Positions 1 to 64,000 of a stretch of 64,000 nucleotides of DNA are shown one piece after another. A program made the position numbers and the translations under genes. Within the stretch, counting starts at the first letter, position 1; each line of letters begins with the position of its first letter. Origin of the DNA: Roseofilum halophilum BLCC-M91 (GTDB lineage Bacteria; Cyanobacteriota; Cyanobacteriia; Cyanobacteriales; Desertifilaceae); the NCBI RefSeq assembly GCF_030068445.1, contig NZ_JAQPOK010000003.1:1-64000 (forward strand), read 5' to 3'. The notes beneath the pieces are model-generated. The model saw nothing but the letters and a program-made list of their open reading frames with translations, did no database searches and was not told the origin of the DNA.

Positions 1-63
1 ATAATCATCTCTGGGCAGAGCCGCTAAGATTTTTTTGACAGACGGGGGAACTTTCACTAACAT
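1..63 (-). CDS. possible 5' end of a gene running off the window
   Basis: A reading frame starts with ATG at 63 and stays open to the window edge for 21 codons (MLVKVPPSVKKILAALPRDD...). The codons look ordinary for this genome. No Shine-Dalgarno sequence is visible upstream, where the DNA is AT-rich. It is divergent from the gene starting at 188, so the 125-bp gap would carry both promoters. The product is not recognised and the call depends on sequence outside the window. Confidence 0.3.
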   Translation of the reverse strand, partial: MLVKVPPSVKKILAALPRDDY

Positions 64-187
64 AGTTATTAGTTATTATTTTTTTCTGCTCTCTATCTTA
101 CCAGATTTGAGAGCTTTTTTCTCCATCTATTCTTAACATTCAACACTTCTGAATGGATACAGATTATAGAGGAGCCAACCTGAAGAG

Positions 188-742
188 ATGAAATGGGAAG
201 CAATGTTGAAGTCAGTCGATCAGTTAGTCTTTGAAAAAACTGGAAAACACCTTGATAGTCTGCAACTTGCTATTTTAAAGGGAGTCCTCAACAGTCAGAA
301 ATACTCAGAGATCGCAGAAAAGTACGGATGCACCACAGGTCATGCTACAGATGAGGGATATAAACTCTGGCAAATTCTATCAGAGATTTTAGGAGAAGAT
401 GTACATAAGTCTAATTTTTGCGCTATAGCTGAACGGTTGGGAATTGCTAATTCTAACTCTATGCTAGTCAATCCAGTTCAAATTGGTCATTTAAATCTTT
501 GTTCTAATTCAGAAATCGTAGAATTAGAACAATCAGAAGAACAATCAGATATATTTACTCCTGAGTCAAGTCATCAAAATACAAAAAGTGAACGTCCGAT
601 GATTAAGGAGATTCAACTTGAAACTAAATTAAAGACGATCCCTAAATTAATAAAAATAGGCTTGACAGCACCACAAATTGCTGAAACTCTTGAGTTGTCA
701 TTAAATCAAGTACAGCAGGTTATCAATCAAATACAGCAGTAA
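188..742 (+). CDS. HTH-domain protein related to vWA-MoxR-associated regulators
   Basis: 184 aa. The first ~85 residues match the helix-turn-helix domain that in cyanobacteria heads many large signalling ATPases and vWA-MoxR-associated proteins; the core includes LQLAILKGVLNSQKYSEIA and the GHATDEGYKLWQIL segment. A low-complexity linker (about 100-145) leads to a second short helical segment (IPKLIKIGLTAPQIAETLEL), which also looks like a helix-turn-helix. There is no AAA, WD40 or caspase domain here, so this is a stand-alone DNA-binding or adaptor version. The family relation is from recognition; target and partners are unknown. The neighbour downstream is convergent. Confidence 0.7.
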   Translation: MKWEAMLKSVDQLVFEKTGKHLDSLQLAILKGVLNSQKYSEIAEKYGCTTGHATDEGYKLWQILSEILGEDVHKSNFCAIAERLGIANSNSMLVNPVQIGHLNLCSNSEIVELEQSEEQSDIFTPESSHQNTKSERPMIKEIQLETKLKTIPKLIKIGLTAPQIAETLELSLNQVQQVINQIQQ

Positions 743-870
743 ATCAACTAGATCAAATGATTAGTTTTGTAAAGAGCGATCGCCTAACATCCATCATCCC
801 TCCCTAAACTCTGTCATTATTCTAAATTCTAACCAACTCGACAGGATCTGAAAAGAATTAGCAATGAAGG

Positions 871-3324
871 CTAAAACTGCGCTCCGTCTAAGTTGGCATC
901 GCTTAAGTCTGCATGGGTTAAATCAGCGCCCTCTAACTGAGCATCAGACAAGTTGGCTCCTATCAGTTTCGCTTGCCTTAAATTGGCTCCTCTAAGGTTG
1001 GTTTGGCTTAAGTTTGCGAAGATGAATTTAGTGCCTTGCAGTTGGGCATTTTCTAAGTTGGCTTCCTGAAATTGGGTGTGGATAAAGTTGGCTTGGGATA
1101 GGTTAATTCCGGGCAGTTGAGCGCCTTTTAAGTTCATGCCTTGGAAGTTTCTATCCCCGGCTGTGTAGCGATCGATGACTTCACTGATATCGGTGAGAGA
1201 AAGCGATCGCCCAAACTGAGTAGGCAGAATAAACGTAAGACTATTGTCCGATCGCAGCAGTTGATGCAGTTCTTGATACAGAGGATGGTTTCCCACTCCA
1301 CTTATTCTAACCCAAGCTCTGGTGCGAGTCAAGGCAATAAATAGGTGATTTCGCAGGGATAAATTGCTCTCGTCTTGGGCAATATGATCCAGGGCGATCG
1401 CGTAAACCATATCTGCCTCATTTCCCTTCGCTTTCTCAATCGTTGAAACCGTTACACAGCCTTCACACCAAAAGTCATTTTTCGAGTAAGAATCCTGCTT
1501 GTGTCCCGGAAGATAGACATCAATACCCTTTCTTAACAGCACCTCTACTACCATCGGCTCCAGTTGGCGCGTTTGAATTCGAGATCCCAACAAAATCACC
1601 AAAATATCCCGACTCGGTTTTAGTCCATCCTGGCGTAAATTTTGCCTTAAACGATCGGCTAAATGCGCTAATTCTTCCTGGCGCGAGTCATAAGCTTGAA
1701 ACTCAATCAGCGCTCCTGATGCTAACTGACTCACCGGATTTAATTCGGCATCCAATAAACGAGTAAGAGTAATCGTCTGTCCCGGTAAAATATCTCCTGT
1801 TACTTCAAATCCTAGGGCTTGCCAATCGGATTTTTGGCAGAGCTGGCTTAAACATCCTTGGGGGCGAAAAATTCCCATGGCTAAACCGTAAGCAACCCTT
1901 AATACTTGCGCGGGAGTGCGATAGGATTTACAGAGGATTTCAGTTTTGGCAATATTGCCCGGATGAACCCCATTTAAAAGATGTCCTAAATCCGAGCCGA
2001 ATAAGTCGCGAACCGTCGTCACTTGCTGGGGATCGAGATGTTGATATTCATCCATTGCCCAAATTAAGCACCGTTGCTCTGGATGCAAGGAATTGCAAGG
2101 GCGCAGGGCTTGGTAAGCCAACCAGTAAAAGGGTTGCTTTTGTTCAAATTTTATGCTATCCTGGACTAAAAAATCTTGACCTTCATCGATTAAAATAGCA
2201 TCAAACACTTGGGGAATTTTCCCCCGATGTAACAGGTCAATACAAACCTCTGCTAAGGCTTCATGGGGGGCAGATCTTAGGGTATCGGAAACGGTGCGGG
2301 GAGGGATACCAGAGAGACGAGATAAAAAGCGATAAAATCCGGGTTGTCCTTTGGCTCCCCAACCGTGAAAAACGCGCAAGTTGCGGTTACGAGAATTGTA
2401 GCCCACTTGCCCATCGCTAAAATGGCGAAGCCAGCGATCGAGTTGCTCGGTAATGGTTTGGTAAAGACTGCGGCTAAAGAAGACGATCGCGATTTTCCAA
2501 TCGGGATATTTCAAGTGCATGTGAGCTGCTTTTTGGCAGAGAATCACGGTTTTCCCCGATCCGGCAATGCCGCGAATCCTTTGCACTCCTGGCGGAATGG
2601 TTTTGGCGAGAGTTTCTTGGGCTAAATCGAGTTGGGAAAACTGTTGCCTGGCTTGGGTTAAAATTTCGGCGCGACTGGGAGAAGGATATAAGCGCCATCG
2701 GGTACTGGGGTTAGGTTGAAAAGTGGGCGTGCCACTGATGAGCGAGAGCAAAAGTTGCCATTGCTGTTCGCTTAGGGATGTGCCTGGAGTGAGGGGGCTG
2801 ATATTTTCAACTTGCTGACAAAATTGGGCAATGGCAGTTAAGCGCAGATGGTTTTCAAACAGAATAGGAGGAGCGGAAATGAGGCGATCGAATTGCTTTT
2901 CCTGCCACTGTTCTTGGGTAATATAAGGTAGGGCAACGATCGCCCGACTCATCACCCCAGAGGTTAACCCCGGTTCCCTCTCACACCGTTTCAGAAGCGC
3001 CCAAACCTGCCGTTCTGCCTGCTGATAGGGCGATCCCGTTTTCTGGTAAAATCCTTGATAGTGCCAGCGATGACCGTTAATATGGCTAATTTGGTGAATC
3101 CGTACAGACTTCACCTCAATGACGATGATTCCCAATTGGCGATCGAGAATCAGAATATCGGGTTCTTTGCGATACTTTCCCTGGGCAGAAAATAGGGGAT
3201 AGCGCCAATAGGCAAGACAGGATCTGTCGCTAAAAGCATCCTGCACCCTTTCCCATACCCGAAACTCGCCTCGCTCTCCCCCATTTCCAGCAACTTCCGT
3301 AGTAATAAATTGCCCCTTCCCCAT
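871..3324 (-). CDS. NERD nuclease-UvrD/Rep-like helicase-pentapeptide repeat fusion
   Basis: 817 aa. Residues ~18-170 form a NERD (nuclease-related) domain with the PD-(D/E)XK-like signature EPDILIL (D56) and EVK (70-72). Residues ~240-700 are a superfamily 1 helicase: Walker A GIAGSGKT (252-259), Walker B IDEGQD (379-384) and late motifs STIEKAKGNEAD and ALTRTR. The last ~95 residues are pentapeptide repeats (A[N/D]LxxA), predicted to fold as a right-handed beta-helix. A cytosolic DNA-processing enzyme is likely. NERD-helicase proteins are known; the added pentapeptide tail is unusual and resembles DNA-mimic folds such as Qnr/MfpA. A defence or repair role is inference. Confidence 0.85.
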   Translation of the reverse strand: MGKGQFITTEVAGNGGERGEFRVWERVQDAFSDRSCLAYWRYPLFSAQGKYRKEPDILILDRQLGIIVIEVKSVRIHQISHINGHRWHYQGFYQKTGSPYQQAERQVWALLKRCEREPGLTSGVMSRAIVALPYITQEQWQEKQFDRLISAPPILFENHLRLTAIAQFCQQVENISPLTPGTSLSEQQWQLLLSLISGTPTFQPNPSTRWRLYPSPSRAEILTQARQQFSQLDLAQETLAKTIPPGVQRIRGIAGSGKTVILCQKAAHMHLKYPDWKIAIVFFSRSLYQTITEQLDRWLRHFSDGQVGYNSRNRNLRVFHGWGAKGQPGFYRFLSRLSGIPPRTVSDTLRSAPHEALAEVCIDLLHRGKIPQVFDAILIDEGQDFLVQDSIKFEQKQPFYWLAYQALRPCNSLHPEQRCLIWAMDEYQHLDPQQVTTVRDLFGSDLGHLLNGVHPGNIAKTEILCKSYRTPAQVLRVAYGLAMGIFRPQGCLSQLCQKSDWQALGFEVTGDILPGQTITLTRLLDAELNPVSQLASGALIEFQAYDSRQEELAHLADRLRQNLRQDGLKPSRDILVILLGSRIQTRQLEPMVVEVLLRKGIDVYLPGHKQDSYSKNDFWCEGCVTVSTIEKAKGNEADMVYAIALDHIAQDESNLSLRNHLFIALTRTRAWVRISGVGNHPLYQELHQLLRSDNSLTFILPTQFGRSLSLTDISEVIDRYTAGDRNFQGMNLKGAQLPGINLSQANFIHTQFQEANLENAQLQGTKFIFANLSQTNLRGANLRQAKLIGANLSDAQLEGADLTHADLSDANLDGAQF

Positions 3325-3369
3325 AGCTCATATCAAGTTCGTTGAATCAATTATAGTGGCGGGTAGATA

Positions 3370-3540
3370 TAGCTAGTTTAAATGAGTTGTACAACGGGAA
3401 ATGCCCTCTCCCTATATCCCTCTCCCACGGGAGAGGGACTTTTCCCCCTTCTCCCTTCGACTTCGCTCAGGGCAGCGCCTGCGGGAGAAGGGGGCAGGGG
3501 GATGAGGGGCAGCCATTACATAACTTATTTAGGTTTGCTA
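3370..3540. mobile_element. MITE, copy 1 (TA target duplication)
   Basis: A 171-bp element starts TAGCTAGTTTAAATGAGTT and ends AACTTATTTAGGTTTGCTA; the ends are imperfect inverted repeats. TA dinucleotides flank it at 3368-3369 and 3541-3542. Inside are two hairpins: TCCCTCTCCC/GGGAGAGGGA and CCCCTTCTCCC/GGGAGAAGGGG. No coding capacity. A second copy lies at 60496-60667. The TA duplication fits mobilisation by an IS630/Tc1-type transposase (family knowledge). Confidence 0.8.
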
Positions 3541-3568
3541 TAGATTGGCTGTTGCCGACATAAAAATT

Positions 3569-3596
3569 GTTCATTGTTCATTGTTCATTGTTCATT
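3569..3596. repeat. heptamer tandem repeat (TGTTCAT)4
   Basis: Four head-to-tail copies of TGTTCAT end just before the stop codon of the next gene. This is the short tandemly repeated repetitive (STRR) type common in filamentous cyanobacteria. Confidence 0.85.
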
Positions 3597-3600
3597 GATA

Positions 3601-4644
3601 TTACTCCACAATTGCCCCTTTATCGCGCAAATGTTGCTTCAGGGCTGAGGACAATTTAGGGTTATCCTTAAAATAGGCTTGATTAACATTCGCTTTATCA
3701 ATATTTGCCTGTTTCAAAAGCGCTCCTGTTAACTGTGCCTCCTGCAAATTTACATCGGTTAAATCGGCATAGGAAAGATTCGCCTGGGCTAAATTGGCGC
3801 GGGATAAATCCGCCCGTTGCAAATACGCCCCCGATAAATTCGCCGCTTCTAAATTGGCATCACTCAGATCGGCGCGAGGTAAAATGGTGCGTAAATCTGC
3901 GCCTTGCAAATTGGCATACTGCAAATTAGCATCGCGCAAATTGGCATTACTTAAAATCGCCTTTTCTAGGTTGGCATGACTTAGCTGGGCATGGGATAAA
4001 TCAGCTAAACTTAAATCTGCACCGCTTAAATTGGTTTCGCTTAAATTTGCGCCGCCTAAATTGGCATAATGAAAATTCATCTGGGCTAAATTGGCTCCGG
4101 CAAAATCCGAGAGGGGATTTAACCCCACCTGTTGGGCAATGTCTAAAATATCTTGGGGTTGTTTTTCTAGTAACTGCTTGGCGATCGCCCATTGCTCCTC
4201 TAAACAGCGCTGTTCCGTGTCCCGATCTTGCATTACTTTATACACTTGACGCAAATTAAATAACGCCTGTCCTTGCAGCAATAAATCCCCCCATTCCTGA
4301 GCCACAACCCATTCTTGTTGATAATAAGTCAGCGCTTGGGGAAAATCGGGCAAACTGCTATAGGCATTACCCAAATTATTCAGAGCATTCCGTTGTCCTG
4401 GGAGATCGCCAACATCTTGCGCTAAACTCAAATGCTGCTTATAGTAGGCGATCGCCTCCTCAACCCTACCCAACGCCTGACTCACCGCCCCCAAATTCCC
4501 CAAAGCCGCCCCTTGGCGCTGGGCATTCTCCAGGCTACGGTAGATCGATAAAGCCTGTTCCCAGAGAGACTTCGCCCCCTCTAAATTCCCCCCTTGATAC
4601 TCCTGAATTCCCTGCTTAAATAGCGCGTCAGCATCCTGAGACAT
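3601..4644 (-). CDS. TPR and pentapeptide repeat protein
   Basis: 347 aa. Residues 1-~150 hold tetratricopeptide repeats (for example AKSLWEQALSIYRSLENAQR and the following ALGNLGAV / ALNNLGNAY helices). Residues ~180-330 are a long run of pentapeptide repeats (A[N/D]LSxA) forming a beta-helix. No signal peptide or membrane segment. The combination suggests a cytosolic scaffold binding a protein partner through the TPR part; the partner is unknown. It follows another pentapeptide protein on the same strand, but the MITE and a heptamer repeat between them make co-transcription doubtful. Confidence 0.85.
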   Translation of the reverse strand: MSQDADALFKQGIQEYQGGNLEGAKSLWEQALSIYRSLENAQRQGAALGNLGAVSQALGRVEEAIAYYKQHLSLAQDVGDLPGQRNALNNLGNAYSSLPDFPQALTYYQQEWVVAQEWGDLLLQGQALFNLRQVYKVMQDRDTEQRCLEEQWAIAKQLLEKQPQDILDIAQQVGLNPLSDFAGANLAQMNFHYANLGGANLSETNLSGADLSLADLSHAQLSHANLEKAILSNANLRDANLQYANLQGADLRTILPRADLSDANLEAANLSGAYLQRADLSRANLAQANLSYADLTDVNLQEAQLTGALLKQANIDKANVNQAYFKDNPKLSSALKQHLRDKGAIVE

Positions 4645-4757
4645 AAGATAATTAGAATCAATTCAATCAAAATATAGCGCTTTGCGTGGTAATCGGTAAT
4701 GGGTAATCGGTAATCGGTAATTGTACAACCATTTTTCTCTGTTATGTGAGACATTTC

Positions 4758-4825
4758 GATCCCCCTTTCATCTCCGCTTGCGGAAAATCCCCCTTAATCA
4801 GCTTTTTAAGGGGGTTTGGGGGATC
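4758..4825. repeat. nested inverted repeat, terminator-like
   Basis: GATCCCCC (4758-4765) pairs with GGGGGATC (4818-4825), and inside it CCCCCTTAA (4789-4797) pairs with TTAAGGGGG (4806-4814). The related AATCCCCC...GGGGGATT hairpin occurs after cimA at 38276-38300, so this is probably a dispersed palindrome in this genome. It lies just beyond the 3' end of the metallothionein gene and could terminate it. Confidence 0.55.
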
Positions 4826-4893
4826 TACAACCGAGCATTCTTTTCTAGATTTGATATTACTCGATATTTTAATGGATTACCGAGAATCAGTAT

Positions 4894-5061
4894 TTATGAG
4901 TGACACTCACATCCTTCATGCCCACAGCCTGAACCGTCAGGATGGCCATTCGCGCAAGCTTCACTACAATAGACCTGGCCGTTTTTCTTGAACCCAGTTG
5001 CCTCGTCAACCATACACTTACAAGACTCACAAGCACATTTGACTTGAGTTGCAGTTGCCAT
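4894..5061 (-). CDS. smtA: SmtA-type metallothionein
   Basis: 55 aa when started at the ATG at 5061, which has AAGGAGA nine bases upstream; the frame is open further but the extension looks non-coding. Nine cysteines (9, 11, 14, 16, 32, 36, 46, 51, 53) and histidines 40, 48 and 54 give the KCxCxxCxC...YCSxxC...CxCH pattern of bacterial metallothioneins such as SmtA of Synechococcus and BmtA of Oscillatoria brevis. It binds and buffers zinc, and also cadmium or copper, in the cytosol. Two palindromic operator-like sites sit just upstream and a SmtB-like sensor gene starts at 5361 in the opposite direction, so metal-induced derepression is expected. Confidence 0.95.
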   Translation of the reverse strand: MATATQVKCACESCKCMVDEATGFKKNGQVYCSEACANGHPDGSGCGHEGCECHS

Positions 5062-5082
5062 AACTGTGTCTCCTTGACTTAC

Positions 5083-5104
5083 ATCTGAACATATATTCAT
5101 AGAT
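5083..5104. promoter_or_regulatory. candidate SmtB/ArsR operator 1
   Basis: The imperfect palindrome ATCTGAACATATATTCATAGAT has TGAA...TTCA arms with ATCT/AGAT ends, the form of known SmtB-family operators. It lies 22 bp upstream of the smtA start, where a bound repressor would block the promoter. Confidence 0.65.
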
Positions 5105-5116
5105 TAGCATAAAATA

Positions 5117-5137
5117 ATTGAAAGATTGTTCAGATAT
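5117..5137. promoter_or_regulatory. candidate SmtB/ArsR operator 2
   Basis: A second TGAA-N6-TTCA palindrome (5119-5132), about 36 bp from the centre of the first, spaced like the paired sites of the Synechococcus smt operator. It is further upstream of smtA and may set the level of repression. Confidence 0.55.
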
Positions 5138-5223
5138 TGTTAAATTTGAATAAGCAGCACAAAAACGGTGTATTCATATCCAGTGCGGTTTCCGCAAGCG
5201 GACATGAAAATGGAATTCAAGAA

Positions 5224-5287
5224 GCAGGCAAGATGCCCGCACTCCTGGAATCCCTTAATATTACTGGAGTGGGAGCGTCTCGCTCCC
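5224..5287. repeat. two copies of a dispersed 17-bp hairpin
   Basis: GCAGGCAAGATGCCCGC (5224-5240) and GGGAGCGTCTCGCTCCC (5271-5287) each form a 7-bp stem with a 3-nt loop; the first has one mismatch, the second is perfect. They belong to the family found in the arrays at 9040-9135 and 10866-11160. They occupy the smtA-smtB intergenic space between the operators and the smtB start. Confidence 0.7.
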
Positions 5288-5360
5288 TAGATTTTTAAGG
5301 TCGGACGCAGTGCGAAACAAGCGGACTTAATCAATACTCATTACTCATTACCCTCTCCCT

Positions 5361-5753
5361 ATGCCATCCCAACTTCCCGTCTCCGAATCCACAGACTCCC
5401 CCCACTGCTCACCCCACCAGGAATTAGACACAGAACACCGCAAGGATCTAGCATCCCATCTTCTGCATCCCCGGAAAGCCCAAAAAATGGCAGAATTCTT
5501 TAGTATCCTGGGAGACCCCAATCGCTTAAGAATCTTATCCCTCTTAGCCAGCGAGGAACTGTGCGTGTGCGATTTAGCTACCACCCTAGAGTTAACCGAA
5601 TCCTCCGTTTCCCATCAACTGCGAACCCTCCGCGCTCACCGGCTTGTCCGCTACCAAAAACGGGGGCGAAAAGTCTATTATTATCTAGACGATCGCCATA
5701 TCCTCGATCTCTATCAGACCGTTGCCGAACACCTGAACGAAAGTAAGGAATAG
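5361..5753 (+). CDS. smtB: SmtB/BxmR-like metal-sensing repressor (ArsR family)
   Basis: 130 aa winged-helix repressor. The recognition region is TESSVSHQLRTLRAHRLV. Two metal sites are visible. The alpha5 zinc site is complete (D111, H113, H124, E127, matching SmtB D104/H106/H117/E120). The alpha3 region carries ELCVCDLA (C68, C70), the CxC motif of ArsR/CadC sensors, with C16 in the N-terminal arm. Having both sites matches BxmR of Oscillatoria brevis, which regulates a metallothionein and a metal ATPase (established knowledge). It likely represses smtA at the palindromes at 5083-5137 and perhaps itself. The gene ends in a GGAATA-type short repeat. Confidence 0.92.
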   Translation: MPSQLPVSESTDSPHCSPHQELDTEHRKDLASHLLHPRKAQKMAEFFSILGDPNRLRILSLLASEELCVCDLATTLELTESSVSHQLRTLRAHRLVRYQKRGRKVYYYLDDRHILDLYQTVAEHLNESKE

Positions 5754-5806
5754 GGAATAGGGAATAGGGAAATAGGAGAGCAAACTAATGTATTTCATAC
5801 TAAACA

Positions 5807-6358
5807 ATGAAAATCAACTGGGATAATCCAACAGAAGAGGCGCGGATCGAAGTTATTCCCCTCATTGATGTTATTTTCTGCATTTTGACCTTTTTTATCT
5901 TAGCGGCGGTAGGATTGACGCGCCAGCAAGCGATTTCTGTGGATTTACCCAGTGCCAAGACGGGAACCACCCAAATGCAGGATATGTTAATCGTTAGTGT
6001 GGATACCGTTGGACAAACCTATATCGAACAGGAATTAGTCCCCAGGGATCAATTGCGACAACGGTTACTCGCCTATCAGATTCAGACTCCCCAGGGCTTA
6101 ATGGTGCTGTATGCCTCGAAAACTGCCCTTTATGAAGATGTTGTGCAAGTCTTAGATTTAATGCGCTCTGTGGGCGGCGATCGCGTGGCTTTGGCAACCC
6201 TTCCCGCAGGGGTGAACCCCTCAGAAGCCACCCCAGCAGAACCTCCGAATCTTGATTTAGGGATTCCTGGTTTAACGCCCCTACCGACTCCAGTTCCGGC
6301 TCCTGAACCCACTGCAACCGTCCCCCCAGCTCCAACTAATCCAGAAACCCAGGAATAG
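5807..6358 (+). CDS. ExbD/TolR-family biopolymer transport protein
   Basis: 183 aa. A short cytosolic N-terminus leads into one membrane helix, VIPLIDVIFCILTFFILAA (about 17-35), which carries the aspartate (D22) that conducts protons in ExbD/TolR/MotB stators. A periplasmic domain follows (about 45-140) and then a proline-rich tail. With ExbB and TonB it would energise outer-membrane uptake. No exbB or tonB is adjacent, so partners must be elsewhere. The start is 50 bp after smtB on the same strand, separated by short repeats. Confidence 0.85.
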   Translation: MKINWDNPTEEARIEVIPLIDVIFCILTFFILAAVGLTRQQAISVDLPSAKTGTTQMQDMLIVSVDTVGQTYIEQELVPRDQLRQRLLAYQIQTPQGLMVLYASKTALYEDVVQVLDLMRSVGGDRVALATLPAGVNPSEATPAEPPNLDLGIPGLTPLPTPVPAPEPTATVPPAPTNPETQE

Positions 6359-6380
6359 CTACTTATTCCCTCTCACACCG

Positions 6381-6548
6381 ATGACTCCCAAGGGAAACAA
6401 AACAACGCTGGAGGTATTGATGGCGCTGGATTTTTCCGATGGGCGATCGGCTGGAGACATTTTGAGCAGATTAGATGAAATAAACAGGATAATTGGCGAA
6501 GATGTTGTTATTATCCCATCAATATCCACAATTGATCATTTATGGTAA
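6381..6548 (+). CDS. hypothetical small protein overlapping the ATPase start
   Basis: 55 codons from ATG at 6381 to TAA at 6548 (begins MTPKGNKTTLEVLMALDFSD, ends STIDHLW). The stop overlaps the start of the P-type ATPase at 6542 by 7 nt, the geometry of translational coupling. No family is recognised and no strong Shine-Dalgarno is visible. No membrane segment. It may be a real leader or small partner of the ATPase, or chance. Confidence 0.4.
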   Translation: MTPKGNKTTLEVLMALDFSDGRSAGDILSRLDEINRIIGEDVVIIPSISTIDHLW

Positions 6549-9022
6549 ATGCTAATTTTATACCTACCGGATTAACGGATGAGCAAGTGAAACACCGCTA
6601 TCGGTCAGGCTTGCACAATAATGTTAATTTGCCCAATAGTCGCTCCTATCGAGATATTTTACTCGAAACCGTATTTACTTTCATTAATGGGGTGTTCTTT
6701 TCGATTTTTATGCTGCTGGTTTCCCTGGGACGCTACAGCGATGGGGCGATCGTGATTGCGGTGTTGTTTAGTGCAGTGATGGTGAGTGTTTGTCAGGAAA
6801 TTTGGGCAAAGCGTAAGTTAGATAAGGTGGCATTGTTGACTCGGCCTCGGTCTTTGGTGATGCGGAATGGCCAAGAATGCACCCTCGATCCTCGCGAGAT
6901 CGTGCAGGGGGATGTGTTGCATCTGGTGGCTGGGGAACAAATGATCGTGGATGGGGAGCTGTTGCAGGGACAGATTGAGGTGGATGAGTCCCTGTTGACG
7001 GGGGAGAGTGATGCCATTGTGAAAAAAACGGGCGATCGCCTACTCTCTGGCACGTTTTGCGTGAGTGGGAACGGGTATTATGAAGCACAACAGGTGGGTA
7101 AGGAAACCCTGGCCTATCGCCTGGCTTCGGGAGCTAGGGCGGTGCGACAGGTGTATACTCCCTTACAGCAACAGATTAACCTGGTGATTCGCATCTTTAT
7201 TTTGGTGGCTGGGTTTCTGTGGATTTTAGTGGCGATCGCTGTTCTCAGTCGCACCCTCTCGGTGGCTGATGGGGTGCAAAAAGCGGCGGTGATCTCCAGT
7301 TTAGTGCCTGCGGGCCTCTATTTATCGATTACCCTAGCCTATGCTCTGGGGGCGGTGCGGATGCTGGATCGAGAGATTCTCATTCAACAGGCGAATTCCG
7401 TGGAATCTTTGAGCCATGTGGAGATTCTCTGTTTGGATAAGACGGGAACCCTGACGGCGAATCAAATTGAAGTGCATCAGTTCCAGGAAATTCGGGGAGA
7501 TGAAGAGCGCCTAAGTCAGATTTTAGGGGTTTTCGCCGCCAGTGCCACGACCCAAAATGCCACCAGTGAGGCGATCGCCCGTTATTATCTCCATCCTGCA
7601 CAACCGGTTAATGGGGAAGTTGCGTTTACCTCGGCACGCAAATGGAGCGGGTGTATTTTCGCCACGGGAGAGATTCGAGGAACCTATGTGTTAGGCGCTC
7701 CCGATGTTCTCAGTCGCGCCATTCCCCTGTCTGAGGATATCCGGGAAACCATTAATTTGTGGACAGAACAGGGGTATCGCGTCTTGCTGTTTGCGGGTTC
7801 TGAAGCGGTGGTGAGCCTTTACGATACTCCTTTGGAGTCGCTTCGCGAACGCGAAAATACGCCCACTATTCCCCCGAACCTTGAGCCTTTGGGCTTGGTA
7901 ATTTTAGGCGATCGATTGCGTCCGGGAGTGTTAGAAACGCTGCAAGAATTTCAACAAGCAGGGGTGCAGCTCAAGATTATTTCCGGAGATTATCCGCAAA
8001 CGGTACAGGCGATCGCCCGTCAAGTGGGATTAGAGGGCGATCTAGCCATGATTTCCGGAGCAGAGTTAGCCCAAATTGAGCCGCACCAATGGGCGGAAGT
8101 TGCCCAAAATCACACAATTTTTGGGCGCATTACTCCCGATCAAAAAGCCCAATTGGTGAAAGAATTGCGGCAAAAAGGAATTTATGTCGCCATGATTGGC
8201 GATGGAGTCAATGATGTTTTATCCCTGAAACAAGCCAATTTGGGGATAGCCATGGAAAGTGGCAGTAAAGCAACGAAAGCGGTAGCGGATTTAGTATTAT
8301 TAAACGATTCCTTTGTTTCCCTCCCCTTTGCACTCCTTGAAGGGCAACGGATTCAAAACGGAATTCAGGATGTTTTGAAGTTATTTATTATCCGCATTTT
8401 CTCATTTACCTTACTCATTTTAGCCACCGGTCAAGTGATTGGCACATTTCCCTTATTGAATAAACATAGCGCTTTAGTAACCGTGCTTTCCGTGGGCATT
8501 CCCACCATCAGTTTACCGATTTATGCCAAACCAGGGAGGGGACAGGGTGGCGAACGGGTTCGCTCTTTATTCCGGTTTATTTTACCCGCCACATTATCCG
8601 TCACCTTAGCCGGATTAATCGTCTATTTAGGCTATTTAGTCACCAGTGTTTGGCGAGCCGTGAATCAGGGAGGAATGGTGATTGTAGACAATGAGTTATT
8701 AGCCATTCCCCGCAGCGCGTTAGTTACCCTCTTAATCTTGTGCGGCTTAACGTTAATGTTATTTCTCAAACCCCCAACCCGGTTCTGGGTGGCGGTGGAA
8801 CCCCTGAGCGGAGACTGGCGATATACCAGGGTAGCGGTGAGTTTGTTGGGGTTATACGGCTTGATTTTGGCGATCGCCCCCGTGAGAAAATTCTTTGATT
8901 TGACGCTCTTATCGGCATCAGATTATGCCTTTATCGTGGCGATCGTTTTGCTGTGGATCTATCTGTTGCGCCTCACCTGGCGACGGAAATGGTTAGAGCG
9001 TTTCCTGGGGAAATTCCATTAA
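6542..9022 (+). CDS. P-type cation-transporting ATPase (CtpE-like)
   Basis: 826 aa. Signature motifs: LTGES (152-156, actuator), DKTGTLT (299-305, phosphorylated D299), GDGVNDV in the hinge and about ten predicted membrane helices. The ion-site helix reads SSLVPAGLYLSITLAYALG (252-270). There is no N-terminal metal-binding CxxC domain and no CPC motif, so it is not a heavy-metal CPx ATPase, despite lying near smtA/smtB. Similarity to CtpE-type pumps suggests calcium or another light cation, an inference. Its last ~116 codons and downstream repeats occur again, damaged, at 10367-10740. Confidence 0.88.
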   Translation: MVNANFIPTGLTDEQVKHRYRSGLHNNVNLPNSRSYRDILLETVFTFINGVFFSIFMLLVSLGRYSDGAIVIAVLFSAVMVSVCQEIWAKRKLDKVALLTRPRSLVMRNGQECTLDPREIVQGDVLHLVAGEQMIVDGELLQGQIEVDESLLTGESDAIVKKTGDRLLSGTFCVSGNGYYEAQQVGKETLAYRLASGARAVRQVYTPLQQQINLVIRIFILVAGFLWILVAIAVLSRTLSVADGVQKAAVISSLVPAGLYLSITLAYALGAVRMLDREILIQQANSVESLSHVEILCLDKTGTLTANQIEVHQFQEIRGDEERLSQILGVFAASATTQNATSEAIARYYLHPAQPVNGEVAFTSARKWSGCIFATGEIRGTYVLGAPDVLSRAIPLSEDIRETINLWTEQGYRVLLFAGSEAVVSLYDTPLESLRERENTPTIPPNLEPLGLVILGDRLRPGVLETLQEFQQAGVQLKIISGDYPQTVQAIARQVGLEGDLAMISGAELAQIEPHQWAEVAQNHTIFGRITPDQKAQLVKELRQKGIYVAMIGDGVNDVLSLKQANLGIAMESGSKATKAVADLVLLNDSFVSLPFALLEGQRIQNGIQDVLKLFIIRIFSFTLLILATGQVIGTFPLLNKHSALVTVLSVGIPTISLPIYAKPGRGQGGERVRSLFRFILPATLSVTLAGLIVYLGYLVTSVWRAVNQGGMVIVDNELLAIPRSALVTLLILCGLTLMLFLKPPTRFWVAVEPLSGDWRYTRVAVSLLGLYGLILAIAPVRKFFDLTLLSASDYAFIVAIVLLWIYLLRLTWRRKWLERFLGKFH

Positions 9023-9039
9023 TCGAATGTTGCTGATGT

Positions 9040-9145
9040 GAAAATGTAGGGAGTGAAAATGTAGGGAGTGAAAATGTAGGGAGCAAGATGCTCCCACTCC
9101 AGTAATACAGAAAATGTAGGGAGCAAGATGCTCCCACTCCAGAAA
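9040..9145. repeat. 15-bp tandem repeat (3 units) and hairpin repeats
   Basis: Three units of GAAAATGTAGGGAGT (9040-9084, the last ending GC) run into hairpin GGGAGCAAGATGCTCCC, followed by a second copy of the same GTAGGGAGC...CACTCCAG block. This is the short form of the array at 10746-10893 and is part of the duplicated segment. Confidence 0.85.
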
Positions 9146-9182
9146 ATGTAGTAGTAGATCGTTTTGCTCTCATCATCCCTTT

Positions 9183-9518
9183 CTATTGCCTGGGTAAGAG
9201 GGGAGTGATGTAGGCTAACAATTCAGGAATATACGTTTCAACCACTTGCCAGACGAGATCGAGTTTAACCTCATCATAGTCATGGACTAAGCGATCGCGC
9301 ATCCCAGCAATTTGTCTCCACTCAATTGTCCCATGGCGATCGCGAAATTCTGGCGAAAGACGTTTGACGACTTCACCAATAATCGTAATTTCATATAAAA
9401 CAGCCAGTTGTGTTCTTTCATCCTGCTCAAAATCTGCTTCAGTCATATTCTCGGTTAATCGGAGAATCGTGCGACAGAATTTAGCAATATCAAACAAATA
9501 GGACTCGTCCCGATTCAT
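9183..9518 (-). CDS. hepT: HepT-like HEPN ribonuclease toxin (DUF86)
   Basis: 111 aa, all-helical HEPN fold. The catalytic RX4HxY motif is present as RDRLVHDY (R74, H79, Y81), so the toxin should be active. HepT toxins cleave RNA and are neutralised by their MntA partner, which AMPylates the tyrosine of this motif (known from Shewanella and Aphanizomenon systems). The start lies inside the upstream mntA gene (29-nt overlap), so the two are translated together. The usual gene order in this family varies; here the antitoxin comes first. A functional toxin-antitoxin pair is likely. Confidence 0.9.
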   Translation of the reverse strand: MNRDESYLFDIAKFCRTILRLTENMTEADFEQDERTQLAVLYEITIIGEVVKRLSPEFRDRHGTIEWRQIAGMRDRLVHDYDEVKLDLVWQVVETYIPELLAYITPLLPRQ

Positions 9519-9849
9519 AGATTACCTGTGCTGTACTGAGAATATTTTGGCGACGAATCCAGTTATCACTGTCGATGACTGAGGCTTTTTCAATCAAGTC
9601 CACCGGGCGATCGAGCCAATCTTCCAATTGATATTGGATCTTCACCAGATCCATTAAACTCATCCGAGAACGAAACTCATCCTCAAAGACAACCAAAAGA
9701 TCAATATCACTATCTGGGTTAAAATCTTCTCGGAGAATCGAGCCAAATACAGAGACTTCCACGATACCCCACTGCTGGCAAAAATCAGCCAGTTGCTCTC
9801 GCGTAATGCCTAGGCGCTCATCAAGCAGGCGATCGCATATTCTTCGCAC
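9490..9849 (-). CDS. mntA: MntA-like nucleotidyltransferase antitoxin
   Basis: 119 aa minimal nucleotidyltransferase. The GSx10DxD motif is intact: G36-S37, D48 and D50 (GSILREDFNPDSDID). A third acidic residue is expected near PVDLIE. It would transfer AMP to the HepT toxin encoded next, silencing it. It overlaps hepT by 29 nt. Its own start is 3 bp after the stop of the preceding truncated gene on the same strand, so the pair may be read from a promoter further upstream, now altered by the rearrangement at 10367. Confidence 0.9.
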   Translation of the reverse strand: MRRICDRLLDERLGITREQLADFCQQWGIVEVSVFGSILREDFNPDSDIDLLVVFEDEFRSRMSLMDLVKIQYQLEDWLDRPVDLIEKASVIDSDNWIRRQNILSTAQVIYESGRVLFV

Positions 9850-9852
9850 TCA

Positions 9853-10398
9853 TCAACCTCCTCCCTTTAGATTCAAGATCCTCTCTTCACGCAGTTGGGG
9901 GATCGCTTCTTCGCGCAGTTGAGCGATCGCTTCTTCGCGCAGTTGAGCGATCGCTTCTTCGCGCAGTTGAGGGATCACTTCTTCGCGCAGTTGAGCGATC
10001 GCTTCTTGATACAATGCATCTATAGTCACCATTAGCTCCTCATCCTCCCCATCTGCTTCTTGGTTTTTCCGCGTGCCTAAAATAGTTAAAACTTTATCGA
10101 CCAATTCTATCACATTTGCTTGCCAGCGATTGGTTGGCGGCAGGCTCTCCAATTCTTGAATCGCTTGTTCTTTCACCCTTCCGCGTCCCAGAAGTCTCAA
10201 CCATAGAGTTTCTGGAGTTCTTGGCAATTGATGGATAACGATGATGGCACTTTTATACAGATCCCCTAAATAATAGATTCCTGGAGCGCCGTTTTCTGCC
10301 TCCCTTGCACGAGCATTGTCTAGCAAGTTCATTGATGCGGTTGGCGTTAATATCCAGAGTCGCGGTATGGTAATTGTAGACAATGAGTTATTAGCCAT
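9853..10398 (-). pseudogene. 5'-truncated chimeric gene, cyanobacterial hypothetical family
   Basis: From about residue 12 (IPRLWILTPTAS...) the protein matches a cyanobacterial family of unknown function whose usual members carry about 100 more N-terminal residues before this point. The first residues from ATG at 10398 are read from the antisense strand of the duplicated ATPase fragment; the junction is at 10366/10367. The C-terminus is a run of AIAQLREE/AIPQLREE repeats. The frame is open to the stop at 9853, so a shortened protein may be made, but the domain is incomplete. The family function is unknown to me. Confidence 0.7.
9891..10010. repeat. 24-bp intragenic tandem repeat (5 units)
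   Basis: Five units starting GCAGTTG at 9891, 9915, 9939, 9963 and 9987 encode the 8-residue QLREEAIA-type repeats. Most units contain GCGATCGC (HIP1), so the repeat multiplies HIP1 sites. The period is a multiple of three, so unit gain or loss keeps the frame. Confidence 0.9.
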
Positions 10399-10728
10399 TC
10401 CTCGCAGTGCGTTAGTTACCCTCTTAATCTTGTGCGGCTTAACGTTAATGTTATTTCTCAAACCCCCAACCCGGTTCTGGGTGGCGGTGGAACCCCTGAG
10501 CGGAGACTGGCGATATACCAGGGTAGCGGTGAGTTTGTTAGGGTTATACGGCTTGATTTTGGCGGCTTGATTTTGGCGATCGCCCCCGTGAGAAAATTCT
10601 TTGATTTGACGCTCTTATCGGCATCAGATTATGCCTTTATCGTGGCGATCGTTTTGCTGTGGATCTATCTGTTGCGCCTTACCTGGCGACGGAAATGGTT
10701 AGAGCGCTTCTTGGGCAAATTCCATTAA
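10367..10728 (+). pseudogene. duplicated 3' fragment of the P-type ATPase gene
   Basis: This matches 8675-9022 almost base for base, from ATGGT(A/G)ATTGTAGACAATG to the stop, and continues into the same downstream repeats. A 14-bp tandem duplication (GGCTTGATTTTGGC) near 10556-10583 shifts the frame. There is no start region or catalytic domain. It is a non-functional fragment; its high identity suggests a recent event. Confidence 0.9.
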
Positions 10729-10745
10729 TCGAATGTTGCTGATGT

Positions 10746-10893
10746 GAAAATGTAGGGAGTGAAAATGTAGGGAGTGAAAATGTAGGGAGTGAAAATGTAG
10801 GGAGTGAAAATGTAGGGAGTGAAAATGTAGGGAGTGAAAATGTAGGGAGTGAAAATGTAGGGAGTGAAAATGTAGGGAGCAAGATGCTCCCAC
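10746..10893. repeat. 15-bp tandem repeat (9 units) ending in a hairpin
   Basis: Nine units of GAAAATGTAGGGAGT occupy 10746-10880, the last ending GC and merging with hairpin GGGAGCAAGATGCTCCC (10877-10893). The homologous array at 9040 has three units, so copy number has changed since the duplication. Open frames through it (SLHFH- or PTFSLPTF-type) are repeat artefacts. Confidence 0.92.
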
Positions 10894-10906
10894 TCCAGAA
10901 AATATA

Positions 10907-11160
10907 GTGCGGGCATCTTGCCCGCTAGTTTAACCCTCCAGTAATGTAGTGCGGGCATCTTGCCCGCTAGTTTAACCCTCCAGAAAATATAGTGCGGGCA
11001 TCTTGCCCGCTAGTTTAACCCTCCAGAAAATATAGTGCGGGCATCTTGCCCGCTAGTTTAACCCTCCAGAAAATGTAGTGCGGGCATCTTGCCCGCTAGT
11101 TTAACCCTCCAGAAAATGTAGTGCGGGCATCTTGCCCGCTAGTTTAACCCTCCAGTAATA
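10907..11160. repeat. 43-bp tandem array (6 units) with palindromic core
   Basis: Six units start at 10907, 10949, 10992, 11035, 11078 and 11121 (periods 42, 43, 43, 43, 43). Each begins GTGCGGGCATCTTGCCCGC, in which GCGGGCA/TGCCCGC form a perfect 7-bp stem around TCT, followed by TAGTTTAACCCTCCAG and a variable AAAATATA/TAATGTA joint. All units are nearly identical, so this is not CRISPR. No gene lies between 10729 and 11170. Confidence 0.92.
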
Positions 11161-11170
11161 TAGCCAGCAG

Positions 11171-11914
11171 TCATCTGGAATTGCTCAAGTCTTTTCCGCC
11201 TAAAGCAAGATCGGCTAAACCCAGATACTTGATGCCTTGTGGAGTGACCGAAAAGCGACAGGGGAGAATCTCTACCCCTTTGGCGATCGCCTGACGTAAC
11301 AAGTCCCCATAGACGCGATCGGCACTATCTCCAGGGGAAAACTGCTCACAATCAGCGCGATTAATGAAATAAAGCATCACTGCTCTGGCTTTTGGGGGTA
11401 GCTCCATCAGTTCCCGTAAATGTTTTTGGCCGCGATCGGTGACGGTATCGGGAAATAAAGCCAGCCCATTTTTCGCCCAAGTGGTATTTTTCACCTCTAC
11501 ATAAATGGGCAGCTCTCCAGTTAAGACAAAATCCACTCGACTGCGCCGATCTTGACCATAAACGACCTCAGTTTTCAGGGTTTCATAGTCTTGTAATTCG
11601 GGAAAAATGCGCTGCTCTAGAGCTAATTTAATCACCCGATTCGGTAAGCTCGTATTCACCCCCACCCAAACCGGTTCCGGGGTTGGCAACTGAATCATTT
11701 CCCAAGTATAAGCCAACTTACGCTTAGGATTGTCATGATAGGACACCTGTACCGGAGCGCCAATTTCACAAACATCGGTCATCGGCCCCGTGTTGGGACA
11801 ATGGGCCGTAATTAACTCCCCCGTTTCCAACTCAATATCCGCTAAAAACCGTTTATAGCGGCGCTTGAGAATACCCGAAAAGAGGGGAGGATAGGTATAT
11901 AAAAAAGGAGACAT
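11171..11914 (-). CDS. sfsA: SfsA family DNA/RNA nuclease
   Basis: 247 aa from the ATG at 11914 (MSPFLYTYPPL); a GTG at 11932 would add six residues and overlap the upstream gene. SfsA hallmarks are RYKRFLADIEL near the N-terminus, HCPNTGPM, the nuclease-like core RSRVDFVL...YVEVKNTT (PD-(D/E)XK-type D and ExK) and LFPDTVTDRGQKHL. E. coli SfsA was named for sugar-fermentation stimulation; later work treats the family as nucleic-acid binding or cleaving. Its start lies about 9 bp beyond the stop of the preceding binding-protein gene, so the two are probably co-transcribed. Confidence 0.93.
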   Translation of the reverse strand: MSPFLYTYPPLFSGILKRRYKRFLADIELETGELITAHCPNTGPMTDVCEIGAPVQVSYHDNPKRKLAYTWEMIQLPTPEPVWVGVNTSLPNRVIKLALEQRIFPELQDYETLKTEVVYGQDRRSRVDFVLTGELPIYVEVKNTTWAKNGLALFPDTVTDRGQKHLRELMELPPKARAVMLYFINRADCEQFSPGDSADRVYGDLLRQAIAKGVEILPCRFSVTPQGIKYLGLADLALGGKDLSNSR

Positions 11915-11922
11915 TTCTAGAC

Positions 11923-12792
11923 TTAACTGCACTTGTCTAAGGCGGAGATCGTCAAATCAATATAAGGAGAAGTTACGCCAACCAAATCTGTCAATAGATC
12001 GGTGATAATATTCATAGAATCTCCTTTGATAATAAACTGATTTACCCTTTGTCTCCATTGCTCATCATAGGAGGGCAAAATCATACCATAGCCAATACAG
12101 GTTAAGGGCTGATTGGGTAACAGGCTATATTCTCTATCAGATAATCCTTGTCTTTGAGCTTCTCCGACTAAGAGAACCCCATCACTGGCAAAAGCATCAA
12201 TGGTTCCGGATATGGCATCTCGAACCGCTTGTTGTCGCCCCTGATTTCCAGTATAGGGAATAGAGTCAGCCAATTGATACCGACTTTCGATAAATTGGCG
12301 GGTTAGAGTATTATCTAAAACCCCAATATCTAAACCTTCAAGAAATCCCGAAGGTTTGAATAAAATGCGAGTTTGAGGACGCATCAAGAAATAAGTACCA
12401 GTGACGAAAAATTTCGCTGAAAATTGAGTTCCTTGGGGTGAATTGGTGCTAATTGTATTGGGGCCACATTCTAGGTGAACTTGTCCATCTCTGACGCTCC
12501 GATATCGACCATTGGGGGAAGATTCATCTAGAGTTGATTCAATAGTTTGTAATTGAATGGGGCGGTTTAAGTCTTGTTCTAAATCTTCTTTGAATGCCTC
12601 CATGAGCTTTAAGCAAAGCCCTTGCCATTCTCCCGATTCCATGTAGCCAAAAGGGGCTGCATCTTTACGAATACCCACTTTTAAGGTTCCGGTGTTTTGA
12701 ATTTCTTCCAGAACTTCTTGCGCTGGACTGGCTCCAGCCGTTGCAAAAAAAATACCCAAGCTGGCGGCGATCGCTGCTATTTTTTTGAACAT
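11923..12792 (-). CDS. periplasmic amino-acid-type substrate-binding protein
   Basis: 289 aa from ATG at 12792; an upstream TTG would add seven residues. A signal peptide (KKIAAIAASLGIFFATAGAS, cleaved near SPAQ) precedes a family 3 solute-binding fold: TLKVGIRKDAAPFGYM opens lobe 1 and LDIGVLDNTLTRQFIE marks the lobe crossing. It would bind an amino acid or small polar ligand in the periplasm. No permease or ATPase gene is adjacent, so it either serves a remote ABC system or acts as a sensor. It shares a transcript with sfsA. Confidence 0.85.
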   Translation of the reverse strand: MFKKIAAIAASLGIFFATAGASPAQEVLEEIQNTGTLKVGIRKDAAPFGYMESGEWQGLCLKLMEAFKEDLEQDLNRPIQLQTIESTLDESSPNGRYRSVRDGQVHLECGPNTISTNSPQGTQFSAKFFVTGTYFLMRPQTRILFKPSGFLEGLDIGVLDNTLTRQFIESRYQLADSIPYTGNQGRQQAVRDAISGTIDAFASDGVLLVGEAQRQGLSDREYSLLPNQPLTCIGYGMILPSYDEQWRQRVNQFIIKGDSMNIITDLLTDLVGVTSPYIDLTISALDKCS

Positions 12793-13136
12793 TACCGTTG
12801 TTGATTTTCCCAATAACCTGACGAGTTAGATTATCCCCAAATCTTCTTTTTGTCAATTACCCTGATGATAGCCCTACGATCTCAAGGCTTCAACAACTTG
12901 ACAGCCGGTTGATCGCCTCTCATTACCAGCGCCCAGGGCTATAAAAGGCGAGTCAACCGTACCCAGGATGGAGAGTTTACCGACTTAGCCGATCGCCGAT
13001 CGCCCGTTAGAATAAATTCGTATTTTCCATAATTCCTGCAAAAGACTCACAACTCCATTACAATTGGAGTGAATCTAGTTGCCTATTCCCTATTCCCTAG
13101 TGCGTAGCACTATCGTCAATATGAGGTTATCCCATC
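12793..13136. other. intergenic region without a recognised gene
   Basis: About 340 bp between two divergent genes. It holds several GCGATCGC-like sequences, a run of CCTATTCCCTATTCCCTAG (13083-13101) of the short-repeat type and the small palindrome AGTGCGTAGCACT. Promoters for both flanking genes must lie here, but no convincing -35/-10 pair was found. Confidence 0.5.
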
Positions 13137-13568
13137 ATGAGCGAAACTGATACACCTAAAGAATCTAGCATAGTAGAAGTTAGCCCCGAAACCAAAGCCA
13201 TGGTTGAACAAGATGAGGGGCTAAAAGATGCTACAGAACAAGTTAAAAATGAAACCATGGCACTGATTGAAGCCATGAAAACTCGGGCCCAGTCAGAAAT
13301 TCATAAAGCTGGAAACTATACCCTGGAAACTTATCTCAGTTCCGTCAAGAAAGCTAAAACCAGCTTAGAAGAAGAAAACCTATTCGATCCCGATCGCATC
13401 GAGAATTCCCTCAAAATCCTGCAAAAAGATGCGGAAAAAAACTGGGAAAACATCGTTAAGCAAGCTCAAGAATTGGGCGATCGCCTCTCGGAAGCGGCTA
13501 AGGCAGCTTGGGACATTCTAACCACTCCCCGCACCGAAAGCGATTCCCAATCCAAAGATCCCGACTAA
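13137..13568 (+). CDS. conserved cyanobacterial hypothetical protein, helical
   Basis: 143 aa, acidic, no signal peptide or membrane helix. Almost the whole chain is predicted helical with heptad character (about 15-130), including ENLFDPDRIENSLKIL and EKNWENIVKQAQELGDRLSE. It resembles short cyanobacterial proteins without assigned function; I do not recognise a named domain. It is convergent with hrcA (7 bp between stops), so no functional link is implied. The start follows TATCCCATC and has no strong Shine-Dalgarno. Confidence 0.75.
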   Translation: MSETDTPKESSIVEVSPETKAMVEQDEGLKDATEQVKNETMALIEAMKTRAQSEIHKAGNYTLETYLSSVKKAKTSLEEENLFDPDRIENSLKILQKDAEKNWENIVKQAQELGDRLSEAAKAAWDILTTPRTESDSQSKDPD

Positions 13569-13574
13569 AACTGG

Positions 13575-14651
13575 CTAACTTAGAGCATCTGAGAGATACC
13601 CCGCCGTGGCTTCCACCACGGCGATCGCATTTTCATACATCATCCGCGTCGGCCCCAAAACCCCCACACTGCCCACGGGAACCGAACCGCGAAAATAGGA
13701 AGAAGTCACCAGAGCGCAACTTTGCATCGGTTCTAAGGGATTTTCTGAGCCGATCCAAACCTGTACCTGACTGCCCTGTTGTTCCTGCTCTGGAACCTTA
13801 AAAATCAGGGGCAATAACTGAGTCGGTTCTTCTTCGAGTAAATGAATTAAGGTTTGCACCTGTTGCAGTTGGGAAAATTCTGGTTGTCGCAATAATTCCG
13901 CGACCCCACTAATCCAAATATCAGTATAAATCGAGGCAGAATGGCGCTGCTTAAACTGTTTTAAAACCTGGGTCAGTTGCTCTCCATAGCATTCAAACTT
14001 ACTATCTAATTCAGTCCAATCTAAATGCTCCAATTCAGTCAGTAACCGTCCCTTCAAATTATGGTTGAGAAAATTGGAGAGAACTTGTAATTCCCGCGAT
14101 ACTTGTTCTATGGTTTCGCTTCCCTCTTCGCCCGTGTTGGGTAAATCCATCAAGATAGAATGGGTTTGGTAAGTATCCGTCACCAAAATCAACATGGCGC
14201 GACCGCTATCTACCGCCACCAATTGCAGATGATGCAAGCGAGAATTCTGGGCTTGGGGCATGGTAATCAGGGTAATATAGCCGCTTAAACTCGATAAAAT
14301 TTGGGCGGCTGACTTAAAGAGCGATTCTAAACTCCATTGCCAATTGAGCTTTTCTTGTAGCAGGTTTTCCACCTGTTTCCCGGTTTTGATATTCGGGGTC
14401 ATTAAATGGTCTACATACCAACGATATCCCGAATCCGAAGGCACGCGACCGGCTGAAGTATGGGGTTGATACAAGAGTCCCGATTTATCTAAATGACTTA
14501 AACAAGAACGAATGGTAGCCGTGCTTACAGAAAAATTATATTCTTCTACCAAAACTTTTGAACCCACCGGTTCTGCGGTGGCAACATAATGGTTAACCGT
14601 TGCTTGTAAGACGCGCTTATGGCGATCGTTGAGTTTAAATTCTAAATGCAT
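13575..14651 (-). CDS. hrcA: heat-inducible transcription repressor HrcA
   Basis: 358 aa. The N-terminal winged-helix domain has the family sequence LNDRHKRVLQATVNHYVATA, EPVGSKVLVEEY, STATIRSCLSHLDKSGLL and HTSAGRVPSDSGYRWYVD. A GAF-like effector domain follows, ending in GSVGVLGPTRMMYENAIAVV. HrcA binds CIRCE inverted repeats to repress groE genes and is kept active by GroEL. No CIRCE element was seen near this gene, so it is probably not autoregulated through CIRCE here; the targets lie elsewhere. Confidence 0.95.
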   Translation of the reverse strand: MHLEFKLNDRHKRVLQATVNHYVATAEPVGSKVLVEEYNFSVSTATIRSCLSHLDKSGLLYQPHTSAGRVPSDSGYRWYVDHLMTPNIKTGKQVENLLQEKLNWQWSLESLFKSAAQILSSLSGYITLITMPQAQNSRLHHLQLVAVDSGRAMLILVTDTYQTHSILMDLPNTGEEGSETIEQVSRELQVLSNFLNHNLKGRLLTELEHLDWTELDSKFECYGEQLTQVLKQFKQRHSASIYTDIWISGVAELLRQPEFSQLQQVQTLIHLLEEEPTQLLPLIFKVPEQEQQGSQVQVWIGSENPLEPMQSCALVTSSYFRGSVPVGSVGVLGPTRMMYENAIAVVEATAGYLSDALS

Positions 14652-14864
14652 TTGAGTTTATATCAGAAATATTATGGAATCGATAACCGATGGGTATCTG
14701 GGAAAACCAAAACTCTCATCGGTGGGAATTTTGCTCTATAAATCTAAAGATAGCAATAATTCGTTCAATCGGAGCGAGTCTTTCAGTCTGAATAGACTGT
14801 TACCCCTGTCTGACCCTATGAAAGATTCCCTCTTTAGCCAGACTTGATACGATCCTTGACGAAA

Positions 14865-14897
14865 AATCTCCCCCCAGACATGAACCGGGGAGAGATT
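14865..14897 (-). terminator. Rho-independent terminator of the PhoX-like gene
   Basis: Read on the minus strand, AATCTCTCCCC pairs imperfectly with GGGGGGAGATT across a 12-nt loop, and TTTTTC follows. It lies about 40 bp after the stop of the phosphatase gene. Confidence 0.7.
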
Positions 14898-14937
14898 AGC
14901 GAGAAAATCAAGGATGAGAAAACTTTATTGAATTTAT

Positions 14938-17157
14938 TTAAATCAGGGGTTGATTATTCACCCGCCGTATCGCCACCACAGCAGGTTTCGGTGGGTCATT
15001 GGGGCCTTTACCCGGCCAGTTAGAACCCAGAGGCACTGTGCGTTTTTGCATAAACTCTTGGCCATCGGTGGTCATCATGGAAAATTCACGGGTTTCGGAT
15101 GCCATATTTTTCCGCATTCCATAGAGTTCTCCAGGGTGTTGAATCGCTAAAAATAGGGTTTTGCGATCTTCTGTGAAGAAGGGGCCACAGGATTCGGTTT
15201 CCATGGGAGACAGGGCAAAGGGATAGGCTTGGCCGGCATGTTCGCCAGAGAGGGGAATGTACCACATGGAGTTATTCCCGAAAATACCCCGTAAATTGGA
15301 TTGACTAATAAAGTTGCGTTGTTCATCAACCCGTCCAGGGGGCACGGCTTTATTGTGCCTGGAGGTAGACATATCGGTAACCATCCAGAGGTTGCCTTGG
15401 GAATCAAAGTCCAGGTTATCGGGGTTCGAGAAGCCCATTCCTCCCTCGGTTGCTTCTCCACCCATGGCGAAATTGTGCCAACGGAAGGTCATGGCAGCCG
15501 GATCGTTGCCTGTTTCCTCTAGACGCATGATCCAACCATGTTCGTGGCTTTCCCCTTTAGCGTTGGAGAAGACGGCTTTATGAGCGCCCCCATCTCCACC
15601 AGGACTGCCGGAGGTGAAGGCAATAAAGAGGGCCCCATCTCCGGGACGGATCATGGTATCTTCGGGGCGAGCGGTACAGGTGGCTCCGGCAGCGTTGGCG
15701 GCAAAGTGAGCATCAATAAGGATGGCTCCTTGGACTTCTTCTGGGGTGTTGCCGTGGTAGAGATCGCCGAGGGTGGGGAATTTTTGCTTGAAAACGGCGA
15801 TCGCCCCATCCTGTTCGATTTTTTCAAATCCTCCTTGGGTGCGATCGCGCTTCGGTAGGGGAATCATCCCCCCATGATACTCGCTCGGTAAGTCAGGATT
15901 GACCGGAGTATCAGCTTTTAGGGCGATCCAAGACCCAGTACCATCAGGATTAAATTTAGCTGCATAGAGCATTCCGTCATTGAGCAGGCGCGAGTTAGCT
16001 TTATCTTGGGGATTACGCACTACACCTTTGCTGACAAACTTGTAGACATGCCCCCCCCGGCGATCGCATCCGGAATAAACCACCAACGGTTTACCCGCCT
16101 CAGCCCGAATGCCTACAGCCTCATGGCGGAAGCGTCCTAACCAAGTATGCTTAGTGCCATAATCATTACCATTAGCCGGATCGACTTCCACCATCCAACC
16201 ATACTTATTCCCCGCCAACCCAAACGGATTTCCTTGACCCTCAAACTCATCTCGTTTAACCGGTTTTTCCTGGGGATGCAAAGATGTACCATCAGCGTAA
16301 ACCCCTTCCGGGACAAAATTCTGGAAATTCTCTTCTGCACTAAAGACCGTACCCCAAGGACTGGTTCCCCCAGCACAATTATTAAACGTACCAATAATTT
16401 TATCGCTCAGGGTATCAATATAACCCATGCCCTGAGTCTTGCGGAAAATGGCCACAGCCGGGCCCGTTGCTCGCAGATAGTTGCCATCCTCTAAGCCAGA
16501 GATGCCGGTAATCCGACGGTCTTGGGGGGAATTCGTCCGCACCCATTGGCCATTCGGCTGCCGACGCAGAGAAATCACGCCAATGCCTTGATCGATCAAG
16601 GTTTCCTTAAAGAACTCATAGAATTCGGCTTTCAAAGACGAATCGTTTAACTCAAAGGCATTAATCCCTTCACTTCCGGCTTTTTCCAGTGCAGGTAACA
16701 CTTTTGAAGGCAGAGCTTTACCCATCACCATGGGATAGGTTTGCTCCCAAGTAGGAACACTGACATATTCAAAGTTAATCGTTAAAAATCCTGTATCCGG
16801 CCCCGTGGGGATAAAGGACAGGTAATCATTGTTATATCCGAAGCGAGAATTCCCTAGTTTGTCTCCCCAAGCCCCAATCACATCATAGGTGTATCCTTCG
16901 GGCAGCACCACATCATCAACCACTTCATAGGTGCTGTAGCCAGATTTTTGTTGATTGACGTTTAGGCCTTGATAGGGAAGGGGACAAGGGTAGTTTACGG
17001 GCTGAAACTTTAAGCCTAGGGCTTTGGTGGAGGAGGCTGCTTTAGCCGAAGTCCCCGTTACCGAAGCCGATCCCCCCTGTTGTCCGAGGGAACCACAGGC
17101 CACTGTTGTAGCCGTTGCCCCCAGAAATAATAAGAATTGTCTGCGTTGGAGTGTCAT
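14938..17157 (-). CDS. phoX: PhoX-like alkaline phosphatase (DUF839), Tat lipoprotein
   Basis: 739 aa. The N-terminus MTLQRRQFLLFLGATATTVACG has a twin arginine and a lipobox-like TVAC, so export by Tat and lipid attachment are likely. The DUF839/PhoX beta-propeller region contains GGTSPWGTVFSAEENF, RFRHEAVGI, VVYSGCDRRGGHVYKFVS and GDGALFIAFTSG, which carry the acidic, cysteine and glycine positions typical of the calcium/iron-dependent PhoX enzymes. It would release phosphate from organic phosphomonoesters in the periplasm. Length fits the long cyanobacterial PhoX-like group. No clear Pho box was found in the 255-bp upstream gap, so phosphate control is presumed from the family. Confidence 0.85.
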   Translation of the reverse strand: MTLQRRQFLLFLGATATTVACGSLGQQGGSASVTGTSAKAASSTKALGLKFQPVNYPCPLPYQGLNVNQQKSGYSTYEVVDDVVLPEGYTYDVIGAWGDKLGNSRFGYNNDYLSFIPTGPDTGFLTINFEYVSVPTWEQTYPMVMGKALPSKVLPALEKAGSEGINAFELNDSSLKAEFYEFFKETLIDQGIGVISLRRQPNGQWVRTNSPQDRRITGISGLEDGNYLRATGPAVAIFRKTQGMGYIDTLSDKIIGTFNNCAGGTSPWGTVFSAEENFQNFVPEGVYADGTSLHPQEKPVKRDEFEGQGNPFGLAGNKYGWMVEVDPANGNDYGTKHTWLGRFRHEAVGIRAEAGKPLVVYSGCDRRGGHVYKFVSKGVVRNPQDKANSRLLNDGMLYAAKFNPDGTGSWIALKADTPVNPDLPSEYHGGMIPLPKRDRTQGGFEKIEQDGAIAVFKQKFPTLGDLYHGNTPEEVQGAILIDAHFAANAAGATCTARPEDTMIRPGDGALFIAFTSGSPGGDGGAHKAVFSNAKGESHEHGWIMRLEETGNDPAAMTFRWHNFAMGGEATEGGMGFSNPDNLDFDSQGNLWMVTDMSTSRHNKAVPPGRVDEQRNFISQSNLRGIFGNNSMWYIPLSGEHAGQAYPFALSPMETESCGPFFTEDRKTLFLAIQHPGELYGMRKNMASETREFSMMTTDGQEFMQKRTVPLGSNWPGKGPNDPPKPAVVAIRRVNNQPLI

Positions 17158-17412
17158 CGTTAACCAGTCAAGTTGAGCGATCGGTGTTTTCCACTCTGAC
17201 TGTATCGATGTTCAATTAAGTTTTGATTATGGACAGTTCAATGTAGTCCTCAGTGATTGTTAATCTTTGATTAAAAACTAATGATTTTTGCAGAGCGGCC
17301 TGTATCCCCAAAAGAAGAGCGATCGCAATTTATAACCAAAAGCTTTTCCTGCGAACATGAATAGCTTTTACCGCTATGAAATGCGATCGCCCCTCAAGAG
17401 CTGAGATCTAGC

Positions 17413-18300
17413 TTATGTTTCCACCAAAACCGGTAACTCCGGCTCCTGCTTCGAGCGTTTCAGCAGCGAAGTTTCACTGGGTATCCTCAGTTTAGAAGCT
17501 AACTTGAGAGACTCTAGCAGTTTAATAAATCTATAGGTGGGATCGGGCAGATAAACCACCTGATTCTCCCGCAGCATAATTCCATGGCGACTCGACGAGG
17601 GAAAGGCATGATGGAGATTATGCCACCCTTCTCCTAACGTCAGAAACGCCACCCAAGGATTATGGCGGCTAAAATCATCGGTTTCAAAGTATTCAGAACC
17701 GGTAATGTGGCAGAAAGAATTTACCGTTTGTACCCCATGGAACAATAGGGTGGTACTCAGGAAAAATGCGCCCAAATATTCCAGACCTCCCATGAAATAA
17801 GATAGGACTCCGAGGGCAACCACAGGCAGAAAATGCAGGCGATCGAGTATCCTTAAAGGGAGATTATTTTCCACATCACTCGGTAGTTTAGCGGGAAAGA
17901 AACTTTTCGAGAGTAACCACCCCCCTTGAGACCAATAAAATCCGCGAATTCCCTGATAGGGTTCTACTGGAGAATGGGGATCGAGGTCGCGATCGGCATA
18001 TTGATGATGGCAAAGATGGTGAGCTTTCCACCAGCTTGGGCCCATTTGTCCGGCTGATGCCCCCACAATACATCCTAGCCAGAGAATAAAATCATTGGCT
18101 TGATAGCTTTTGTGGGTGAGCAGTCGATGATAAATGGCAGTGGTGGCCAGCATTCGGATCAAATATAAAAAAATAATCCAGGCGATCGCACCCCAAGATA
18201 AGCCAGTGAGTAAAACCATAAACGATCCAATATGACTGACGATAATCAATATTGGCCCGATCGCATAAGAAACCTTCGTAAGTAGGGAGTAATTCGGCAT
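17413..18300 (-). CDS. acyl-lipid/acyl-CoA delta-9-type fatty acid desaturase
   Basis: 295 aa from ATG at 18300, which follows AGAGGA; the frame is open for 56 more codons, but that extension has no family similarity. The three histidine boxes binding the di-iron centre are present: HRLLTH, HHLCHH and HNLHH. Four membrane helices lie between and around them. It introduces a double bond into membrane lipid acyl chains, most likely at delta-9 by similarity, and in cyanobacteria such genes help adapt membranes to cold and light. The exact regiospecificity cannot be read from the sequence. Confidence 0.88.
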   Translation of the reverse strand: MPNYSLLTKVSYAIGPILIIVSHIGSFMVLLTGLSWGAIAWIIFLYLIRMLATTAIYHRLLTHKSYQANDFILWLGCIVGASAGQMGPSWWKAHHLCHHQYADRDLDPHSPVEPYQGIRGFYWSQGGWLLSKSFFPAKLPSDVENNLPLRILDRLHFLPVVALGVLSYFMGGLEYLGAFFLSTTLLFHGVQTVNSFCHITGSEYFETDDFSRHNPWVAFLTLGEGWHNLHHAFPSSSRHGIMLRENQVVYLPDPTYRFIKLLESLKLASKLRIPSETSLLKRSKQEPELPVLVET

Positions 18301-18579
18301 TGTATTGTTGTAGTATCCTCTGTGTAACTCCTGACCCAACCTCACGATATCACACCCATCCTCCCCACCCTTTAAAGGAATGATTTTAAGGTTTGACTGA
18401 GGAGGACTAGAGGAAACGGAGACACGGCGACACGGAGATGGGGCGAGAAGCTTCTCCGTGTTCCCCAATGCCCACGGTCTTATCAGTCAACAGGATATAA
18501 CAGTATTAGAGGCACAGTATTAGAGGCCATCTCTGAGACTCGAACTAGGGATATATCACTTTCCTCTTAACCCATTACC

Positions 18580-18592
18580 AGCGCGAAGCGCT
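18580..18592. repeat. short palindrome upstream of a start codon
   Basis: AGCGCGAAGCGCT lies 7 bp before the ATG at 18600 and follows CCCATTACC. Similar AGCGCAAAGCGCT palindromes occur at 38371 and 52434. Confidence 0.6.
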
Positions 18593-18599
18593 ATGAATC

Positions 18600-19451
18600 A
18601 TGTCTAAATCGTTTTCTAAAACCTTCATCTACCTGAGCTGCTCTACTGTCCTTGTAACTGGGGCGCTCTCTTTTCTCCAAGCATCTGTAGCCCAACTGCC
18701 CACAGAGCCTAATTTTGAACCTCCCCCTGGCGCAGGGAGACCCAGCGAAACCATCGGGGGAGGGAGTCGCCTTTTAGAAGAAGTGATAGAAATTGACTTT
18801 GAACCCCCTCCGGGACAAGGGGCCCCCCGTGAAACTCTAGGGGGAGCTAGTCGAGGCCCCAAGTGTTTGCCCCATGAAAGTCCGGTGAGTGTATTAGTGC
18901 CCAAAACGGTTCAAGGCGTGAAGTATGGCTTAACGGTCGATCCTTCTCCTGACTTTTTTGTTTATATCCCCGAAACTGTGGCTACTCAAATCGAATTTAT
19001 TGTCACAGATAATCAACCTTATCCCAATGGACAAATTATTGATGAGCGATTGATTGATATTCCCCAAAAGCCGGGAATTTTAAGAGTGTCTTTGGACGGC
19101 ACTTTAGAAAATAACCAGTATTATGAATGGGCCGTTTACTTAAAATGCCCCCAAGTGACACCCGGTAGCGAACCCTCATTTACTTTCCCTTCTTCCGGGT
19201 GGATAAAAAAAATTCCTGCGGATGAAACGATCCAGCAAAAAGTAGATACTTCTTCGGTTTTAGAGGCGATCGTGACCTATGCTAATGAAGGGATTTGGTT
19301 TGATACTTTAAGTATTTTGTACGAAGAATTACAACAACACCCCAACAATAAAAAATTAAAACAAACTTGGCAACGGTTTTTACAGAAGGAGATACCAGAC
19401 ATTGACCCTGTGATGTTAGAAACTTCTATTGTTGATTGTTGCCAATCGTAG
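18600..19451 (+). CDS. DUF928 domain protein, secreted
   Basis: 283 aa. A signal peptide (about 1-32, ending SFLQASVAQ) precedes a striking duplicated motif: FEPPPGAGRPSETIGGGSR and FEPPPGQGAPRETLGGASR. The DUF928 domain follows (about 85-205), including VKYGLTVDPSPDFFVYIPE and the closing SSGWIKKIP. The C-terminal ~70 residues are helical. DUF928 genes in cyanobacteria are often next to CHASE2-domain sensor genes, exactly as here (22 bp to the next start), which suggests a secreted partner for that sensor; this link is inferred from context. Confidence 0.85.
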   Translation: MSKSFSKTFIYLSCSTVLVTGALSFLQASVAQLPTEPNFEPPPGAGRPSETIGGGSRLLEEVIEIDFEPPPGQGAPRETLGGASRGPKCLPHESPVSVLVPKTVQGVKYGLTVDPSPDFFVYIPETVATQIEFIVTDNQPYPNGQIIDERLIDIPQKPGILRVSLDGTLENNQYYEWAVYLKCPQVTPGSEPSFTFPSSGWIKKIPADETIQQKVDTSSVLEAIVTYANEGIWFDTLSILYEELQQHPNNKKLKQTWQRFLQKEIPDIDPVMLETSIVDCCQS

Positions 19452-19472
19452 CCCTCTTTTATCTTGCTTTCC

Positions 19473-21407
19473 ATGTGGAAAATTCTGAAACAAAATCTGG
19501 AAGAATGGCGGGGGGTTCTTCTGATTTCTCCGAACATAGCATTGGCGGTGATTGTCTTGCGAATGATGGGAGGATTGCAACTGTTAGAATGGGTCGCCCT
19601 AGATCATTATTTTCGCTGGCGACCCCTTGAACCGGTAGATGAAAGAATTGTCATTGTAGGGATTACAGAATCGGATATTCAGCAAATCCAAAAATGGCCC
19701 CTTTCAGATCGAGTTTTGACCCAATTAATCCAAAAAATTAATGCCCAAAATCCGAGGGTGATTGGTTTGGATATTTATCGAGATTTGCCGGTGGAGCCAG
19801 GATATCAGGAATTTGTGGAGTTAGCGAGAAATACGCCTAACTTAATTGGGATCGCTAAAGTGGAGGGCGATCGCCTGGGAGAATCCGTGGCCGCTTCACC
19901 GGTTTTAGCCCAACTCAATCAAATTTCGGCAGCAGATTTGATTCTGGATGGGGATGGGAAAATTCGACGCATGTTATTGTCCGTGCGGGATAGTCAAGGG
20001 AAAACGTTTTATGGGTTGGGGACAAGGTTGGCTTTAGATTATCTGCAACAAGAGGGCATTACATTAGAGGTACTCGATCCCTCCAGGGGTAAGGTGGCTT
20101 TGGGGAAAGCGGTTTTTATGCCTCTGCAAAAACATGATGGCGGTTATGTGAATGCCGATACGGGCGGCTATCAGATGATGTTAAATTTTCGCAGTCGGTT
20201 TTGTGCCGGTTCTGAAGATCCTTGTGAGTTATTTCAAACGGTAACCCTCAGTGATGTGTTGAACGATCGCCTCCCCCCCGATCTGATGCGCGATCGCATT
20301 GTTCTCATCGGTGGACAAGCGGCCAGTCTCAATGACCGCTTTATTACTCCTTTTGGCTATAGTTTGCACAAGGGAGGTATTCGTTCAGGGGTTGAACTCC
20401 ATGCGGATCTGGCCAGTCATCTCATTAGCGCGGCCCTAGATGACCGTTCCCAAATCCAGTTTTGGTCAGAGGTTGAAGAAGGTCTTTGGATCGGATTTTG
20501 GTCAACTTGGGGAGCGATCTTAGGCTGGATTTTCTTGCGTATCCGTTGGAAAATGATCGGTGTCTGTTTCTGTGGAGTGAGCATCATCTTCATCACCTAT
20601 GGCGCGTTTTTGTTGGGGTGGTGGATACCGGTGGTTCCTCCCCTGGTGGGTCTGTTTGGGGCCGCTATTTCAATTACGGCCTATATCGGCTTTTTGGAGC
20701 GTACCAACCGGAAAACGATTATGCAGTTGTTTGAACGCCATGTGACTCCCAAAATTGCCCAAGCGGTTTGGAGAGACCGACATCAACTGCTTGCAGAAGG
20801 GAAACTCACCGGCCGCAAACTGACGGCTACGGTTTTATTTACTGACATCCAAGGGTTTACCACTATTAGCGAAAGTATCGACCCGGAAACTCTGATGGTT
20901 TGGTTAAATCAGTATATGAATGCCATGGTGAATATTGTTTTAAGCCATGATGGGGTGGTGGATAAGTTTATTGGGGATGCGGTGATGGCGGTTTTTGGGG
21001 TTCCTATTCCCAGCACGACGACTGAGGCGATCGCCCAAGATGCCCAATTCGCGGTACAGTGTGCGGTAGAAATGGGGAGAAAATTGCGATCGCTTAATCG
21101 CGCTTGGAAAGCTTCCGGACTGCCGACTGTAGCCATGCGCGTCGGTATTGCCACCGGGGAAGTGGTTGCGGGTTCCCTGGGTTCCGACCAACGGATGAAC
21201 TATACCACCATCGGCGATAGCGTCAATGTGGCGGCCCGTTTGGAAAGTTATGATAAATCCTTAGATGGCGGTTTATGCCGCATTCTGATTAGTGAAGAAA
21301 CCTATGAAAAAATCAAGGGGAAATTCCCGACCCAGGCGATCGGATCGGTCTCCCTCAAAGGTCGCACCGCACCGGTTAAAATTTATCAGGTAATGGGTAA
21401 TGGGTAA
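19473..21407 (+). CDS. CHASE2-domain adenylate cyclase
   Basis: 644 aa from ATG at 19473 (MWKILKQNLEEWRG); a TTG nine bases earlier is less likely. Order: one N-terminal membrane helix, periplasmic CHASE2 sensor domain (about 45-330), a hydrophobic block of two to three helices (about 340-410) and a class III cyclase domain (about 435-640). The catalytic domain has the metal aspartates in LFTDIQGFT and FIGDAVMAVFG, the lysine in VVDKFIGD expected for ATP selectivity, and NVAARLES. It should make cAMP in response to a periplasmic signal. Its last codons and stop are supplied by a TAATGGG heptamer repeat. Confidence 0.92.
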   Translation: MWKILKQNLEEWRGVLLISPNIALAVIVLRMMGGLQLLEWVALDHYFRWRPLEPVDERIVIVGITESDIQQIQKWPLSDRVLTQLIQKINAQNPRVIGLDIYRDLPVEPGYQEFVELARNTPNLIGIAKVEGDRLGESVAASPVLAQLNQISAADLILDGDGKIRRMLLSVRDSQGKTFYGLGTRLALDYLQQEGITLEVLDPSRGKVALGKAVFMPLQKHDGGYVNADTGGYQMMLNFRSRFCAGSEDPCELFQTVTLSDVLNDRLPPDLMRDRIVLIGGQAASLNDRFITPFGYSLHKGGIRSGVELHADLASHLISAALDDRSQIQFWSEVEEGLWIGFWSTWGAILGWIFLRIRWKMIGVCFCGVSIIFITYGAFLLGWWIPVVPPLVGLFGAAISITAYIGFLERTNRKTIMQLFERHVTPKIAQAVWRDRHQLLAEGKLTGRKLTATVLFTDIQGFTTISESIDPETLMVWLNQYMNAMVNIVLSHDGVVDKFIGDAVMAVFGVPIPSTTTEAIAQDAQFAVQCAVEMGRKLRSLNRAWKASGLPTVAMRVGIATGEVVAGSLGSDQRMNYTTIGDSVNVAARLESYDKSLDGGLCRILISEETYEKIKGKFPTQAIGSVSLKGRTAPVKIYQVMGNG

Positions 21408-21429
21408 TGGGTAATGGGTAATGGGTAAT
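21389..21429. repeat. heptamer tandem repeat GTAATGG, overlapping a stop codon
   Basis: Five to six head-to-tail copies of GTAATGG run through the cyclase stop (TAA at 21405-21407). The array encodes the final residues QVMGNG and provides the stop, so its expansion has probably replaced the original C-terminus. Confidence 0.85.
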
Positions 21430-21514
21430 CGTGACAAGTTAAAGTGATATCCAATCCGAATAATCAGTTACAATATTACCCATAAATTGTACACCGTAAT
21501 TTTGATCGTTTATT

Positions 21515-22684
21515 ATGCGTTTATTATCTAGAAAATCCTTCCTTCGACTGCGATCGGGGAATATTTTATTTGTACTGTCAATTTCCCTTCTCGCTTTCTT
21601 TCTCAACTTCGTCGCACCTTCTGCGCTGGCCCTGAAAGTACCTCAACCGGGAGCGAACAACTTCGTCACCAGTGCCGTTAATCAAGTCGGGCCAGCAGTC
21701 GTGCGCCTTGATACCGAGCGTACCATCGTCCGCAATGTAGATCCGTTTATGACTGACCCCTTCTTTCAACGGTTTTTTGGTCAAGAGTTTTTTGATACCA
21801 TGCCTCGCGAAGAACGGCAACGGGGGCAAGGCTCAGGATTTATTATCGACTCCAATGGGATTGTTCTCACCAACGCCCATGTAGTCAGTGGTGCAGACCG
21901 GGTACAAGTGACGCTCAAAGATGGCCGCTCTTTTGATGGCAAGGTTTTAGGTACGGATCGGATTACGGACTTAGCAGTAGTGGAAATAGACGATCCCGAA
22001 CAACAGTTACCCGTGGCTCCCTTGGGCGATTCCGATCGCGTACAAGTAGGAGATTGGGCGATCGCCGTCGGCAACCCCCTGGGCTTAGATAACACCGTCA
22101 CCCTCGGTATTATCAGCACCCTTAATCGCCCCTCCTCAGAAGTCGGAATTCCCGACAAACGGGTAGACTTTATCCAAACCGATGCCGCCATTAACCCCGG
22201 AAATTCCGGCGGCCCCCTGCTCAACGACCAAGGGGAAGTGATTGGTATTAACACCGCCATTCGCGCTAACGCTATGGGCATTGGATTTGCCATTCCTATT
22301 AATAAAGCCAAAGCCATTCAAGGACAACTCGCCAAAGGGGAAAAAGTCGCCCATCCTTACATTGGCGTGCAAATTGTCAACCTCACCCCAGAATTAGCCC
22401 AGGAGAATAATCGCGACCCCAACGCCCCGTTATTCTTGCCAGAAATTGAAGGAGCTTTAGTTATGAAAGTGATTCCCAATACTCCTGCGGCTGAAGCCGG
22501 TTTACGCCGGGGCGATGTGATTATTGCCATTGACAACCAACCGCTTAAAACGGCTGATGAATTGCAGCATATTGTCGATCGCAGTGGTTTAGACACATCT
22601 TTATCGATTCAGGTTAGACGAGGCAATCAAACCCGACAGTTTCGGGTAAAAACTGCCCAGTTAGAAGAAGTTATGGAGCATTAA
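21515..22684 (+). CDS. Deg/HtrA family serine protease with PDZ domain
   Basis: 389 aa. A signal peptide or anchor (about 18-45) is followed by a trypsin-like domain with the triad H in TNAHVV, D in [11 protein letters not shown] and S in GNSGGPLL, the oxyanion glycines intact. One PDZ domain (about 285-380) ends the chain with [15 protein letters not shown]. One PDZ and the export signal match the cyanobacterial HhoA/HhoB/HtrA proteases, which degrade misfolded periplasmic or thylakoid-lumen proteins under heat and light stress. Which paralogue it is cannot be told from one sequence. It is transcribed alone. Confidence 0.93.
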
Positions 22685-22705
22685 TTATCCCCTCTCCCCA
22701 TTCCC

Positions 22706-23809
22706 CTATGAACCTGTGGGTAAGGTAATTGTAATCCGGGTTTCCTCGTCCGGGATGCTGGTAATGGTTAAGCTACCTTGGTGAATTTCGGCCATCCGTT
22801 TGGCGATCGCCAAACCCAAACCTGAACCCTGTTGTTCGTGAAGCTTACGATTAAATTGCATATAGGCTCCCACTTGCTCGATTTCCTCTGGAGTCATCCC
22901 CCGTCCTGAATTAATCACGGTTAACAGTACGGTGTTTTCTTTCACTTTCGTCATCACCCGAACTGGGGTTCCAGTTGGGGAAAATTTGAAGGCATTATCG
23001 ATCGCTTCTTGTACCAGTTTCTGTAATCGAGACGTTTCTATCTGCACGGGACTCTCTTCTAAATCATATTTGAGATCCCCCATACGCCCGAATCGATCGG
23101 CTTTTAAGCTAATCATTTCTTCCACCGTAGCTCGAATAGAGGCTGTAGATTGGGAGCGCCATTGCTGAAGGCGATCGCTATTTTTGCTTACCAATTCCAA
23201 ATCAGCATACAGGAGGAAATTCTGAATTAGGCGGTATAGTCGATTGCTCGATTCCAGGATTTGATCGGCCATTTCCCGGATCTCTTCCGGTTTTAAATCT
23301 TCCGCTTCATAACTCATTAGTTCCGCAAACCCCATAATCCCATTCAGGGGAGTGCGTAATTCATGGGGAAGCGATCGCGTAATACTCTCGCGCAACTCAT
23401 CCAATTGTCCCTGAGACGCTTCTTTAATCCGCGCCTGTTTGTCTAAACGAGTATTAATCGCTTTCAACAATTCATCCGGTAAACAGGGTTTAGTTAAATA
23501 ATCATCCGCCCCTAACTCCATACCGGAGCGCACATCATTTTTTTCCGCTTTCGCCGTCAAAAAAACAAACGGAATCATTGCCGTTTTTGGCTCGGAGCGC
23601 AATTCTTCTAATACCCCATATCCATCAAGTTCCGGCATCATCACATCACAGAGAATCAGATCCGGAATTTGGGCTTTAGCGATCTCGACTCCAATATAGC
23701 CATTTTCTGCCCCTAGTCCTTCAAAATCTTCAGCATCCAAGAGATCGAGAATATTTTCTCGAATCAGTTCATCATCTTCAACTACTAATATTTTTATCGA
23801 ATTCATCAT
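22706..23809 (-). CDS. response regulator-histidine kinase hybrid
   Basis: 367 aa, soluble. An N-terminal receiver domain (about 5-120) has VVEDDE, phosphorylatable D in LILCDVMMPELDG and the K of FLTAKAEKND. A HisKA domain follows with H in SLPHELRTPLNGIMG and a HATPase_c domain with DNAFKFSPTG and SGLGLAIAKRMAEIH. The receiver-kinase order suggests it takes phosphate from an upstream kinase and relays it. The first 32 nt overlap the end of the kinase gene at 23778, so both are translated from one transcript and probably act in one pathway. Confidence 0.93.
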   Translation of the reverse strand: MMNSIKILVVEDDELIRENILDLLDAEDFEGLGAENGYIGVEIAKAQIPDLILCDVMMPELDGYGVLEELRSEPKTAMIPFVFLTAKAEKNDVRSGMELGADDYLTKPCLPDELLKAINTRLDKQARIKEASQGQLDELRESITRSLPHELRTPLNGIMGFAELMSYEAEDLKPEEIREMADQILESSNRLYRLIQNFLLYADLELVSKNSDRLQQWRSQSTASIRATVEEMISLKADRFGRMGDLKYDLEESPVQIETSRLQKLVQEAIDNAFKFSPTGTPVRVMTKVKENTVLLTVINSGRGMTPEEIEQVGAYMQFNRKLHEQQGSGLGLAIAKRMAEIHQGSLTITSIPDEETRITITLPTGS

Positions 23810-25976
23810 TGGGATCTGCCTTTTTTTGATTAACCCACGGAAAATTTATCGCGATCTGAGTCCCTTCGTTACTGATTAGGGTTAAATCCCCTTCTAGTTG
23901 CTCAACTAAATTTTGAACCAATTGTAATCCTAAAGAATCAATTTCGTCTAGATTAAAACCTTCGGGTAATCCCCGGCCATTGTCTGCGACTGCCAGATTA
24001 ATTCTATGATTTTCTTGACCGATAAACTCTATCTTTATTCTCCCTAAAGAATGTTCTAAAAAAGCATACTTAAAGCAGTTAGAAACTAACTCATTGACAA
24101 TTAAGCCACAGGGAATTGCTGTATCCACATCTAAAGCAATGGGTTCGAGATTAAAATCGATCTCGATCTGTTGAGATGATATGCCATAGGAGCTGATTAA
24201 ATTATTGACTACCGTATAAAGGTAATCTTGGGCATTTATTTCTCCCATTTCTTGGGAACGGTAGAGTTTTTCATGGATTAAACTCATGGATCGGACGCGA
24301 TTTTCACTGTCTTTGAACAGTTCTCGATCTTGGGGATTTTGGACATAGCTCGATTGCAGTCTTAAGAGGCTGGCAATGACTTGTAAGTTATTTTTGACCC
24401 GGTGGTGCAGTTCTTTGAGTAAGATATCTTTTTCTTGCACCGATAACTGAAGTTGTTCATTAAGATGCCTCAATTGTGCGGTTCTTTTGTTGACTCTCGA
24501 TTCTAGCTCTTCATTCAAGGATTCTAAGGATTCAGCCGCTTTTCGTTGGGTGGTTACATCACTAAAACAATGGACTCGACCCCTAATTTTACCCCCAATT
24601 TCATAGGGTCTAGAAACCAGTTCGATAATGCGATCGTCAATGAGTTCGATTAAATTTTGGTGAATTCCTGTGGGGTCTTGGTAATCTTGATTGATGAAAC
24701 TGATAAAGTCTTCTGGATAGCGAATTTTATCGAGCAAGAAGGCATTGACTAGCTGGGAATCTCTAGAGGATAAGATCTTTGAAGGAATGCGCCACATTTG
24801 CACATATTGTTGATTAAAGTTGAGGATATTGCCTTCTCGATTTAAGACTAAAATTCCGTCAGCAGTTGAGTCTAAAGTGGCTTGGAGCAGAGAAATCGAT
24901 CGCTCTAAGGCCACTTGGGTTTGTTTGCGTTCGGTGATGTCTTCGGAAATGGAGGCTAAACGATACACGCGATCGCCGGCCGGATGACGCACGGGGAAGC
25001 ATCGGGTGCGAACCCAACGAGTTATGCCACTGGGGTGTAAGATGCGGTATTCTTGTTCCCAAGGGCCATGATGTTGAGCGGGTAAGATGGCTTGAATGCG
25101 ATCGCTCTCTTGGGGATGAATGACCTTTAACCAGGATTGGGGATTTTCGTATAAACTCTCGCAGGATTGACCCCACACTTTTTCATAGGATGGACTGACA
25201 TAAATAACGGCTTGGTTATCGATGTCCATGAGCCAAAATACTTCATTGAGGTTTTCCACCAGATGGCGAAATCGTTCTTCTGAATCTCGCAGGGCTTCAA
25301 TATTGAGGGTTTTTTCGGTTAAACTATTGCCCAGACACACTTGACCGACCACTTCCCCATCTTCATTTTTCATCACCATCCCTTTGAGGCGATAGGGAAT
25401 GGGGCCTGCACGGGTGAGCAATAGGGTATCAATTTCATGCTGTCCGTCCCGAAAAGCGGTTTGAATATGGCCGGTAATGAGGGGTTGTTCTTCCGGAGGA
25501 AAGAGACTTAACACCGATTCATTCATTAAGCGAGTTTGGCTTAAACCCGTGACTTTTTCCAGAGCCGGGTTCCACCGTTGCAGATAATATTCTGTATTGA
25601 TAGAATATAAAATATCGGGTAAGCGATTAAATTGCCCTTGACGATTTAAGCGTTGCGATCGCTCATAGGCCGATAAAACGAGTCGTAAAAATTCTTCTTG
25701 TTTCTCCCGATTTTCTTCCCCTAACTCCCCACAAGCGATCTGATGGATATGGACGACATCGACGACGCTGATACCAGAGGCTAATGCCAATTGCCCTAAA
25801 AAGATATTGGCAGATATGGGAAGGGTAGGCGCGAGTAAACCCTCTTTCTGACCTGTTGCCAAGGTTGCGCCAGACTCCTTATCCTCTTGATGAGTGGCGT
25901 TTCCTTGAAGATAGGTTTGCAGTTCTATGGCATAACGCTGATGAAACTCAGCTAATGTCTCATCTTTTGAGAGCAT
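23778..25976 (-). CDS. multi-PAS sensor histidine kinase (HisKA_2 type)
   Basis: 732 aa, no membrane helix. An N-terminal helical region (about 1-125) precedes three PAS domains (roughly 130-230, 245-360 with a PAC segment, 365-480), a coiled coil and a HisKA_2 domain with the motif LHHRVKNNLQVIASLLRLQS, then a HATPase_c domain ending DNGRGLPEGF. HisKA_2 kinases often lack a fixed receiver partner. The next gene on the strand overlaps it by 32 nt and begins with a receiver domain, its likely target. The signal is intracellular; the PAS ligands are unknown. Confidence 0.92.
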   Translation of the reverse strand: MLSKDETLAEFHQRYAIELQTYLQGNATHQEDKESGATLATGQKEGLLAPTLPISANIFLGQLALASGISVVDVVHIHQIACGELGEENREKQEEFLRLVLSAYERSQRLNRQGQFNRLPDILYSINTEYYLQRWNPALEKVTGLSQTRLMNESVLSLFPPEEQPLITGHIQTAFRDGQHEIDTLLLTRAGPIPYRLKGMVMKNEDGEVVGQVCLGNSLTEKTLNIEALRDSEERFRHLVENLNEVFWLMDIDNQAVIYVSPSYEKVWGQSCESLYENPQSWLKVIHPQESDRIQAILPAQHHGPWEQEYRILHPSGITRWVRTRCFPVRHPAGDRVYRLASISEDITERKQTQVALERSISLLQATLDSTADGILVLNREGNILNFNQQYVQMWRIPSKILSSRDSQLVNAFLLDKIRYPEDFISFINQDYQDPTGIHQNLIELIDDRIIELVSRPYEIGGKIRGRVHCFSDVTTQRKAAESLESLNEELESRVNKRTAQLRHLNEQLQLSVQEKDILLKELHHRVKNNLQVIASLLRLQSSYVQNPQDRELFKDSENRVRSMSLIHEKLYRSQEMGEINAQDYLYTVVNNLISSYGISSQQIEIDFNLEPIALDVDTAIPCGLIVNELVSNCFKYAFLEHSLGRIKIEFIGQENHRINLAVADNGRGLPEGFNLDEIDSLGLQLVQNLVEQLEGDLTLISNEGTQIAINFPWVNQKKADPNDEFDKNISS

Positions 25977-26018
25977 TATCTCTCCCTATACGCAACCACT
26001 GTTATCTTATCCTACCGC

Positions 26019-26281
26019 AGTGGGGGAGTGGGATGGGGTGATGGGGAGATGGGGAGATGGGGGGATGGGGGGAGGGGGAGATGGGGGGATGGGGGGATGG
26101 GGAGACGCGGAGACACGGAGACACGGAGACGCGGAGACGCGGAGATGGGGAGATGGGGAGATGGGGAGATGGGGAGACACGGAGATGGGGAGATGGGGAG
26201 ACACGGAGATGGGGAGATGGGGAGACACGGAGATGGGGAGATGGGGAGACGCGGAGACACGGAGACGCGGAGACGCGGAGA
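26019..26281. repeat. G-rich minisatellite (GGGGAGAT / GGAGACACGGAGAC units)
   Basis: About 260 bp of GGGGAGAT and GGAGACACGG/GGAGACGCGG units. A 24-bp period (AGACACGGAGATGGGGAGATGGGG) repeats three times near 26173-26245. GGGGAGATGGGGAGATGGGG runs satisfy the G-quadruplex pattern on the plus strand. A shorter relative lies at 18417-18445. All reading frames through it are low-complexity and are not taken as genes. Confidence 0.85.
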
Positions 26282-26282
26282 A

Positions 26283-26311
26283 ATTGCCTATTGCCTATTG
26301 CCTATTGCCTT
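26283..26311. repeat. heptamer tandem repeat (ATTGCCT)
   Basis: About four copies of ATTGCCT, the last degenerate (TTTGCCT), follow the minisatellite. The flank continues with CCTATTCCCCATTCC-type sequence up to the stop of the replication-protein gene at 26347. Confidence 0.75.
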
Positions 26312-26346
26312 TTGCCTTTTCCCTATTCCCCATTCCTTATTACCTA

Positions 26347-29300
26347 TTACCCAAATAGACTCAGTTGTTGATAGCGATAAAACTCCGTTTCGCTTACGCG
26401 ATCGCCGTCCGACTCCTGTATCTTAGTTATATTAGGCAGCGTCAACGGGATGCGCGGATAGGTTTTCTCGTCTGTTCGATCACGCTGTAACCATTGCTGG
26501 AACACCTGTTCTCTAGGATCGTCGGGACAGACTAAGCCATAGATGCGTAGGCGTTTCCCGGAACCCTTGAGACTGGTGGTGCGTTGATGCTCTAAACTAT
26601 AGCCCAAGAGGTTAATAAACCGGCGCAGGATCATAATTCCAGAGGCATTTTTAGCCAGTCCAATACCGAAGAGCGATCGCACTTCCTCCCGGTTAGAAAG
26701 GGAGATTTTCTTTAACTGCTCCAAGTCTACGTCGGTATTCATAAATACTCGCTCTGGATCGGCAATTAAACCCGGAATGCCCAAAAGCTCCATTGCACCA
26801 ATCTTTGACCCCAATTGAGTTCCGTTAAAGTCGGGTAAAAAGAGACCCCCGGATCTCCGTGAGAGTAATTCTCGTGCCATAGCGGTGTCGCGATCGGCTA
26901 AATAGGGACGACCGACGGTGAGAAAATAATGATACTGTAATTGCTCGTACCAGCCGCGATCGTCTAAACTCACTACCTCCGGAGTAACCGGAATGCCATA
27001 CTTTTGCCAGAGTTCCTGATGGCGAGATCTGCGTCGTTGATCCGGAGTTTGGCTACACCGATGATACGGCTCTTGCGGGTAAATTACGGCAGTTGGCTGG
27101 ATAGCAGAATGGGCGATCGCCTCACATTCAGCCTGATAGTTTTGCTCTAAAACGCGATCGATCGTAGTTTTCAAGCTCGGTTCGCTCTCCTCTTCTACCG
27201 CTTGCGTCTGCTCCACTGCACTCTGACAAACATGACCTTCCGCCATGAGTCCGGCGATCGCCGCTTCCCGATACCGCACCATCCCCCCATTAAACCGTAC
27301 CGCCAACTTGGCCCAAGTCATCAGGGATTCGGCTTGAAATCCCAGATCCAACCCGTCCAACTGGGTAAAATCCGATTGTTGCAATAGACGAATATTCACC
27401 TGGGTTAACCGATGTTCGCAACTGAGCAAACTGGCTAGAGAGGTGGAACCATTCCCCACCCGGTTAAAGCCATAGGGAGCCACCCAGACATAGCGAGGCA
27501 CACTTTCCCGCAGTCGCGAGAGAGCTTGGCGTACCGAGTTTTCCCCTTGAATGCCTTGGGCGATCGCCCAAACCGAGGTAAAATGACCCATGAGATCGAT
27601 ACTCACCCCCGTTTCAATCGCGGGAGAAGCCAACACCCCATCATACTGACTCAAAAGGCGATCGAAATTCTTGCCCATACATTCATAAGCTGGATGAGTC
27701 GGATCGGACAGAGTTTCCGAATCGATCCGCAAAAACCGCCGCTCTGGAAAACGCTGCTGTAAATAGCTCTCTAGGGTAATCGTTCCCCACTTACTCCCCC
27801 GTTTCTGAGCCGACAAACAGACCATCGGCCGGCCCCCAGCCGCGATATGATCGGCTAAATCTTGCACCAGCCGCTCAGGGGTTTTATCCTCATAACTATA
27901 CACCCGCCAAGCCTCTTCCTGGCTCGGTTTCCAAGTATTCTCCACCACCGCCACCTCCGGGTCAATTCCAGATAGGGCAATCAAATAATCTAGGGCAATA
28001 TCGCTTAAATCTGCATCCGCAATCCAAACTTGACCGCTACCCCCTAAAACATTTTGAATTAAGGTTTTCAAGGTGTTAAGAATAGCCACCCGATGACGGC
28101 GACAGGTACTGGAGTTTAAACCATGCCACAGGACTTGCTCAACTTCATCAATCACCACCAGGGCATTTTGCCAGTCTTGGGGGTTCAACTGAGCGCGGGA
28201 GTTGGGATGCAAAGAGTCAATGCACAGCACCACCCCCGGTTCTGGGGAGGCTTCATCGGTAAGCGCTGGCAGTCCGAACCGAGCAGCTAATGATTTGACC
28301 AGTTGCACCCGATGACTGATGACGAGGACGGGTTGTCCGGTGCGTTTGGCTTGTTTAACAATGGTTTCGAGCAGTTGGGTTTTTCCAGTTCCTTTGGCCG
28401 ATTTGATCGCTACCAGTTGGGCGGTTTCCGGTAGATCGAGGGTTGCCGGAAAGTAGCGCTCATGGAGGGTGAGGGTGCGGGGATGAGTGAGCTGTTGGGT
28501 GATGGTGGCTTTCCAGCGCTCAAAAGGGATGGCTTGGTTGTAAGCTTGATGAAAGCTGGCTGCACCTTGGCTGGCGATCAGGTCGTCTACGCCTTTTCCC
28601 CATTCCGGGTTCCAGGTGACAATGTTGACTTGACATCCGGCTTGTTGCAGCAGGTAACCCATGCGGCGAATGGCGCTTTGCATAGAGCGAAGGGTTTGGG
28701 GTTTGCTGTCTTGGTCGAAGACGATAGTGATGGGGCGGTTAGGGGCGATGAAAGGTTGCAGTTCGGGGATTAGATGGGGGTGGCCGATGCGCCGACCTTG
28801 GTCATTTTTGGGGATGCGATAGCCGCTATGGATGCCGGGAAGGGCGATCGCCCCATAGCCTGCGGTGAGCAGAGCGCCTGCTTTTTTGGCTCCTTCAGTA
28901 ATGCACAGGGGAACGCTGGGGTTATCTTTTACCCATTGCCAAAAACCAAGATCCGAGTGTTCCGGTTGGATCTGTTCGGGAGTTAGGGGTACGTTTCCCC
29001 GGTTGGCGATCGTTTGCCAGATGGACTGGGTAACCCGTAGAGCAAAGAGTCGGGTGGGGGTTTTGGGAGGATGTTCGTATTTGATCGGTTTGCCGTCTGC
29101 ATATCTGGGTTGGCTCGGTTTGAAGCATCCCCAGTCCTCATCTTCTCCAGTAAGGGGGTTAATGCCGGAACACCACCATCCCCCTTGCTTGAGATGCTGA
29201 TAGCGTTGCATAATATTGGCTCGCAGGCGGCCATCTTTGCGCCGGGGCAGGTCATCAGCGTAGAGCAGATAGTTGTAGGGGGTTTGGCCTTCGAGGGGAA

Positions 29301-29415
29301 TGACGTTAAGCTGGGTAAGCTGGCGATCGACTCCACTGGCTTCCCATTCGAGTAGGTGGTTCACGGCGGTTGCGTTGGCTTGATTATAGATAGGGGTATT
29401 TATCCTAAACCACAC
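26347..29415 (-). CDS. CyRepA1-type plasmid replication protein (DUF3854-helicase)
   Basis: 1022 aa. Residues ~90-300 form a DUF3854 toprim-like region with TEGAKKAG (173-180) and the acidic IVFDQDSK (231-238), the fold used by primases and topoisomerases. A P-loop ATPase/helicase follows with KGTGKT (341-346) and VVIDEVEQVL, then ~550 residues of unassigned sequence. Databases call this long family CyRepA1 and treat it as a cyanobacterial plasmid replication protein. Here it sits among chromosomal genes, so it may mark an integrated plasmid or element, or a domesticated copy. The frame is intact. Two toxin-antitoxin pairs lie next to its 5' side. Confidence 0.8.
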   Translation of the reverse strand: MWFRINTPIYNQANATAVNHLLEWEASGVDRQLTQLNVIPLEGQTPYNYLLYADDLPRRKDGRLRANIMQRYQHLKQGGWWCSGINPLTGEDEDWGCFKPSQPRYADGKPIKYEHPPKTPTRLFALRVTQSIWQTIANRGNVPLTPEQIQPEHSDLGFWQWVKDNPSVPLCITEGAKKAGALLTAGYGAIALPGIHSGYRIPKNDQGRRIGHPHLIPELQPFIAPNRPITIVFDQDSKPQTLRSMQSAIRRMGYLLQQAGCQVNIVTWNPEWGKGVDDLIASQGAASFHQAYNQAIPFERWKATITQQLTHPRTLTLHERYFPATLDLPETAQLVAIKSAKGTGKTQLLETIVKQAKRTGQPVLVISHRVQLVKSLAARFGLPALTDEASPEPGVVLCIDSLHPNSRAQLNPQDWQNALVVIDEVEQVLWHGLNSSTCRRHRVAILNTLKTLIQNVLGGSGQVWIADADLSDIALDYLIALSGIDPEVAVVENTWKPSQEEAWRVYSYEDKTPERLVQDLADHIAAGGRPMVCLSAQKRGSKWGTITLESYLQQRFPERRFLRIDSETLSDPTHPAYECMGKNFDRLLSQYDGVLASPAIETGVSIDLMGHFTSVWAIAQGIQGENSVRQALSRLRESVPRYVWVAPYGFNRVGNGSTSLASLLSCEHRLTQVNIRLLQQSDFTQLDGLDLGFQAESLMTWAKLAVRFNGGMVRYREAAIAGLMAEGHVCQSAVEQTQAVEEESEPSLKTTIDRVLEQNYQAECEAIAHSAIQPTAVIYPQEPYHRCSQTPDQRRRSRHQELWQKYGIPVTPEVVSLDDRGWYEQLQYHYFLTVGRPYLADRDTAMARELLSRRSGGLFLPDFNGTQLGSKIGAMELLGIPGLIADPERVFMNTDVDLEQLKKISLSNREEVRSLFGIGLAKNASGIMILRRFINLLGYSLEHQRTTSLKGSGKRLRIYGLVCPDDPREQVFQQWLQRDRTDEKTYPRIPLTLPNITKIQESDGDRVSETEFYRYQQLSLFG

Positions 29416-29604
29416 TATCTATAGTGGTCAAGTTTGTTAATGAAGATTTATAGCTCTAGATGTGGATTGTGTTTGGCGATCGCTGTTGAGTTTTTCGAGG
29501 ATAGCGCTTTTCTACTGTCATGGGAAAGAGCGATCGGGGGGATGTCTCGATCGGGCGATCGCCGCCAATGCTACACTGATGAGAATCTTAGAGAAAGAAG
29601 TCTT

Positions 29605-29847
29605 ATGAGTATTTTGATATCTGATGAAATATTAACGTTGACTCACATGACTGAGCCAGAAATGAGGCAAGAAATAGCCGTTTTACTGTTCCAAAAACGA
29701 AAGCTCAGTCTATCTCAAGCCAGTCGTTTTGCTCAGATGAACCGGATCGCATTTCAACACCTTCTGGCGAGTCGTGAAATTCCCGTTTACGATCTAGAAG
29801 ATTTTGAGAAAGACATTAGGAATTTACAGGAAATGGGTCGGCTATGA
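29605..29847 (+). CDS. UPF0175 family antitoxin
   Basis: 80 aa from ATG at 29605, preceded by GAGAAAGAAG; the frame extends upstream without similarity. The sequence MTEPEMRQEIAVLLFQKRKL followed by LSQASRFAQMNRIAFQHLLA is typical of UPF0175 proteins, small helix-turn-helix-like DNA-binding antitoxins. It overlaps the downstream DUF3368 gene by ATGA (29844-29847), the standard coupling for this pair. It should bind and inhibit the next product and repress the operon. Confidence 0.88.
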   Translation: MSILISDEILTLTHMTEPEMRQEIAVLLFQKRKLSLSQASRFAQMNRIAFQHLLASREIPVYDLEDFEKDIRNLQEMGRL

Positions 29848-30335
29848 TTGTTATCAGCGATACGTCACCGATTAACAATTTAGCCGCTATTGGGTATCTT
29901 CATTTGTTGCAGGAAATTTATGAGACAGTCATGATTCCAGAAGCCGTTTATCGGGAGTTAACTGACCCAGAATTTCCAGTGGCTGGTGCAACGGAAGTGC
30001 AAACATTAGATTGGATTAACACTTGCGCTTGTAGGGATTTGAGTCTCGTTGAAGCTCTCTGTAATGAACTCGATCGCGGCGAAGCAGAGGCGATCGCTTT
30101 GACATTGCAGTTTCAAGCTGATGTTCTCTTAATTGATGAGCGTCAAGGTCGTTTAGTAGCGGATAAACTCCATATCTATTATACTGGCATCTTAGGGATT
30201 TTAGTGGAAGCCAAAAAACAATCTTTGATTACAACAGTCAAGCCATTGCTGGATGATTTGATCGACAAAGCTGGATTTTGGATTGCTTCACCGTTATATA
30301 ATAAAGTTCTCCAGCTTGTTGAGGAGAATGAGTGA
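29844..30335 (+). CDS. DUF3368 PIN-like toxin
   Basis: 163 aa. The PIN-like acidic residues are visible: D6 in VISDTSPI, E in LDRGEAEAIAL and D in VLLIDERQGR. DUF3368 proteins are predicted ribonucleases paired with UPF0175 antitoxins, as here (4-nt overlap). The likely target is RNA; none has been shown for this protein. The full-length catalytic set suggests the pair is functional. A 140-bp inverted-repeat element follows 37 bp after its stop. Confidence 0.88.
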   Translation: MIVISDTSPINNLAAIGYLHLLQEIYETVMIPEAVYRELTDPEFPVAGATEVQTLDWINTCACRDLSLVEALCNELDRGEAEAIALTLQFQADVLLIDERQGRLVADKLHIYYTGILGILVEAKKQSLITTVKPLLDDLIDKAGFWIASPLYNKVLQLVEENE

Positions 30336-30372
30336 TATTAATAGTATCCCCATAATCTAATGATCGAGACTT

Positions 30373-30512
30373 GTAGGGGCGGGTTTCACCAATATCTAGG
30401 AAAAAAGCGATCGCTCTCCTAAACCCGCCCCCCACCAGAATACAAAGGGATATGGGGCAGGTTCACTAATTGAATGGTGGGGAGTCCTAAACCTGGGTGA
30501 ACCTGCCCCTAC
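30373..30512. repeat. 140-bp inverted-repeat element, copy 1
   Basis: Starts GTAGGGGCGGGTTTCACC and ends GGTGAACCTGCCCCTAC, inverted repeats with two differences. Full second copy at 31464-31603 and a 3'-truncated copy at 31650-31736. No coding capacity. Confidence 0.85.
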
Positions 30513-30525
30513 GGTAGATATAACT

Positions 30526-30972
30526 CTATGCTACGGTTGTCGGATCTACAGCTACAATGCCTTCGCTAACGTATCGAGTAAAATCGGTAGTATTAAAGGT
30601 TAGAATATGGGTAATATTGTTAACTTTCATTGCAGCTACTAAACGAGCATCGTGTACTTGAACTCCAGATACAGCATAGGTTATGACAAGCCTCCGCCAT
30701 TCAGAATAGATTCCAGGAATATCGCTTAGTATGGGAAAAATACTTTCAATTAATGTTAAAAGCTGATTAGCTTGTATCGCAGTTAAGCCAAATCCATTTT
30801 TGTTAGCAGGTCTTGTGGCAACATTCCAAAATTCGATACAGTTTTGGGGCGTTACTTGCAGATGATGTCCGTTCTGAATTAACGTTCTGATCGCTGTTAT
30901 GGTAATTGGATGTTGCCGATCGCTCTGGCGAGTAAAACGCAGGAGTATGTTAGTATCGACAAGATAAATCAC
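30526..30972 (-). CDS. vapC: VapC-like PIN-domain ribonuclease toxin
   Basis: 148 aa PIN domain. The catalytic acids are visible in YLVDTNILLR (D6), NCIEFWNVATR (E), VHDARLVAAM (D) and TFNTTDF (D). The protein would cleave RNA. Its start lies 3 bp after the stop of the upstream antitoxin on the same strand, so they form one operon. The IEFWNVATRP segment groups it with PIN toxins paired to ribbon-helix-helix-type antitoxins. All catalytic residues appear intact. Confidence 0.88.
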   Translation of the reverse strand: MIYLVDTNILLRFTRQSDRQHPITITAIRTLIQNGHHLQVTPQNCIEFWNVATRPANKNGFGLTAIQANQLLTLIESIFPILSDIPGIYSEWRRLVITYAVSGVQVHDARLVAAMKVNNITHILTFNTTDFTRYVSEGIVAVDPTTVA

Positions 30973-30975
30973 AGC

Positions 30976-31254
30976 TTATGGGTGTTCCTGGTAAATTCCT
31001 GCACGGCTAACAGCCTCATCTGATAGTAGAGGAACATCCGGTTTGACACAAGCGGTAAAAGTATCGGTAAGCTGTTTAAGCATCGCATCAAACTCCTCGA
31101 TACTGGTCAGGGTTTGCGGCTGGTCTAAAAGGCGATCGCGCTCTTCTAGAAGTTGCAGAGCGGCTTGAACGACCTCATCCGCAGTTGAGTAGCGATCACT
31201 TTTGAGCTTTTCGAGGATAGCGCGATGGGTTTCTGGTTTTAAGACTATTGTCAT
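30976..31254 (-). CDS. antitoxin of the PIN toxin (ParD/RHH-like)
   Basis: 92 aa. The N-terminus MTIVLKPETHRAILEKLKSD and STADEVVQAALQLLEERDRL has the beta-strand plus two-helix layout of ribbon-helix-helix antitoxins. The tail (about 45-92) is probably disordered and used to wrap the toxin. It precedes vapC by 3 bp. It is expected to repress its own promoter in the ~60 bp upstream, where a broken second antitoxin gene begins on the other strand. Confidence 0.8.
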   Translation of the reverse strand: MTIVLKPETHRAILEKLKSDRYSTADEVVQAALQLLEERDRLLDQPQTLTSIEEFDAMLKQLTDTFTACVKPDVPLLSDEAVSRAGIYQEHP

Positions 31255-31313
31255 GATTCTTGACTACCGACTTTGACCTCTTTTAAGGGTAGCGCTTTCC
31301 TACTGTCATGTCT

Positions 31314-31429
31314 GTGGCTGAAATTATGGATGATTTCCCAGAACTGACACAGGCAGATATCAGAAGCTCTGTTTAGAGTTGGCCGCCGATCGCGAACATC
31401 GTTTAGTTGCTTCGGTAAGTGCCGCTTGA
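31314..31429 (+). pseudogene. broken DUF433 antitoxin remnant
   Basis: One frame reads VAEIMDDFPELTQADIRS before a stop at 31374; shifting frame after AGAAGC continues CLELAADREHRL...ASVSAA to a stop at 31429. Together they match the C-terminal half of DUF433 antitoxins with about two extra bases. The N-terminal half and any toxin partner are absent. Confidence 0.7.
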
Positions 31430-31463
31430 AACTACGGTATAGAACACCATCAAATCGGGTTTT

Positions 31464-31603
31464 GTAGGGGCGGGTTTCACCAACATCTAGAAAAAAAACG
31501 ATCGCTCTCCTAAACCCGCCCCCCGCCAGGGTGCAAAGGTGTATGGGGCAGGTTCACTAATCGAATGATGGGGATTGCTAAACCTGGGTGAACCTGCCCC
31601 TAC
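31464..31603. repeat. 140-bp inverted-repeat element, copy 2
   Basis: Same ends and length as the copy at 30373, with scattered differences. The preceding TATAGAACACCATCAAATCG and the first ~70 bp recur at 31625, giving a direct repeat of about 97 bp. Confidence 0.85.
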
Positions 31604-31649
31604 GGTAGATATAAATTCATCGGTATAGAACACCATCAAATCGGGTTTT

Positions 31650-31736
31650 GTAGGGGCGGGTTTCACCAACATCTAGAAAAAAAACGATCGCTCTCCTAAA
31701 CCCGCCCCCCGCCAGGATGCAAAGGGGGATGGGGTT
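31650..31736. repeat. 140-bp inverted-repeat element, truncated copy 3
   Basis: Matches the first ~85 bp of copy 2 nearly exactly and then diverges, lacking the second terminal repeat. It probably arose by local duplication of 31437-31533. Confidence 0.8.
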
Positions 31737-31766
31737 TTGGGGGGATGTTCGTATATTAATAATAAA

Positions 31767-32255
31767 TTAATTATGATGATTGATGATGTGGGTCAGGTCT
31801 TGACAAGCGCGATCGACTTCTGACCAAAATACCCAAGAGAAAATAAAGAGAACAATAATCGGAAGGGGAATAAAGAGTAGAGTTTCCAGCTCCATATCTT
31901 CCGAGAACACAGTAGCAACTAGAAACAGGAGTGAAATGCTGCACCAGGAAGATCCCCAAAAGAGCAAAAAGGAACTGACGATCGGATGTAAACTGAGGGT
32001 AATATGAACGGTAGTACCATCGGGTAAGGGTTCAAATCGACCGCGAATTTGGGGTAAAAAGGAATTGCGATAGTCAATGACTCGCCGAATGTTAAAGCCA
32101 TCTGGGGAAATCGTACCGCAATAGGGAGCATGATCTGGCGATCGCCTCCATTCCCAGATTTTGGGTGCTTCAATATGAGCTTCTAGGCGATGGATAATTT
32201 CCATTACCGAGTCTGATGTTTTCAGGGTCAGGCGATGGTAAGGTAAGATTCTCAT
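31767..32255 (-). CDS. hypothetical membrane protein
   Basis: 162 aa. The first ~88 residues are soluble (GTISPDGFNIRRVIDYRNSF and PQIRGRFEPLPDGTTVHITL), and two hydrophobic helices follow (about 88-112 and 122-145), then a short charged tail. The arrangement resembles small cyanobacterial proteins of unknown function found with membrane anchors. No catalytic motif is seen. The gene stands alone between repeat elements and the decarboxylase. Confidence 0.7.
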   Translation of the reverse strand: MRILPYHRLTLKTSDSVMEIIHRLEAHIEAPKIWEWRRSPDHAPYCGTISPDGFNIRRVIDYRNSFLPQIRGRFEPLPDGTTVHITLSLHPIVSSFLLFWGSSWCSISLLFLVATVFSEDMELETLLFIPLPIIVLFIFSWVFWSEVDRACQDLTHIINHHN

Positions 32256-32302
32256 GATGGATGGGGTAATGAGCCGGTTTTAGGCGATGGTAATCAAAAT
32301 AA

Positions 32303-32363
32303 AGAAACCGGGTTTTTGGGACTGAATCTTTGCCGATTCTATCACTGTAAAAACCTGGTTTCT
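32303..32363. repeat. inverted repeat of the AGAAACCCGGTTTTT family
   Basis: AGAAACCGGGTTTTT (32303-32317) and AAAAACCTGGTTTCT (32349-32363) pair with one mismatch. A related hairpin is at 36110-36161. Confidence 0.75.
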
Positions 32364-32390
32364 AAGCCACAAACTCTATTAGAGGTACGG

Positions 32391-34061
32391 CTATTGTAGG
32401 GTTTGAGTCAGATGGGCAAGGCGATCGCAGCAATCAAAGCGATCTAAGTGAATTTCAATAAAGCAGAGCTTGTCTGTATGGCTCTGTGTCTCTGCCAATG
32501 CCAGCTCTAGCTCGCCCTCGGTTCTCACTTCCGTACTCCAGCTTTGACCAAAAATCTGGGGCATTAAATGATATTTCCAGGGTTGAATATCATTATAGGG
32601 GCCATCGTGGATCATGCGCTCGATGGTGTAGCCGTCATTGTTGATCAGGAAAATAATCGGGTGAATTCCATTGCGAATCAGAGTTGAAACCGCCTGACAA
32701 GTCATTTGGAAGGAGCCATCACCAATAAAGAGGACGAGGCGATTTTCTGGAGAGGCTAACCCTGCACCTAAACAAGCGGGGAGAGAATAGCCAATGGACA
32801 TATAAAAGGCTTGGCCAATAAATTTGGTATTTTGATGGATGAGTAAGTCGATGCAAGCAATGATGGCATCTCCGGTTTCAGCAATGACGATATCATTTTC
32901 GCCAATAAAGGTGTTCATCCGTTGATAAAATCGGGCATTGGTGAGGGGCGCGTTTTCTGCGATTTCCCAGTTATCTTTGAGCAGACAAGAAGCGGGTTGA
33001 ATGTTTAAGGTTTCTGGGGCGCGATAGGGGAGTTTTTCAATCAATCCGTCGATCAAGTCACCTAAGTGGATGGGGGAATAAAAATGATGTTTAATTTGCA
33101 CTCGCGCCAGGTTGGCGTTGATTAATTTGGTGGGATCGAGTTCAGCCGTAAAGCCGCCTAAGTTGGTATCGGATAAAATTGCGCCCAAACAGAGAATACA
33201 ATCGGCATTTTCGACGCGATCGCGGACTTCATCTCGGCTTAAGGCTCCTACATAGTTACCAATGAATTGGGGATGCATTTCGGAAATGGCTGATTTACCG
33301 AGCATGGTGGTGGCAACGGGATAGCCGGTTTTTTCCACGAGCCGATCGAGTTGGGATTGGATGCCATAGCGATGGAGTTCCACACCGGCTAGAATAACTG
33401 GAGAGTGGGCGTTTTCTAGCAGTTCGACGGCTTCGGCGATCGCCTCTTCTAGGGCTTCGGGCTTGCTCTGGAGTACCGACAGGGAGGGCTTTCGCAGGGG
33501 TAAGACGCAGGGATGATCGACTAAATCTGCGGGAATTTCGATGTATACAGGGCGCTTATACTGGAGGCAAGCGGCGATCGCCCGATCGATCTGAGCAATG
33601 GCATCATCGGCGGTTAACGTCACTGCGGCAACCGTGACATTTTTTAATACCGAACGTTGCAGATTATAGTCCCCAATCGTGTGATGCATCAGCAAGGAAT
33701 TCTGTTCTGCTGAAGTTTTGGGCGCACCGCTAATGGCAATGACGGGCACTTGTTCCGCATAGGCTCCCGCCAGAGCATTGACTAAACTCAATCCGCCCAC
33801 ACCGTAAGTGACACAAAGGGCACTGACTCCATTTAACCGGGCGTAAGCATCCGCCGCATATCCGGCGTTTAATTCGTTACAAGTTCCGATCAGATCCATG
33901 GAGCTTTCCACAATATGATCCATGAATCGGAGGACATAATCTCCTGGCACGCCAAAAATATGTCGAACACCAATAGATTCAAGCTTTTTGACTAAGTATT
34001 TCCCTACACTAACGGCAGTCGATTGGACGGGATACAGTCCGGATTCTGGCATCAAACTCAT
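32391..34061 (-). CDS. thiamine-dependent keto-acid decarboxylase (PDC/IPDC-like)
   Basis: 556 aa. The N-terminal pyrimidine-binding domain has HIFGVPGDYVLRFMDHIV and the activating glutamate in CNELNAGYAADAYAR. The C-terminal pyrophosphate domain has the GDG...NN magnesium motif (LFIGDGSFQMT then INNDGYTIERMIHDG). Length and layout match pyruvate/indolepyruvate decarboxylases, which convert 2-keto acids to aldehydes plus CO2. Pyruvate, indolepyruvate or branched-chain keto acids are all possible substrates; the sequence alone does not decide. It is transcribed alone and divergent from the next gene. Confidence 0.9.
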   Translation of the reverse strand: MSLMPESGLYPVQSTAVSVGKYLVKKLESIGVRHIFGVPGDYVLRFMDHIVESSMDLIGTCNELNAGYAADAYARLNGVSALCVTYGVGGLSLVNALAGAYAEQVPVIAISGAPKTSAEQNSLLMHHTIGDYNLQRSVLKNVTVAAVTLTADDAIAQIDRAIAACLQYKRPVYIEIPADLVDHPCVLPLRKPSLSVLQSKPEALEEAIAEAVELLENAHSPVILAGVELHRYGIQSQLDRLVEKTGYPVATTMLGKSAISEMHPQFIGNYVGALSRDEVRDRVENADCILCLGAILSDTNLGGFTAELDPTKLINANLARVQIKHHFYSPIHLGDLIDGLIEKLPYRAPETLNIQPASCLLKDNWEIAENAPLTNARFYQRMNTFIGENDIVIAETGDAIIACIDLLIHQNTKFIGQAFYMSIGYSLPACLGAGLASPENRLVLFIGDGSFQMTCQAVSTLIRNGIHPIIFLINNDGYTIERMIHDGPYNDIQPWKYHLMPQIFGQSWSTEVRTEGELELALAETQSHTDKLCFIEIHLDRFDCCDRLAHLTQTLQ

Positions 34062-34196
34062 CAGACTCTCCTCATCAATTGGGTGTTCTTATTGCTCTAC
34101 TTGTTAGGGTAACGTAAAATTTTATGAAAATTTGTTGTCAAACATACAAAGTTATGTATATAGGCGAAGCGATCGCCCCAAACGCCATGTTGTACT

Positions 34197-35870
34197 ATGA
34201 TGAGAGCCATGGTCACGCAAGGAAGAGAGAAGTTGTTATTTACTCGGTTCAGACAATCTCAGCGTTTAGGGAAATTTTTGGCGATCGCCCTCATTTGCTG
34301 TTTCATGGCGATCGCCTGTAGTCCCCAGTCAAATACAACGCAAACTCCGACAAGGAACAATCCACGAGTAATTTTAGGAACAACGCTAAAACCCCGCACC
34401 CTCGATCCAGCCGATGCCTATGAAGTTCCTTCTCTGAATATCCTCTACAATGTGGGCGATCGCCTCTATACTTACCAGGATGGCGCATCAGACTTAACAC
34501 CCCAGTTAGCTACAGAATTACCAACCATAAGCGGCGATCGGCTCACCTACACCATCCCCTTACGTCAAGGAGTCACCTTCCACGATGGCACACCCTTCAA
34601 CGCCGAAGCCATGGTCTTTTCCCTGCAACGGTTTATGGAAAACCAGGGCAAACCCTCCTTTTTACTCTCCGATATCGTAGACTCCATCGAAGCCACCGGA
34701 GAATATGAACTCACCCTCAAACTCAACCAACCCTTTGCCGGTTTTACCGCTCTCCTTGGCTTTGGCGGACTCTGCCCCATTTCGCCCCAAGCCTATCAGA
34801 TCGGAAGCGGACAATTTCAGCCCGATACCTTTGTGGGAACTGGCCCCTACAAGGTAGCCCAAGTTACATCAGATATGATCCGCTTAGAACCCTTTGCCGA
34901 CTATTGGGGAGAGGTTCCCGAAAATGAAGGCATTGATATTCAATGGTTTTCCTCTCCCGCCAACCTATTTAACGCCTTTCGCACGGGAGCCATTGACGTA
35001 ACCCTTGGCACATTAGACAGCAATCAAATTGAGAGTTTAGAGAGAGAAATGGACACCCAAGGATGGCAAGAAATTGCCGCCGAAGGCAACACCCTCAACT
35101 ATCTGATTGTCAACGTTCAATCCGATCCCCTCAATCAACTTCCCGTTCGCCAAGCCTTAGCTGCAATCACCGATCGCCCCACAATTAACAATCGCGTCCT
35201 CCAAGGACAAGCGGAACCGGCGTATAGCTTAATACCCAAAACCTTCGCCGCATCAGAACCGGTTTTCAAAACCGTCTATGGCGATGGCAACGCGGAACTA
35301 GCCAAAAAACTCTTAACCGAAGCGGGTTATTCCGCCGATAACCCCGCAGTCGTCGAGGTTTGGTATCCCTCCAGTTCCACCAAACGGGGACTGATTGCCA
35401 GTACCCTGAAGGCGATCGCCGATACGAAACTCGAAGGAATCTTAGACATACAACCCAACTCCGTCGAATCCACCACCGCCTTCCAAAACCTAGAAAAAGG
35501 TGTTTATCCCACATTTATGCTCGATTGGTACGCCGATTTTCTCGATCCTGATAACTACGTGCAACCGTTTCTCGAATGCACCGAAGGTTCAGAAACCGAC
35601 GGCTGCACAGCCGGAGCCAGTCAATATCACGGCTCTTTTTATTATAATCCCCGCGTCAATGACCTAATTAACCAACAACGGCAAGAACAAGATCCAGAAA
35701 AACGGCGCTTACTCCTCGTGGAAATTCAAGAACTCTTAGCCGAAGAAGTCCCTTATATTCCCCTCTGGTTTGACAAAGATTATGTATTTGCCCAGCAAAA
35801 CATTGAAGGCGTTATGATTGAGGCCAATCAATCTATTCCCTATAGCAAAATCACGCGAGTTGAAACTTAG
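34197..35870 (+). CDS. family 5 peptide/nickel-type ABC substrate-binding lipoprotein
   Basis: 557 aa. The N-terminus has a basic stretch, a hydrophobic core (FLAIALICCFMAIAC) and a lipobox (MAIAC), so it is lipid-anchored in the periplasm. The mature domain has the OppA/DppA family layout: LGTTLKPRTLDPADAYEV, LRQGVTFHDGTPFNAEAMVF and a late LAEEVPYIPLWF. It would bind an oligopeptide or similar ligand for ABC import. No permease or ATPase genes are adjacent. The start may be the ATG at 34197 or the one at 34209. Confidence 0.92.
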   Translation: MMRAMVTQGREKLLFTRFRQSQRLGKFLAIALICCFMAIACSPQSNTTQTPTRNNPRVILGTTLKPRTLDPADAYEVPSLNILYNVGDRLYTYQDGASDLTPQLATELPTISGDRLTYTIPLRQGVTFHDGTPFNAEAMVFSLQRFMENQGKPSFLLSDIVDSIEATGEYELTLKLNQPFAGFTALLGFGGLCPISPQAYQIGSGQFQPDTFVGTGPYKVAQVTSDMIRLEPFADYWGEVPENEGIDIQWFSSPANLFNAFRTGAIDVTLGTLDSNQIESLEREMDTQGWQEIAAEGNTLNYLIVNVQSDPLNQLPVRQALAAITDRPTINNRVLQGQAEPAYSLIPKTFAASEPVFKTVYGDGNAELAKKLLTEAGYSADNPAVVEVWYPSSSTKRGLIASTLKAIADTKLEGILDIQPNSVESTTAFQNLEKGVYPTFMLDWYADFLDPDNYVQPFLECTEGSETDGCTAGASQYHGSFYYNPRVNDLINQQRQEQDPEKRRLLLVEIQELLAEEVPYIPLWFDKDYVFAQQNIEGVMIEANQSIPYSKITRVET

Positions 35871-35905
35871 TCCCCTCTTTTCCCTTCCCTGTTTCTGGGG
35901 GACTC

Positions 35906-35994
35906 TGTGGTGAATGAACGACGTTAGTTTTAGAGGGTAGCATCCTCCCAAAATCGGGTAAAATAAAAGTATAGGAAAACACTCATTCACCACA
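35906..35994 (+). promoter_or_regulatory. 12-bp inverted repeat around the microprotein promoter/leader
   Basis: TGTGGTGAATGA (35906-35917) and TCATTCACCACA (35983-35994) are perfect reverse complements 65 bp apart. Between them are a small hairpin (GAGGGTAGCATCCTC) and AT-rich TAAAATAAAAGTATAGG that could be a -10 region. The second arm ends 3 bp before the AGGGAGG ribosome-binding site. In RNA, pairing of the arms could control access to that site. Confidence 0.55.
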
Positions 35995-36010
35995 TCAGGG
36001 AGGCATAACC

Positions 36011-36103
36011 ATGGTTACCTTAATTTTAGCGATCGCCATCCTCTACTTAGCCCTCATTTATGGCGGCTTAACCTGGATCTCTAAACACTCGCAGACCCTC
36101 TAG
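36011..36103 (+). CDS. single-pass membrane microprotein, 30 aa
   Basis: Sequence MVTLILAIAILYLALIYGGL then TWISKHSQTL. The start has an excellent Shine-Dalgarno, AGGGAGG, 7 bp upstream. One helix (about 3-20) and a short basic tail give the layout of small subunits of photosynthetic or respiratory membrane complexes, or of pump regulators. It does not match PetN, PetG, PetL, PsbM or KdpF as I know them, so no name is given. A hairpin follows its stop, and the next gene is convergent. Confidence 0.75.
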   Translation: MVTLILAIAILYLALIYGGLTWISKHSQTL

Positions 36104-36109
36104 ACCCAA

Positions 36110-36161
36110 AACCGGGTTTCTATTCAAGTGAGCAACAAAAAGATAGACCAGAAACCCGGTT
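36110..36161. terminator. hairpin between convergent genes
   Basis: AACCGGGTTTCT pairs with AGAAACCCGGTT across a ~28-nt loop. It lies 7 bp after the microprotein stop and 6 bp from the ferredoxin stop and could serve both. No long T-run follows. It is related to the repeat at 32303-32363. Confidence 0.5.
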
Positions 36162-36166
36162 CCCCA

Positions 36167-36511
36167 TTACCCATGATCCTCCGGAGTCCAAACCTTTTGG
36201 TCTCCTTGTCCCCAAAACCCATCAAATTTGGTCACAGATACATCACCTAACACCTGAGTCTGACAAGCCAAACGCAAGGGACGATCGCCAGAATGGGGAG
36301 GAAGCGATCGCCGGGTGCGATCGCGCCAATTCGGGGGCGACACCTCACCCTCCACAGACACCGCACAAGTGCCACAAGTCCCCAGTCCTCGACAATTGAT
36401 TAACTTTGACTGACCGTTATAGAGCGCAATATCATGGGCTAACAGCACCTGGCGCAAATTAGCCCCAGTTTCACAGGTGATTTCTTGACCCGCCACTTTA
36501 ATCTTCACCAT
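36167..36511 (-). CDS. 2Fe-2S ferredoxin-like protein
   Basis: 114 aa. The [2Fe-2S] cysteines are in CRGLGTCGTC plus the distant LACQTQV; the fold starts MVKIKVAGQEITCETGANLR. The cluster loop lacks the first Cys spacing of plant-type photosynthetic ferredoxin (CRxGxCxxC), so this is one of the alternative ferredoxins of cyanobacteria. A positive patch (RDRTRRSL) follows the cluster. It would pass electrons in the cytosol; the partner is unknown. It is convergent with the microprotein gene. Confidence 0.88.
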   Translation of the reverse strand: MVKIKVAGQEITCETGANLRQVLLAHDIALYNGQSKLINCRGLGTCGTCAVSVEGEVSPPNWRDRTRRSLPPHSGDRPLRLACQTQVLGDVSVTKFDGFWGQGDQKVWTPEDHG

Positions 36512-36599
36512 AATTTACATTTTCCCCCTGAATTCTTTCTCTACAATTTTCTACAATGAATGACGAAATGCATAACGTGAAACAAGCGGGTTCAAAAGC

Positions 36600-38261
36600 A
36601 TGACCACCTTATCCCCCTCTAAACCCATCTGGATCTATGACACCACGCTTCGAGATGGCGCTCAACGGGAAGGAATTTCCCTCTCCCTAGACGATAAACT
36701 ACGAATCGCCCGCCGTCTAGATCGACTGGGCATTCCCTTTATTGAAGGGGGTTGGCCAGGTGCAAACCCCAAAGATGTGCAATTTTTCTGGCATCTGAAA
36801 GAACAACCCCTCACTCAAGCAGCCCTAGTCGCCTTTTGTTCTACCCGTCGCCCGAATACCAAAGCGGCTGAAGATCCCATGCTCCAAGCCATTCTCAGCG
36901 CGGGCACAGAATGGATCACCTTTTTTGGTAAATCCTGGGATCTGCACGTGACTGAAGGATTACATACAACCTTAGAAGAAAACCGAGCCATGATTGCAGA
37001 TACGGCTGAGTATTTGCGATCGCAAGGTCGCCGCATTATGTACGATGCCGAACATTGGTTTGATGGCTACAAGAAAAATCCCCACTATGCCCTCTCTACC
37101 CTAGATGCTGCCGTACAAGCGGGAGCAGAATGGGTGATTTTATGCGATACCAATGGCGGCAGCCTACCTTATGAAATTAACGCCATTGTGCGAGACGTGC
37201 AAGCCCATTTTCAGCAGCAACAGTATACGGTGAAACTGGGGATTCATCCCCATAATGACTCCGATACCGCCGTAGCGAATGCGATCGCCGCCGTGCAAGA
37301 AGGAGCGCAAATGGTACAAGGAACCATCAACGGCTATGGCGAACGCTGCGGCAATGTGAACCTCTGCTCTGCGATCCCCAATTTGCAACTCAAACTCGGT
37401 TATTCCTGTTTAGCCGAAGAACAACTCGCCAACCTCACAGAAACCAGCCGATTTGTAAGTGAAGTCGTCAATTTAGCCCCCAATCATCATGCGCCCTTTG
37501 TCGGCCGTTCCGCCTTTGCCCATAAAGGGGGAATTCATGTGTCAGCCGTTGCGCGAAATCCCCTCACCTACGAACATTTACAACCCGAAAAAATTGGCAA
37601 TCAACGGCGCATTGTGGTCTCCGATCAAGCCGGATTAAGCAACATTTTAGCCAAAGCCCGCTCCTTTGGCATCGACCTAGACAAGCAAAACCCCGCCTGT
37701 CGGCAAATTTTAGACCGACTCAAAGAGCTGGAAAACCAAGGGTATCAGTTTGAAGGAGCAGAAGCCAGCTTTGAACTGTTAATGCGATCGACTTTAGGAC
37801 AAGCTCAATCTTGGTTTGAAATCAAGGGATTTAATGTCCATTGTGACATGGGAGCGTCTACCCCCGATCCCACCATGACCAGCAATGCCTTAGCTACCAT
37901 CAAAGTGAGGGTGAACGGTCGCGATTTTCTCGAAGTCGCTGAAGGAAACGGCCCGGTTGCTGCCCTCGATGCCGCCCTAAGAAAAGCGTTGGTGAAATTT
38001 TACCCCGAAATTGGCAGTTTCTATTTAACGGACTATAAAGTACGAATTCTTGACGGAACTGCCGGAACTTCGGCCAAAACCAGGGTATTAGTGGAATCGA
38101 GCGATGGCTTAAATCGATGGACAACCGTGGGCGTATCCACCAACATTTTGGATGCCTCTTATCAAGCAGTAGTGGAAGGTTTGGAATACGGCTTACTCTT
38201 CGTTCACAAAACCCAGGAAAAAGACTCTTCTCAATCTGTGAATCTGGCTTCTTTCGGCTAA
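36600..38261 (+). CDS. cimA: (R)-citramalate synthase
   Basis: 553 aa. The alpha-isopropylmalate/homocitrate synthase fold is shown by YDTTLRDGAQREG at the N-terminus, GGWPGANPKD, the metal-binding HPHNDSDTAVANAIAA and NGYGERCGN, with a C-terminal LeuA-type allosteric domain (about 400-530). The CimA branch joins pyruvate and acetyl-CoA to give citramalate, the threonine-independent route to isoleucine used by many cyanobacteria. The allosteric domain suggests isoleucine feedback. A hairpin follows the stop. Confidence 0.93.
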   Translation: MTTLSPSKPIWIYDTTLRDGAQREGISLSLDDKLRIARRLDRLGIPFIEGGWPGANPKDVQFFWHLKEQPLTQAALVAFCSTRRPNTKAAEDPMLQAILSAGTEWITFFGKSWDLHVTEGLHTTLEENRAMIADTAEYLRSQGRRIMYDAEHWFDGYKKNPHYALSTLDAAVQAGAEWVILCDTNGGSLPYEINAIVRDVQAHFQQQQYTVKLGIHPHNDSDTAVANAIAAVQEGAQMVQGTINGYGERCGNVNLCSAIPNLQLKLGYSCLAEEQLANLTETSRFVSEVVNLAPNHHAPFVGRSAFAHKGGIHVSAVARNPLTYEHLQPEKIGNQRRIVVSDQAGLSNILAKARSFGIDLDKQNPACRQILDRLKELENQGYQFEGAEASFELLMRSTLGQAQSWFEIKGFNVHCDMGASTPDPTMTSNALATIKVRVNGRDFLEVAEGNGPVAALDAALRKALVKFYPEIGSFYLTDYKVRILDGTAGTSAKTRVLVESSDGLNRWTTVGVSTNILDASYQAVVEGLEYGLLFVHKTQEKDSSQSVNLASFG

Positions 38262-38275
38262 ACCCAATTCGGATT

Positions 38276-38300
38276 AATCCCCCTACTTTTAAGGGGGATT
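38276..38300 (+). terminator. hairpin after cimA
   Basis: AATCCCCC and GGGGGATT form an 8-bp stem around TACTTTTAA, 14 bp after the cimA stop. The run after the stem (TACTATATC) is a weak U-tract, so termination is likely but not certain. Confidence 0.6.
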
Positions 38301-38370
38301 TACTATATCTCAGAACCCCATAGCGTGAAAAATGGTTTTCCACTTACCCATTACCTATTACCCTTCTGCC

Positions 38371-38381
38371 GCGCAAAGCGC
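38371..38381. repeat. GCGCAAAGCGC palindrome upstream of recJ
   Basis: GCGCAAAGCGC follows a CCCATTACCTATTACCC run and ends 3 bp before the recJ ATG at 38385. Same repeat type as at 18580 and 52434. Confidence 0.6.
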
Positions 38382-38384
38382 TAT

Positions 38385-40697
38385 ATGTCTATGAAACCGA
38401 CTCCAACGTGGCAACTCGCTCCTGAAGTTGAGCCTCCAGACTGGTTTGTGTATGAACTAACCAGGTTGACTCCTCGACTCTCCCAATGGGATGGCTTGGC
38501 AAAACTGTTGTGGCAACGGGGAATTCAAAACCGGGACACTTTAGCCCGTTTCCTTTCTCCTCAGCAGTATACCCCAACTAGCCCGTTTGAATTTGGCGAA
38601 GAAATGCAACAGGCTGTTGCCCGGTTAAATCAAGCGAGAATAGAAGGAGAAAAGGTTACCATTTGGGGCGATTTTGATGCAGATGGGGTGACTTCTACCG
38701 CCGTTTTATTGGATGGCTTGGGGCAATTTTTTCCAGCTTCTCAGTTAGATTATTATATTCCCAATCGCTTGACGGAATCCCATGGCTTAAATGTTGCTGG
38801 AATTGAACGGTTGGCCGAGCAAGGAACCCAACTTATAGTAACTTGCGATACGGGAAGCACGAATTTAGCGGAAGTGGAGTTAGGGCAAAGGTTAGGCATT
38901 GATACGATTATTACCGATCATCATACTTTACCGGCTCTGCGTCCCCCAGTTGCTGCTATTATTAACCCCCGCTATCTGGCTGAAGATCACCCCCTGTTCC
39001 ATTTATCTGGGGTGGCAGTGGCCTATAAATTGGTGGAAGCTCTGTATCAACAGTTTCCCGATATTCCGCAAGCGTCCTTAGATGAGTTGCTGGACTTAGT
39101 GGCGATCGGATTAATTGCTGATTTAGTCCAGCTTACGGGAGATTGTCGCTATTTAGCCCAACGGGGAATTGAGTGCTTACAGCGTGATTATCAGCGCTCT
39201 CCTGAAGCTCGTCGTCGTCCGGGAATTGGGCGTTTATTGGATTTATGCCGAAAAACAGGCGATCGCCCCACGGATATTTCCTTTGGCATCGGCCCGAGAA
39301 TTAACGCCGTCAGTCGCATTTATGGCGATGCTAGTTTTTGCGTACAACTACTTACTAATCTAGACCTGAAACGCTGCCACCGGTTAGCCGAATCTGCGGA
39401 ACTCGCCAATACTCGGCGCAAGGAAATTCAGCAAAGTGTAGTTCAAGATGCCATCTTGGAAGTTGCCCAATTAGACCTGTCCACCACCCAAGCGATCGTC
39501 CTCCACAAACCTGAATGGCCGGTTGGTGTACTCGGTTTAGTCGCCTCTCAAATTGCCCAGGAATACCATAAACCCACCCTTTTATTAAGCTCCGAATTGG
39601 GATCTAAATTTGCCCAAGGATCGGCTCGTTCCGTCGCTCAAATTGACCTGTATCAACTGGTCAATAGCCAAGCTCATTTACTCCATCGCTTTGGCGGTCA
39701 TCCCTTCGCCGCCGGATTGAGCTTACCTCTGGAAAACTTAGCGTTGTTTACGGAAGGCATTAATCAAGAACTCAATCGTACCTTAGCTTCTGGCGATCGC
39801 GCCCCCATTCTCCATATTGACCTCGAATTAACCGTCGCCGATTTAGGCAAAGAACTCTTTCAAGAACTTAAATATTTAGAACCCTGTGGCATGGGAAATC
39901 CTGTGCCGCGCATTTTGGTTAGAAATTGTCAGTTTACTCAGGTCTATAATGCCAATATTAAAGACAATAAAGGTAATAAGGTTAAATACATTAAAACGCA
40001 CTTTGTTTTAACCGACTCCAGCAGTAAGGAGGGAATTCCGGGATTATGGTGGGGACATTATCAAGATGATATTCCCTCCGGTCAGTCTCATGTGGTAGTT
40101 GAGTTAGATTTTAATGACTATCAAAAATATCACGTGCGGATTATTGATTTAGTTCCTGTCCAGCAAGAGCAGTTATCTACCCCTAACCCAGAATTAAAAC
40201 CCATTCTTGATTGGCGCACCCAGCAACTCGACGAACCGGAAAAAATTGCCGAGTCCGATCCTTGGGTCATCACCAAAAATCCAGTCAGTTGGCAAGAAAT
40301 TGAGGAGTGGTTAGAGCAAGCTAATCAACAGCAAAAAACTGTGGCGATCGCCTATGAACCCTTTACCCCCCATCGCCCCATCGACACCTGGACAAAGTTA
40401 GTCGGCATGGCCAAATATTTAAGCCGTACTCAAGAGTCCATATCTGTCGCTTTTCTCCAAGACAGGCTTCAAGTCACCGCAACCGCCTTACACTTGGGTT
40501 TAAATGCTTTATCCCAGATTGGGTTTACGATTAACAGCCAAGACAATCGATTAGAAATCAGCTATAATTCTAAAAACGCTTTCTCTAACTCTAATCTGAT
40601 TTACACCTTTCTTTCTGCTGTACAAGAAGAACAGTTTCGCCGCCAATATTTTGCACAACTCTCCCTAGATACCCTGCAAAGAACCACATCAGGATAG
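38385..40697 (+). CDS. recJ: single-strand-specific exonuclease RecJ
   Basis: 770 aa from ATG at 38385 (MSMKPTPTWQL); the frame is open upstream only through repeat sequence. DHH-family motifs are intact: DFDADGVTS (motif I), CDTGSTN, TDHHTLP and the DHHA1-domain GGHPFAAGL. The C-terminal ~200 residues include an OB-like region. RecJ degrades single-stranded DNA 5' to 3' in recombinational and mismatch repair. It is longer than the E. coli enzyme (577 aa), as in other cyanobacteria. The start sits within CCCATTA repeats and a GCGC palindrome. Confidence 0.93.
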   Translation: MSMKPTPTWQLAPEVEPPDWFVYELTRLTPRLSQWDGLAKLLWQRGIQNRDTLARFLSPQQYTPTSPFEFGEEMQQAVARLNQARIEGEKVTIWGDFDADGVTSTAVLLDGLGQFFPASQLDYYIPNRLTESHGLNVAGIERLAEQGTQLIVTCDTGSTNLAEVELGQRLGIDTIITDHHTLPALRPPVAAIINPRYLAEDHPLFHLSGVAVAYKLVEALYQQFPDIPQASLDELLDLVAIGLIADLVQLTGDCRYLAQRGIECLQRDYQRSPEARRRPGIGRLLDLCRKTGDRPTDISFGIGPRINAVSRIYGDASFCVQLLTNLDLKRCHRLAESAELANTRRKEIQQSVVQDAILEVAQLDLSTTQAIVLHKPEWPVGVLGLVASQIAQEYHKPTLLLSSELGSKFAQGSARSVAQIDLYQLVNSQAHLLHRFGGHPFAAGLSLPLENLALFTEGINQELNRTLASGDRAPILHIDLELTVADLGKELFQELKYLEPCGMGNPVPRILVRNCQFTQVYNANIKDNKGNKVKYIKTHFVLTDSSSKEGIPGLWWGHYQDDIPSGQSHVVVELDFNDYQKYHVRIIDLVPVQQEQLSTPNPELKPILDWRTQQLDEPEKIAESDPWVITKNPVSWQEIEEWLEQANQQQKTVAIAYEPFTPHRPIDTWTKLVGMAKYLSRTQESISVAFLQDRLQVTATALHLGLNALSQIGFTINSQDNRLEISYNSKNAFSNSNLIYTFLSAVQEEQFRRQYFAQLSLDTLQRTTSG

Positions 40698-40793
40698 CCT
40701 TGAACTAGGTGATAGGGACAATGAATTTGATAGAAAACTGGGTGAATGGGGCGATCGCCGCTTTTGACCCCCGATCTTGAATCTCAGAAAACA

Positions 40794-41027
40794 TCAGGTC
40801 ATCCGCGATCGCAGATAACGGTTACCCCTAACTCGGCGATACTCCCTGAACTTGAACGAATCAGCAACTGCTACCACTTGACATTCAACCGCGATGGTGG
40901 TTCCCCCATGGTCATAAGCCAAATTCTGAGGAGCAAAGCGATCGCGAGGGCTAAATAATTGCAGCAGCACCCAAGAATAGGCAATCCACAAAAAGAGACC
41001 AAAGATCAAGCCATTCAACTCTATCAT
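40794..41027 (-). CDS. small membrane-anchored hypothetical protein
   Basis: 77 aa from ATG at 41027, with GAGGGAG seven bases upstream. One hydrophobic helix (LIFGLFLWIAYSWVLLQLF, about 7-25) is followed by a basic soluble tail. The good ribosome-binding site is the main argument that it is real. A plus-strand frame at 40746-40958 overlaps it and looks like its shadow. No family is recognised. It is convergent with recJ. Confidence 0.55.
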   Translation of the reverse strand: MIELNGLIFGLFLWIAYSWVLLQLFSPRDRFAPQNLAYDHGGTTIAVECQVVAVADSFKFREYRRVRGNRYLRSRMT

Positions 41028-41256
41028 CACTCAACTCCCTCATTCCCGGACGTTCAAGGTTATTAATGATTCATTATAAGACCTAGGGGGCGATCGCGTG
41101 ACCTGATTATTTAACGAAATGTTACAAACTCTGACCCCCCAGATCAGTCCCTTGAAATTAAGATAATCTGTATATTATCTCTTGCATATCCGAAAATAAG
41201 GCTATGCTGTATCTAAACTCTATGCACAAATCCTCTCAAGTTTCAGGTTTTTAGAT

Positions 41257-41937
41257 ATGGTCTTTGACCCTGCCAATCTCCCCTATTGGATCTTTCTCGG
41301 TTTAGGAGTCGTACTGTTTCTGCTGGTCATTTTTTCTGGAGGTGGAGACAGTGATGGCGATGTCGATATCGATGGCGATGTCGATGTCGATGGCGATTGG
41401 GATACTGACCTAGACATGGAAGTAGACGCAGACGCTGATGGTAGTTTTACTGCTCTGCAAGCCTTGGGCTGGTTAGGCTTAGGAAAAGCACCCTTATTGT
41501 TATTATTAGCCATTGATTTTAGTTTGTGGGGGCTAGTGGGCTGGGTTCTTAACCTCCTCTTAGGAATCCCGACGGGAATGTTAGCAAATGCAGTGTTAAT
41601 CGTCTCCTTAATTTTAAGCCTATTGGGGGGTAGTCTCATTTCTCGGCCCATTGGCAAACTGTTTGCTGCATTTGGAGAAGATACCCGTAGCGATCGCTTT
41701 ATCGGATGTACGGGAACTGTAGTTTCACCCACCCTCCCCCAACAGCCTACCACCCAAATTGGCCAAGTCGATGCGATCGACACAGCCCATAATTTAGTCA
41801 GTATAAATGTGCAACTTCCCGATTGGGCTACTCAGATTCCTAAACGGGGCGATCGAGTGATCATTATTGAGTATTGTGAAAATTTTTATCTAGCGGTAGA
41901 AAAAGATAGTGTAGACCAAAAACGCTGGTTAGGCTAA
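41257..41937 (+). CDS. YqiJ-like OB-fold membrane protein
   Basis: 226 aa. A first membrane helix (about 10-27) is followed by an aspartate-rich repeat (SDGDVDIDGDVDVDGDWDTD and on to about 62), then three hydrophobic segments (about 78-135) and an OB-fold/NfeD-like C-terminus (IGCTGTVVSP ... KRGDRVIIIEY). The layout matches YqiJ-type partners of flotillins, and a flotillin gene follows on the same strand. The two would form a membrane-scaffolding complex. The acidic repeat resembles calcium-binding DxD runs; its orientation in the membrane is not determined here. Confidence 0.82.
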   Translation: MVFDPANLPYWIFLGLGVVLFLLVIFSGGGDSDGDVDIDGDVDVDGDWDTDLDMEVDADADGSFTALQALGWLGLGKAPLLLLLAIDFSLWGLVGWVLNLLLGIPTGMLANAVLIVSLILSLLGGSLISRPIGKLFAAFGEDTRSDRFIGCTGTVVSPTLPQQPTTQIGQVDAIDTAHNLVSINVQLPDWATQIPKRGDRVIIIEYCENFYLAVEKDSVDQKRWLG

Positions 41938-42023
41938 TTTTAGCACCCGTGAATCTTCATCCACGCTTGTCTGTTGTGCATGCTCTGAACCCTTGAATAG
42001 AACTATCCAAGGGAAACAGTTTA

Positions 42024-42060
42024 CCCATTACCCTTCTGCCCATTACCCTTCTGCCCATTA
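42024..42060. repeat. CCCATTACCCTTCTG repeat forming a start codon
   Basis: Two 15-bp units (42024-42038, 42039-42053) and a partial third, CCCATTA, which joins TG to make the ATG of the flotillin gene at 42060. No Shine-Dalgarno remains in this interval. Confidence 0.85.
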
Positions 42061-44003
42061 TGAAACAAACCATTATTGAACAACCAACCCAACCCATCCT
42101 CGCCCAAAACCCACTCCCGCAGATGGGATCGGTGGGTATGCTTTTAGTCAGTGGTTCCTTGGGTTTTGTCTTCTTCTTAATCCTCGGAATTATCGCTTAT
42201 ACCAGCGTTTACAAAATCACTCCTAATAACGAAGCCTTTGTGCGGACTGGGGGTGTATTTATTAAACAAAAACGAGTCTTTCTCAACGGGGGCTGTGTGG
42301 TAATTCCCGGATTCCATGAAATCACCCGCGTTCCTTTACGAGAAATTTCCATCGACGTGGAACGCACGGGGAATTTAGCCGTGCGGACTCAAGACTATTT
42401 ACGGGCAAATATGCGCGTTACCTTTTATGTGTGTGTCAGTGCCAATCAACAGGATGTTCTCACGGTGGCGGCTCGTTTATCTAAGGAGGGAAAAATTTCA
42501 GCAACAGATATTAAAGAAGCCCTAGAAAAACGGGCAGATGATGCCATTCGTGCGGCAGCGAAAAAGAAAAGTTTAGCCGAAATTGATTCAGACAAATTAG
42601 GGTTTGCCGATGAAGTATTGAACCTGATTCAGCAGGACTTGAAAAAAATTGGCTTAACCCTGAATAATATTGCCATTTCTGAGATTGAAGAAAGCGATAC
42701 CTATGATGAAAATAACTTTTTCGATGCTCAAGGCGTGAGGCTGCGAACAGAAACGATTCAGAAATCCATTCAGCAGAAACGGGAAGTGGAACTGAAAACC
42801 AAAGTGCTGATCGAGCAACGGGAACTGGATGCGGAAAAACAATCCTTACGCATTTCTAGGGAGAAAGAAGAGGCGAATTTAGACCAAAAATTGGAAGTTG
42901 AATCAATGACGGCTCAACGGGAGCGGGAGATTCAGGAATCGAAAGACCAGGAATCGGCAAAAATTGAGCGGAATAAACTCTTGCAAACGAAGGCGGTTGA
43001 GGAAGAAAAAATTCAGCAACAGTTGTCCGTTCAACAAAGTCAAATTGATGCTAATATTGCCTTAGAAGAGCGCAATAAACAGTTGAAAATTGCCCAAGCA
43101 CTGCAAAAACAAGAATCCGAAGTGGCAGAAATTAACCGCGAGAAAATGGTGGAATCTTCCCAGCTTAAAGCCAGAATTGAAATTGCAGCAGCCGAACGGG
43201 AATCGAAGATTGCCCAACAGGAAGCGGCGATCGCCATTGTAGAAAAAGAAAAGCAACGGTTAGTTGCCGATGCCGAACGCGCCCAAGCCGAAGCCGCCGT
43301 CATTACTGCCCAAGAAATCGAGCAAGCGGAACGGGCACAACGCCTAACGGCGATCGAAGCAGAAAAAGAAGCCCAGAAACAACGGATCTCCGAGCAAAAC
43401 GTGGTGGAAATCGACGTTTTCCGTCGCCGTCGGCAAGCGGAAATTGCCCGCCAAGCCGCCGAACTCGAAGCCGAATCCATCCGTACCCTCGCCGCAGCCA
43501 ACCGGGATAAAGCCTTAGCCGAAGCTGAGGGAGAAAAAGCCTTAATTGAAGCCAGAAACGCCCTATCAGATGCCAAACTCTCCGCCCAACTGATTTCGGA
43601 AATTTGGCCCACCCTAGCGCCCCATGTTCCCGAAATTGTCAAAGCCCTTGCACCCCAACCTGGTATCTTGGGCGATACCCGCATCTACTCTTTCCCTGGA
43701 GCCAATGGCAACAACGGCAATGGGATGGGCGATATCAATAAGCTGCTGATGTCCACCAGTGGCTTATCCCTCGTCAATGCCCTGATGGAAGAAGGCAAAT
43801 TGGGGACACTCCTACAACAAATTAGCCAATTAATCCGCAACCCCAATGCCCCAGAAGCCTCGGAGCAAAACGCCCAAGCCAAACCCAGCCAAACCCCCAC
43901 CAAGCCGTCCCCAGACGCAAAACGCTCAAAGGCGATCGCCCCAACAACCCAAAGCCAACCGATGAAACAACCCTCAGCTCCAGAAAATCCCACCGCCAGT
44001 TAA
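42060..44003 (+). CDS. flotillin family protein (YqiK-like)
   Basis: 647 aa. One N-terminal membrane helix (about 25-50), then the SPFH/Band 7 domain (about 60-215; PNNEAFVRTGG and DVERTGNLAVRTQDYLRAN) and a very long alanine/glutamate-rich coiled coil (about 220-490), ending in a conserved GDTRIYSFPG segment and a low-complexity tail. Flotillins oligomerise on the membrane and organise lipid domains. It follows a YqiJ-like gene by 122 bp, the usual pairing. The start is in repeat DNA and has no visible ribosome-binding site. Confidence 0.93.
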   Translation: MKQTIIEQPTQPILAQNPLPQMGSVGMLLVSGSLGFVFFLILGIIAYTSVYKITPNNEAFVRTGGVFIKQKRVFLNGGCVVIPGFHEITRVPLREISIDVERTGNLAVRTQDYLRANMRVTFYVCVSANQQDVLTVAARLSKEGKISATDIKEALEKRADDAIRAAAKKKSLAEIDSDKLGFADEVLNLIQQDLKKIGLTLNNIAISEIEESDTYDENNFFDAQGVRLRTETIQKSIQQKREVELKTKVLIEQRELDAEKQSLRISREKEEANLDQKLEVESMTAQREREIQESKDQESAKIERNKLLQTKAVEEEKIQQQLSVQQSQIDANIALEERNKQLKIAQALQKQESEVAEINREKMVESSQLKARIEIAAAERESKIAQQEAAIAIVEKEKQRLVADAERAQAEAAVITAQEIEQAERAQRLTAIEAEKEAQKQRISEQNVVEIDVFRRRRQAEIARQAAELEAESIRTLAAANRDKALAEAEGEKALIEARNALSDAKLSAQLISEIWPTLAPHVPEIVKALAPQPGILGDTRIYSFPGANGNNGNGMGDINKLLMSTSGLSLVNALMEEGKLGTLLQQISQLIRNPNAPEASEQNAQAKPSQTPTKPSPDAKRSKAIAPTTQSQPMKQPSAPENPTAS

Positions 44004-44123
44004 CCCCACTCAGGGCAGTTAACCTGCCCCATCCCCCCATCCCCCCATTCCCCCACCCTTTTAAATTTCCAAGCGAATTTGATAGGCTAATCTAAATATA
44101 TTCTGGGAAACGCAAGAGAGACA

Positions 44124-45287
44124 GTGGATATTCAAATTGGACGGGGAAAAACAGCCCGCAGAGCTTACGGAATCGATGAAATCGCCCTAGTACCTGGCAT
44201 TCGGACGCTCGATCCGACTCTAGCCAACACCACCCTCACCTTGGGGGGAATAGAGCGGGAAATTCCCATTATTGCCAGCGCCATGGATGGGGTTGTGGAT
44301 GTGACAACAGCCGTTACCCTATCGGAGTTAGGCGCAATGGGAGTGCTGAACTTAGAAGGAATTAACACTCGCTACGACGATCCCAACCCCGTCTTAGACA
44401 AAATTGCCTTAGTGGGAAAAGATGAATTCGTATCCTTGATGCAACAGTTGTATGCCCAACCCATCGATCCAGAATTAATTACTAAACGGGTTAAAGAAAT
44501 CAAGGATCGAGGGGGTATCGCAGCGGTGAGTGCCACTCCAGTGGGGGCAATAAAATATGGTCAGGTGGCAGCCGAAGCGGGGGCAGACCTGTTTTTTGTC
44601 CAAGGGACTGTCGTCTCTACCGATCACCTCTCCCCTGAGTCCGTCGCGCCTTTAGACTTAGCCCAATTCTGCGAACAGATGCCGATTCCGGTGATTTTAG
44701 GCAACTGTGTGACCTATGATGTGGCACTGAAGTTAATGAGAGCGGGAGCTTCTGGGGTATTGGTGGGTATTGGCCCGGGGGCTGCGTGTACGTCGCGGGG
44801 CGTTTTAGGGGTAGGTGTTCCCCAGCCAACGGCGATCGCCGACTGTGCCGCCGCACGGGATACCTATTACCAAGAAACCGGCAAATATATCCCCGTAATT
44901 GCCGATGGCGGCATCATCACCGGCGGCGATATTTGTAAATGTTTAGCCTGTGGTGCAGATGGAGTCATGATCGGCTCTCCCCTAGCCAGAGCCAAAGAAG
45001 CCCCCGGCCGAGGCTATCACTGGGGCATGGCCACCCCTAGCCCCGTATTACCCAGAGGCACAAGGATTCGGGTCGGTAGTACCGGAACCCTAGAACAAAT
45101 CCTGCGCGGCCCAGCTCAGTTAGACGACGGAACCCACAACCTCCTGGGGGCACTGAAAACCAGCATGGGAACCCTAGGCGCTCAGACCATTAGCGAAATG
45201 CAGCAAGTGGAAGTTGTGATCGCCCCGTCCTTACTCACGGAAGGCAAAGTGTACCAAAAAGCCCAACAACTGGGGATGGGCAAATAG
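44124..45287 (+). CDS. guaB3: GuaB3 family IMP dehydrogenase-related protein
   Basis: 387 aa, GTG start at 44124. TIM-barrel IMPDH/GMPR core without the CBS domains of classical GuaB: IIASAMDGVVDV near the N-terminus, GIGPGAACTSRGVLG with the catalytic-loop cysteine, and VIADGGIITGGDICKCLACGADGVMIG for phosphate binding. Cyanobacteria keep this paralogue as a conserved gene; its physiological reaction in purine metabolism has been debated and is not claimed here. The guaB3-yfr1-trxA order found here is a conserved cyanobacterial arrangement. Confidence 0.92.
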   Translation: MDIQIGRGKTARRAYGIDEIALVPGIRTLDPTLANTTLTLGGIEREIPIIASAMDGVVDVTTAVTLSELGAMGVLNLEGINTRYDDPNPVLDKIALVGKDEFVSLMQQLYAQPIDPELITKRVKEIKDRGGIAAVSATPVGAIKYGQVAAEAGADLFFVQGTVVSTDHLSPESVAPLDLAQFCEQMPIPVILGNCVTYDVALKLMRAGASGVLVGIGPGAACTSRGVLGVGVPQPTAIADCAAARDTYYQETGKYIPVIADGGIITGGDICKCLACGADGVMIGSPLARAKEAPGRGYHWGMATPSPVLPRGTRIRVGSTGTLEQILRGPAQLDDGTHNLLGALKTSMGTLGAQTISEMQQVEVVIAPSLLTEGKVYQKAQQLGMGK

Positions 45288-45325
45288 ATTCAGTTTTTCT
45301 CAAGAGAAAGAAATCTGAGAAAGAT

Positions 45326-45342
45326 TTGTACAAATTGTACAA
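45326..45342. promoter_or_regulatory. direct repeat of TTGTACAA palindromes
   Basis: TTGTACAA at 45326-45333 and 45335-45342, one base apart. Each is a perfect 8-bp palindrome. The pair lies about 45 bp upstream of the presumed Yfr1 transcription start, a plausible activator position. No known regulator is assigned. Confidence 0.4.
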
Positions 45343-45383
45343 AATTCGGGGAAAAGTGAAATCTGTTGTTTACAATAGGGTAT

Positions 45384-45457
45384 AGCGGAGACGCATGATG
45401 TTTCCGTTCACTCCTCACACCACACTCCGCCTGAACAGTTTGTTCGGGCGGTTTCTT
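45384..45457 (+). ncRNA. yfr1: Yfr1 small RNA
   Basis: The ultra-conserved unpaired motif ACTCCTCACAC is at 45410-45420. The 5' stem CGGAGAC/GTTTCCG (45386-45406, one G-U pair) and the 3' terminator stem CCGCCTGAAC/GTTCGGGCGG (45427-45451) flank it, followed by TTTCTTATT. The position between guaB-type and trxA genes is the known Yfr1 locus. TACAAT at 45371-45376 fits a -10 box. Yfr1 base-pairs with porin and other mRNAs and is needed for stress growth (known from Synechococcus and Prochlorococcus). Exact ends are estimated. Confidence 0.9.
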
Positions 45458-45523
45458 ATTTAAACCAATCGGTCTGTTATGATAGAATTCCTGATGTGCA
45501 ATGTAGGATAAGGATTGCCCCAA

Positions 45524-45874
45524 ATGACAGCAGCAGCCGTTACAGATAATAGTTTTGACCAGGAAGTGCTTCAAAGCGCAATTCCTGTTTTAGTTGATTT
45601 TTGGGCCCCCTGGTGTGGCCCCTGCCGCATCGTTGCGCCAGTCGTTGAAGAAGTGGCCGAACAATTTGATGGGCAGGTCAAAGTGGTGAAAGTCAATACG
45701 GATGAAAATCCGAGTGTGGCCAGCAAGTATGGTATTCGCAGTATCCCCACCCTGATGATCTTCAAAGATGGCCAGCGAGTTGATATGGTTGTTGGGGCGG
45801 TTCCGAAAACCACTTTGATTACAACCTTAGAAAAGTATATGTCGGAGGGGGGTGAGAGTGCCCCTGAAGGCTGA
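45524..45874 (+). CDS. trxA: thioredoxin
   Basis: 116 aa from ATG at 45524, which has AAGGA upstream; a TTG at 45515 is less likely. The active site is WCGPC (30-34), with the cis-proline in RSIPTLMIF and the buried D25. It reduces disulfides in the cytosol and in light regulation of enzymes. It follows Yfr1 by about 65 bp with no large gap; the Yfr1 terminator separates their transcripts, so trxA needs its own promoter in that space. Confidence 0.96.
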
Positions 45875-46116
45875 TCGCTTAACCAAGAGTGAGGGTTAAA
45901 CCGAATACGAAATGGATTGAGTTCAGCACATGGGCTTTTCTAAGGTCGTCAATCTTCCGCAACGGAAAGGCCCTATGCTAATTTTGCCATTGCCCCAACT
46001 TTATCTAAAATCGGTCAGCATAGATTTAGACCTAAATAATGCCTAATTAGGTTTCTCAGTGGAGAAGCCTAAATTCTCTCTACTACTCCTGTTTACTCAC
46101 AAAGCGTAAATTGCGG

Positions 46117-47178
46117 ATGACTTTATCCTCCCCAGATGCTCGCGCTACACTGAAAGCCGATTTATCAGAACTTGTGGCTCAATTGCCCAATTTAGAACAT
46201 GGTAAATGGATAGAACAAGCTCTGATTAGTATCCTGCGAATTGCCGCAGAAGATATGGAGCGTTTAGACTGGAAGATTCTAACGGCTTCTCTACAGGATA
46301 TGGAAAGAGCCTTCCAAATCTTTTCCGACTATCGCCATGTGCGTAAAATTAGTATTTTTGGGTCGGCTCGCCTACCGTCTGATGCCCCAGAATACAAGAT
46401 TGCCCTGGAGTTTGGCCGGCAAGTTGCCCAACAGGGGTTTATGGTGATGACGGGAGCGGGGGGCGGAATTATGCAAGCGGCGAATGAAGGTGCGGGGTTA
46501 GAGCAGTCATTTGGACTCAATATTCAGCTTCCCTTTGAACAGGGATCGAATCCCTTTGTCAGGGAAGATAAACTGGTTTTGTTTAAGTATTTCTTTACTC
46601 GTAAGCTGTTTTTCTTGCGGGAAACGGATGCTGTGGCTCTTTTCCCTGGTGGGTTTGGGACGCAAGATGAAGCCTTTGAGTGTTTGACGCTCTGCCAAAC
46701 GGGAAAGGCTGGGCCGATGCCTTTGGTGTTATTGGATAAGCCAGGGGGACGATATTGGTACAGATGGGAGCAATATGTTAAGGATCATCTGTTAAGCCAG
46801 AAATTGATTAATGGGGAAGATTTAAGTCTGTATACGATTACAGACCAGGTGGAGGTGGCCTGTCAGGCGATCGCCCAATTTTATCGAGTTTATCATTCCA
46901 GTCGCTATGTGCGCGAGCAGTTTGTCATGCGCCTGAAAACTGAACTGTCGGATACAGATGTAAAACAGCTCAATCAGGAGTTTGGGGACATCCTCGTAAG
47001 CGGTAAAATCCAAAAAACGAAAGCTTTACCGGAAGAGAGTCTCAATGATGTCCATGACTTGCCCCGATTGGTCTTACACTTTAATCAACGGGATCATGGA
47101 CGACTCTATCAAATGATTAATTGTATTAACCAAATGGGCCAACCTTCGGAGGCTGACAATCATCCAGAACGGAAGTAG
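46117..47178 (+). CDS. LOG-family protein (lysine decarboxylase-like fold)
   Basis: 353 aa from ATG at 46117; a TTG six bases earlier is possible. The Rossmann-like core has ISIFGSARL, VMTGAGGGIMQAANEGA and PGGFGTQDEAFE, the LOG motif that binds nucleotide phosphate. Members release cytokinin bases from nucleotides or hydrolyse related nucleotides. This is the longer (~350 aa) bacterial form with an extra N-terminal helical domain (about 1-75). The exact substrate in cyanobacteria is not known. It is preceded by ~240 bp with no recognised feature. Confidence 0.88.
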   Translation: MTLSSPDARATLKADLSELVAQLPNLEHGKWIEQALISILRIAAEDMERLDWKILTASLQDMERAFQIFSDYRHVRKISIFGSARLPSDAPEYKIALEFGRQVAQQGFMVMTGAGGGIMQAANEGAGLEQSFGLNIQLPFEQGSNPFVREDKLVLFKYFFTRKLFFLRETDAVALFPGGFGTQDEAFECLTLCQTGKAGPMPLVLLDKPGGRYWYRWEQYVKDHLLSQKLINGEDLSLYTITDQVEVACQAIAQFYRVYHSSRYVREQFVMRLKTELSDTDVKQLNQEFGDILVSGKIQKTKALPEESLNDVHDLPRLVLHFNQRDHGRLYQMINCINQMGQPSEADNHPERK

Positions 47179-47216
47179 ATTGGGGGGCGATCTCCGGATT
47201 CCCTACCCTGTCAGCC

Positions 47217-47292
47217 AGAATACAGTGACCTACTCCCACCGCTAACCTGACGGTATAGGGGTTGGCTCTTCCGGAGACTCCCAGATCACTCT
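47217..47292. other. possible relic of an IS605-type end
   Basis: The sequence CCTACTCCCACCGCTAACC...GGGGTTGGCTCTTCCGGAGACTCCC resembles the right-end, hairpin-forming regions of cyanobacterial IS605/IS1341 elements, but no tnpB is present. It lies just upstream of the intact tnpA element. The resemblance is from memory of the pattern and is not measured. Confidence 0.25.
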
Positions 47293-47373
47293 AGAACATT
47301 AACCGAACTATTAAGGACTGAATGCCCTACCGCCCTATACAGCGCGTTTCATGTCTGCGAAGCAGAAAGCGCT

Positions 47374-47903
47374 ATAGCCTGTATTGGTAGGCTATTCTCA
47401 TGTCCAACAGAAAATTGGTGTATGCTTATAAAATAACACTGATTTTAGGAAAAATGCAAACTGACTTTATTTCACGGGGGCGTTCGGTTTCAGACCTCAA
47501 GGCACACCTGGTTCTGACAACCAAGTACAAGCGCAATGTTTTTACGGGTGAAATGCTGCACCGCTTACATGAGATACTTGAAGTGCTTTTGGTTAAATGG
47601 GAATGCAAATTAATTGAATTTAATGGAGAGGAAAATCACATCCATCTTCTTTTTCAATATCATCCCAATGTTCTCTTAAGTAAATTAGTTAATAATATTA
47701 AAACTGTCACCAGTCGCAAACTCAGACAAGAGTTTGTTGAACCCGTTAACAAGTTGTACTGGAAAGATGCACTTTGGAATGGCTCGTACTTTGTAGCTTC
47801 TTGCGGTGGAGTCACTATTTCTACTTTAAAAAAGTATATTGAAAATAAAAACTCTCCTCAATAGGATGTTGTAAAATTTTGGGTATCGAACCCAAAATTT
47901 TAC
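47374..47903 (+). mobile_element. IS200-type insertion sequence (IS200/IS605 family)
   Basis: A single tnpA gene is framed by hairpins: ATAGCCT/AGGCTAT around an 8-nt loop at 47374-47395 and GTAAAATTTTGGGT/ACCCAAAATTTTAC around ATCGA at 47871-47903. The family moves as single-stranded DNA, recognising subterminal hairpins and making no target duplication. Exact ends cannot be fixed without other copies; the right hairpin may instead be a tnpA terminator. Confidence 0.6.
47454..47864 (+). CDS. tnpA: IS200/IS605 TnpA transposase
   Basis: 136 aa from ATG at 47454. The HUH motif is NHIHLLF (H62, H64) and the catalytic tyrosine is Y128 in LKKYIE. The KAHLVLTTKYKR start is typical of Y1 transposases. 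The frame opens further upstream (from 47400), but that part lacks similarity. The gene appears intact. No tnpB accompanies it, as in IS200. It separates the LOG gene from the helicase gene, both on the same strand. Confidence 0.93.
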   Translation: MQTDFISRGRSVSDLKAHLVLTTKYKRNVFTGEMLHRLHEILEVLLVKWECKLIEFNGEENHIHLLFQYHPNVLLSKLVNNIKTVTSRKLRQEFVEPVNKLYWKDALWNGSYFVASCGGVTISTLKKYIENKNSPQ

Positions 47904-47997
47904 CCGATTCATCTCACGCCAAATCACAGATTATGGCGCGAGGCTTCTCGGATTTAAGCTAAAATAGAGCAAATTAGCTTATGCTCAGAATTTTAGA

Positions 47998-50691
47998 ATG
48001 GTGAATAGTTCTCCTTCCCCTACCGACCTTGACCCGAAACGCTTGTTTTCCTTTGAACTTGATGAGTTCCAAGATGAAGCGATCGCTGCATTGAACGCGG
48101 ATAAATCGGTTGTGGTGTGCGCTCCCACTGGATCGGGTAAAACCTTAATCGGAGAATACGCCATCTATCGCGCCCTATCGCAGGGAAAACGGGTCTTCTA
48201 CACCACTCCCCTGAAAGCGCTCTCGAATCAGAAACTGCGAGATTTTAGCCAACTCTTTGGCGCAAAAAATGTAGGATTGGTTACGGGTGACTTATCCCTG
48301 AACCGAGAAGCTCCCGTGGTAATCATGACCACAGAAGTATTTCGGAATATGCTATACGGAACTCCGATTGGTCAAATTGGCACATCGATCCAGGGAGTAG
48401 AGGCGGTCGTTCTAGACGAATGTCACTACATGAACGATCGCCAACGGGGAACAGTTTGGGAAGAATCCATTATTTATTGTCCTCCCCATATTCAACTAGT
48501 CGCCCTATCTGCAACCGTAGCCAACAGTGACCAGCTCACCGACTGGATCTCCCAAGTCCACGGCCCCACAGAACGGATTTACGCAGACTTCCGCCCCGTC
48601 CCCCTGCAATATAACTTTTGCAATCTTAAAGGGATCTTTCCTCTGCTGAACAAGAAAGGCAATAGTATTAACCGCCTATTGCTGAATACAAAATACAAGG
48701 GCAAAAAACCGCCCAAAGTCAAACCCAAAGATCAAGTCCCTAGCTTATTAACCGTGGTGTCCCGACTGCAAGAGCGGGATATGCTACCGGCAATTTACTT
48801 TATTTTCTCCCGTAAGGGATGCGATCGCGCCGTGGCGGAAACCGTGGGACTCTCCCTGCTCACCTCCGAAGAAAAACGGCAAGTCGCGGCCCATCTAGAA
48901 CTGGTGCTGCATCAGCATCCGGAAGCCATTCGGCGATCGCAGGTAGAATGCCTCTATCGGGGGGTAGCCGCTCACCATGCGGGGTTATTACCGGCTTGGA
49001 AATCTCTGGTAGAAGAACTGTTTCAAAAGGGATTAATTAAAGTTGTCTTTGCCACGGAAACCCTAGCGGCTGGAATTAATATGCCCGCTCGCACCACGGT
49101 GATTTCCAGTTTATCTAAACGCACCGATCAGGGCCATCGCCTGCTCAACCCCAGTGAATTTCTGCAAATGGCCGGACGGGCAGGACGCAGAGGAATGGAT
49201 GAAATTGGCCATTTAGTGGTCGTCGAAACCCGGTTTGAAGGAACCAAAGAAGCAGGCTATTTAGCCACCGCAGGGCCCGATCCCTTGGTGAGTCAGTTTA
49301 CCCCCAGTTATGGGATGGTGCTGAACCTGCTGCAAACCCATAGTTTAGACGAAGCCAAACAACTGATCGAGCGCAGTTTTGGTCAGTATATGGCCAATTT
49401 AAGCTTAATTCCCCAACAGCAGGCGATCGCCGATTTGCAAGCCGAACAAAAGCAAATTTTCGCCCAACTCGCTCCCTATGGCGACCTAGAAACCCTCCAA
49501 GAGCAAGCCGCCAGCTATAAGAAACTGCAAGAGCGACTCCGGGAAGCCAAACGACTGCATAAAACCTTGCAAAATCAAGCAGAACGGGCGCGAACAAAAG
49601 ATTTAGCGGCGGCGATCGATTTTGCCGTCCAGGGAACCGTCTTAAGTCTCAAAGGCAAGTATATTACCGTTTCCGAGCCAGTTTCTGCCATTTTGGTTAG
49701 AAAAGTACCCGGCAGCGGCCAAGCCCCTTATTTAGTCTGTTTGGGGGAAGATAATCGCTGGATGGTGGCCACCTATGGGGATGTAGTGGGATTATATGGA
49801 GATATTCCCCGGTTTAAGGTCGTCGATAGTTGGGAGTTGCCCCCAGAATTAGGCTTAAAACCAGGAGAGTGTCGCAAGAGTGGCGCAGAAACAGCAGCCA
49901 CAGCCAGCCACATTCCCCAGTTAGAACCTACGTTAGTCGCTCCAGAGGTGGATGAGCAACACTTAGAAGTCGAGAAAATTACAGCTTGGATACTGGAGCA
50001 TCCCGTGCATCAATGGCCGGAACGGGGTCAAACGATCAAAAAAATTGCCCGTGCCGAGAAACTAGATAAACAAATCGGCGATCGGCTCAACAAGTTTCAG
50101 CGTCTCAAATCCCGTTATTGGGAAGAGTTTCTCAATTTAATTGCCATTTTGCAAACCTTTAACGCCCTAGATCCTAAGCTCGTTCCCACGACTCTCGGTG
50201 AATCGGCCGCTACCCTGCGAGGAGAAAATGAATTATGGCTCGGTATCGCCTTAACCTCTGAAATCTTTGCCCAGCTAGAACCCCATCATTTAGCCGCCGC
50301 TTGCGCTGCCCTAGTGACAGAAACACCACGTCCCGATAGTTGGGTCAACTACAATACTTCTCAACCCGTGATCGAAGCCTTATTAGACTTACAATCGATG
50401 CGCCGCCAACTCTTCCAGCAACAACGGCGCTATGATGTCGCCCTGCCCATTTGGTTAGAGTATGAGCTAATTGCTTTAGTGGAACAATGGGCCCAGGATC
50501 TCGATTGGACTCAACTGTGTGAACAAACGAGTTTAGATGAAGGGGATATTGTACGCCTACTCAGACGAACCTTAGATTTATTATCGCAAATTCCCCATAT
50601 CCCCCATATTTCCAATACGCTCAAGGATAATGCTATTTGGGCCATGAAGTTGATCGACCGTTTCCCCGTTAATGAAACGGCCAATGGTTGA
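47998..50691 (+). CDS. Ski2/Mtr4-like DExH RNA helicase
   Basis: 897 aa superfamily 2 helicase. Walker A is APTGSGKT (42-49), motif II DECH in VVLDECHYMND, motif III SATVAN and motif VI QMAGRAGRRGMD. A long helical region (about 450-560) and a DSHCT domain in the last ~180 residues give the Ski2/Mtr4 architecture. These helicases unwind RNA for exonucleases or ribonucleoprotein remodelling; cyanobacteria and plant chloroplasts carry this type. The gene begins ~95 bp after the right hairpin of the IS200 element, which could affect its promoter. Confidence 0.92.
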   Translation: MVNSSPSPTDLDPKRLFSFELDEFQDEAIAALNADKSVVVCAPTGSGKTLIGEYAIYRALSQGKRVFYTTPLKALSNQKLRDFSQLFGAKNVGLVTGDLSLNREAPVVIMTTEVFRNMLYGTPIGQIGTSIQGVEAVVLDECHYMNDRQRGTVWEESIIYCPPHIQLVALSATVANSDQLTDWISQVHGPTERIYADFRPVPLQYNFCNLKGIFPLLNKKGNSINRLLLNTKYKGKKPPKVKPKDQVPSLLTVVSRLQERDMLPAIYFIFSRKGCDRAVAETVGLSLLTSEEKRQVAAHLELVLHQHPEAIRRSQVECLYRGVAAHHAGLLPAWKSLVEELFQKGLIKVVFATETLAAGINMPARTTVISSLSKRTDQGHRLLNPSEFLQMAGRAGRRGMDEIGHLVVVETRFEGTKEAGYLATAGPDPLVSQFTPSYGMVLNLLQTHSLDEAKQLIERSFGQYMANLSLIPQQQAIADLQAEQKQIFAQLAPYGDLETLQEQAASYKKLQERLREAKRLHKTLQNQAERARTKDLAAAIDFAVQGTVLSLKGKYITVSEPVSAILVRKVPGSGQAPYLVCLGEDNRWMVATYGDVVGLYGDIPRFKVVDSWELPPELGLKPGECRKSGAETAATASHIPQLEPTLVAPEVDEQHLEVEKITAWILEHPVHQWPERGQTIKKIARAEKLDKQIGDRLNKFQRLKSRYWEEFLNLIAILQTFNALDPKLVPTTLGESAATLRGENELWLGIALTSEIFAQLEPHHLAAACAALVTETPRPDSWVNYNTSQPVIEALLDLQSMRRQLFQQQRRYDVALPIWLEYELIALVEQWAQDLDWTQLCEQTSLDEGDIVRLLRRTLDLLSQIPHIPHISNTLKDNAIWAMKLIDRFPVNETANG

Positions 50692-50867
50692 TCGAGCCAG
50701 TCAACTCGATCTGAATCTCCCAACTGTCCACTTTCAACTGCCATAATAGAACAGTATAAGTGTCCAAACGTCCAAACATTGACTTAGCACTGAGGAATAA
50801 TACCCGTACATTAGGTTTAAAGCCAAAAGATATTCACCCTAGAGAACGTTTAGGAGTATGTTCAAAT

Positions 50868-52361
50868 ATGGATTCAGTATTTCATCGCATTGGGGAATGG
50901 AATCCCCAATTATTGAGGGAGCTAAAAGGCCGGCTTAAACCTGGTCCCCTCGTTTTAGCCTTGGGAGCGGCTGTGCTTTTGCAAGGTCTTTTGATTCTAG
51001 TAGCCACGGAATATGATTATATCGGTCAGGAGTTCTCCTGGTCAGTCATTTATAGTTCCCTGGATTGGATTTTACCGTTAACTTTATGGGTTTGTGGGGT
51101 CTTTTTATTGACTAGCGATCTGGCCAAAGAAGTCAGAAAAGGAACCCTTAATTTTATTCGCTTTAGTCCTCAAGAGAGTGAAAAAGTCTTATGGGGTAAA
51201 GTGCTGGGTGTACCAATTGTTGTATACTGTTTTACTCTGCTCTGTTTACCCCTCCATGCTTTGGCTATCCTACAAGAGTATTCTTTAGTCAGTCTGTTAG
51301 CGCTGTATAGTCTTTGGGGATTGGGGTGTGCAGTCTGTTACTCTATGGCCCTATTATTCGGCATCATCGGCCATGATAAAGTGGGGGAACAAGCCCGTGC
51401 TGGGAGTGCGAGTGTTATTAGTTTAATGGTGATGCCCTATTATTTACAAGGGGTACGTCATTGCTGGGATGCCTATTCTTTGGGTAATGTAGAATACTTT
51501 CAGGATTCTTGGTTTATCTTTCCTTTCTCTTCAGCTTGGGTGGGCTATGGATTAACGATGGTCACGGGTATGGCGATCGCCTATTGGATGGCTTCTATGG
51601 TCAATCGTGTCTATCAAAATCCCCTAGGAACGCGGATGAGTAAGTCTCAAAGTTATGGGATGCTGGCAACGTTTCAGATCTGGTTATTGGGGTTTGCTCT
51701 GCCTGCTGAATTAGATTTCCCTGACGAAGGATTTTACCTGTTATTCGCGATCAGCGTGTTTAATTTGATGGTGGTGCTTCTGAGCAGTTTCCTGATCGCT
51801 CCAGAGCGTCAAAATTGCTTAGACTGGGCTAGATATCGTCATCAGCAACCGAAGCACAATCGAGGATTGATTCAGGATTTGCTTTGGGGTGAAAAGAGTC
51901 CTGCGGTAGGGGCGATCGCCCTGCAAGTGCTGATGATTACGGCCGTTTGGGTATTCTGGGCGATCGCCCGCTTACCCAACCCAGAAAGAACTTGGGCGAT
52001 TTTGTCTTTGATTATCTCGGCCAATCTGATGCTCATTTATGGGCTGATTGTCCAATTGAGCTTACTGAATCGTTCTCAAAAGCGGGTGGCGATCGCCGGA
52101 TTTTTAGTCTTCGCGGGGTTACTGCTCCCCTTAATGATTGTAGGAATATTAGAACTCAGCCCCAAAATGGCCGCTACTTGGTGGATGTTCTCCGTATTTG
52201 GGGGCGCTTGGTTCGCCTTAGAACAAACTGCCCAGACGTTGGTCTTACCTTTTGCCTTTTCCCTACTGACTCAATGGGCCCTTTTTGCCGCTTTGAACAC
52301 GAGCTTATTTTCTCGGTTAAATAAAATGGGACAATCGACCACTAAGGCTCTGATGAGCTAA
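50868..52361 (+). CDS. ABC-2-like multi-pass membrane protein
   Basis: 497 aa from ATG at 50868, preceded by GGAG; the frame is open 36 codons further. Twelve or so hydrophobic segments lie between about 25 and 490. The N-terminal IGEWNPQLLRELKGRLKPG is conserved in cyanobacterial relatives, and the segment DLAKEVRKGTLNFIRFSPQE resembles the cytosolic loop of ABC-2 exporters. It would be the permease of an ABC exporter; no ATPase is adjacent. Substrate unknown. Confidence 0.78.
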   Translation: MDSVFHRIGEWNPQLLRELKGRLKPGPLVLALGAAVLLQGLLILVATEYDYIGQEFSWSVIYSSLDWILPLTLWVCGVFLLTSDLAKEVRKGTLNFIRFSPQESEKVLWGKVLGVPIVVYCFTLLCLPLHALAILQEYSLVSLLALYSLWGLGCAVCYSMALLFGIIGHDKVGEQARAGSASVISLMVMPYYLQGVRHCWDAYSLGNVEYFQDSWFIFPFSSAWVGYGLTMVTGMAIAYWMASMVNRVYQNPLGTRMSKSQSYGMLATFQIWLLGFALPAELDFPDEGFYLLFAISVFNLMVVLLSSFLIAPERQNCLDWARYRHQQPKHNRGLIQDLLWGEKSPAVGAIALQVLMITAVWVFWAIARLPNPERTWAILSLIISANLMLIYGLIVQLSLLNRSQKRVAIAGFLVFAGLLLPLMIVGILELSPKMAATWWMFSVFGGAWFALEQTAQTLVLPFAFSLLTQWALFAALNTSLFSRLNKMGQSTTKALMS

Positions 52362-52385
52362 AATTACCTCATATTCTAATCTCCT

Positions 52386-52413
52386 ATCCTCTTCTCCCTA
52401 GGGAGAAGAGGAT
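52386..52413. terminator. 28-bp perfect palindrome between convergent genes
   Basis: ATCCTCTTCTCCCT joins directly to AGGGAGAAGAGGAT, with no loop bases. TTACTTTT follows on the plus strand. It can terminate transcription from the permease side and perhaps the other side. Confidence 0.65.
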
Positions 52414-52433
52414 TACTTTTGGCGATCGCTTAC

Positions 52434-52446
52434 AGCGCAAAGCGCT
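52434..52446. repeat. AGCGCAAAGCGCT palindrome
   Basis: Third example of the short palindrome found before starts at 18580 and 38371; here it is intergenic and followed by ATAATATG. Confidence 0.6.
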
Positions 52447-52458
52447 ATAATATGACGC

Positions 52459-52482
52459 AAAAAAAGACGGGATAAACCCGCC
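52459..52482 (-). terminator. Rho-independent terminator of glgP
   Basis: On the minus strand GGCGGG pairs with CCCGTC (one G-U pair) around TTTAT and is followed by seven T residues. It lies 36 bp after the glgP stop. Confidence 0.85.
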
Positions 52483-52517
52483 TTGATTTCAAGCTTTGAA
52501 TGTTGTCCAGTCGAAGA

Positions 52518-55067
52518 CTAAGAGCCGATTTGTTGGGAAACTTTCAAACCGGCTAAGGCTTGATTATATTCTTCCAGTTCAACTTTTACGGGTTTCACAC
52601 CCCAAATTTGCTGGCAATATTCGCGAATAGTGCGATCGCTGGAGAATTTGCCCATACGAATCGAATTGATAATGGACATCTTCGTCCAATTTTCTTGATC
52701 GGCATAGGCCTGATCTACCTGGTCTTGACAATCGATATAAGCCTGATAGTCAGCGAACAGCATATAAGGATCGTTGTACATCAGGGAGTCTACCAAAGGC
52801 TTAAACAGATTGCGATCGCCGTGGGAGAACAATCCAGAGGAAATGCGATCGATCGTTTGCTTGAGTTCCGCATTTTGTTCATAATACTCCCAAGGCTTAT
52901 ATCCCTGTTGTTTCAGCTCTGCCACCTCTTGAGCCGTCAAACCAAACAAGAAGAAATTCTCTGCACCCGCTTCTTCCCGGATTTCAATATTGGCTCCATC
53001 TAACGTACCAATAGTGAGAGCGCCATTCATGGAAAACTTCATATTTCCCGTTCCCGATGCTTCCTTACCCGCAGTCGAAACTTGTTCAGATAAATCGGCA
53101 CAGGGATAAATTTTCTGCCCCAAAGAAGCATTAAAGTTAGCCAAGAACACCACCTTAATCCGACCGCGTACATCGGGATCTTTATTCACCACTTCAGCCA
53201 CCGAATTAATCAACTTAACGATTAATTTAGCCATGAAGTATCCCGGTGCAGCCTTACCCCCAAAGATGAATGTCCTCGGTTGAATATTCAGATTTGGATT
53301 CTGTTTGATCCGGTTATACAGGTTAATGATATTCAACACATTCAGGTGCTGGCGTTTATATTCATGAATCCGCTTCACCTGAATATCAAACAGGGAATTC
53401 GGATCGACCTCTAAACCATTGTGAGTGCGAATATACTCCGCCATCAACTGTTTATTGTGCTGTTTAATTTTGCGCCACTCGGCTCGAAATTCTGGATCTT
53501 CAATAGAACTTTCGAGTTGACGCAGTTGATCGAGATCCTTTAACCACCCTTCACCCAACTTACGGCTAAAGAGTTCCGACAATTTGGGATTACTGAGTAA
53601 GAGCCAACGACGCGGGGTTACTCCATTGGTCTTATTGTAGAATTTCTCCGGCCAAAGCTTGTAAAAGTCTTGGAGGGTATCCTGTTTGAGTAATTCGGTA
53701 TGTAAGGCAGCCACTCCATTAATGGCATGGGAACCCACACAGGCTAAATTAGCCATGCGAACTTTCTTTTCTGCCCCTTCTTCAATCAAGGACAGACGAC
53801 TGAGGAGTTCTAAATCGTCAGGATACCATTGCTTCACATCTTCGAGGAATCGATGGTTGATTTCGTAGATGATTTCCAGATGACGGGGAAGAACGGTTTC
53901 AAATAAACTGACTGACCACCGTTCTAAGGCTTCTGGGAGGAGGGTATGGTTGGTGTAGGCAAAGGTTTTTTGGGTAATGCGCCAAGCGATATTCCAATCC
54001 AAGCCATGTTCATCGAGCAATAAGCGCATCATTTCGGCGATCGCCACAGTTGGGTGGGTATCATTGAGTTGAATGGCAGTCGTCTCTGGTAAATTATCCA
54101 GAGTCTTATGGCGCATCAAGTGAACCCGGATAATATCTTGGAGGGAACAGGAGACAAAGAAGAATTGTTGTTCAAGTCGCAGTTGTTTCCCTTGGGGAGT
54201 ATTGTCATTGGGATAGAGAACTTTGGAGATGGTTTCAGAGCGCATTTTTTCCGAAACCGCGCCATCGTAGTTCCCGGCATTAAATTCGCTGAAATCAAAA
54301 TCATCACTCGATTCAGCTTTCCATAACCGTAGGGGGTTTACAGTATTGGTATCGTAGCCAGGAACCGGCGTATCATAGGGAATTCCCATCACCGTCGTAC
54401 CGGGAATCCAACGAATTCTGGGCCGTCCTTTTTCATCGTGGTAGGTTTCCGTATGGCCGCCAAATTTGACTTCTGCGGCTTGATCGGGACGGGCAATTTC
54501 CCAGGGGTTGCCCAAGCGTAACCATTTGTCAGGAATTTCAGCTTGCCAGCCATCCTGAATGATCTGATGGAAAATCCCGAATTCATAGCGAATGCCGTAA
54601 CCGACGGCAGGAATTTCTAGAGTGGCGAGGGAGTCCAGGAAGCAAGCGGCTAACCGGCCTAAACCGCCATTGCCTAAACCGGGATCGGGTTCGTGTTCCA
54701 GGATTTCTTCGAGATCGAGACCGGATTCTTCTACGGCTTGACGCACCCTCTCGTAGAGGTTCAGGTTAATCAGACTGTTGCCCAAATGCCGACCCATGAG
54801 GAACTCGGCAGAGAGATAATAGACGGTTTTTACGTCGTTTTCCAGATAGGTTTTTAGGGTTTTGAGCCAACGACTCAGGAGGCGATCGCGCAATGTGTAC
54901 GCCAGAGCCATGTAGAAGTCGTCTTGTGTGGCTAGGGATTCATATTTTCCTTGTAAGTAAAATAGGTTATCTGCAAAGGCACGTTTGAGAGTCTCTACAT
55001 TCATGCCCGTCCGATCGTCTTCAATTTGGATCGGACATTGGTCTTCAGGAATCATACGTTCGTTCAT
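52518..55067 (-). CDS. glgP: glycogen phosphorylase
   Basis: 849 aa, the family's usual length. The pyridoxal phosphate site is in EASGTGNMKFSMNG (Schiff-base lysine), with the substrate and phosphate loops LNDTHPTVAIAEMMR and RIHEYKRQHLN. It removes glucose from glycogen ends as glucose-1-phosphate using inorganic phosphate, feeding dark or starvation metabolism in the cytosol. It shares the strand with the phycobiliprotein lyase upstream but is separated by ~220 bp. A clear terminator follows. Confidence 0.97.
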   Translation of the reverse strand: MNERMIPEDQCPIQIEDDRTGMNVETLKRAFADNLFYLQGKYESLATQDDFYMALAYTLRDRLLSRWLKTLKTYLENDVKTVYYLSAEFLMGRHLGNSLINLNLYERVRQAVEESGLDLEEILEHEPDPGLGNGGLGRLAACFLDSLATLEIPAVGYGIRYEFGIFHQIIQDGWQAEIPDKWLRLGNPWEIARPDQAAEVKFGGHTETYHDEKGRPRIRWIPGTTVMGIPYDTPVPGYDTNTVNPLRLWKAESSDDFDFSEFNAGNYDGAVSEKMRSETISKVLYPNDNTPQGKQLRLEQQFFFVSCSLQDIIRVHLMRHKTLDNLPETTAIQLNDTHPTVAIAEMMRLLLDEHGLDWNIAWRITQKTFAYTNHTLLPEALERWSVSLFETVLPRHLEIIYEINHRFLEDVKQWYPDDLELLSRLSLIEEGAEKKVRMANLACVGSHAINGVAALHTELLKQDTLQDFYKLWPEKFYNKTNGVTPRRWLLLSNPKLSELFSRKLGEGWLKDLDQLRQLESSIEDPEFRAEWRKIKQHNKQLMAEYIRTHNGLEVDPNSLFDIQVKRIHEYKRQHLNVLNIINLYNRIKQNPNLNIQPRTFIFGGKAAPGYFMAKLIVKLINSVAEVVNKDPDVRGRIKVVFLANFNASLGQKIYPCADLSEQVSTAGKEASGTGNMKFSMNGALTIGTLDGANIEIREEAGAENFFLFGLTAQEVAELKQQGYKPWEYYEQNAELKQTIDRISSGLFSHGDRNLFKPLVDSLMYNDPYMLFADYQAYIDCQDQVDQAYADQENWTKMSIINSIRMGKFSSDRTIREYCQQIWGVKPVKVELEEYNQALAGLKVSQQIGS

Positions 55068-55285
55068 AAGTTCTCGGCTAGTGGGAATTTGCCATTCTAC
55101 AGCCTATTGAAAAACTGAAAGCGAACTTTTGATGCAATTTTAAGATTTTATTTACCCCTACAATCCTTTTTCGACTCTGAATCGGGGAATGGGGGAATAG
55201 GGATAGCCCGAAATTCTATAGACTTATCCCATGCTCTGTATCCCTGTGTCCTTATGTCCCCGTGTCAATCCACTGTAGCCAACAT

Positions 55286-55900
55286 CTACCATCCCAATAA
55301 GGAAACGGCTGATTCTTGTTCCCAGGAGGATTTGAGGGCTTCTGGGAGAGCTGTGGCGTTGGTATCTGCGGCCGAACCGATGCGGGTTTCAATGCAGAAG
55401 GAGGCGGTGTTAAATCCTCCAAAGCGTTTGACGGTACTGGTTCGCATCCGAATATCGTCAGAATCACCCGCAAAGGAAAATCGCTCGATCGCACTCATGG
55501 TTTCGTATTCGGTGACTAAGTTGAGTCCGTCTTCATCATCCATTTCATACTCTCCAGCGACAGGGACGATTTCCGCATAGCCTTTTTCTCGCAACAGTTT
55601 CCCTTTCCGAGGATTATCTACATCGGGAACGATCACCATCACGGTAGAATCCTCATGGCCTTCCCCTTCCCGATCCCAATTCATGCTGCCATGCCATTGT
55701 ACCAGGGCCCCACCAGCAGCTAATTGGCCATCAACTTCATGCATGGTGCAAATTTCTTGCACTCTGGGATCGTCTGGGGTTAAGGCGCTAACGGTGATTT
55801 CTAGTTCTCCTAGTTCTGCCCGCCGAAAGGCGAGGTGATGGGTTGAACGTTGCGATCGCCATGTGCCTGCACTGCGCTGAAAAAATTCCATTGCATCCAT
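55286..55900 (-). CDS. CpcS/CpeS-family phycobiliprotein chromophore lyase
   Basis: 204 aa beta-barrel (fatty-acid-binding-protein-like) lyase. The signature opening MDAMEFFQRSAGTWRSQRST followed by HHLAFRRAELG is characteristic, and IRMRTSTVKRFGGFNTASFC closes the barrel. It attaches a bilin to a cysteine of phycocyanin, allophycocyanin or phycoerythrin subunits; which bilin is not readable here. Divergent from nblA: an assembly factor and a degradation factor of the phycobilisome share the upstream region. Confidence 0.9.
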   Translation of the reverse strand: MDAMEFFQRSAGTWRSQRSTHHLAFRRAELGELEITVSALTPDDPRVQEICTMHEVDGQLAAGGALVQWHGSMNWDREGEGHEDSTVMVIVPDVDNPRKGKLLREKGYAEIVPVAGEYEMDDEDGLNLVTEYETMSAIERFSFAGDSDDIRMRTSTVKRFGGFNTASFCIETRIGSAADTNATALPEALKSSWEQESAVSLLGW

Positions 55901-55996
55901 CTCCTGACCCCCTGGATTATTGAGTAACGATTTTGACGTTTTTATTTTAGGCTTCCTTTGATCCTAGACACAAGATCTAGGTAAATATGAATTCTT

Positions 55997-56039
55997 GTTA
56001 ATCTTACTACTTTTTCCTTGACAAGATAGACGCTATAAT
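55997..56039 (+). promoter_or_regulatory. NtcA-type promoter of nblA
   Basis: GTTAATCTTACTAC (55997-56010) differs by one base from the NtcA consensus GTAN8TAC. TATAAT at 56034-56039 is 23 bp further, the class II spacing (about 22). nblA activation by NtcA under nitrogen starvation is well known in other cyanobacteria. Confidence 0.65.
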
Positions 56040-56125
56040 ATCCATGTGCTAAATTAAGGCACAAAGCTACCCAAGGGAAGCCTTAAACCGCTTCCATCTT
56101 CTGAAATCGTGCAGGAGGAGTGAAT

Positions 56126-56293
56126 ATGGACATGCCTGGAAAATTGACAATTGAGCAACAATTCAAGATGAAAGTCTACGAAGATCAAGTTCAGTCTTTA
56201 AGCCACGAAGAAGCTCAAACCTATCTACTGGAAGTGTTGCGGCAAATGATGGTGAAGGATAATCTGGTTAAGCACCTGATGAAGAACGCTTAA
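56126..56293 (+). CDS. nblA: phycobilisome degradation protein NblA
   Basis: 55 aa, MDMPGKLTIEQQFKMKVYED..., with AGGAGG upstream. The family features are clear: the TIEQQFKMKVYEDQV helix and the SHEEAQTYLLEVLRQMMVKDN helix, forming the NblA helical hairpin. NblA marks phycobilisomes for breakdown by recruiting the Clp protease when nitrogen or sulfur is short. The neighbour upstream encodes a phycobiliprotein lyase. The gene is short and easily missed. Confidence 0.96.
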   Translation: MDMPGKLTIEQQFKMKVYEDQVQSLSHEEAQTYLLEVLRQMMVKDNLVKHLMKNA

Positions 56294-56308
56294 TCCGTGA
56301 GTCAATTG

Positions 56309-56341
56309 GGTGCTGGGCATAGATCCGGATTCACCAGCACC
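56309..56341 (+). terminator. hairpin after nblA
   Basis: GGTGCTGG and CCAGCACC pair perfectly over a 17-nt loop and are followed by TATTTGATTT. It starts 16 bp after the nblA stop and overlaps the last codons of the convergent kinase gene. Confidence 0.65.
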
Positions 56342-59300
56342 TATTTGATTTGCACTCTTGAATCCAATCGAGCAATTCTTGAAACTGAAAGTTGTCCACA
56401 AAAGGTTGCAAATATTGGGCAATTTTTTCCCCTTCAGCCCCTAATTGGGCAAGGGAGTTATATATCTCATCATCCATACCCACAATCACAACTTGTTCAA
56501 ACTCCTCCAGCCAGCTTAAGGAGAGAGATTTTAGATCTTGTTCCGTTAAGGATTCGGGTGTCAATAGGCTTCTATCTTGGGTAGTTTGATAGATAAATTG
56601 AACCTGAAGATGCCGTTCTAAACATTGACTAATTTCTAAGGGAAGAAAGGGTTTAGCAATTACATCATCACAGCCGGATGCGATGACAGAATCTCTTTGA
56701 TGATGAAAAGCACTAGCCGTAACGGCAATAATAATCGGTGGGTGTGTTTTGGTTTGGCTTTTAATTTCACGGGCAGCTTCTTCACCTGTCATCTTGGGCA
56801 TCCGAATATCCATAAAGATGAGGTGGGGTTCCCAGGTTTGCCAGATTTGTACGGCTTCTTCTCCGTCCCTGGCTTCTTGGACTTGAAATCCCCAAGTTTG
56901 GAGTAAAGAAATGAGTAAGAGTCGATTGGATTCATAGTCATCGACGACTAAAATTCGATAAGTGGGTTGATCTTCGGCTAGGGAAATCACCTGTGGATCG
57001 TTTGGATTGCCTGGCTCATCTCTAGAATCATCCCGTTGAATATCCTCCACGGTTTGGAATTCTTCAATATTGAGTTCAAAGTGAAACTGAGTGCCTTTAT
57101 CCACGGTACTTTCAACCCTCAAGGTAGAGCCAAGCATCTGCACAAACTGTTGACTAATGGCTAACCCTAAACCGGTTCCTTCTTGACTCTGGCGACCACT
57201 TTGGGTTTGCATAAAGGGTTCAAACAGAGTGTTCAATTCCTCTGAGTCTATGCCGACTCCGGTATCGGTGATGGTAAATTGGATCTGTTTGCTGGATATC
57301 TTGTGGATTTCTAAACTGACTCGCCCCACAGCAGTAAATTTGAGCGCATTATTGAGTAAATTAATTAAAATTTGTTTTAATTTTACGCCATCGGTTTCAA
57401 TCCACAGGGGGACATCCGGGGCTAGGTCTATCTTTAAATCTAGACTTTTGGCTGTGGCTTTTAAGTCAAATAAAGTCTTCAGCTCTTCGACTAGGTTAGG
57501 CAGATTAACTGAAGTGATATTTAAGGTGAAACGACCAGCTTCAATTTTAGAGAGATCGAGAATTTGATTAATTAAACTGAGTAAATAGGTTCCGCTAGTT
57601 TCAATTAGACGTAGGTGTTTTCGGTCTTCGTCAGAGAGGTTAGGACTTTGTTCTAGTAGGGTGGGATAACCGAGAATGGCATTTAGGGGAGTTCGCAGTT
57701 CATGGCTCATATTGGCGATGAATTCGCTTTTAGCTTGGTTGGCGTTTTCGGCTGCTTCTTTGGCTTGTTCGAGTGCGATATTCGTTTGATGGAGTTCTTC
57801 GGTGCGTTCAATGACTTGTTGTTCTAGAGTTTGGTTGTAGTTTTTGAGCAGAACTTCCGCTTGTTTGCGATCGCTGATATCTTGAAACACATTAAGAGCA
57901 TAAATGACCTCTCCCTCTAGGTTGCGGATGGGAGTGGAGTACACTTCTATGGGGATACGCATTCCGTCAACCTCAATTTCTAGGTCATTGGCATAAACAT
58001 TTTCTCCTTGCATGGCCCGTATAACCGGCAGTTGCTCTGAAGGATAGAGAGCTGAGGTTCCTGCTTGATATACTCGGTAAGCTTGGCTCATTTGCTCCCG
58101 TGTGGTATCGGGAGTATTGCCTCTGAAGATTTCTTGGGCTTTGGAATTGACTAAAATTAGTTTTCCTTCGGGATTAAACACCCCTACCCCCAGGGGCAAA
58201 CTTTCAATAATTAAAGCGAGTTCGTGTTCTTTCTCGGCAATGGTTTGGAAAGAGGTTTGCAGTTGCTCCTGCATCTGGCTAAAGGCATGACTGAGGTCGT
58301 AAACCACACCAACACCACTGATGGTTACAGGCGTATCGAGATCTCCAGAAGCAATTTCTTGGGCGCTGTTCTTTAAGCATACTAGGGGTTTGGAAATCCA
58401 TTGAGCGATGAGATCCCCAGCGAGAATTGAAGCGATTAAAGTGAGACCACAAAGGGCAACGGTGCGTCGGACATTGGCCCGAATCTGGCCCATAAATTCC
58501 GATCGCGGAACCAGAATCGCCAGTTTCCAGCCTTCTGGAAGGGCTGAAACCGAAGGATTCCCTTGAATTTGGATATCTTGCTCCGATAGGGTTAGTTTTT
58601 CAACATATAAACTGTAGTCTTCCCTTTTACCCGCCGGTTTTTGGATAGACAATAGAGAATACAGGGGAGCGTTCATTTCAGCCTGGGGTTGTCGATCTTC
58701 TAAATAACGTCCTGTGGCAGCCACAATTGGATCTTGACTGGCGCTGGGAGTTATCCGTTTAAAACTTCCTGGAATTACCCCTCCTTGGGAGTCCAAATCT
58801 AAGGTGAAGGGGGGATCGTCCGTAGAACTGGCAACCATTTGTCCTTGGCGATCGAGAATTATAATCCGACAGCCTTCACAGAGGGGGATTAATTGGAGAA
58901 AGGTTTGGATACGTTTTAAGTCCAGATTGACGGCAAAGATGCCCTGGAGTTGTTGGTTTCGATCGTAAAATGGGGCATAAGTATTAATAGCCAAGAGGGA
59001 GGTGACCCCAATTTGAAAGGGTTCTGACCAACCAGGGGCGCGATCTCTTTCTGCTGCCTTATACCAGGGTCGCTCCTTGACGACAAAAGGAGAAATCATC
59101 CTGAAATGTTCTTGGAATTCTCCATTCTCATCGACAAAATCAATGGTGAGTCGATCCTCTCCCGCTAAAGCATAAGTATTTTCAATCCGTCCCGGTTGAT
59201 CAACGCTATTGTGCATCACCCGAAATCGTCCATCGGGTAACGCCAACATCAGACTGGTTAACGACTTAAAGAGTTTGAGTTGTCCTAAAAGATGGCGATC

Positions 59301-59609
59301 GATTTCCTCTGGATTATCGAGATCCAGTTGTCCTTGCTGCACTGCCTGGATATTGATCTGGTTAATTTGTAAGAGAGTCGAGAATTCACTGATCAAGTAC
59401 AGTTTTACTCTAGCGGCTCGCTCTTCGATAAAGTGTTGCGCTAAATCATCAATGCTTTCTTTGCCACTTTCATAGGAGAAATAGCCCACCAAACTGACTG
59501 TTGCTAACAGTTGTACAACAAAAGGCACAATCAGAATAGCTCGTAGAGGCAGATTTTTCAGGAATATCTGACCATCAAAAAAGGATAATTTCACGACTTT
59601 TATTAGCAC
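56331..59609 (-). CDS. hybrid sensor histidine kinase (Cache-HAMP-PAS-HisKA-REC)
   Basis: 1092 aa. Two membrane helices (about 22-45 and 385-405) enclose a periplasmic double-Cache sensor domain. Then HAMP, a PAS domain (about 465-580, PEGKLILVNSKAQEIF), a coiled coil, HisKA with FIANMSHELRTPLNAILGYP, HATPase_c (GTGLGLAISQQFVQML) and a receiver domain with VVDDYESN and D in LIFMDIRMPKMTG. The final ~85 residues look like a degraded or unusual output region and no HPt motif was seen. It senses a small periplasmic ligand. It is convergent with nblA and shares 11 bp with its terminator. Confidence 0.92.
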   Translation of the reverse strand: MLIKVVKLSFFDGQIFLKNLPLRAILIVPFVVQLLATVSLVGYFSYESGKESIDDLAQHFIEERAARVKLYLISEFSTLLQINQINIQAVQQGQLDLDNPEEIDRHLLGQLKLFKSLTSLMLALPDGRFRVMHNSVDQPGRIENTYALAGEDRLTIDFVDENGEFQEHFRMISPFVVKERPWYKAAERDRAPGWSEPFQIGVTSLLAINTYAPFYDRNQQLQGIFAVNLDLKRIQTFLQLIPLCEGCRIIILDRQGQMVASSTDDPPFTLDLDSQGGVIPGSFKRITPSASQDPIVAATGRYLEDRQPQAEMNAPLYSLLSIQKPAGKREDYSLYVEKLTLSEQDIQIQGNPSVSALPEGWKLAILVPRSEFMGQIRANVRRTVALCGLTLIASILAGDLIAQWISKPLVCLKNSAQEIASGDLDTPVTISGVGVVYDLSHAFSQMQEQLQTSFQTIAEKEHELALIIESLPLGVGVFNPEGKLILVNSKAQEIFRGNTPDTTREQMSQAYRVYQAGTSALYPSEQLPVIRAMQGENVYANDLEIEVDGMRIPIEVYSTPIRNLEGEVIYALNVFQDISDRKQAEVLLKNYNQTLEQQVIERTEELHQTNIALEQAKEAAENANQAKSEFIANMSHELRTPLNAILGYPTLLEQSPNLSDEDRKHLRLIETSGTYLLSLINQILDLSKIEAGRFTLNITSVNLPNLVEELKTLFDLKATAKSLDLKIDLAPDVPLWIETDGVKLKQILINLLNNALKFTAVGRVSLEIHKISSKQIQFTITDTGVGIDSEELNTLFEPFMQTQSGRQSQEGTGLGLAISQQFVQMLGSTLRVESTVDKGTQFHFELNIEEFQTVEDIQRDDSRDEPGNPNDPQVISLAEDQPTYRILVVDDYESNRLLLISLLQTWGFQVQEARDGEEAVQIWQTWEPHLIFMDIRMPKMTGEEAAREIKSQTKTHPPIIIAVTASAFHHQRDSVIASGCDDVIAKPFLPLEISQCLERHLQVQFIYQTTQDRSLLTPESLTEQDLKSLSLSWLEEFEQVVIVGMDDEIYNSLAQLGAEGEKIAQYLQPFVDNFQFQELLDWIQECKSNRCW

Positions 59610-59673
59610 AGCTTAAAGCTACAAACAGCACCTAGACTCTAAGTCAGAGGCTTAGAGTAATTCTTGACTGCTC

Positions 59674-60201
59674 TTATTCTGGCATTAATTCTCGGAAATT
59701 AAATTCTTGGGCGCTGGGATGACAAGACAGACATTGACTGAGCTGAATGCGCTCCTTAAATTCAACTTGGGGATGCAGGGCCTTAAAATAGCGAGAATTT
59801 CGCAGGCGATAGGGGGTGGGTTCATCTTTGAGTAGGGGACGGGAAGAGAGTTGAATATAATTCCAAACCAATATCCGACCGGGATCGAGTAAGGGTTCAA
59901 TCACTACGCCATAATGCTGGGGGTCTTGAATGAGTTGTCGCCAAGTCTCAGTGGGCATCACCGCAGGAGGAAGGGCAAGGTGACAACTGCCACAGTTTTC
60001 TCGGTAGAGTTCTTCTCCGAGTTGATGTTCTTCGGGGACGGGATCGACAGATTTAAGGGAAGAGAGGGAAAAGGCGGGTTGATTGAGGCTCGATAATCCC
60101 CATCCTAATGTTACTGACCAGAGGAAAAGGAGGGTAATCAGGATTAGGGGCGATCGCCGCTTGAGATTAGGGAATAGTTGGCGATATTTACGTTTCAACA
60201 T
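59674..60201 (-). CDS. dihaem cytochrome c, membrane-anchored
   Basis: 175 aa. A basic N-terminus and one membrane helix (about 19-38) precede two haem-binding motifs, CGSCH (70-74) and CLSCH (about 159-163). A likely axial methionine is not obvious. The layout matches small cyanobacterial dihaem cytochromes. It would face the periplasm or thylakoid lumen and pass electrons; the partners are unknown. It follows the hepT remnant on the same strand but is probably independent. Confidence 0.88.
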   Translation of the reverse strand: MLKRKYRQLFPNLKRRSPLILITLLFLWSVTLGWGLSSLNQPAFSLSSLKSVDPVPEEHQLGEELYRENCGSCHLALPPAVMPTETWRQLIQDPQHYGVVIEPLLDPGRILVWNYIQLSSRPLLKDEPTPYRLRNSRYFKALHPQVEFKERIQLSQCLSCHPSAQEFNFRELMPE

Positions 60202-60260
60202 GGCTCTGGTTAGCGAATTGTAGGGTGGGCAGGAGGAGAAATTTAATTAAATCAAATCAA

Positions 60261-60704
60261 TTAATAGATTGCAAGTATTGATTCAATCTGTACCTTCAAA
60301 GACGGCAAATTGTTCTCCACAATCTGCCAAACCACGTTAGGTGCTTGAGCTTTTAACTCATCACCAAGCCTCTGCGTAGATTCTGCCATAATCTGTAACC
60401 GACGCAATACGGCATCTTGCACCAAAGCATTAGTCAAAAAATCATTCTGTCCTTGAGTGGTGTATGTCTCGACTGCTTCGATACATTCCAAAATATAGCT
60501 AGTCTAAATGAGTTGTGCAATAGACAATGCCCTCTCCCTAAATCCCTCTACCACGGGAGAGGGACTTCTACTCCCCTTCTCCCTTCGACTTCGCTCAGGG
60601 CAGCGCCTGCGGGAGAAGGGGCTGGGGGATGAGGGGCAGCCATTACATAACTCATTTAGGTTTGCTATATGAGTCAAATAAATTAAATCCCTATCACCAC
60701 TCAT
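60261..60704 (-). pseudogene. hepT: hepT split by a MITE and lacking its catalytic motif
   Basis: Removing the MITE (60496-60667) and one TA copy restores one frame: MSGDRDLIYLTHI joins LECIEAVETYTTQG. The rest reads on to ESTQRLGDELKAQAPNV and then VWQIVENNLPSLK. Compared with HepT proteins, about 20 residues with the RX4-6HxY active site are missing between NV and VW, an in-frame deletion. The restored protein would be 89 aa instead of about 110. Two lesions therefore make the toxin dead. It overlaps mntA by ATGA. Confidence 0.88.
60496..60667. mobile_element. MITE, copy 2, inserted in hepT
   Basis: 172 bp, TAGCTAGTCTAAATGAGTT to AACTCATTTAGGTTTGCTA, with the same internal hairpins as the copy at 3370. 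TA duplications are at 60494-60495 and 60668-60669. Removing element and one TA gives a continuous hepT frame, which proves the insertion. Confidence 0.92.
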
Positions 60705-60994
60705 AAAGGTTGTGCCTCTGCCAAAATCCGATCCTTAATCAAAGCACTAATGCCATCTTCAGTAAGTACATCAACTCGCCGCCCTAATAAATCCTGTAAA
60801 TCCATCAATAATCCTCCTGGAAACCAAGCTGTAGTCCTGCTTGGGTCATAATCAATTAAGAAATCAATATCACTGTCTTCTGTCTCTTCTTCTCGTGCTA
60901 CTGAGCCAAAAACTCGCACATTAAATGCGCCATGCTTGGCAGCAATTTCTAGAATTTGTTCCCGTTTTTCCACTAATAAATCTTGTAAAGACAT
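60701..60994 (-). CDS. mntA: MntA-like nucleotidyltransferase antitoxin
   Basis: 97 aa. The GSx10DxD motif is intact in GSVAREEETEDSDIDFLID, with a third acidic residue in RRVDVLTED. It would AMPylate a HepT toxin. Its stop overlaps the start of the adjacent hepT by ATGA, but that toxin is broken, so this antitoxin is an orphan. It may still act on the intact HepT at 9183, which is speculative; the two MntA proteins are only distantly similar. Confidence 0.88.
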   Translation of the reverse strand: MSLQDLLVEKREQILEIAAKHGAFNVRVFGSVAREEETEDSDIDFLIDYDPSRTTAWFPGGLLMDLQDLLGRRVDVLTEDGISALIKDRILAEAQPL

Positions 60995-61059
60995 TGTTCT
61001 ATTCTCCCTTCTATCCCTTTAAACTACAGATCGAGTGAATGAGTTAAGTCCTGTCTAGG

Positions 61060-62769
61060 TTAAAACAGAAAATACCGTTGAGCCATGGGTAAAACGGTGG
61101 CGGGTTCGCAGGTGAGGAGTTCGCCGTCTGCGCGGACTTCGTAGGTTTGGGGGTCAACTTCAATGTGGGGAAGAGCATGATTGAGTTTGAGATCTTGTTT
61201 GGTGAGTTGACGGGTATTGGCAACGGCGATAGTGGGTTTTTGCAAGCCGAGTTGGGTGGCAATGTCGCGCTCTAGGGCTGCTTGGGAGACGAAGGTTAAG
61301 GAGGTTGCGGAGAGTGCAGAGCCAAAGCTGGCAAACATGGGGCGCATGTGGACGGGTTGGGGGGTGGGAATGCTGGCGTTGGCATCTCCCATTTGTGCAT
61401 AGGCGATCGCGCCTCCTTTGATCACAAGTTCCGGTTTTACGCCAAAAAACGCGGGTTTCCACAGACATAAATCGGCTAATTTCCCTGCTTCCACTGACCC
61501 GACTTGCTCGGCAATTCCATGGGTAATGGCGGGATTAATCGTATATTTGGCAACGTAGCGTTTGGCGCGGGTATTGTCATTGCGGCTGCTATCTTCCGCT
61601 AAGGGGCCGCGCTGTACTTTCATTTTATGGCCGGTTTGCCAGGTACGGATAATGACTTCGCCGACGCGGCCCATGGCTTGGGAGTCGGAGGCGATCATGC
61701 TAAATGCGCCGAGATCGTGCAAAATATCCTCGGCGGCGATGGTTTCTCGACGGATACGGGACTCGGCAAAGGCCACATCTTCGGGAATGGAGCGGTCAAG
61801 ATGGTGGCAAACCATGAGCATGTCGAGATGCTCTTCTAGGGTATTGAGGGTATAGGGTCGGGTGGGGTTAGTGGAGGAGGGGAGAACATTGGCCAGACCG
61901 CAAACTCTGATGATATCGGGTGCATGGCCTCCCCCTGCGCCTTCGGTGTGGTAGGTATGGATGGCGCGATTTTTGAAGGCTTCGATGGTGGTTTCGACAA
62001 ACCCGGCTTCGTTGAGGGTATCGGTATGAATGGCAACTTGCACATCATATTCATCGGCAACGGATAAGCAGGTATCAATGGTTGCTGGGGTGGTTCCCCA
62101 ATCTTCATGGAGCTTTAGACCCATGGCTCCGGCTAGAACTTGTTCTCTGAGGGCTTCGGGTTGCGAACTATTGCCTTTACCGAGAAAGCCTAAGTTCATG
62201 GGGAAGGCTTCGGCTGCTTGTAACATGCGGTACATATTCCAGGGGCCGGGGGTGCAGGTGGTGGCGTTGGTTCCGGTTGCGGGGCCGGTTCCGCCGCCGA
62301 GCATGGTGGTGATGCCGGAGGCGATCGCCGTCTCAATCTGCTGAGGACAGATAAAATGAATGTGGGAATCAATGCCTCCAGCCGTGAGAATCATGCCTTC
62401 TCCAGCGACGGCTTCTGTACCGGGGCCGATAATGATATCCACTTTATCTTGAATATAGGGATTTCCGGCTTTGCCAATTTTATAGATCTTGCCGTCTTTG
62501 ATACCAATATCGGCTTTAACAATCCCCCACCAATCTAAAATCAGGGCATTGGTGATCACCATATCCACTGCGCCATCGGCATTGGTGATGGGAGATTGGC
62601 CCATGCCATCCCGGATCACTTTGCCGCCGCCAAATTTTACCTCATCACCGTACGTGGTGTAATCCTGTTCGACTTCAATAATTAATTCTGTATCCGCCAA
62701 GCGCAGGCGATCGCCTACTGTGGGCCCGTAGGTTTGTGCATATGCGAGGCGATCGATCCGATAACCCAT
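61060..62769 (-). CDS. ureC: urease subunit alpha
   Basis: 569 aa, full length. Nickel-site residues are present: HIH (136-138), the carbamylated lysine in [17 protein letters not shown] and [13 protein letters not shown], plus the catalytic-flap HH in MVCHHLD. It hydrolyses urea to ammonia and CO2 in the cytosol and needs UreA, UreB and the UreDEFG accessory proteins. Neither ureA nor ureB is next to it; the space upstream holds a Doc-type toxin-antitoxin pair. The subunit genes must lie elsewhere or beyond the window. Confidence 0.97.
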
Positions 62770-62802
62770 AATCTTGTCCAGACTAGCTTACCCATACAGA
62801 GT

Positions 62803-63195
62803 CTATAATACTGTAGATATGGAATTTTTCTCTAACCATTGAGCTAATGACTCTTGATTTTCTTCATCTGTCGTTAACCGTTCCATCATCTCTACCACTT
62901 CGCGATCAGCAACTTCCAGCAAATACCCATTTAATCCTAGAAAAGTGTACATTACCATAAACGCACTGCGTTTATTTCCATCAATAAATGGATGATTTTT
63001 TGCTAATCCATAGCCATAAGCTGCGGCCAGTTCAAATAAACTCGCTTCAGTATAAGTAAACCAATGTCGGGGTCTAGCTAAACTTGCCGCCAGTAAATTT
63101 TCATCTCGAATCCCTAAACTTCCTCCATGCTGCTCAATTTGATCCTCATGGATTGCTCGCACAACTTCATCTGAAATCCATAGCGGTTCAGTCAC
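62803..63195 (-). CDS. doc: Doc-type Fic-domain toxin
   Basis: 130 aa, GTG start at 63195. The Fic motif HPFIDGNKRSA is intact (HxFxDGNxR). The KHPFIDGNKR core and the single-domain length match the death-on-curing family, which phosphorylates elongation factor Tu. The start shares one base with the TAG of the upstream antitoxin, so they are translated together. The gene ends 34 bp before ureC begins and faces the same way; transcription into ureC is possible. Confidence 0.92.
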   Translation of the reverse strand: MTEPLWISDEVVRAIHEDQIEQHGGSLGIRDENLLAASLARPRHWFTYTEASLFELAAAYGYGLAKNHPFIDGNKRSAFMVMYTFLGLNGYLLEVADREVVEMMERLTTDEENQESLAQWLEKNSISTVL

Positions 63196-63416
63196 TAAGC
63201 TAACTCCCGTAATGCATTTTTATATTTTTGGCTGCCTTGCTGATAAATTTGCATAGCTTGTTCAAAGTCTGCCTCACTAGAGAGTTTGGCTTCATTGGGT
63301 TGAGTGTCTTCAGTTGCTGAATTGAGCGAGCGCAAAACCTCTAAAGCTTCCGATAAAGACTCATCAGGCAACTGGTTCACTAAGGCAATAATATCTTGGC
63401 GTATGGCTTGAGTCAT
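63195..63416 (-). CDS. putative antitoxin of the Doc toxin
   Basis: 73 aa from ATG at 63416; the frame is open upstream for 13 codons without similarity. The sequence MTQAIRQDIIALVNQLPDES and LSEALEVLRSLNS is helical and resembles small cyanobacterial proteins encoded before toxin genes. The acidic tail (about 35-73) would bind the toxin. Pairing rests on the 1-base overlap with doc; it is not a clear Phd/YefM relative. Confidence 0.72.
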   Translation of the reverse strand: MTQAIRQDIIALVNQLPDESLSEALEVLRSLNSATEDTQPNEAKLSSEADFEQAMQIYQQGSQKYKNALRELA

Positions 63417-63537
63417 GTTACTTGATTTTGGAACTAATACTGTGGATACGATCATTATACTGATTTTTGTATATCACTAGCCCACAGCGCTCTATAATTT
63501 TGCTAAACTAAATTAACTAACCAGTTGGGGTAAAGCA

Positions 63538-63783
63538 ATGCAAGCGTTTGAAATGATGGCAAAAGTCGATCAAAACGGTCAACTATTATTAGATCAACCT
63601 TTAGAGATTCGATCGGAAAGTCGAGTGAAAGTTATTCTGCTAGTGTCTGATGAGGAAGAAGTCGATCCCGATGATACTCCTGTCGAAGAAATTAAGGCGA
63701 GTTTGAGACGTGCTTTACAAGAAGCGAAAGAAGGCAAAAGAATCCCCTTAGAACAAATGTGGGATGGAATTGATGCCGAATAA
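63538..63783 (+). CDS. relN: RelN family antitoxin
   Basis: 81 aa. The N-terminus MMAKVDQNGQLLLDQPLEI is an AbrB-like strand region, and PVEEIKASLRRALQEAKEG then IPLEQMWDGID is the RelN-type C-terminus that wraps a RelE toxin, as in Synechocystis RelNE. The stop overlaps the following toxin start by 11 nt. The antitoxin is intact, but its toxin is broken, so it is now an orphan. A Shine-Dalgarno-like GGGG is 7 bp upstream. Confidence 0.85.
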   Translation: MQAFEMMAKVDQNGQLLLDQPLEIRSESRVKVILLVSDEEEVDPDDTPVEEIKASLRRALQEAKEGKRIPLEQMWDGIDAE

Positions 63784-63826
63784 TTCAGATCCGATAAATA
63801 TCGATTTAACTCCTGAATACCGATAG
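63773..63826 (+). pseudogene. RelE-like toxin, truncated by an early stop
   Basis: ATG at 63773 reads MPNNSDPINIDLTPEYR and meets TAG at 63824. The opening matches RelE-type toxins paired with RelN, and their usual overlap with the antitoxin is retained. The frame past the stop (RFKLLYV) meets further stops, so readthrough does not restore it. No other frame continues clearly in the ~170 bp to the window end. Confidence 0.75.
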
Positions 63827-64000
63827 AGATTCAAATTACTGTATGTTTAATCGCATACTTGATATTGAAATTGATAAAAATACCAAAAGAATTTGGAGAA
63901 AAATCCTTAGATAAATTGAGATATTTACAGGCATGTATGTGTAGTCAAATAAGTTATGTCCATTGGCTACCCAAGTTGATCTTTTTTTGACGAAATCGCC

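Follow-up and report, generated by a model that had tools for sequence, protein, structure and literature searches.

The closest described system in kind is HliR1 of Synechocystis 6803/6714, which the passages of PMC5126843 devoted to it present as a microprotein of 37 aa that has a single predicted membrane segment and for which no homologue was found outside its genus. The HliR1 protein was detected by tagging, high light induces its mRNA, and its gene precedes sodB in the same orientation, with read-through linking the two (PMC5126843). The same source describes Norf4 of Synechocystis 6803, a product of 31 aa with one predicted membrane segment, the transcript of which may also act on gap1 mRNA, and gives PetN as a protein of 29 aa that is conserved in cyanobacteria (PMC5126843). 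For Microcystis, the type I toxin-antitoxin pair msoT1/msoA1 is described as a MsoT1 peptide with two predicted helices together with an opposite-strand RNA with active promoters, and the candidates of that study were 39-81 aa long (PMC12390103). The relevant passages of PMC5126843 and PMC12390103 make no mention of the peptide analyzed here.

The window, i.e. the whole stretch of DNA analyzed, covers 64,000 nucleotides of Roseofilum halophilum BLCC-M91. Members of the genus Roseofilum are known from black band disease of corals. The locus is best explained, with reasonable probability, as a stand-alone Roseofilum gene for a 30-residue single-pass membrane microprotein that has a short leader of its own, the hairpin formed by the inverted repeat in front of it having no conserved role. 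The features of the locus are collected in Table 1.

Table 1. Features of the microprotein locus and its neighbours (positions in the window).
Feature	Position	Strand	Remarks
Upstream neighbour, SBP_bac_5 substrate-binding protein	34197-35870	+	
Left arm of perfect inverted repeat	35906-35917	+	TGTGGTGAATGA; without conservation in relatives
Conserved leader and putative promoter block	35951-36010	+	51/60 columns identical in three species
-10-like hexamer	35959-35964	+	TAAAAT in the window, TAGAAT in G005, TATGAT in G004
Right arm of perfect inverted repeat	35983-35994	+	TCATTCACCACA; within conserved leader; TTATTCACCACA in G005, CCATTCACCGCA in G004
GGGAGG ribosome-binding site	35998-36003	+	7 nt before ATG at 36011; identical in three species
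ORF, predicted single-pass membrane microprotein	36011-36103	+	30 codons and stop; homologues, codon-position pattern, predicted helix
Hairpin behind stop	36110-36161		perfect 12-bp arms 36110-36121/36150-36161; z -5.02
Downstream convergent neighbour, Fer2 2Fe-2S protein	36167-36511	-	

The gene for the 30-residue peptide looks real. The initial annotation had described a single-helix protein with an ideal ribosome-binding site, and both were recovered: AlphaFold2, run without an alignment, predicted one helix covering residues 2-29 (mean pLDDT 91.8). Mean Kyte-Doolittle hydropathy reaches 2.4 over 19 residues, and the peptide has a Lys/His tail. Among the three species with the gene, the variable sites of the ORF are distributed 2/2/10 over the codon positions (P 0.004, the relatedness of the sequences being ignored), while the 60 nt upstream of the ORF, counted in the same three phases, gave 1/4/4. 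Pairwise dS of the ORF was 0.23-0.33 and dN 0.03-0.09. Codons 1-24, which encode the helix, include a single amino acid change, Thr to Ser, across the three species, and the tail codons 25-30 are free to vary. Such a pattern would be expected of a protein-coding gene whose membrane helix is under constraint, although the numbers are small and the related sequences not independent of each other.

With E allowed up to 10, the peptide had no match in Pfam, NCBIfam, PADLOC or the PDB sequences, though profiles so short can miss matches. The earlier remark that the protein matches no known small photosystem, cytochrome or transporter subunit agrees with the Pfam, NCBIfam and PDB results, on which a small photosystem, cytochrome b6f or transporter subunit was rejected as a candidate. 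Because the gene is absent from half of the genus genomes examined and has no profile match, the peptide is not a core photosynthetic subunit. PHROGs yielded a weak match at E 0.09 and another at 0.37, both of unknown function, which were taken as chance. Phages and plasmids included no match, nor did viral contigs include an exact match to the peptide pattern.

No convincing homologue was detected beyond the genus in 59 relatives searched with the 30-aa query, 388 genomes of the order searched by DNA and 386 genomes of the phylum searched by profile. The strong matches (three, three and two genomes, respectively) were all from Roseofilum, and the single record containing the peptide pattern among wider genome contigs was also from Roseofilum. 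With the 30-aa query 16 of the 59 genomes gave a match at E up to 10, only those in G000, G004 and G005 being strong; the weak matches in G001, G002, G026, G019, G042 and G016 and a second match in G005 were dropped on score, their frames having been read only roughly, with minus-strand loci in the orientation given. Of the 388 genomes, 35 were found with the DNA query when E was allowed up to 0.01, and except for three of them they match over only 20-41 bases; most of these short matches centre on GCGATCGC, which we take to be the cyanobacterial HIP1 repeat. Of the 386 genomes, 152 were found with the profile when E was allowed up to 1, and E was above 0.01 in every one of these except two.

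The peptide is conserved in G005 (93% identity to the window) and G004 (90%). The DNA identity of cimA to the window was 92% in G005, 89% in G004 and 87% in G001, a genome without the gene; the three carrier species are thus close, and part of the identity among them is kinship. Each carrier genome has one copy of the gene. The searches turned up no copy in G001, G002 and G003, three of the six Roseofilum species genomes, and the gene must therefore be dispensable.

The gene for the substrate-binding protein (SBP) was present in all seven genomes searched, and the microprotein gene lies behind it only in G000 and G005, in the latter with the same neighbours as in the window. In G004 it is located 80 bp behind a gene presumed from its sequence to be GspF-like, with another convergent gene downstream, and each of the remaining five genomes of the genus has the GspF-like gene with something different behind it. 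The leader and the ORF thus form a unit of ca. 150 bp that stays together while the neighbourhood changes.

When L005:456-1593 is compared with window positions 34197-36511, the microprotein unit is seen to occupy intergenic sites that are not the same in the two Roseofilum species. What lies behind the SBP gene and behind the GspF-like gene differs in most of the six species, which suggests frequent rearrangement at these places. With E limited to 1e-15, the Fer2 protein was recovered from only three of the six genus genomes (G000, G001 and G005), and also from G007 and G009 of the family, there with an in-frame TGA in the match.

The block common to the three species begins between the arms of the inverted repeat, near 35950. 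Each version of the -10-like hexamer matches five of the six letters of TATAAT, and only the middle letters differ. No -35 was found in the shared block, and a stricter scan demanding both -35 and -10 hexamers gave no sigma-70-type promoter on either strand. Because the conserved block starts between the arms and the hexamer lies there, we infer from conservation and a weak motif that transcription probably starts at about 35970-35973, inside the would-be loop. If the hexamer is the -10, the left arm would lie outside the RNA and the ribosome-binding site would stay open. The leader alone (35971-36030) was unstructured (z +0.93). Positions 35800-36300 matched no known RNA element of Rfam with E allowed up to 5, and a regulon search with the 68-nt leader found no second strong match in the six genus genomes.

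The main rival explanation is a type I toxin, in which a membrane-damaging peptide would be encoded by an mRNA silenced by an antisense RNA targeting the conserved leader. Both the length of 30 aa with one predicted hydrophobic helix and a Lys/His tail, and the lineage-restricted, patchy occurrence of a gene standing alone in two neighbourhoods, are consistent with such a toxin, as is the leader, which is as conserved as the ORF and in the complement of which TATACT is unchanged in the three species; however, no antisense promoter emerged from the scan of both strands, there is only one copy per genome, and the searches of Pfam, NCBIfam and PADLOC argue against it as well. A type I toxin is considered unlikely.

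The inverted repeat itself was found as initially reported, with two perfectly complementary 12-bp arms separated by 65 nt and the right arm ending next to the ribosome-binding site, 3 nt 5' of GGGAGG, which itself stays outside the stem. When the 141-nt intergenic stretch 35870-36010 was shuffled 5000 times with its dinucleotides preserved, a perfect pair of at least 12 bp within 100 nt never arose. The whole 64-kb window includes ten such pairs, against a mean of 0.25 in 40 shuffles, of which 20% had at least one; the place at 35906-35994 was thus picked from many. The genome is richer in such pairs than shuffling predicts, for various reasons. The minimum-energy structure of 35900-36020 contains the 12-bp stem, and the fold of the whole stretch is unexceptional (z -1.51, 13 of 200 shuffles being equally good). 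When the three species were folded from before the left arm, the stem formed only in the window.

Aligned without gaps upstream of the ATG, the window matches G005 at three of the 20 positions from -110 to -91, the place of the left arm, and at 34 of the 40 positions from -90 to -51, and agreement with G004 starts only near -60. The left arm is absent from both relatives with the gene: in G005 the intergenic stretch at its place is unrelated to the window, and in G004 the corresponding place (L005:1396-1407) falls in the last part of the GspF-like gene, the end of which is at 1421. Over the 220 nt upstream, the 12-nt stretch that pairs best with the right arm forms 12 of 12 pairs in the window and nine of 12 in both G005 and G004, a value reached by 60% (G005) and 24% (G004) of 500 shuffled arms, i.e. 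in these two relatives pairing over this distance is no better than chance.

The initial annotation had proposed that, with a transcript starting before 35906, the arms would pair and might hide the ribosome-binding site, and that a regulated microprotein would be supported by a conserved peptide and by pairing conserved despite changed sequence. The leader, the site and the peptide proved to be conserved in two further species, but the left arm and the pairing were missing there, and the conserved block starts between the arms; a conserved hairpin hiding the ribosome-binding site was rejected on these two relatives. The perfect inverted repeat is probably a lineage feature without a conserved role, and at most its arms would matter in read-through transcripts from the upstream SBP gene.

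This would be the case in a species-specific riboregulator, where long SBP transcripts would fold the arms and so hide or insulate the ribosome-binding site. Arms as perfect as these are locally unlikely by chance, and the stem is part of the minimum-energy fold, yet neither relative has the pairing, GGGAGG is separated from the stem by 3 nt, 13 of 200 shuffled sequences fold as well as the whole stretch, and a conserved -10-like hexamer is located inside the loop; we regard this explanation as very unlikely.

The bases around the left arm (35888-35920) resemble a reading frame in G004, G000 and G005, presumably that of an ABC ATPase gene, at 82-85% over 33 nt. This likeness was taken as chance. 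The left arm may or may not belong to a dispersed repeat, the counts pointing both ways. With at most two mismatches, GACTCTGTGGTGAAT occurs 17 times genome-wide against three for the reversed control, and its shorter form occurs twice in the 64-kb window against 1.3 expected.

A second perfect 12-bp pair (AACCGGGTTTCT/AGAAACCCGGTT), absent from the initial annotation, is located directly 3' of the ORF and forms the hairpin behind the stop, where the + strand is without a T run. Each of the three species has a stable hairpin behind the stop, with a sequence of its own (z -5.02, -2.27 and -3.71), and the one in the window may end the microprotein transcript, the transcript of the convergent ferredoxin gene, or both. 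Its motif has six matches with at most one mismatch in the window against 0.41 expected and may therefore be a dispersed repeat. Elsewhere in the window, an identical 13-bp inverted repeat with a 30-nt gap, GGGGCAGGTTCAC, is present at 30454-30509 and 31545-31600, ca. 1.1 kb apart, and these two repeats flank a pair of minus-strand ORFs (30526-31254), which we take to be a VapC-type toxin and its antitoxin.

The hairpins behind the stop and the equal conservation of leader and ORF would also suit a small regulatory RNA with an incidental ORF, but this is highly improbable given the third-position excess present in the ORF and lacking in the leader, dN well below dS, and the strong ribosome-binding site.

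In the preferred reading, that of a stand-alone membrane microprotein gene, its own -10-dominated promoter would start transcription near 35972, between the arms, and the resulting leader of about 40 nt would leave GGGAGG open. The peptide would then insert in the membrane so that its Lys/His tail stays in the cell interior, and, as its size, helix and constraint suggest, it may act on a larger membrane protein or complex to which it binds. It is quite unlikely, in our estimate, that the locus represents a new membrane microprotein family in the form of a self-contained promoter-leader-peptide unit of ca. 150 bp, occupying varied intergenic sites in Roseofilum and serving either as a type I-like toxin or to regulate a membrane complex. 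Genes so short are usually missed by annotation, and the conserved leader together with a helix apparently under protein-level constraint makes this one a cheap and well-defined target for tagging. The locus also illustrates that a perfect 12-bp repeat, even next to a ribosome-binding site, can be specific to one lineage and does not have to be a regulator.

As far as the published descriptions of the known systems allow comparison, msoT1 and the Roseofilum gene are both cyanobacterial genes for small hydrophobic peptides, but MsoT1 has two predicted helices and the Roseofilum peptide one. PetN and the small photosynthetic subunits are similar to the Roseofilum peptide in length and in having a single helix; PetN, however, is conserved in cyanobacteria, whereas the Roseofilum gene is missing from half of the genus genomes and is without a Pfam match. 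Norf4 resembles the peptide, by description only, in size and in its one predicted segment, the possible action on gap1 mRNA being that of the Norf4 transcript. HliR1 is the nearest in kind, again by description only, as both are genus-restricted with one predicted membrane segment. The two differ in that HliR1 precedes sodB on the same strand while the next neighbour of the Roseofilum gene is convergent, and in that HliR1 is known as a tagged protein with a high-light-induced mRNA and the Roseofilum peptide from sequence alone. What is new is that the Roseofilum gene would add a further example, comparable in kind to HliR1, to the genus-restricted single-pass membrane microproteins.
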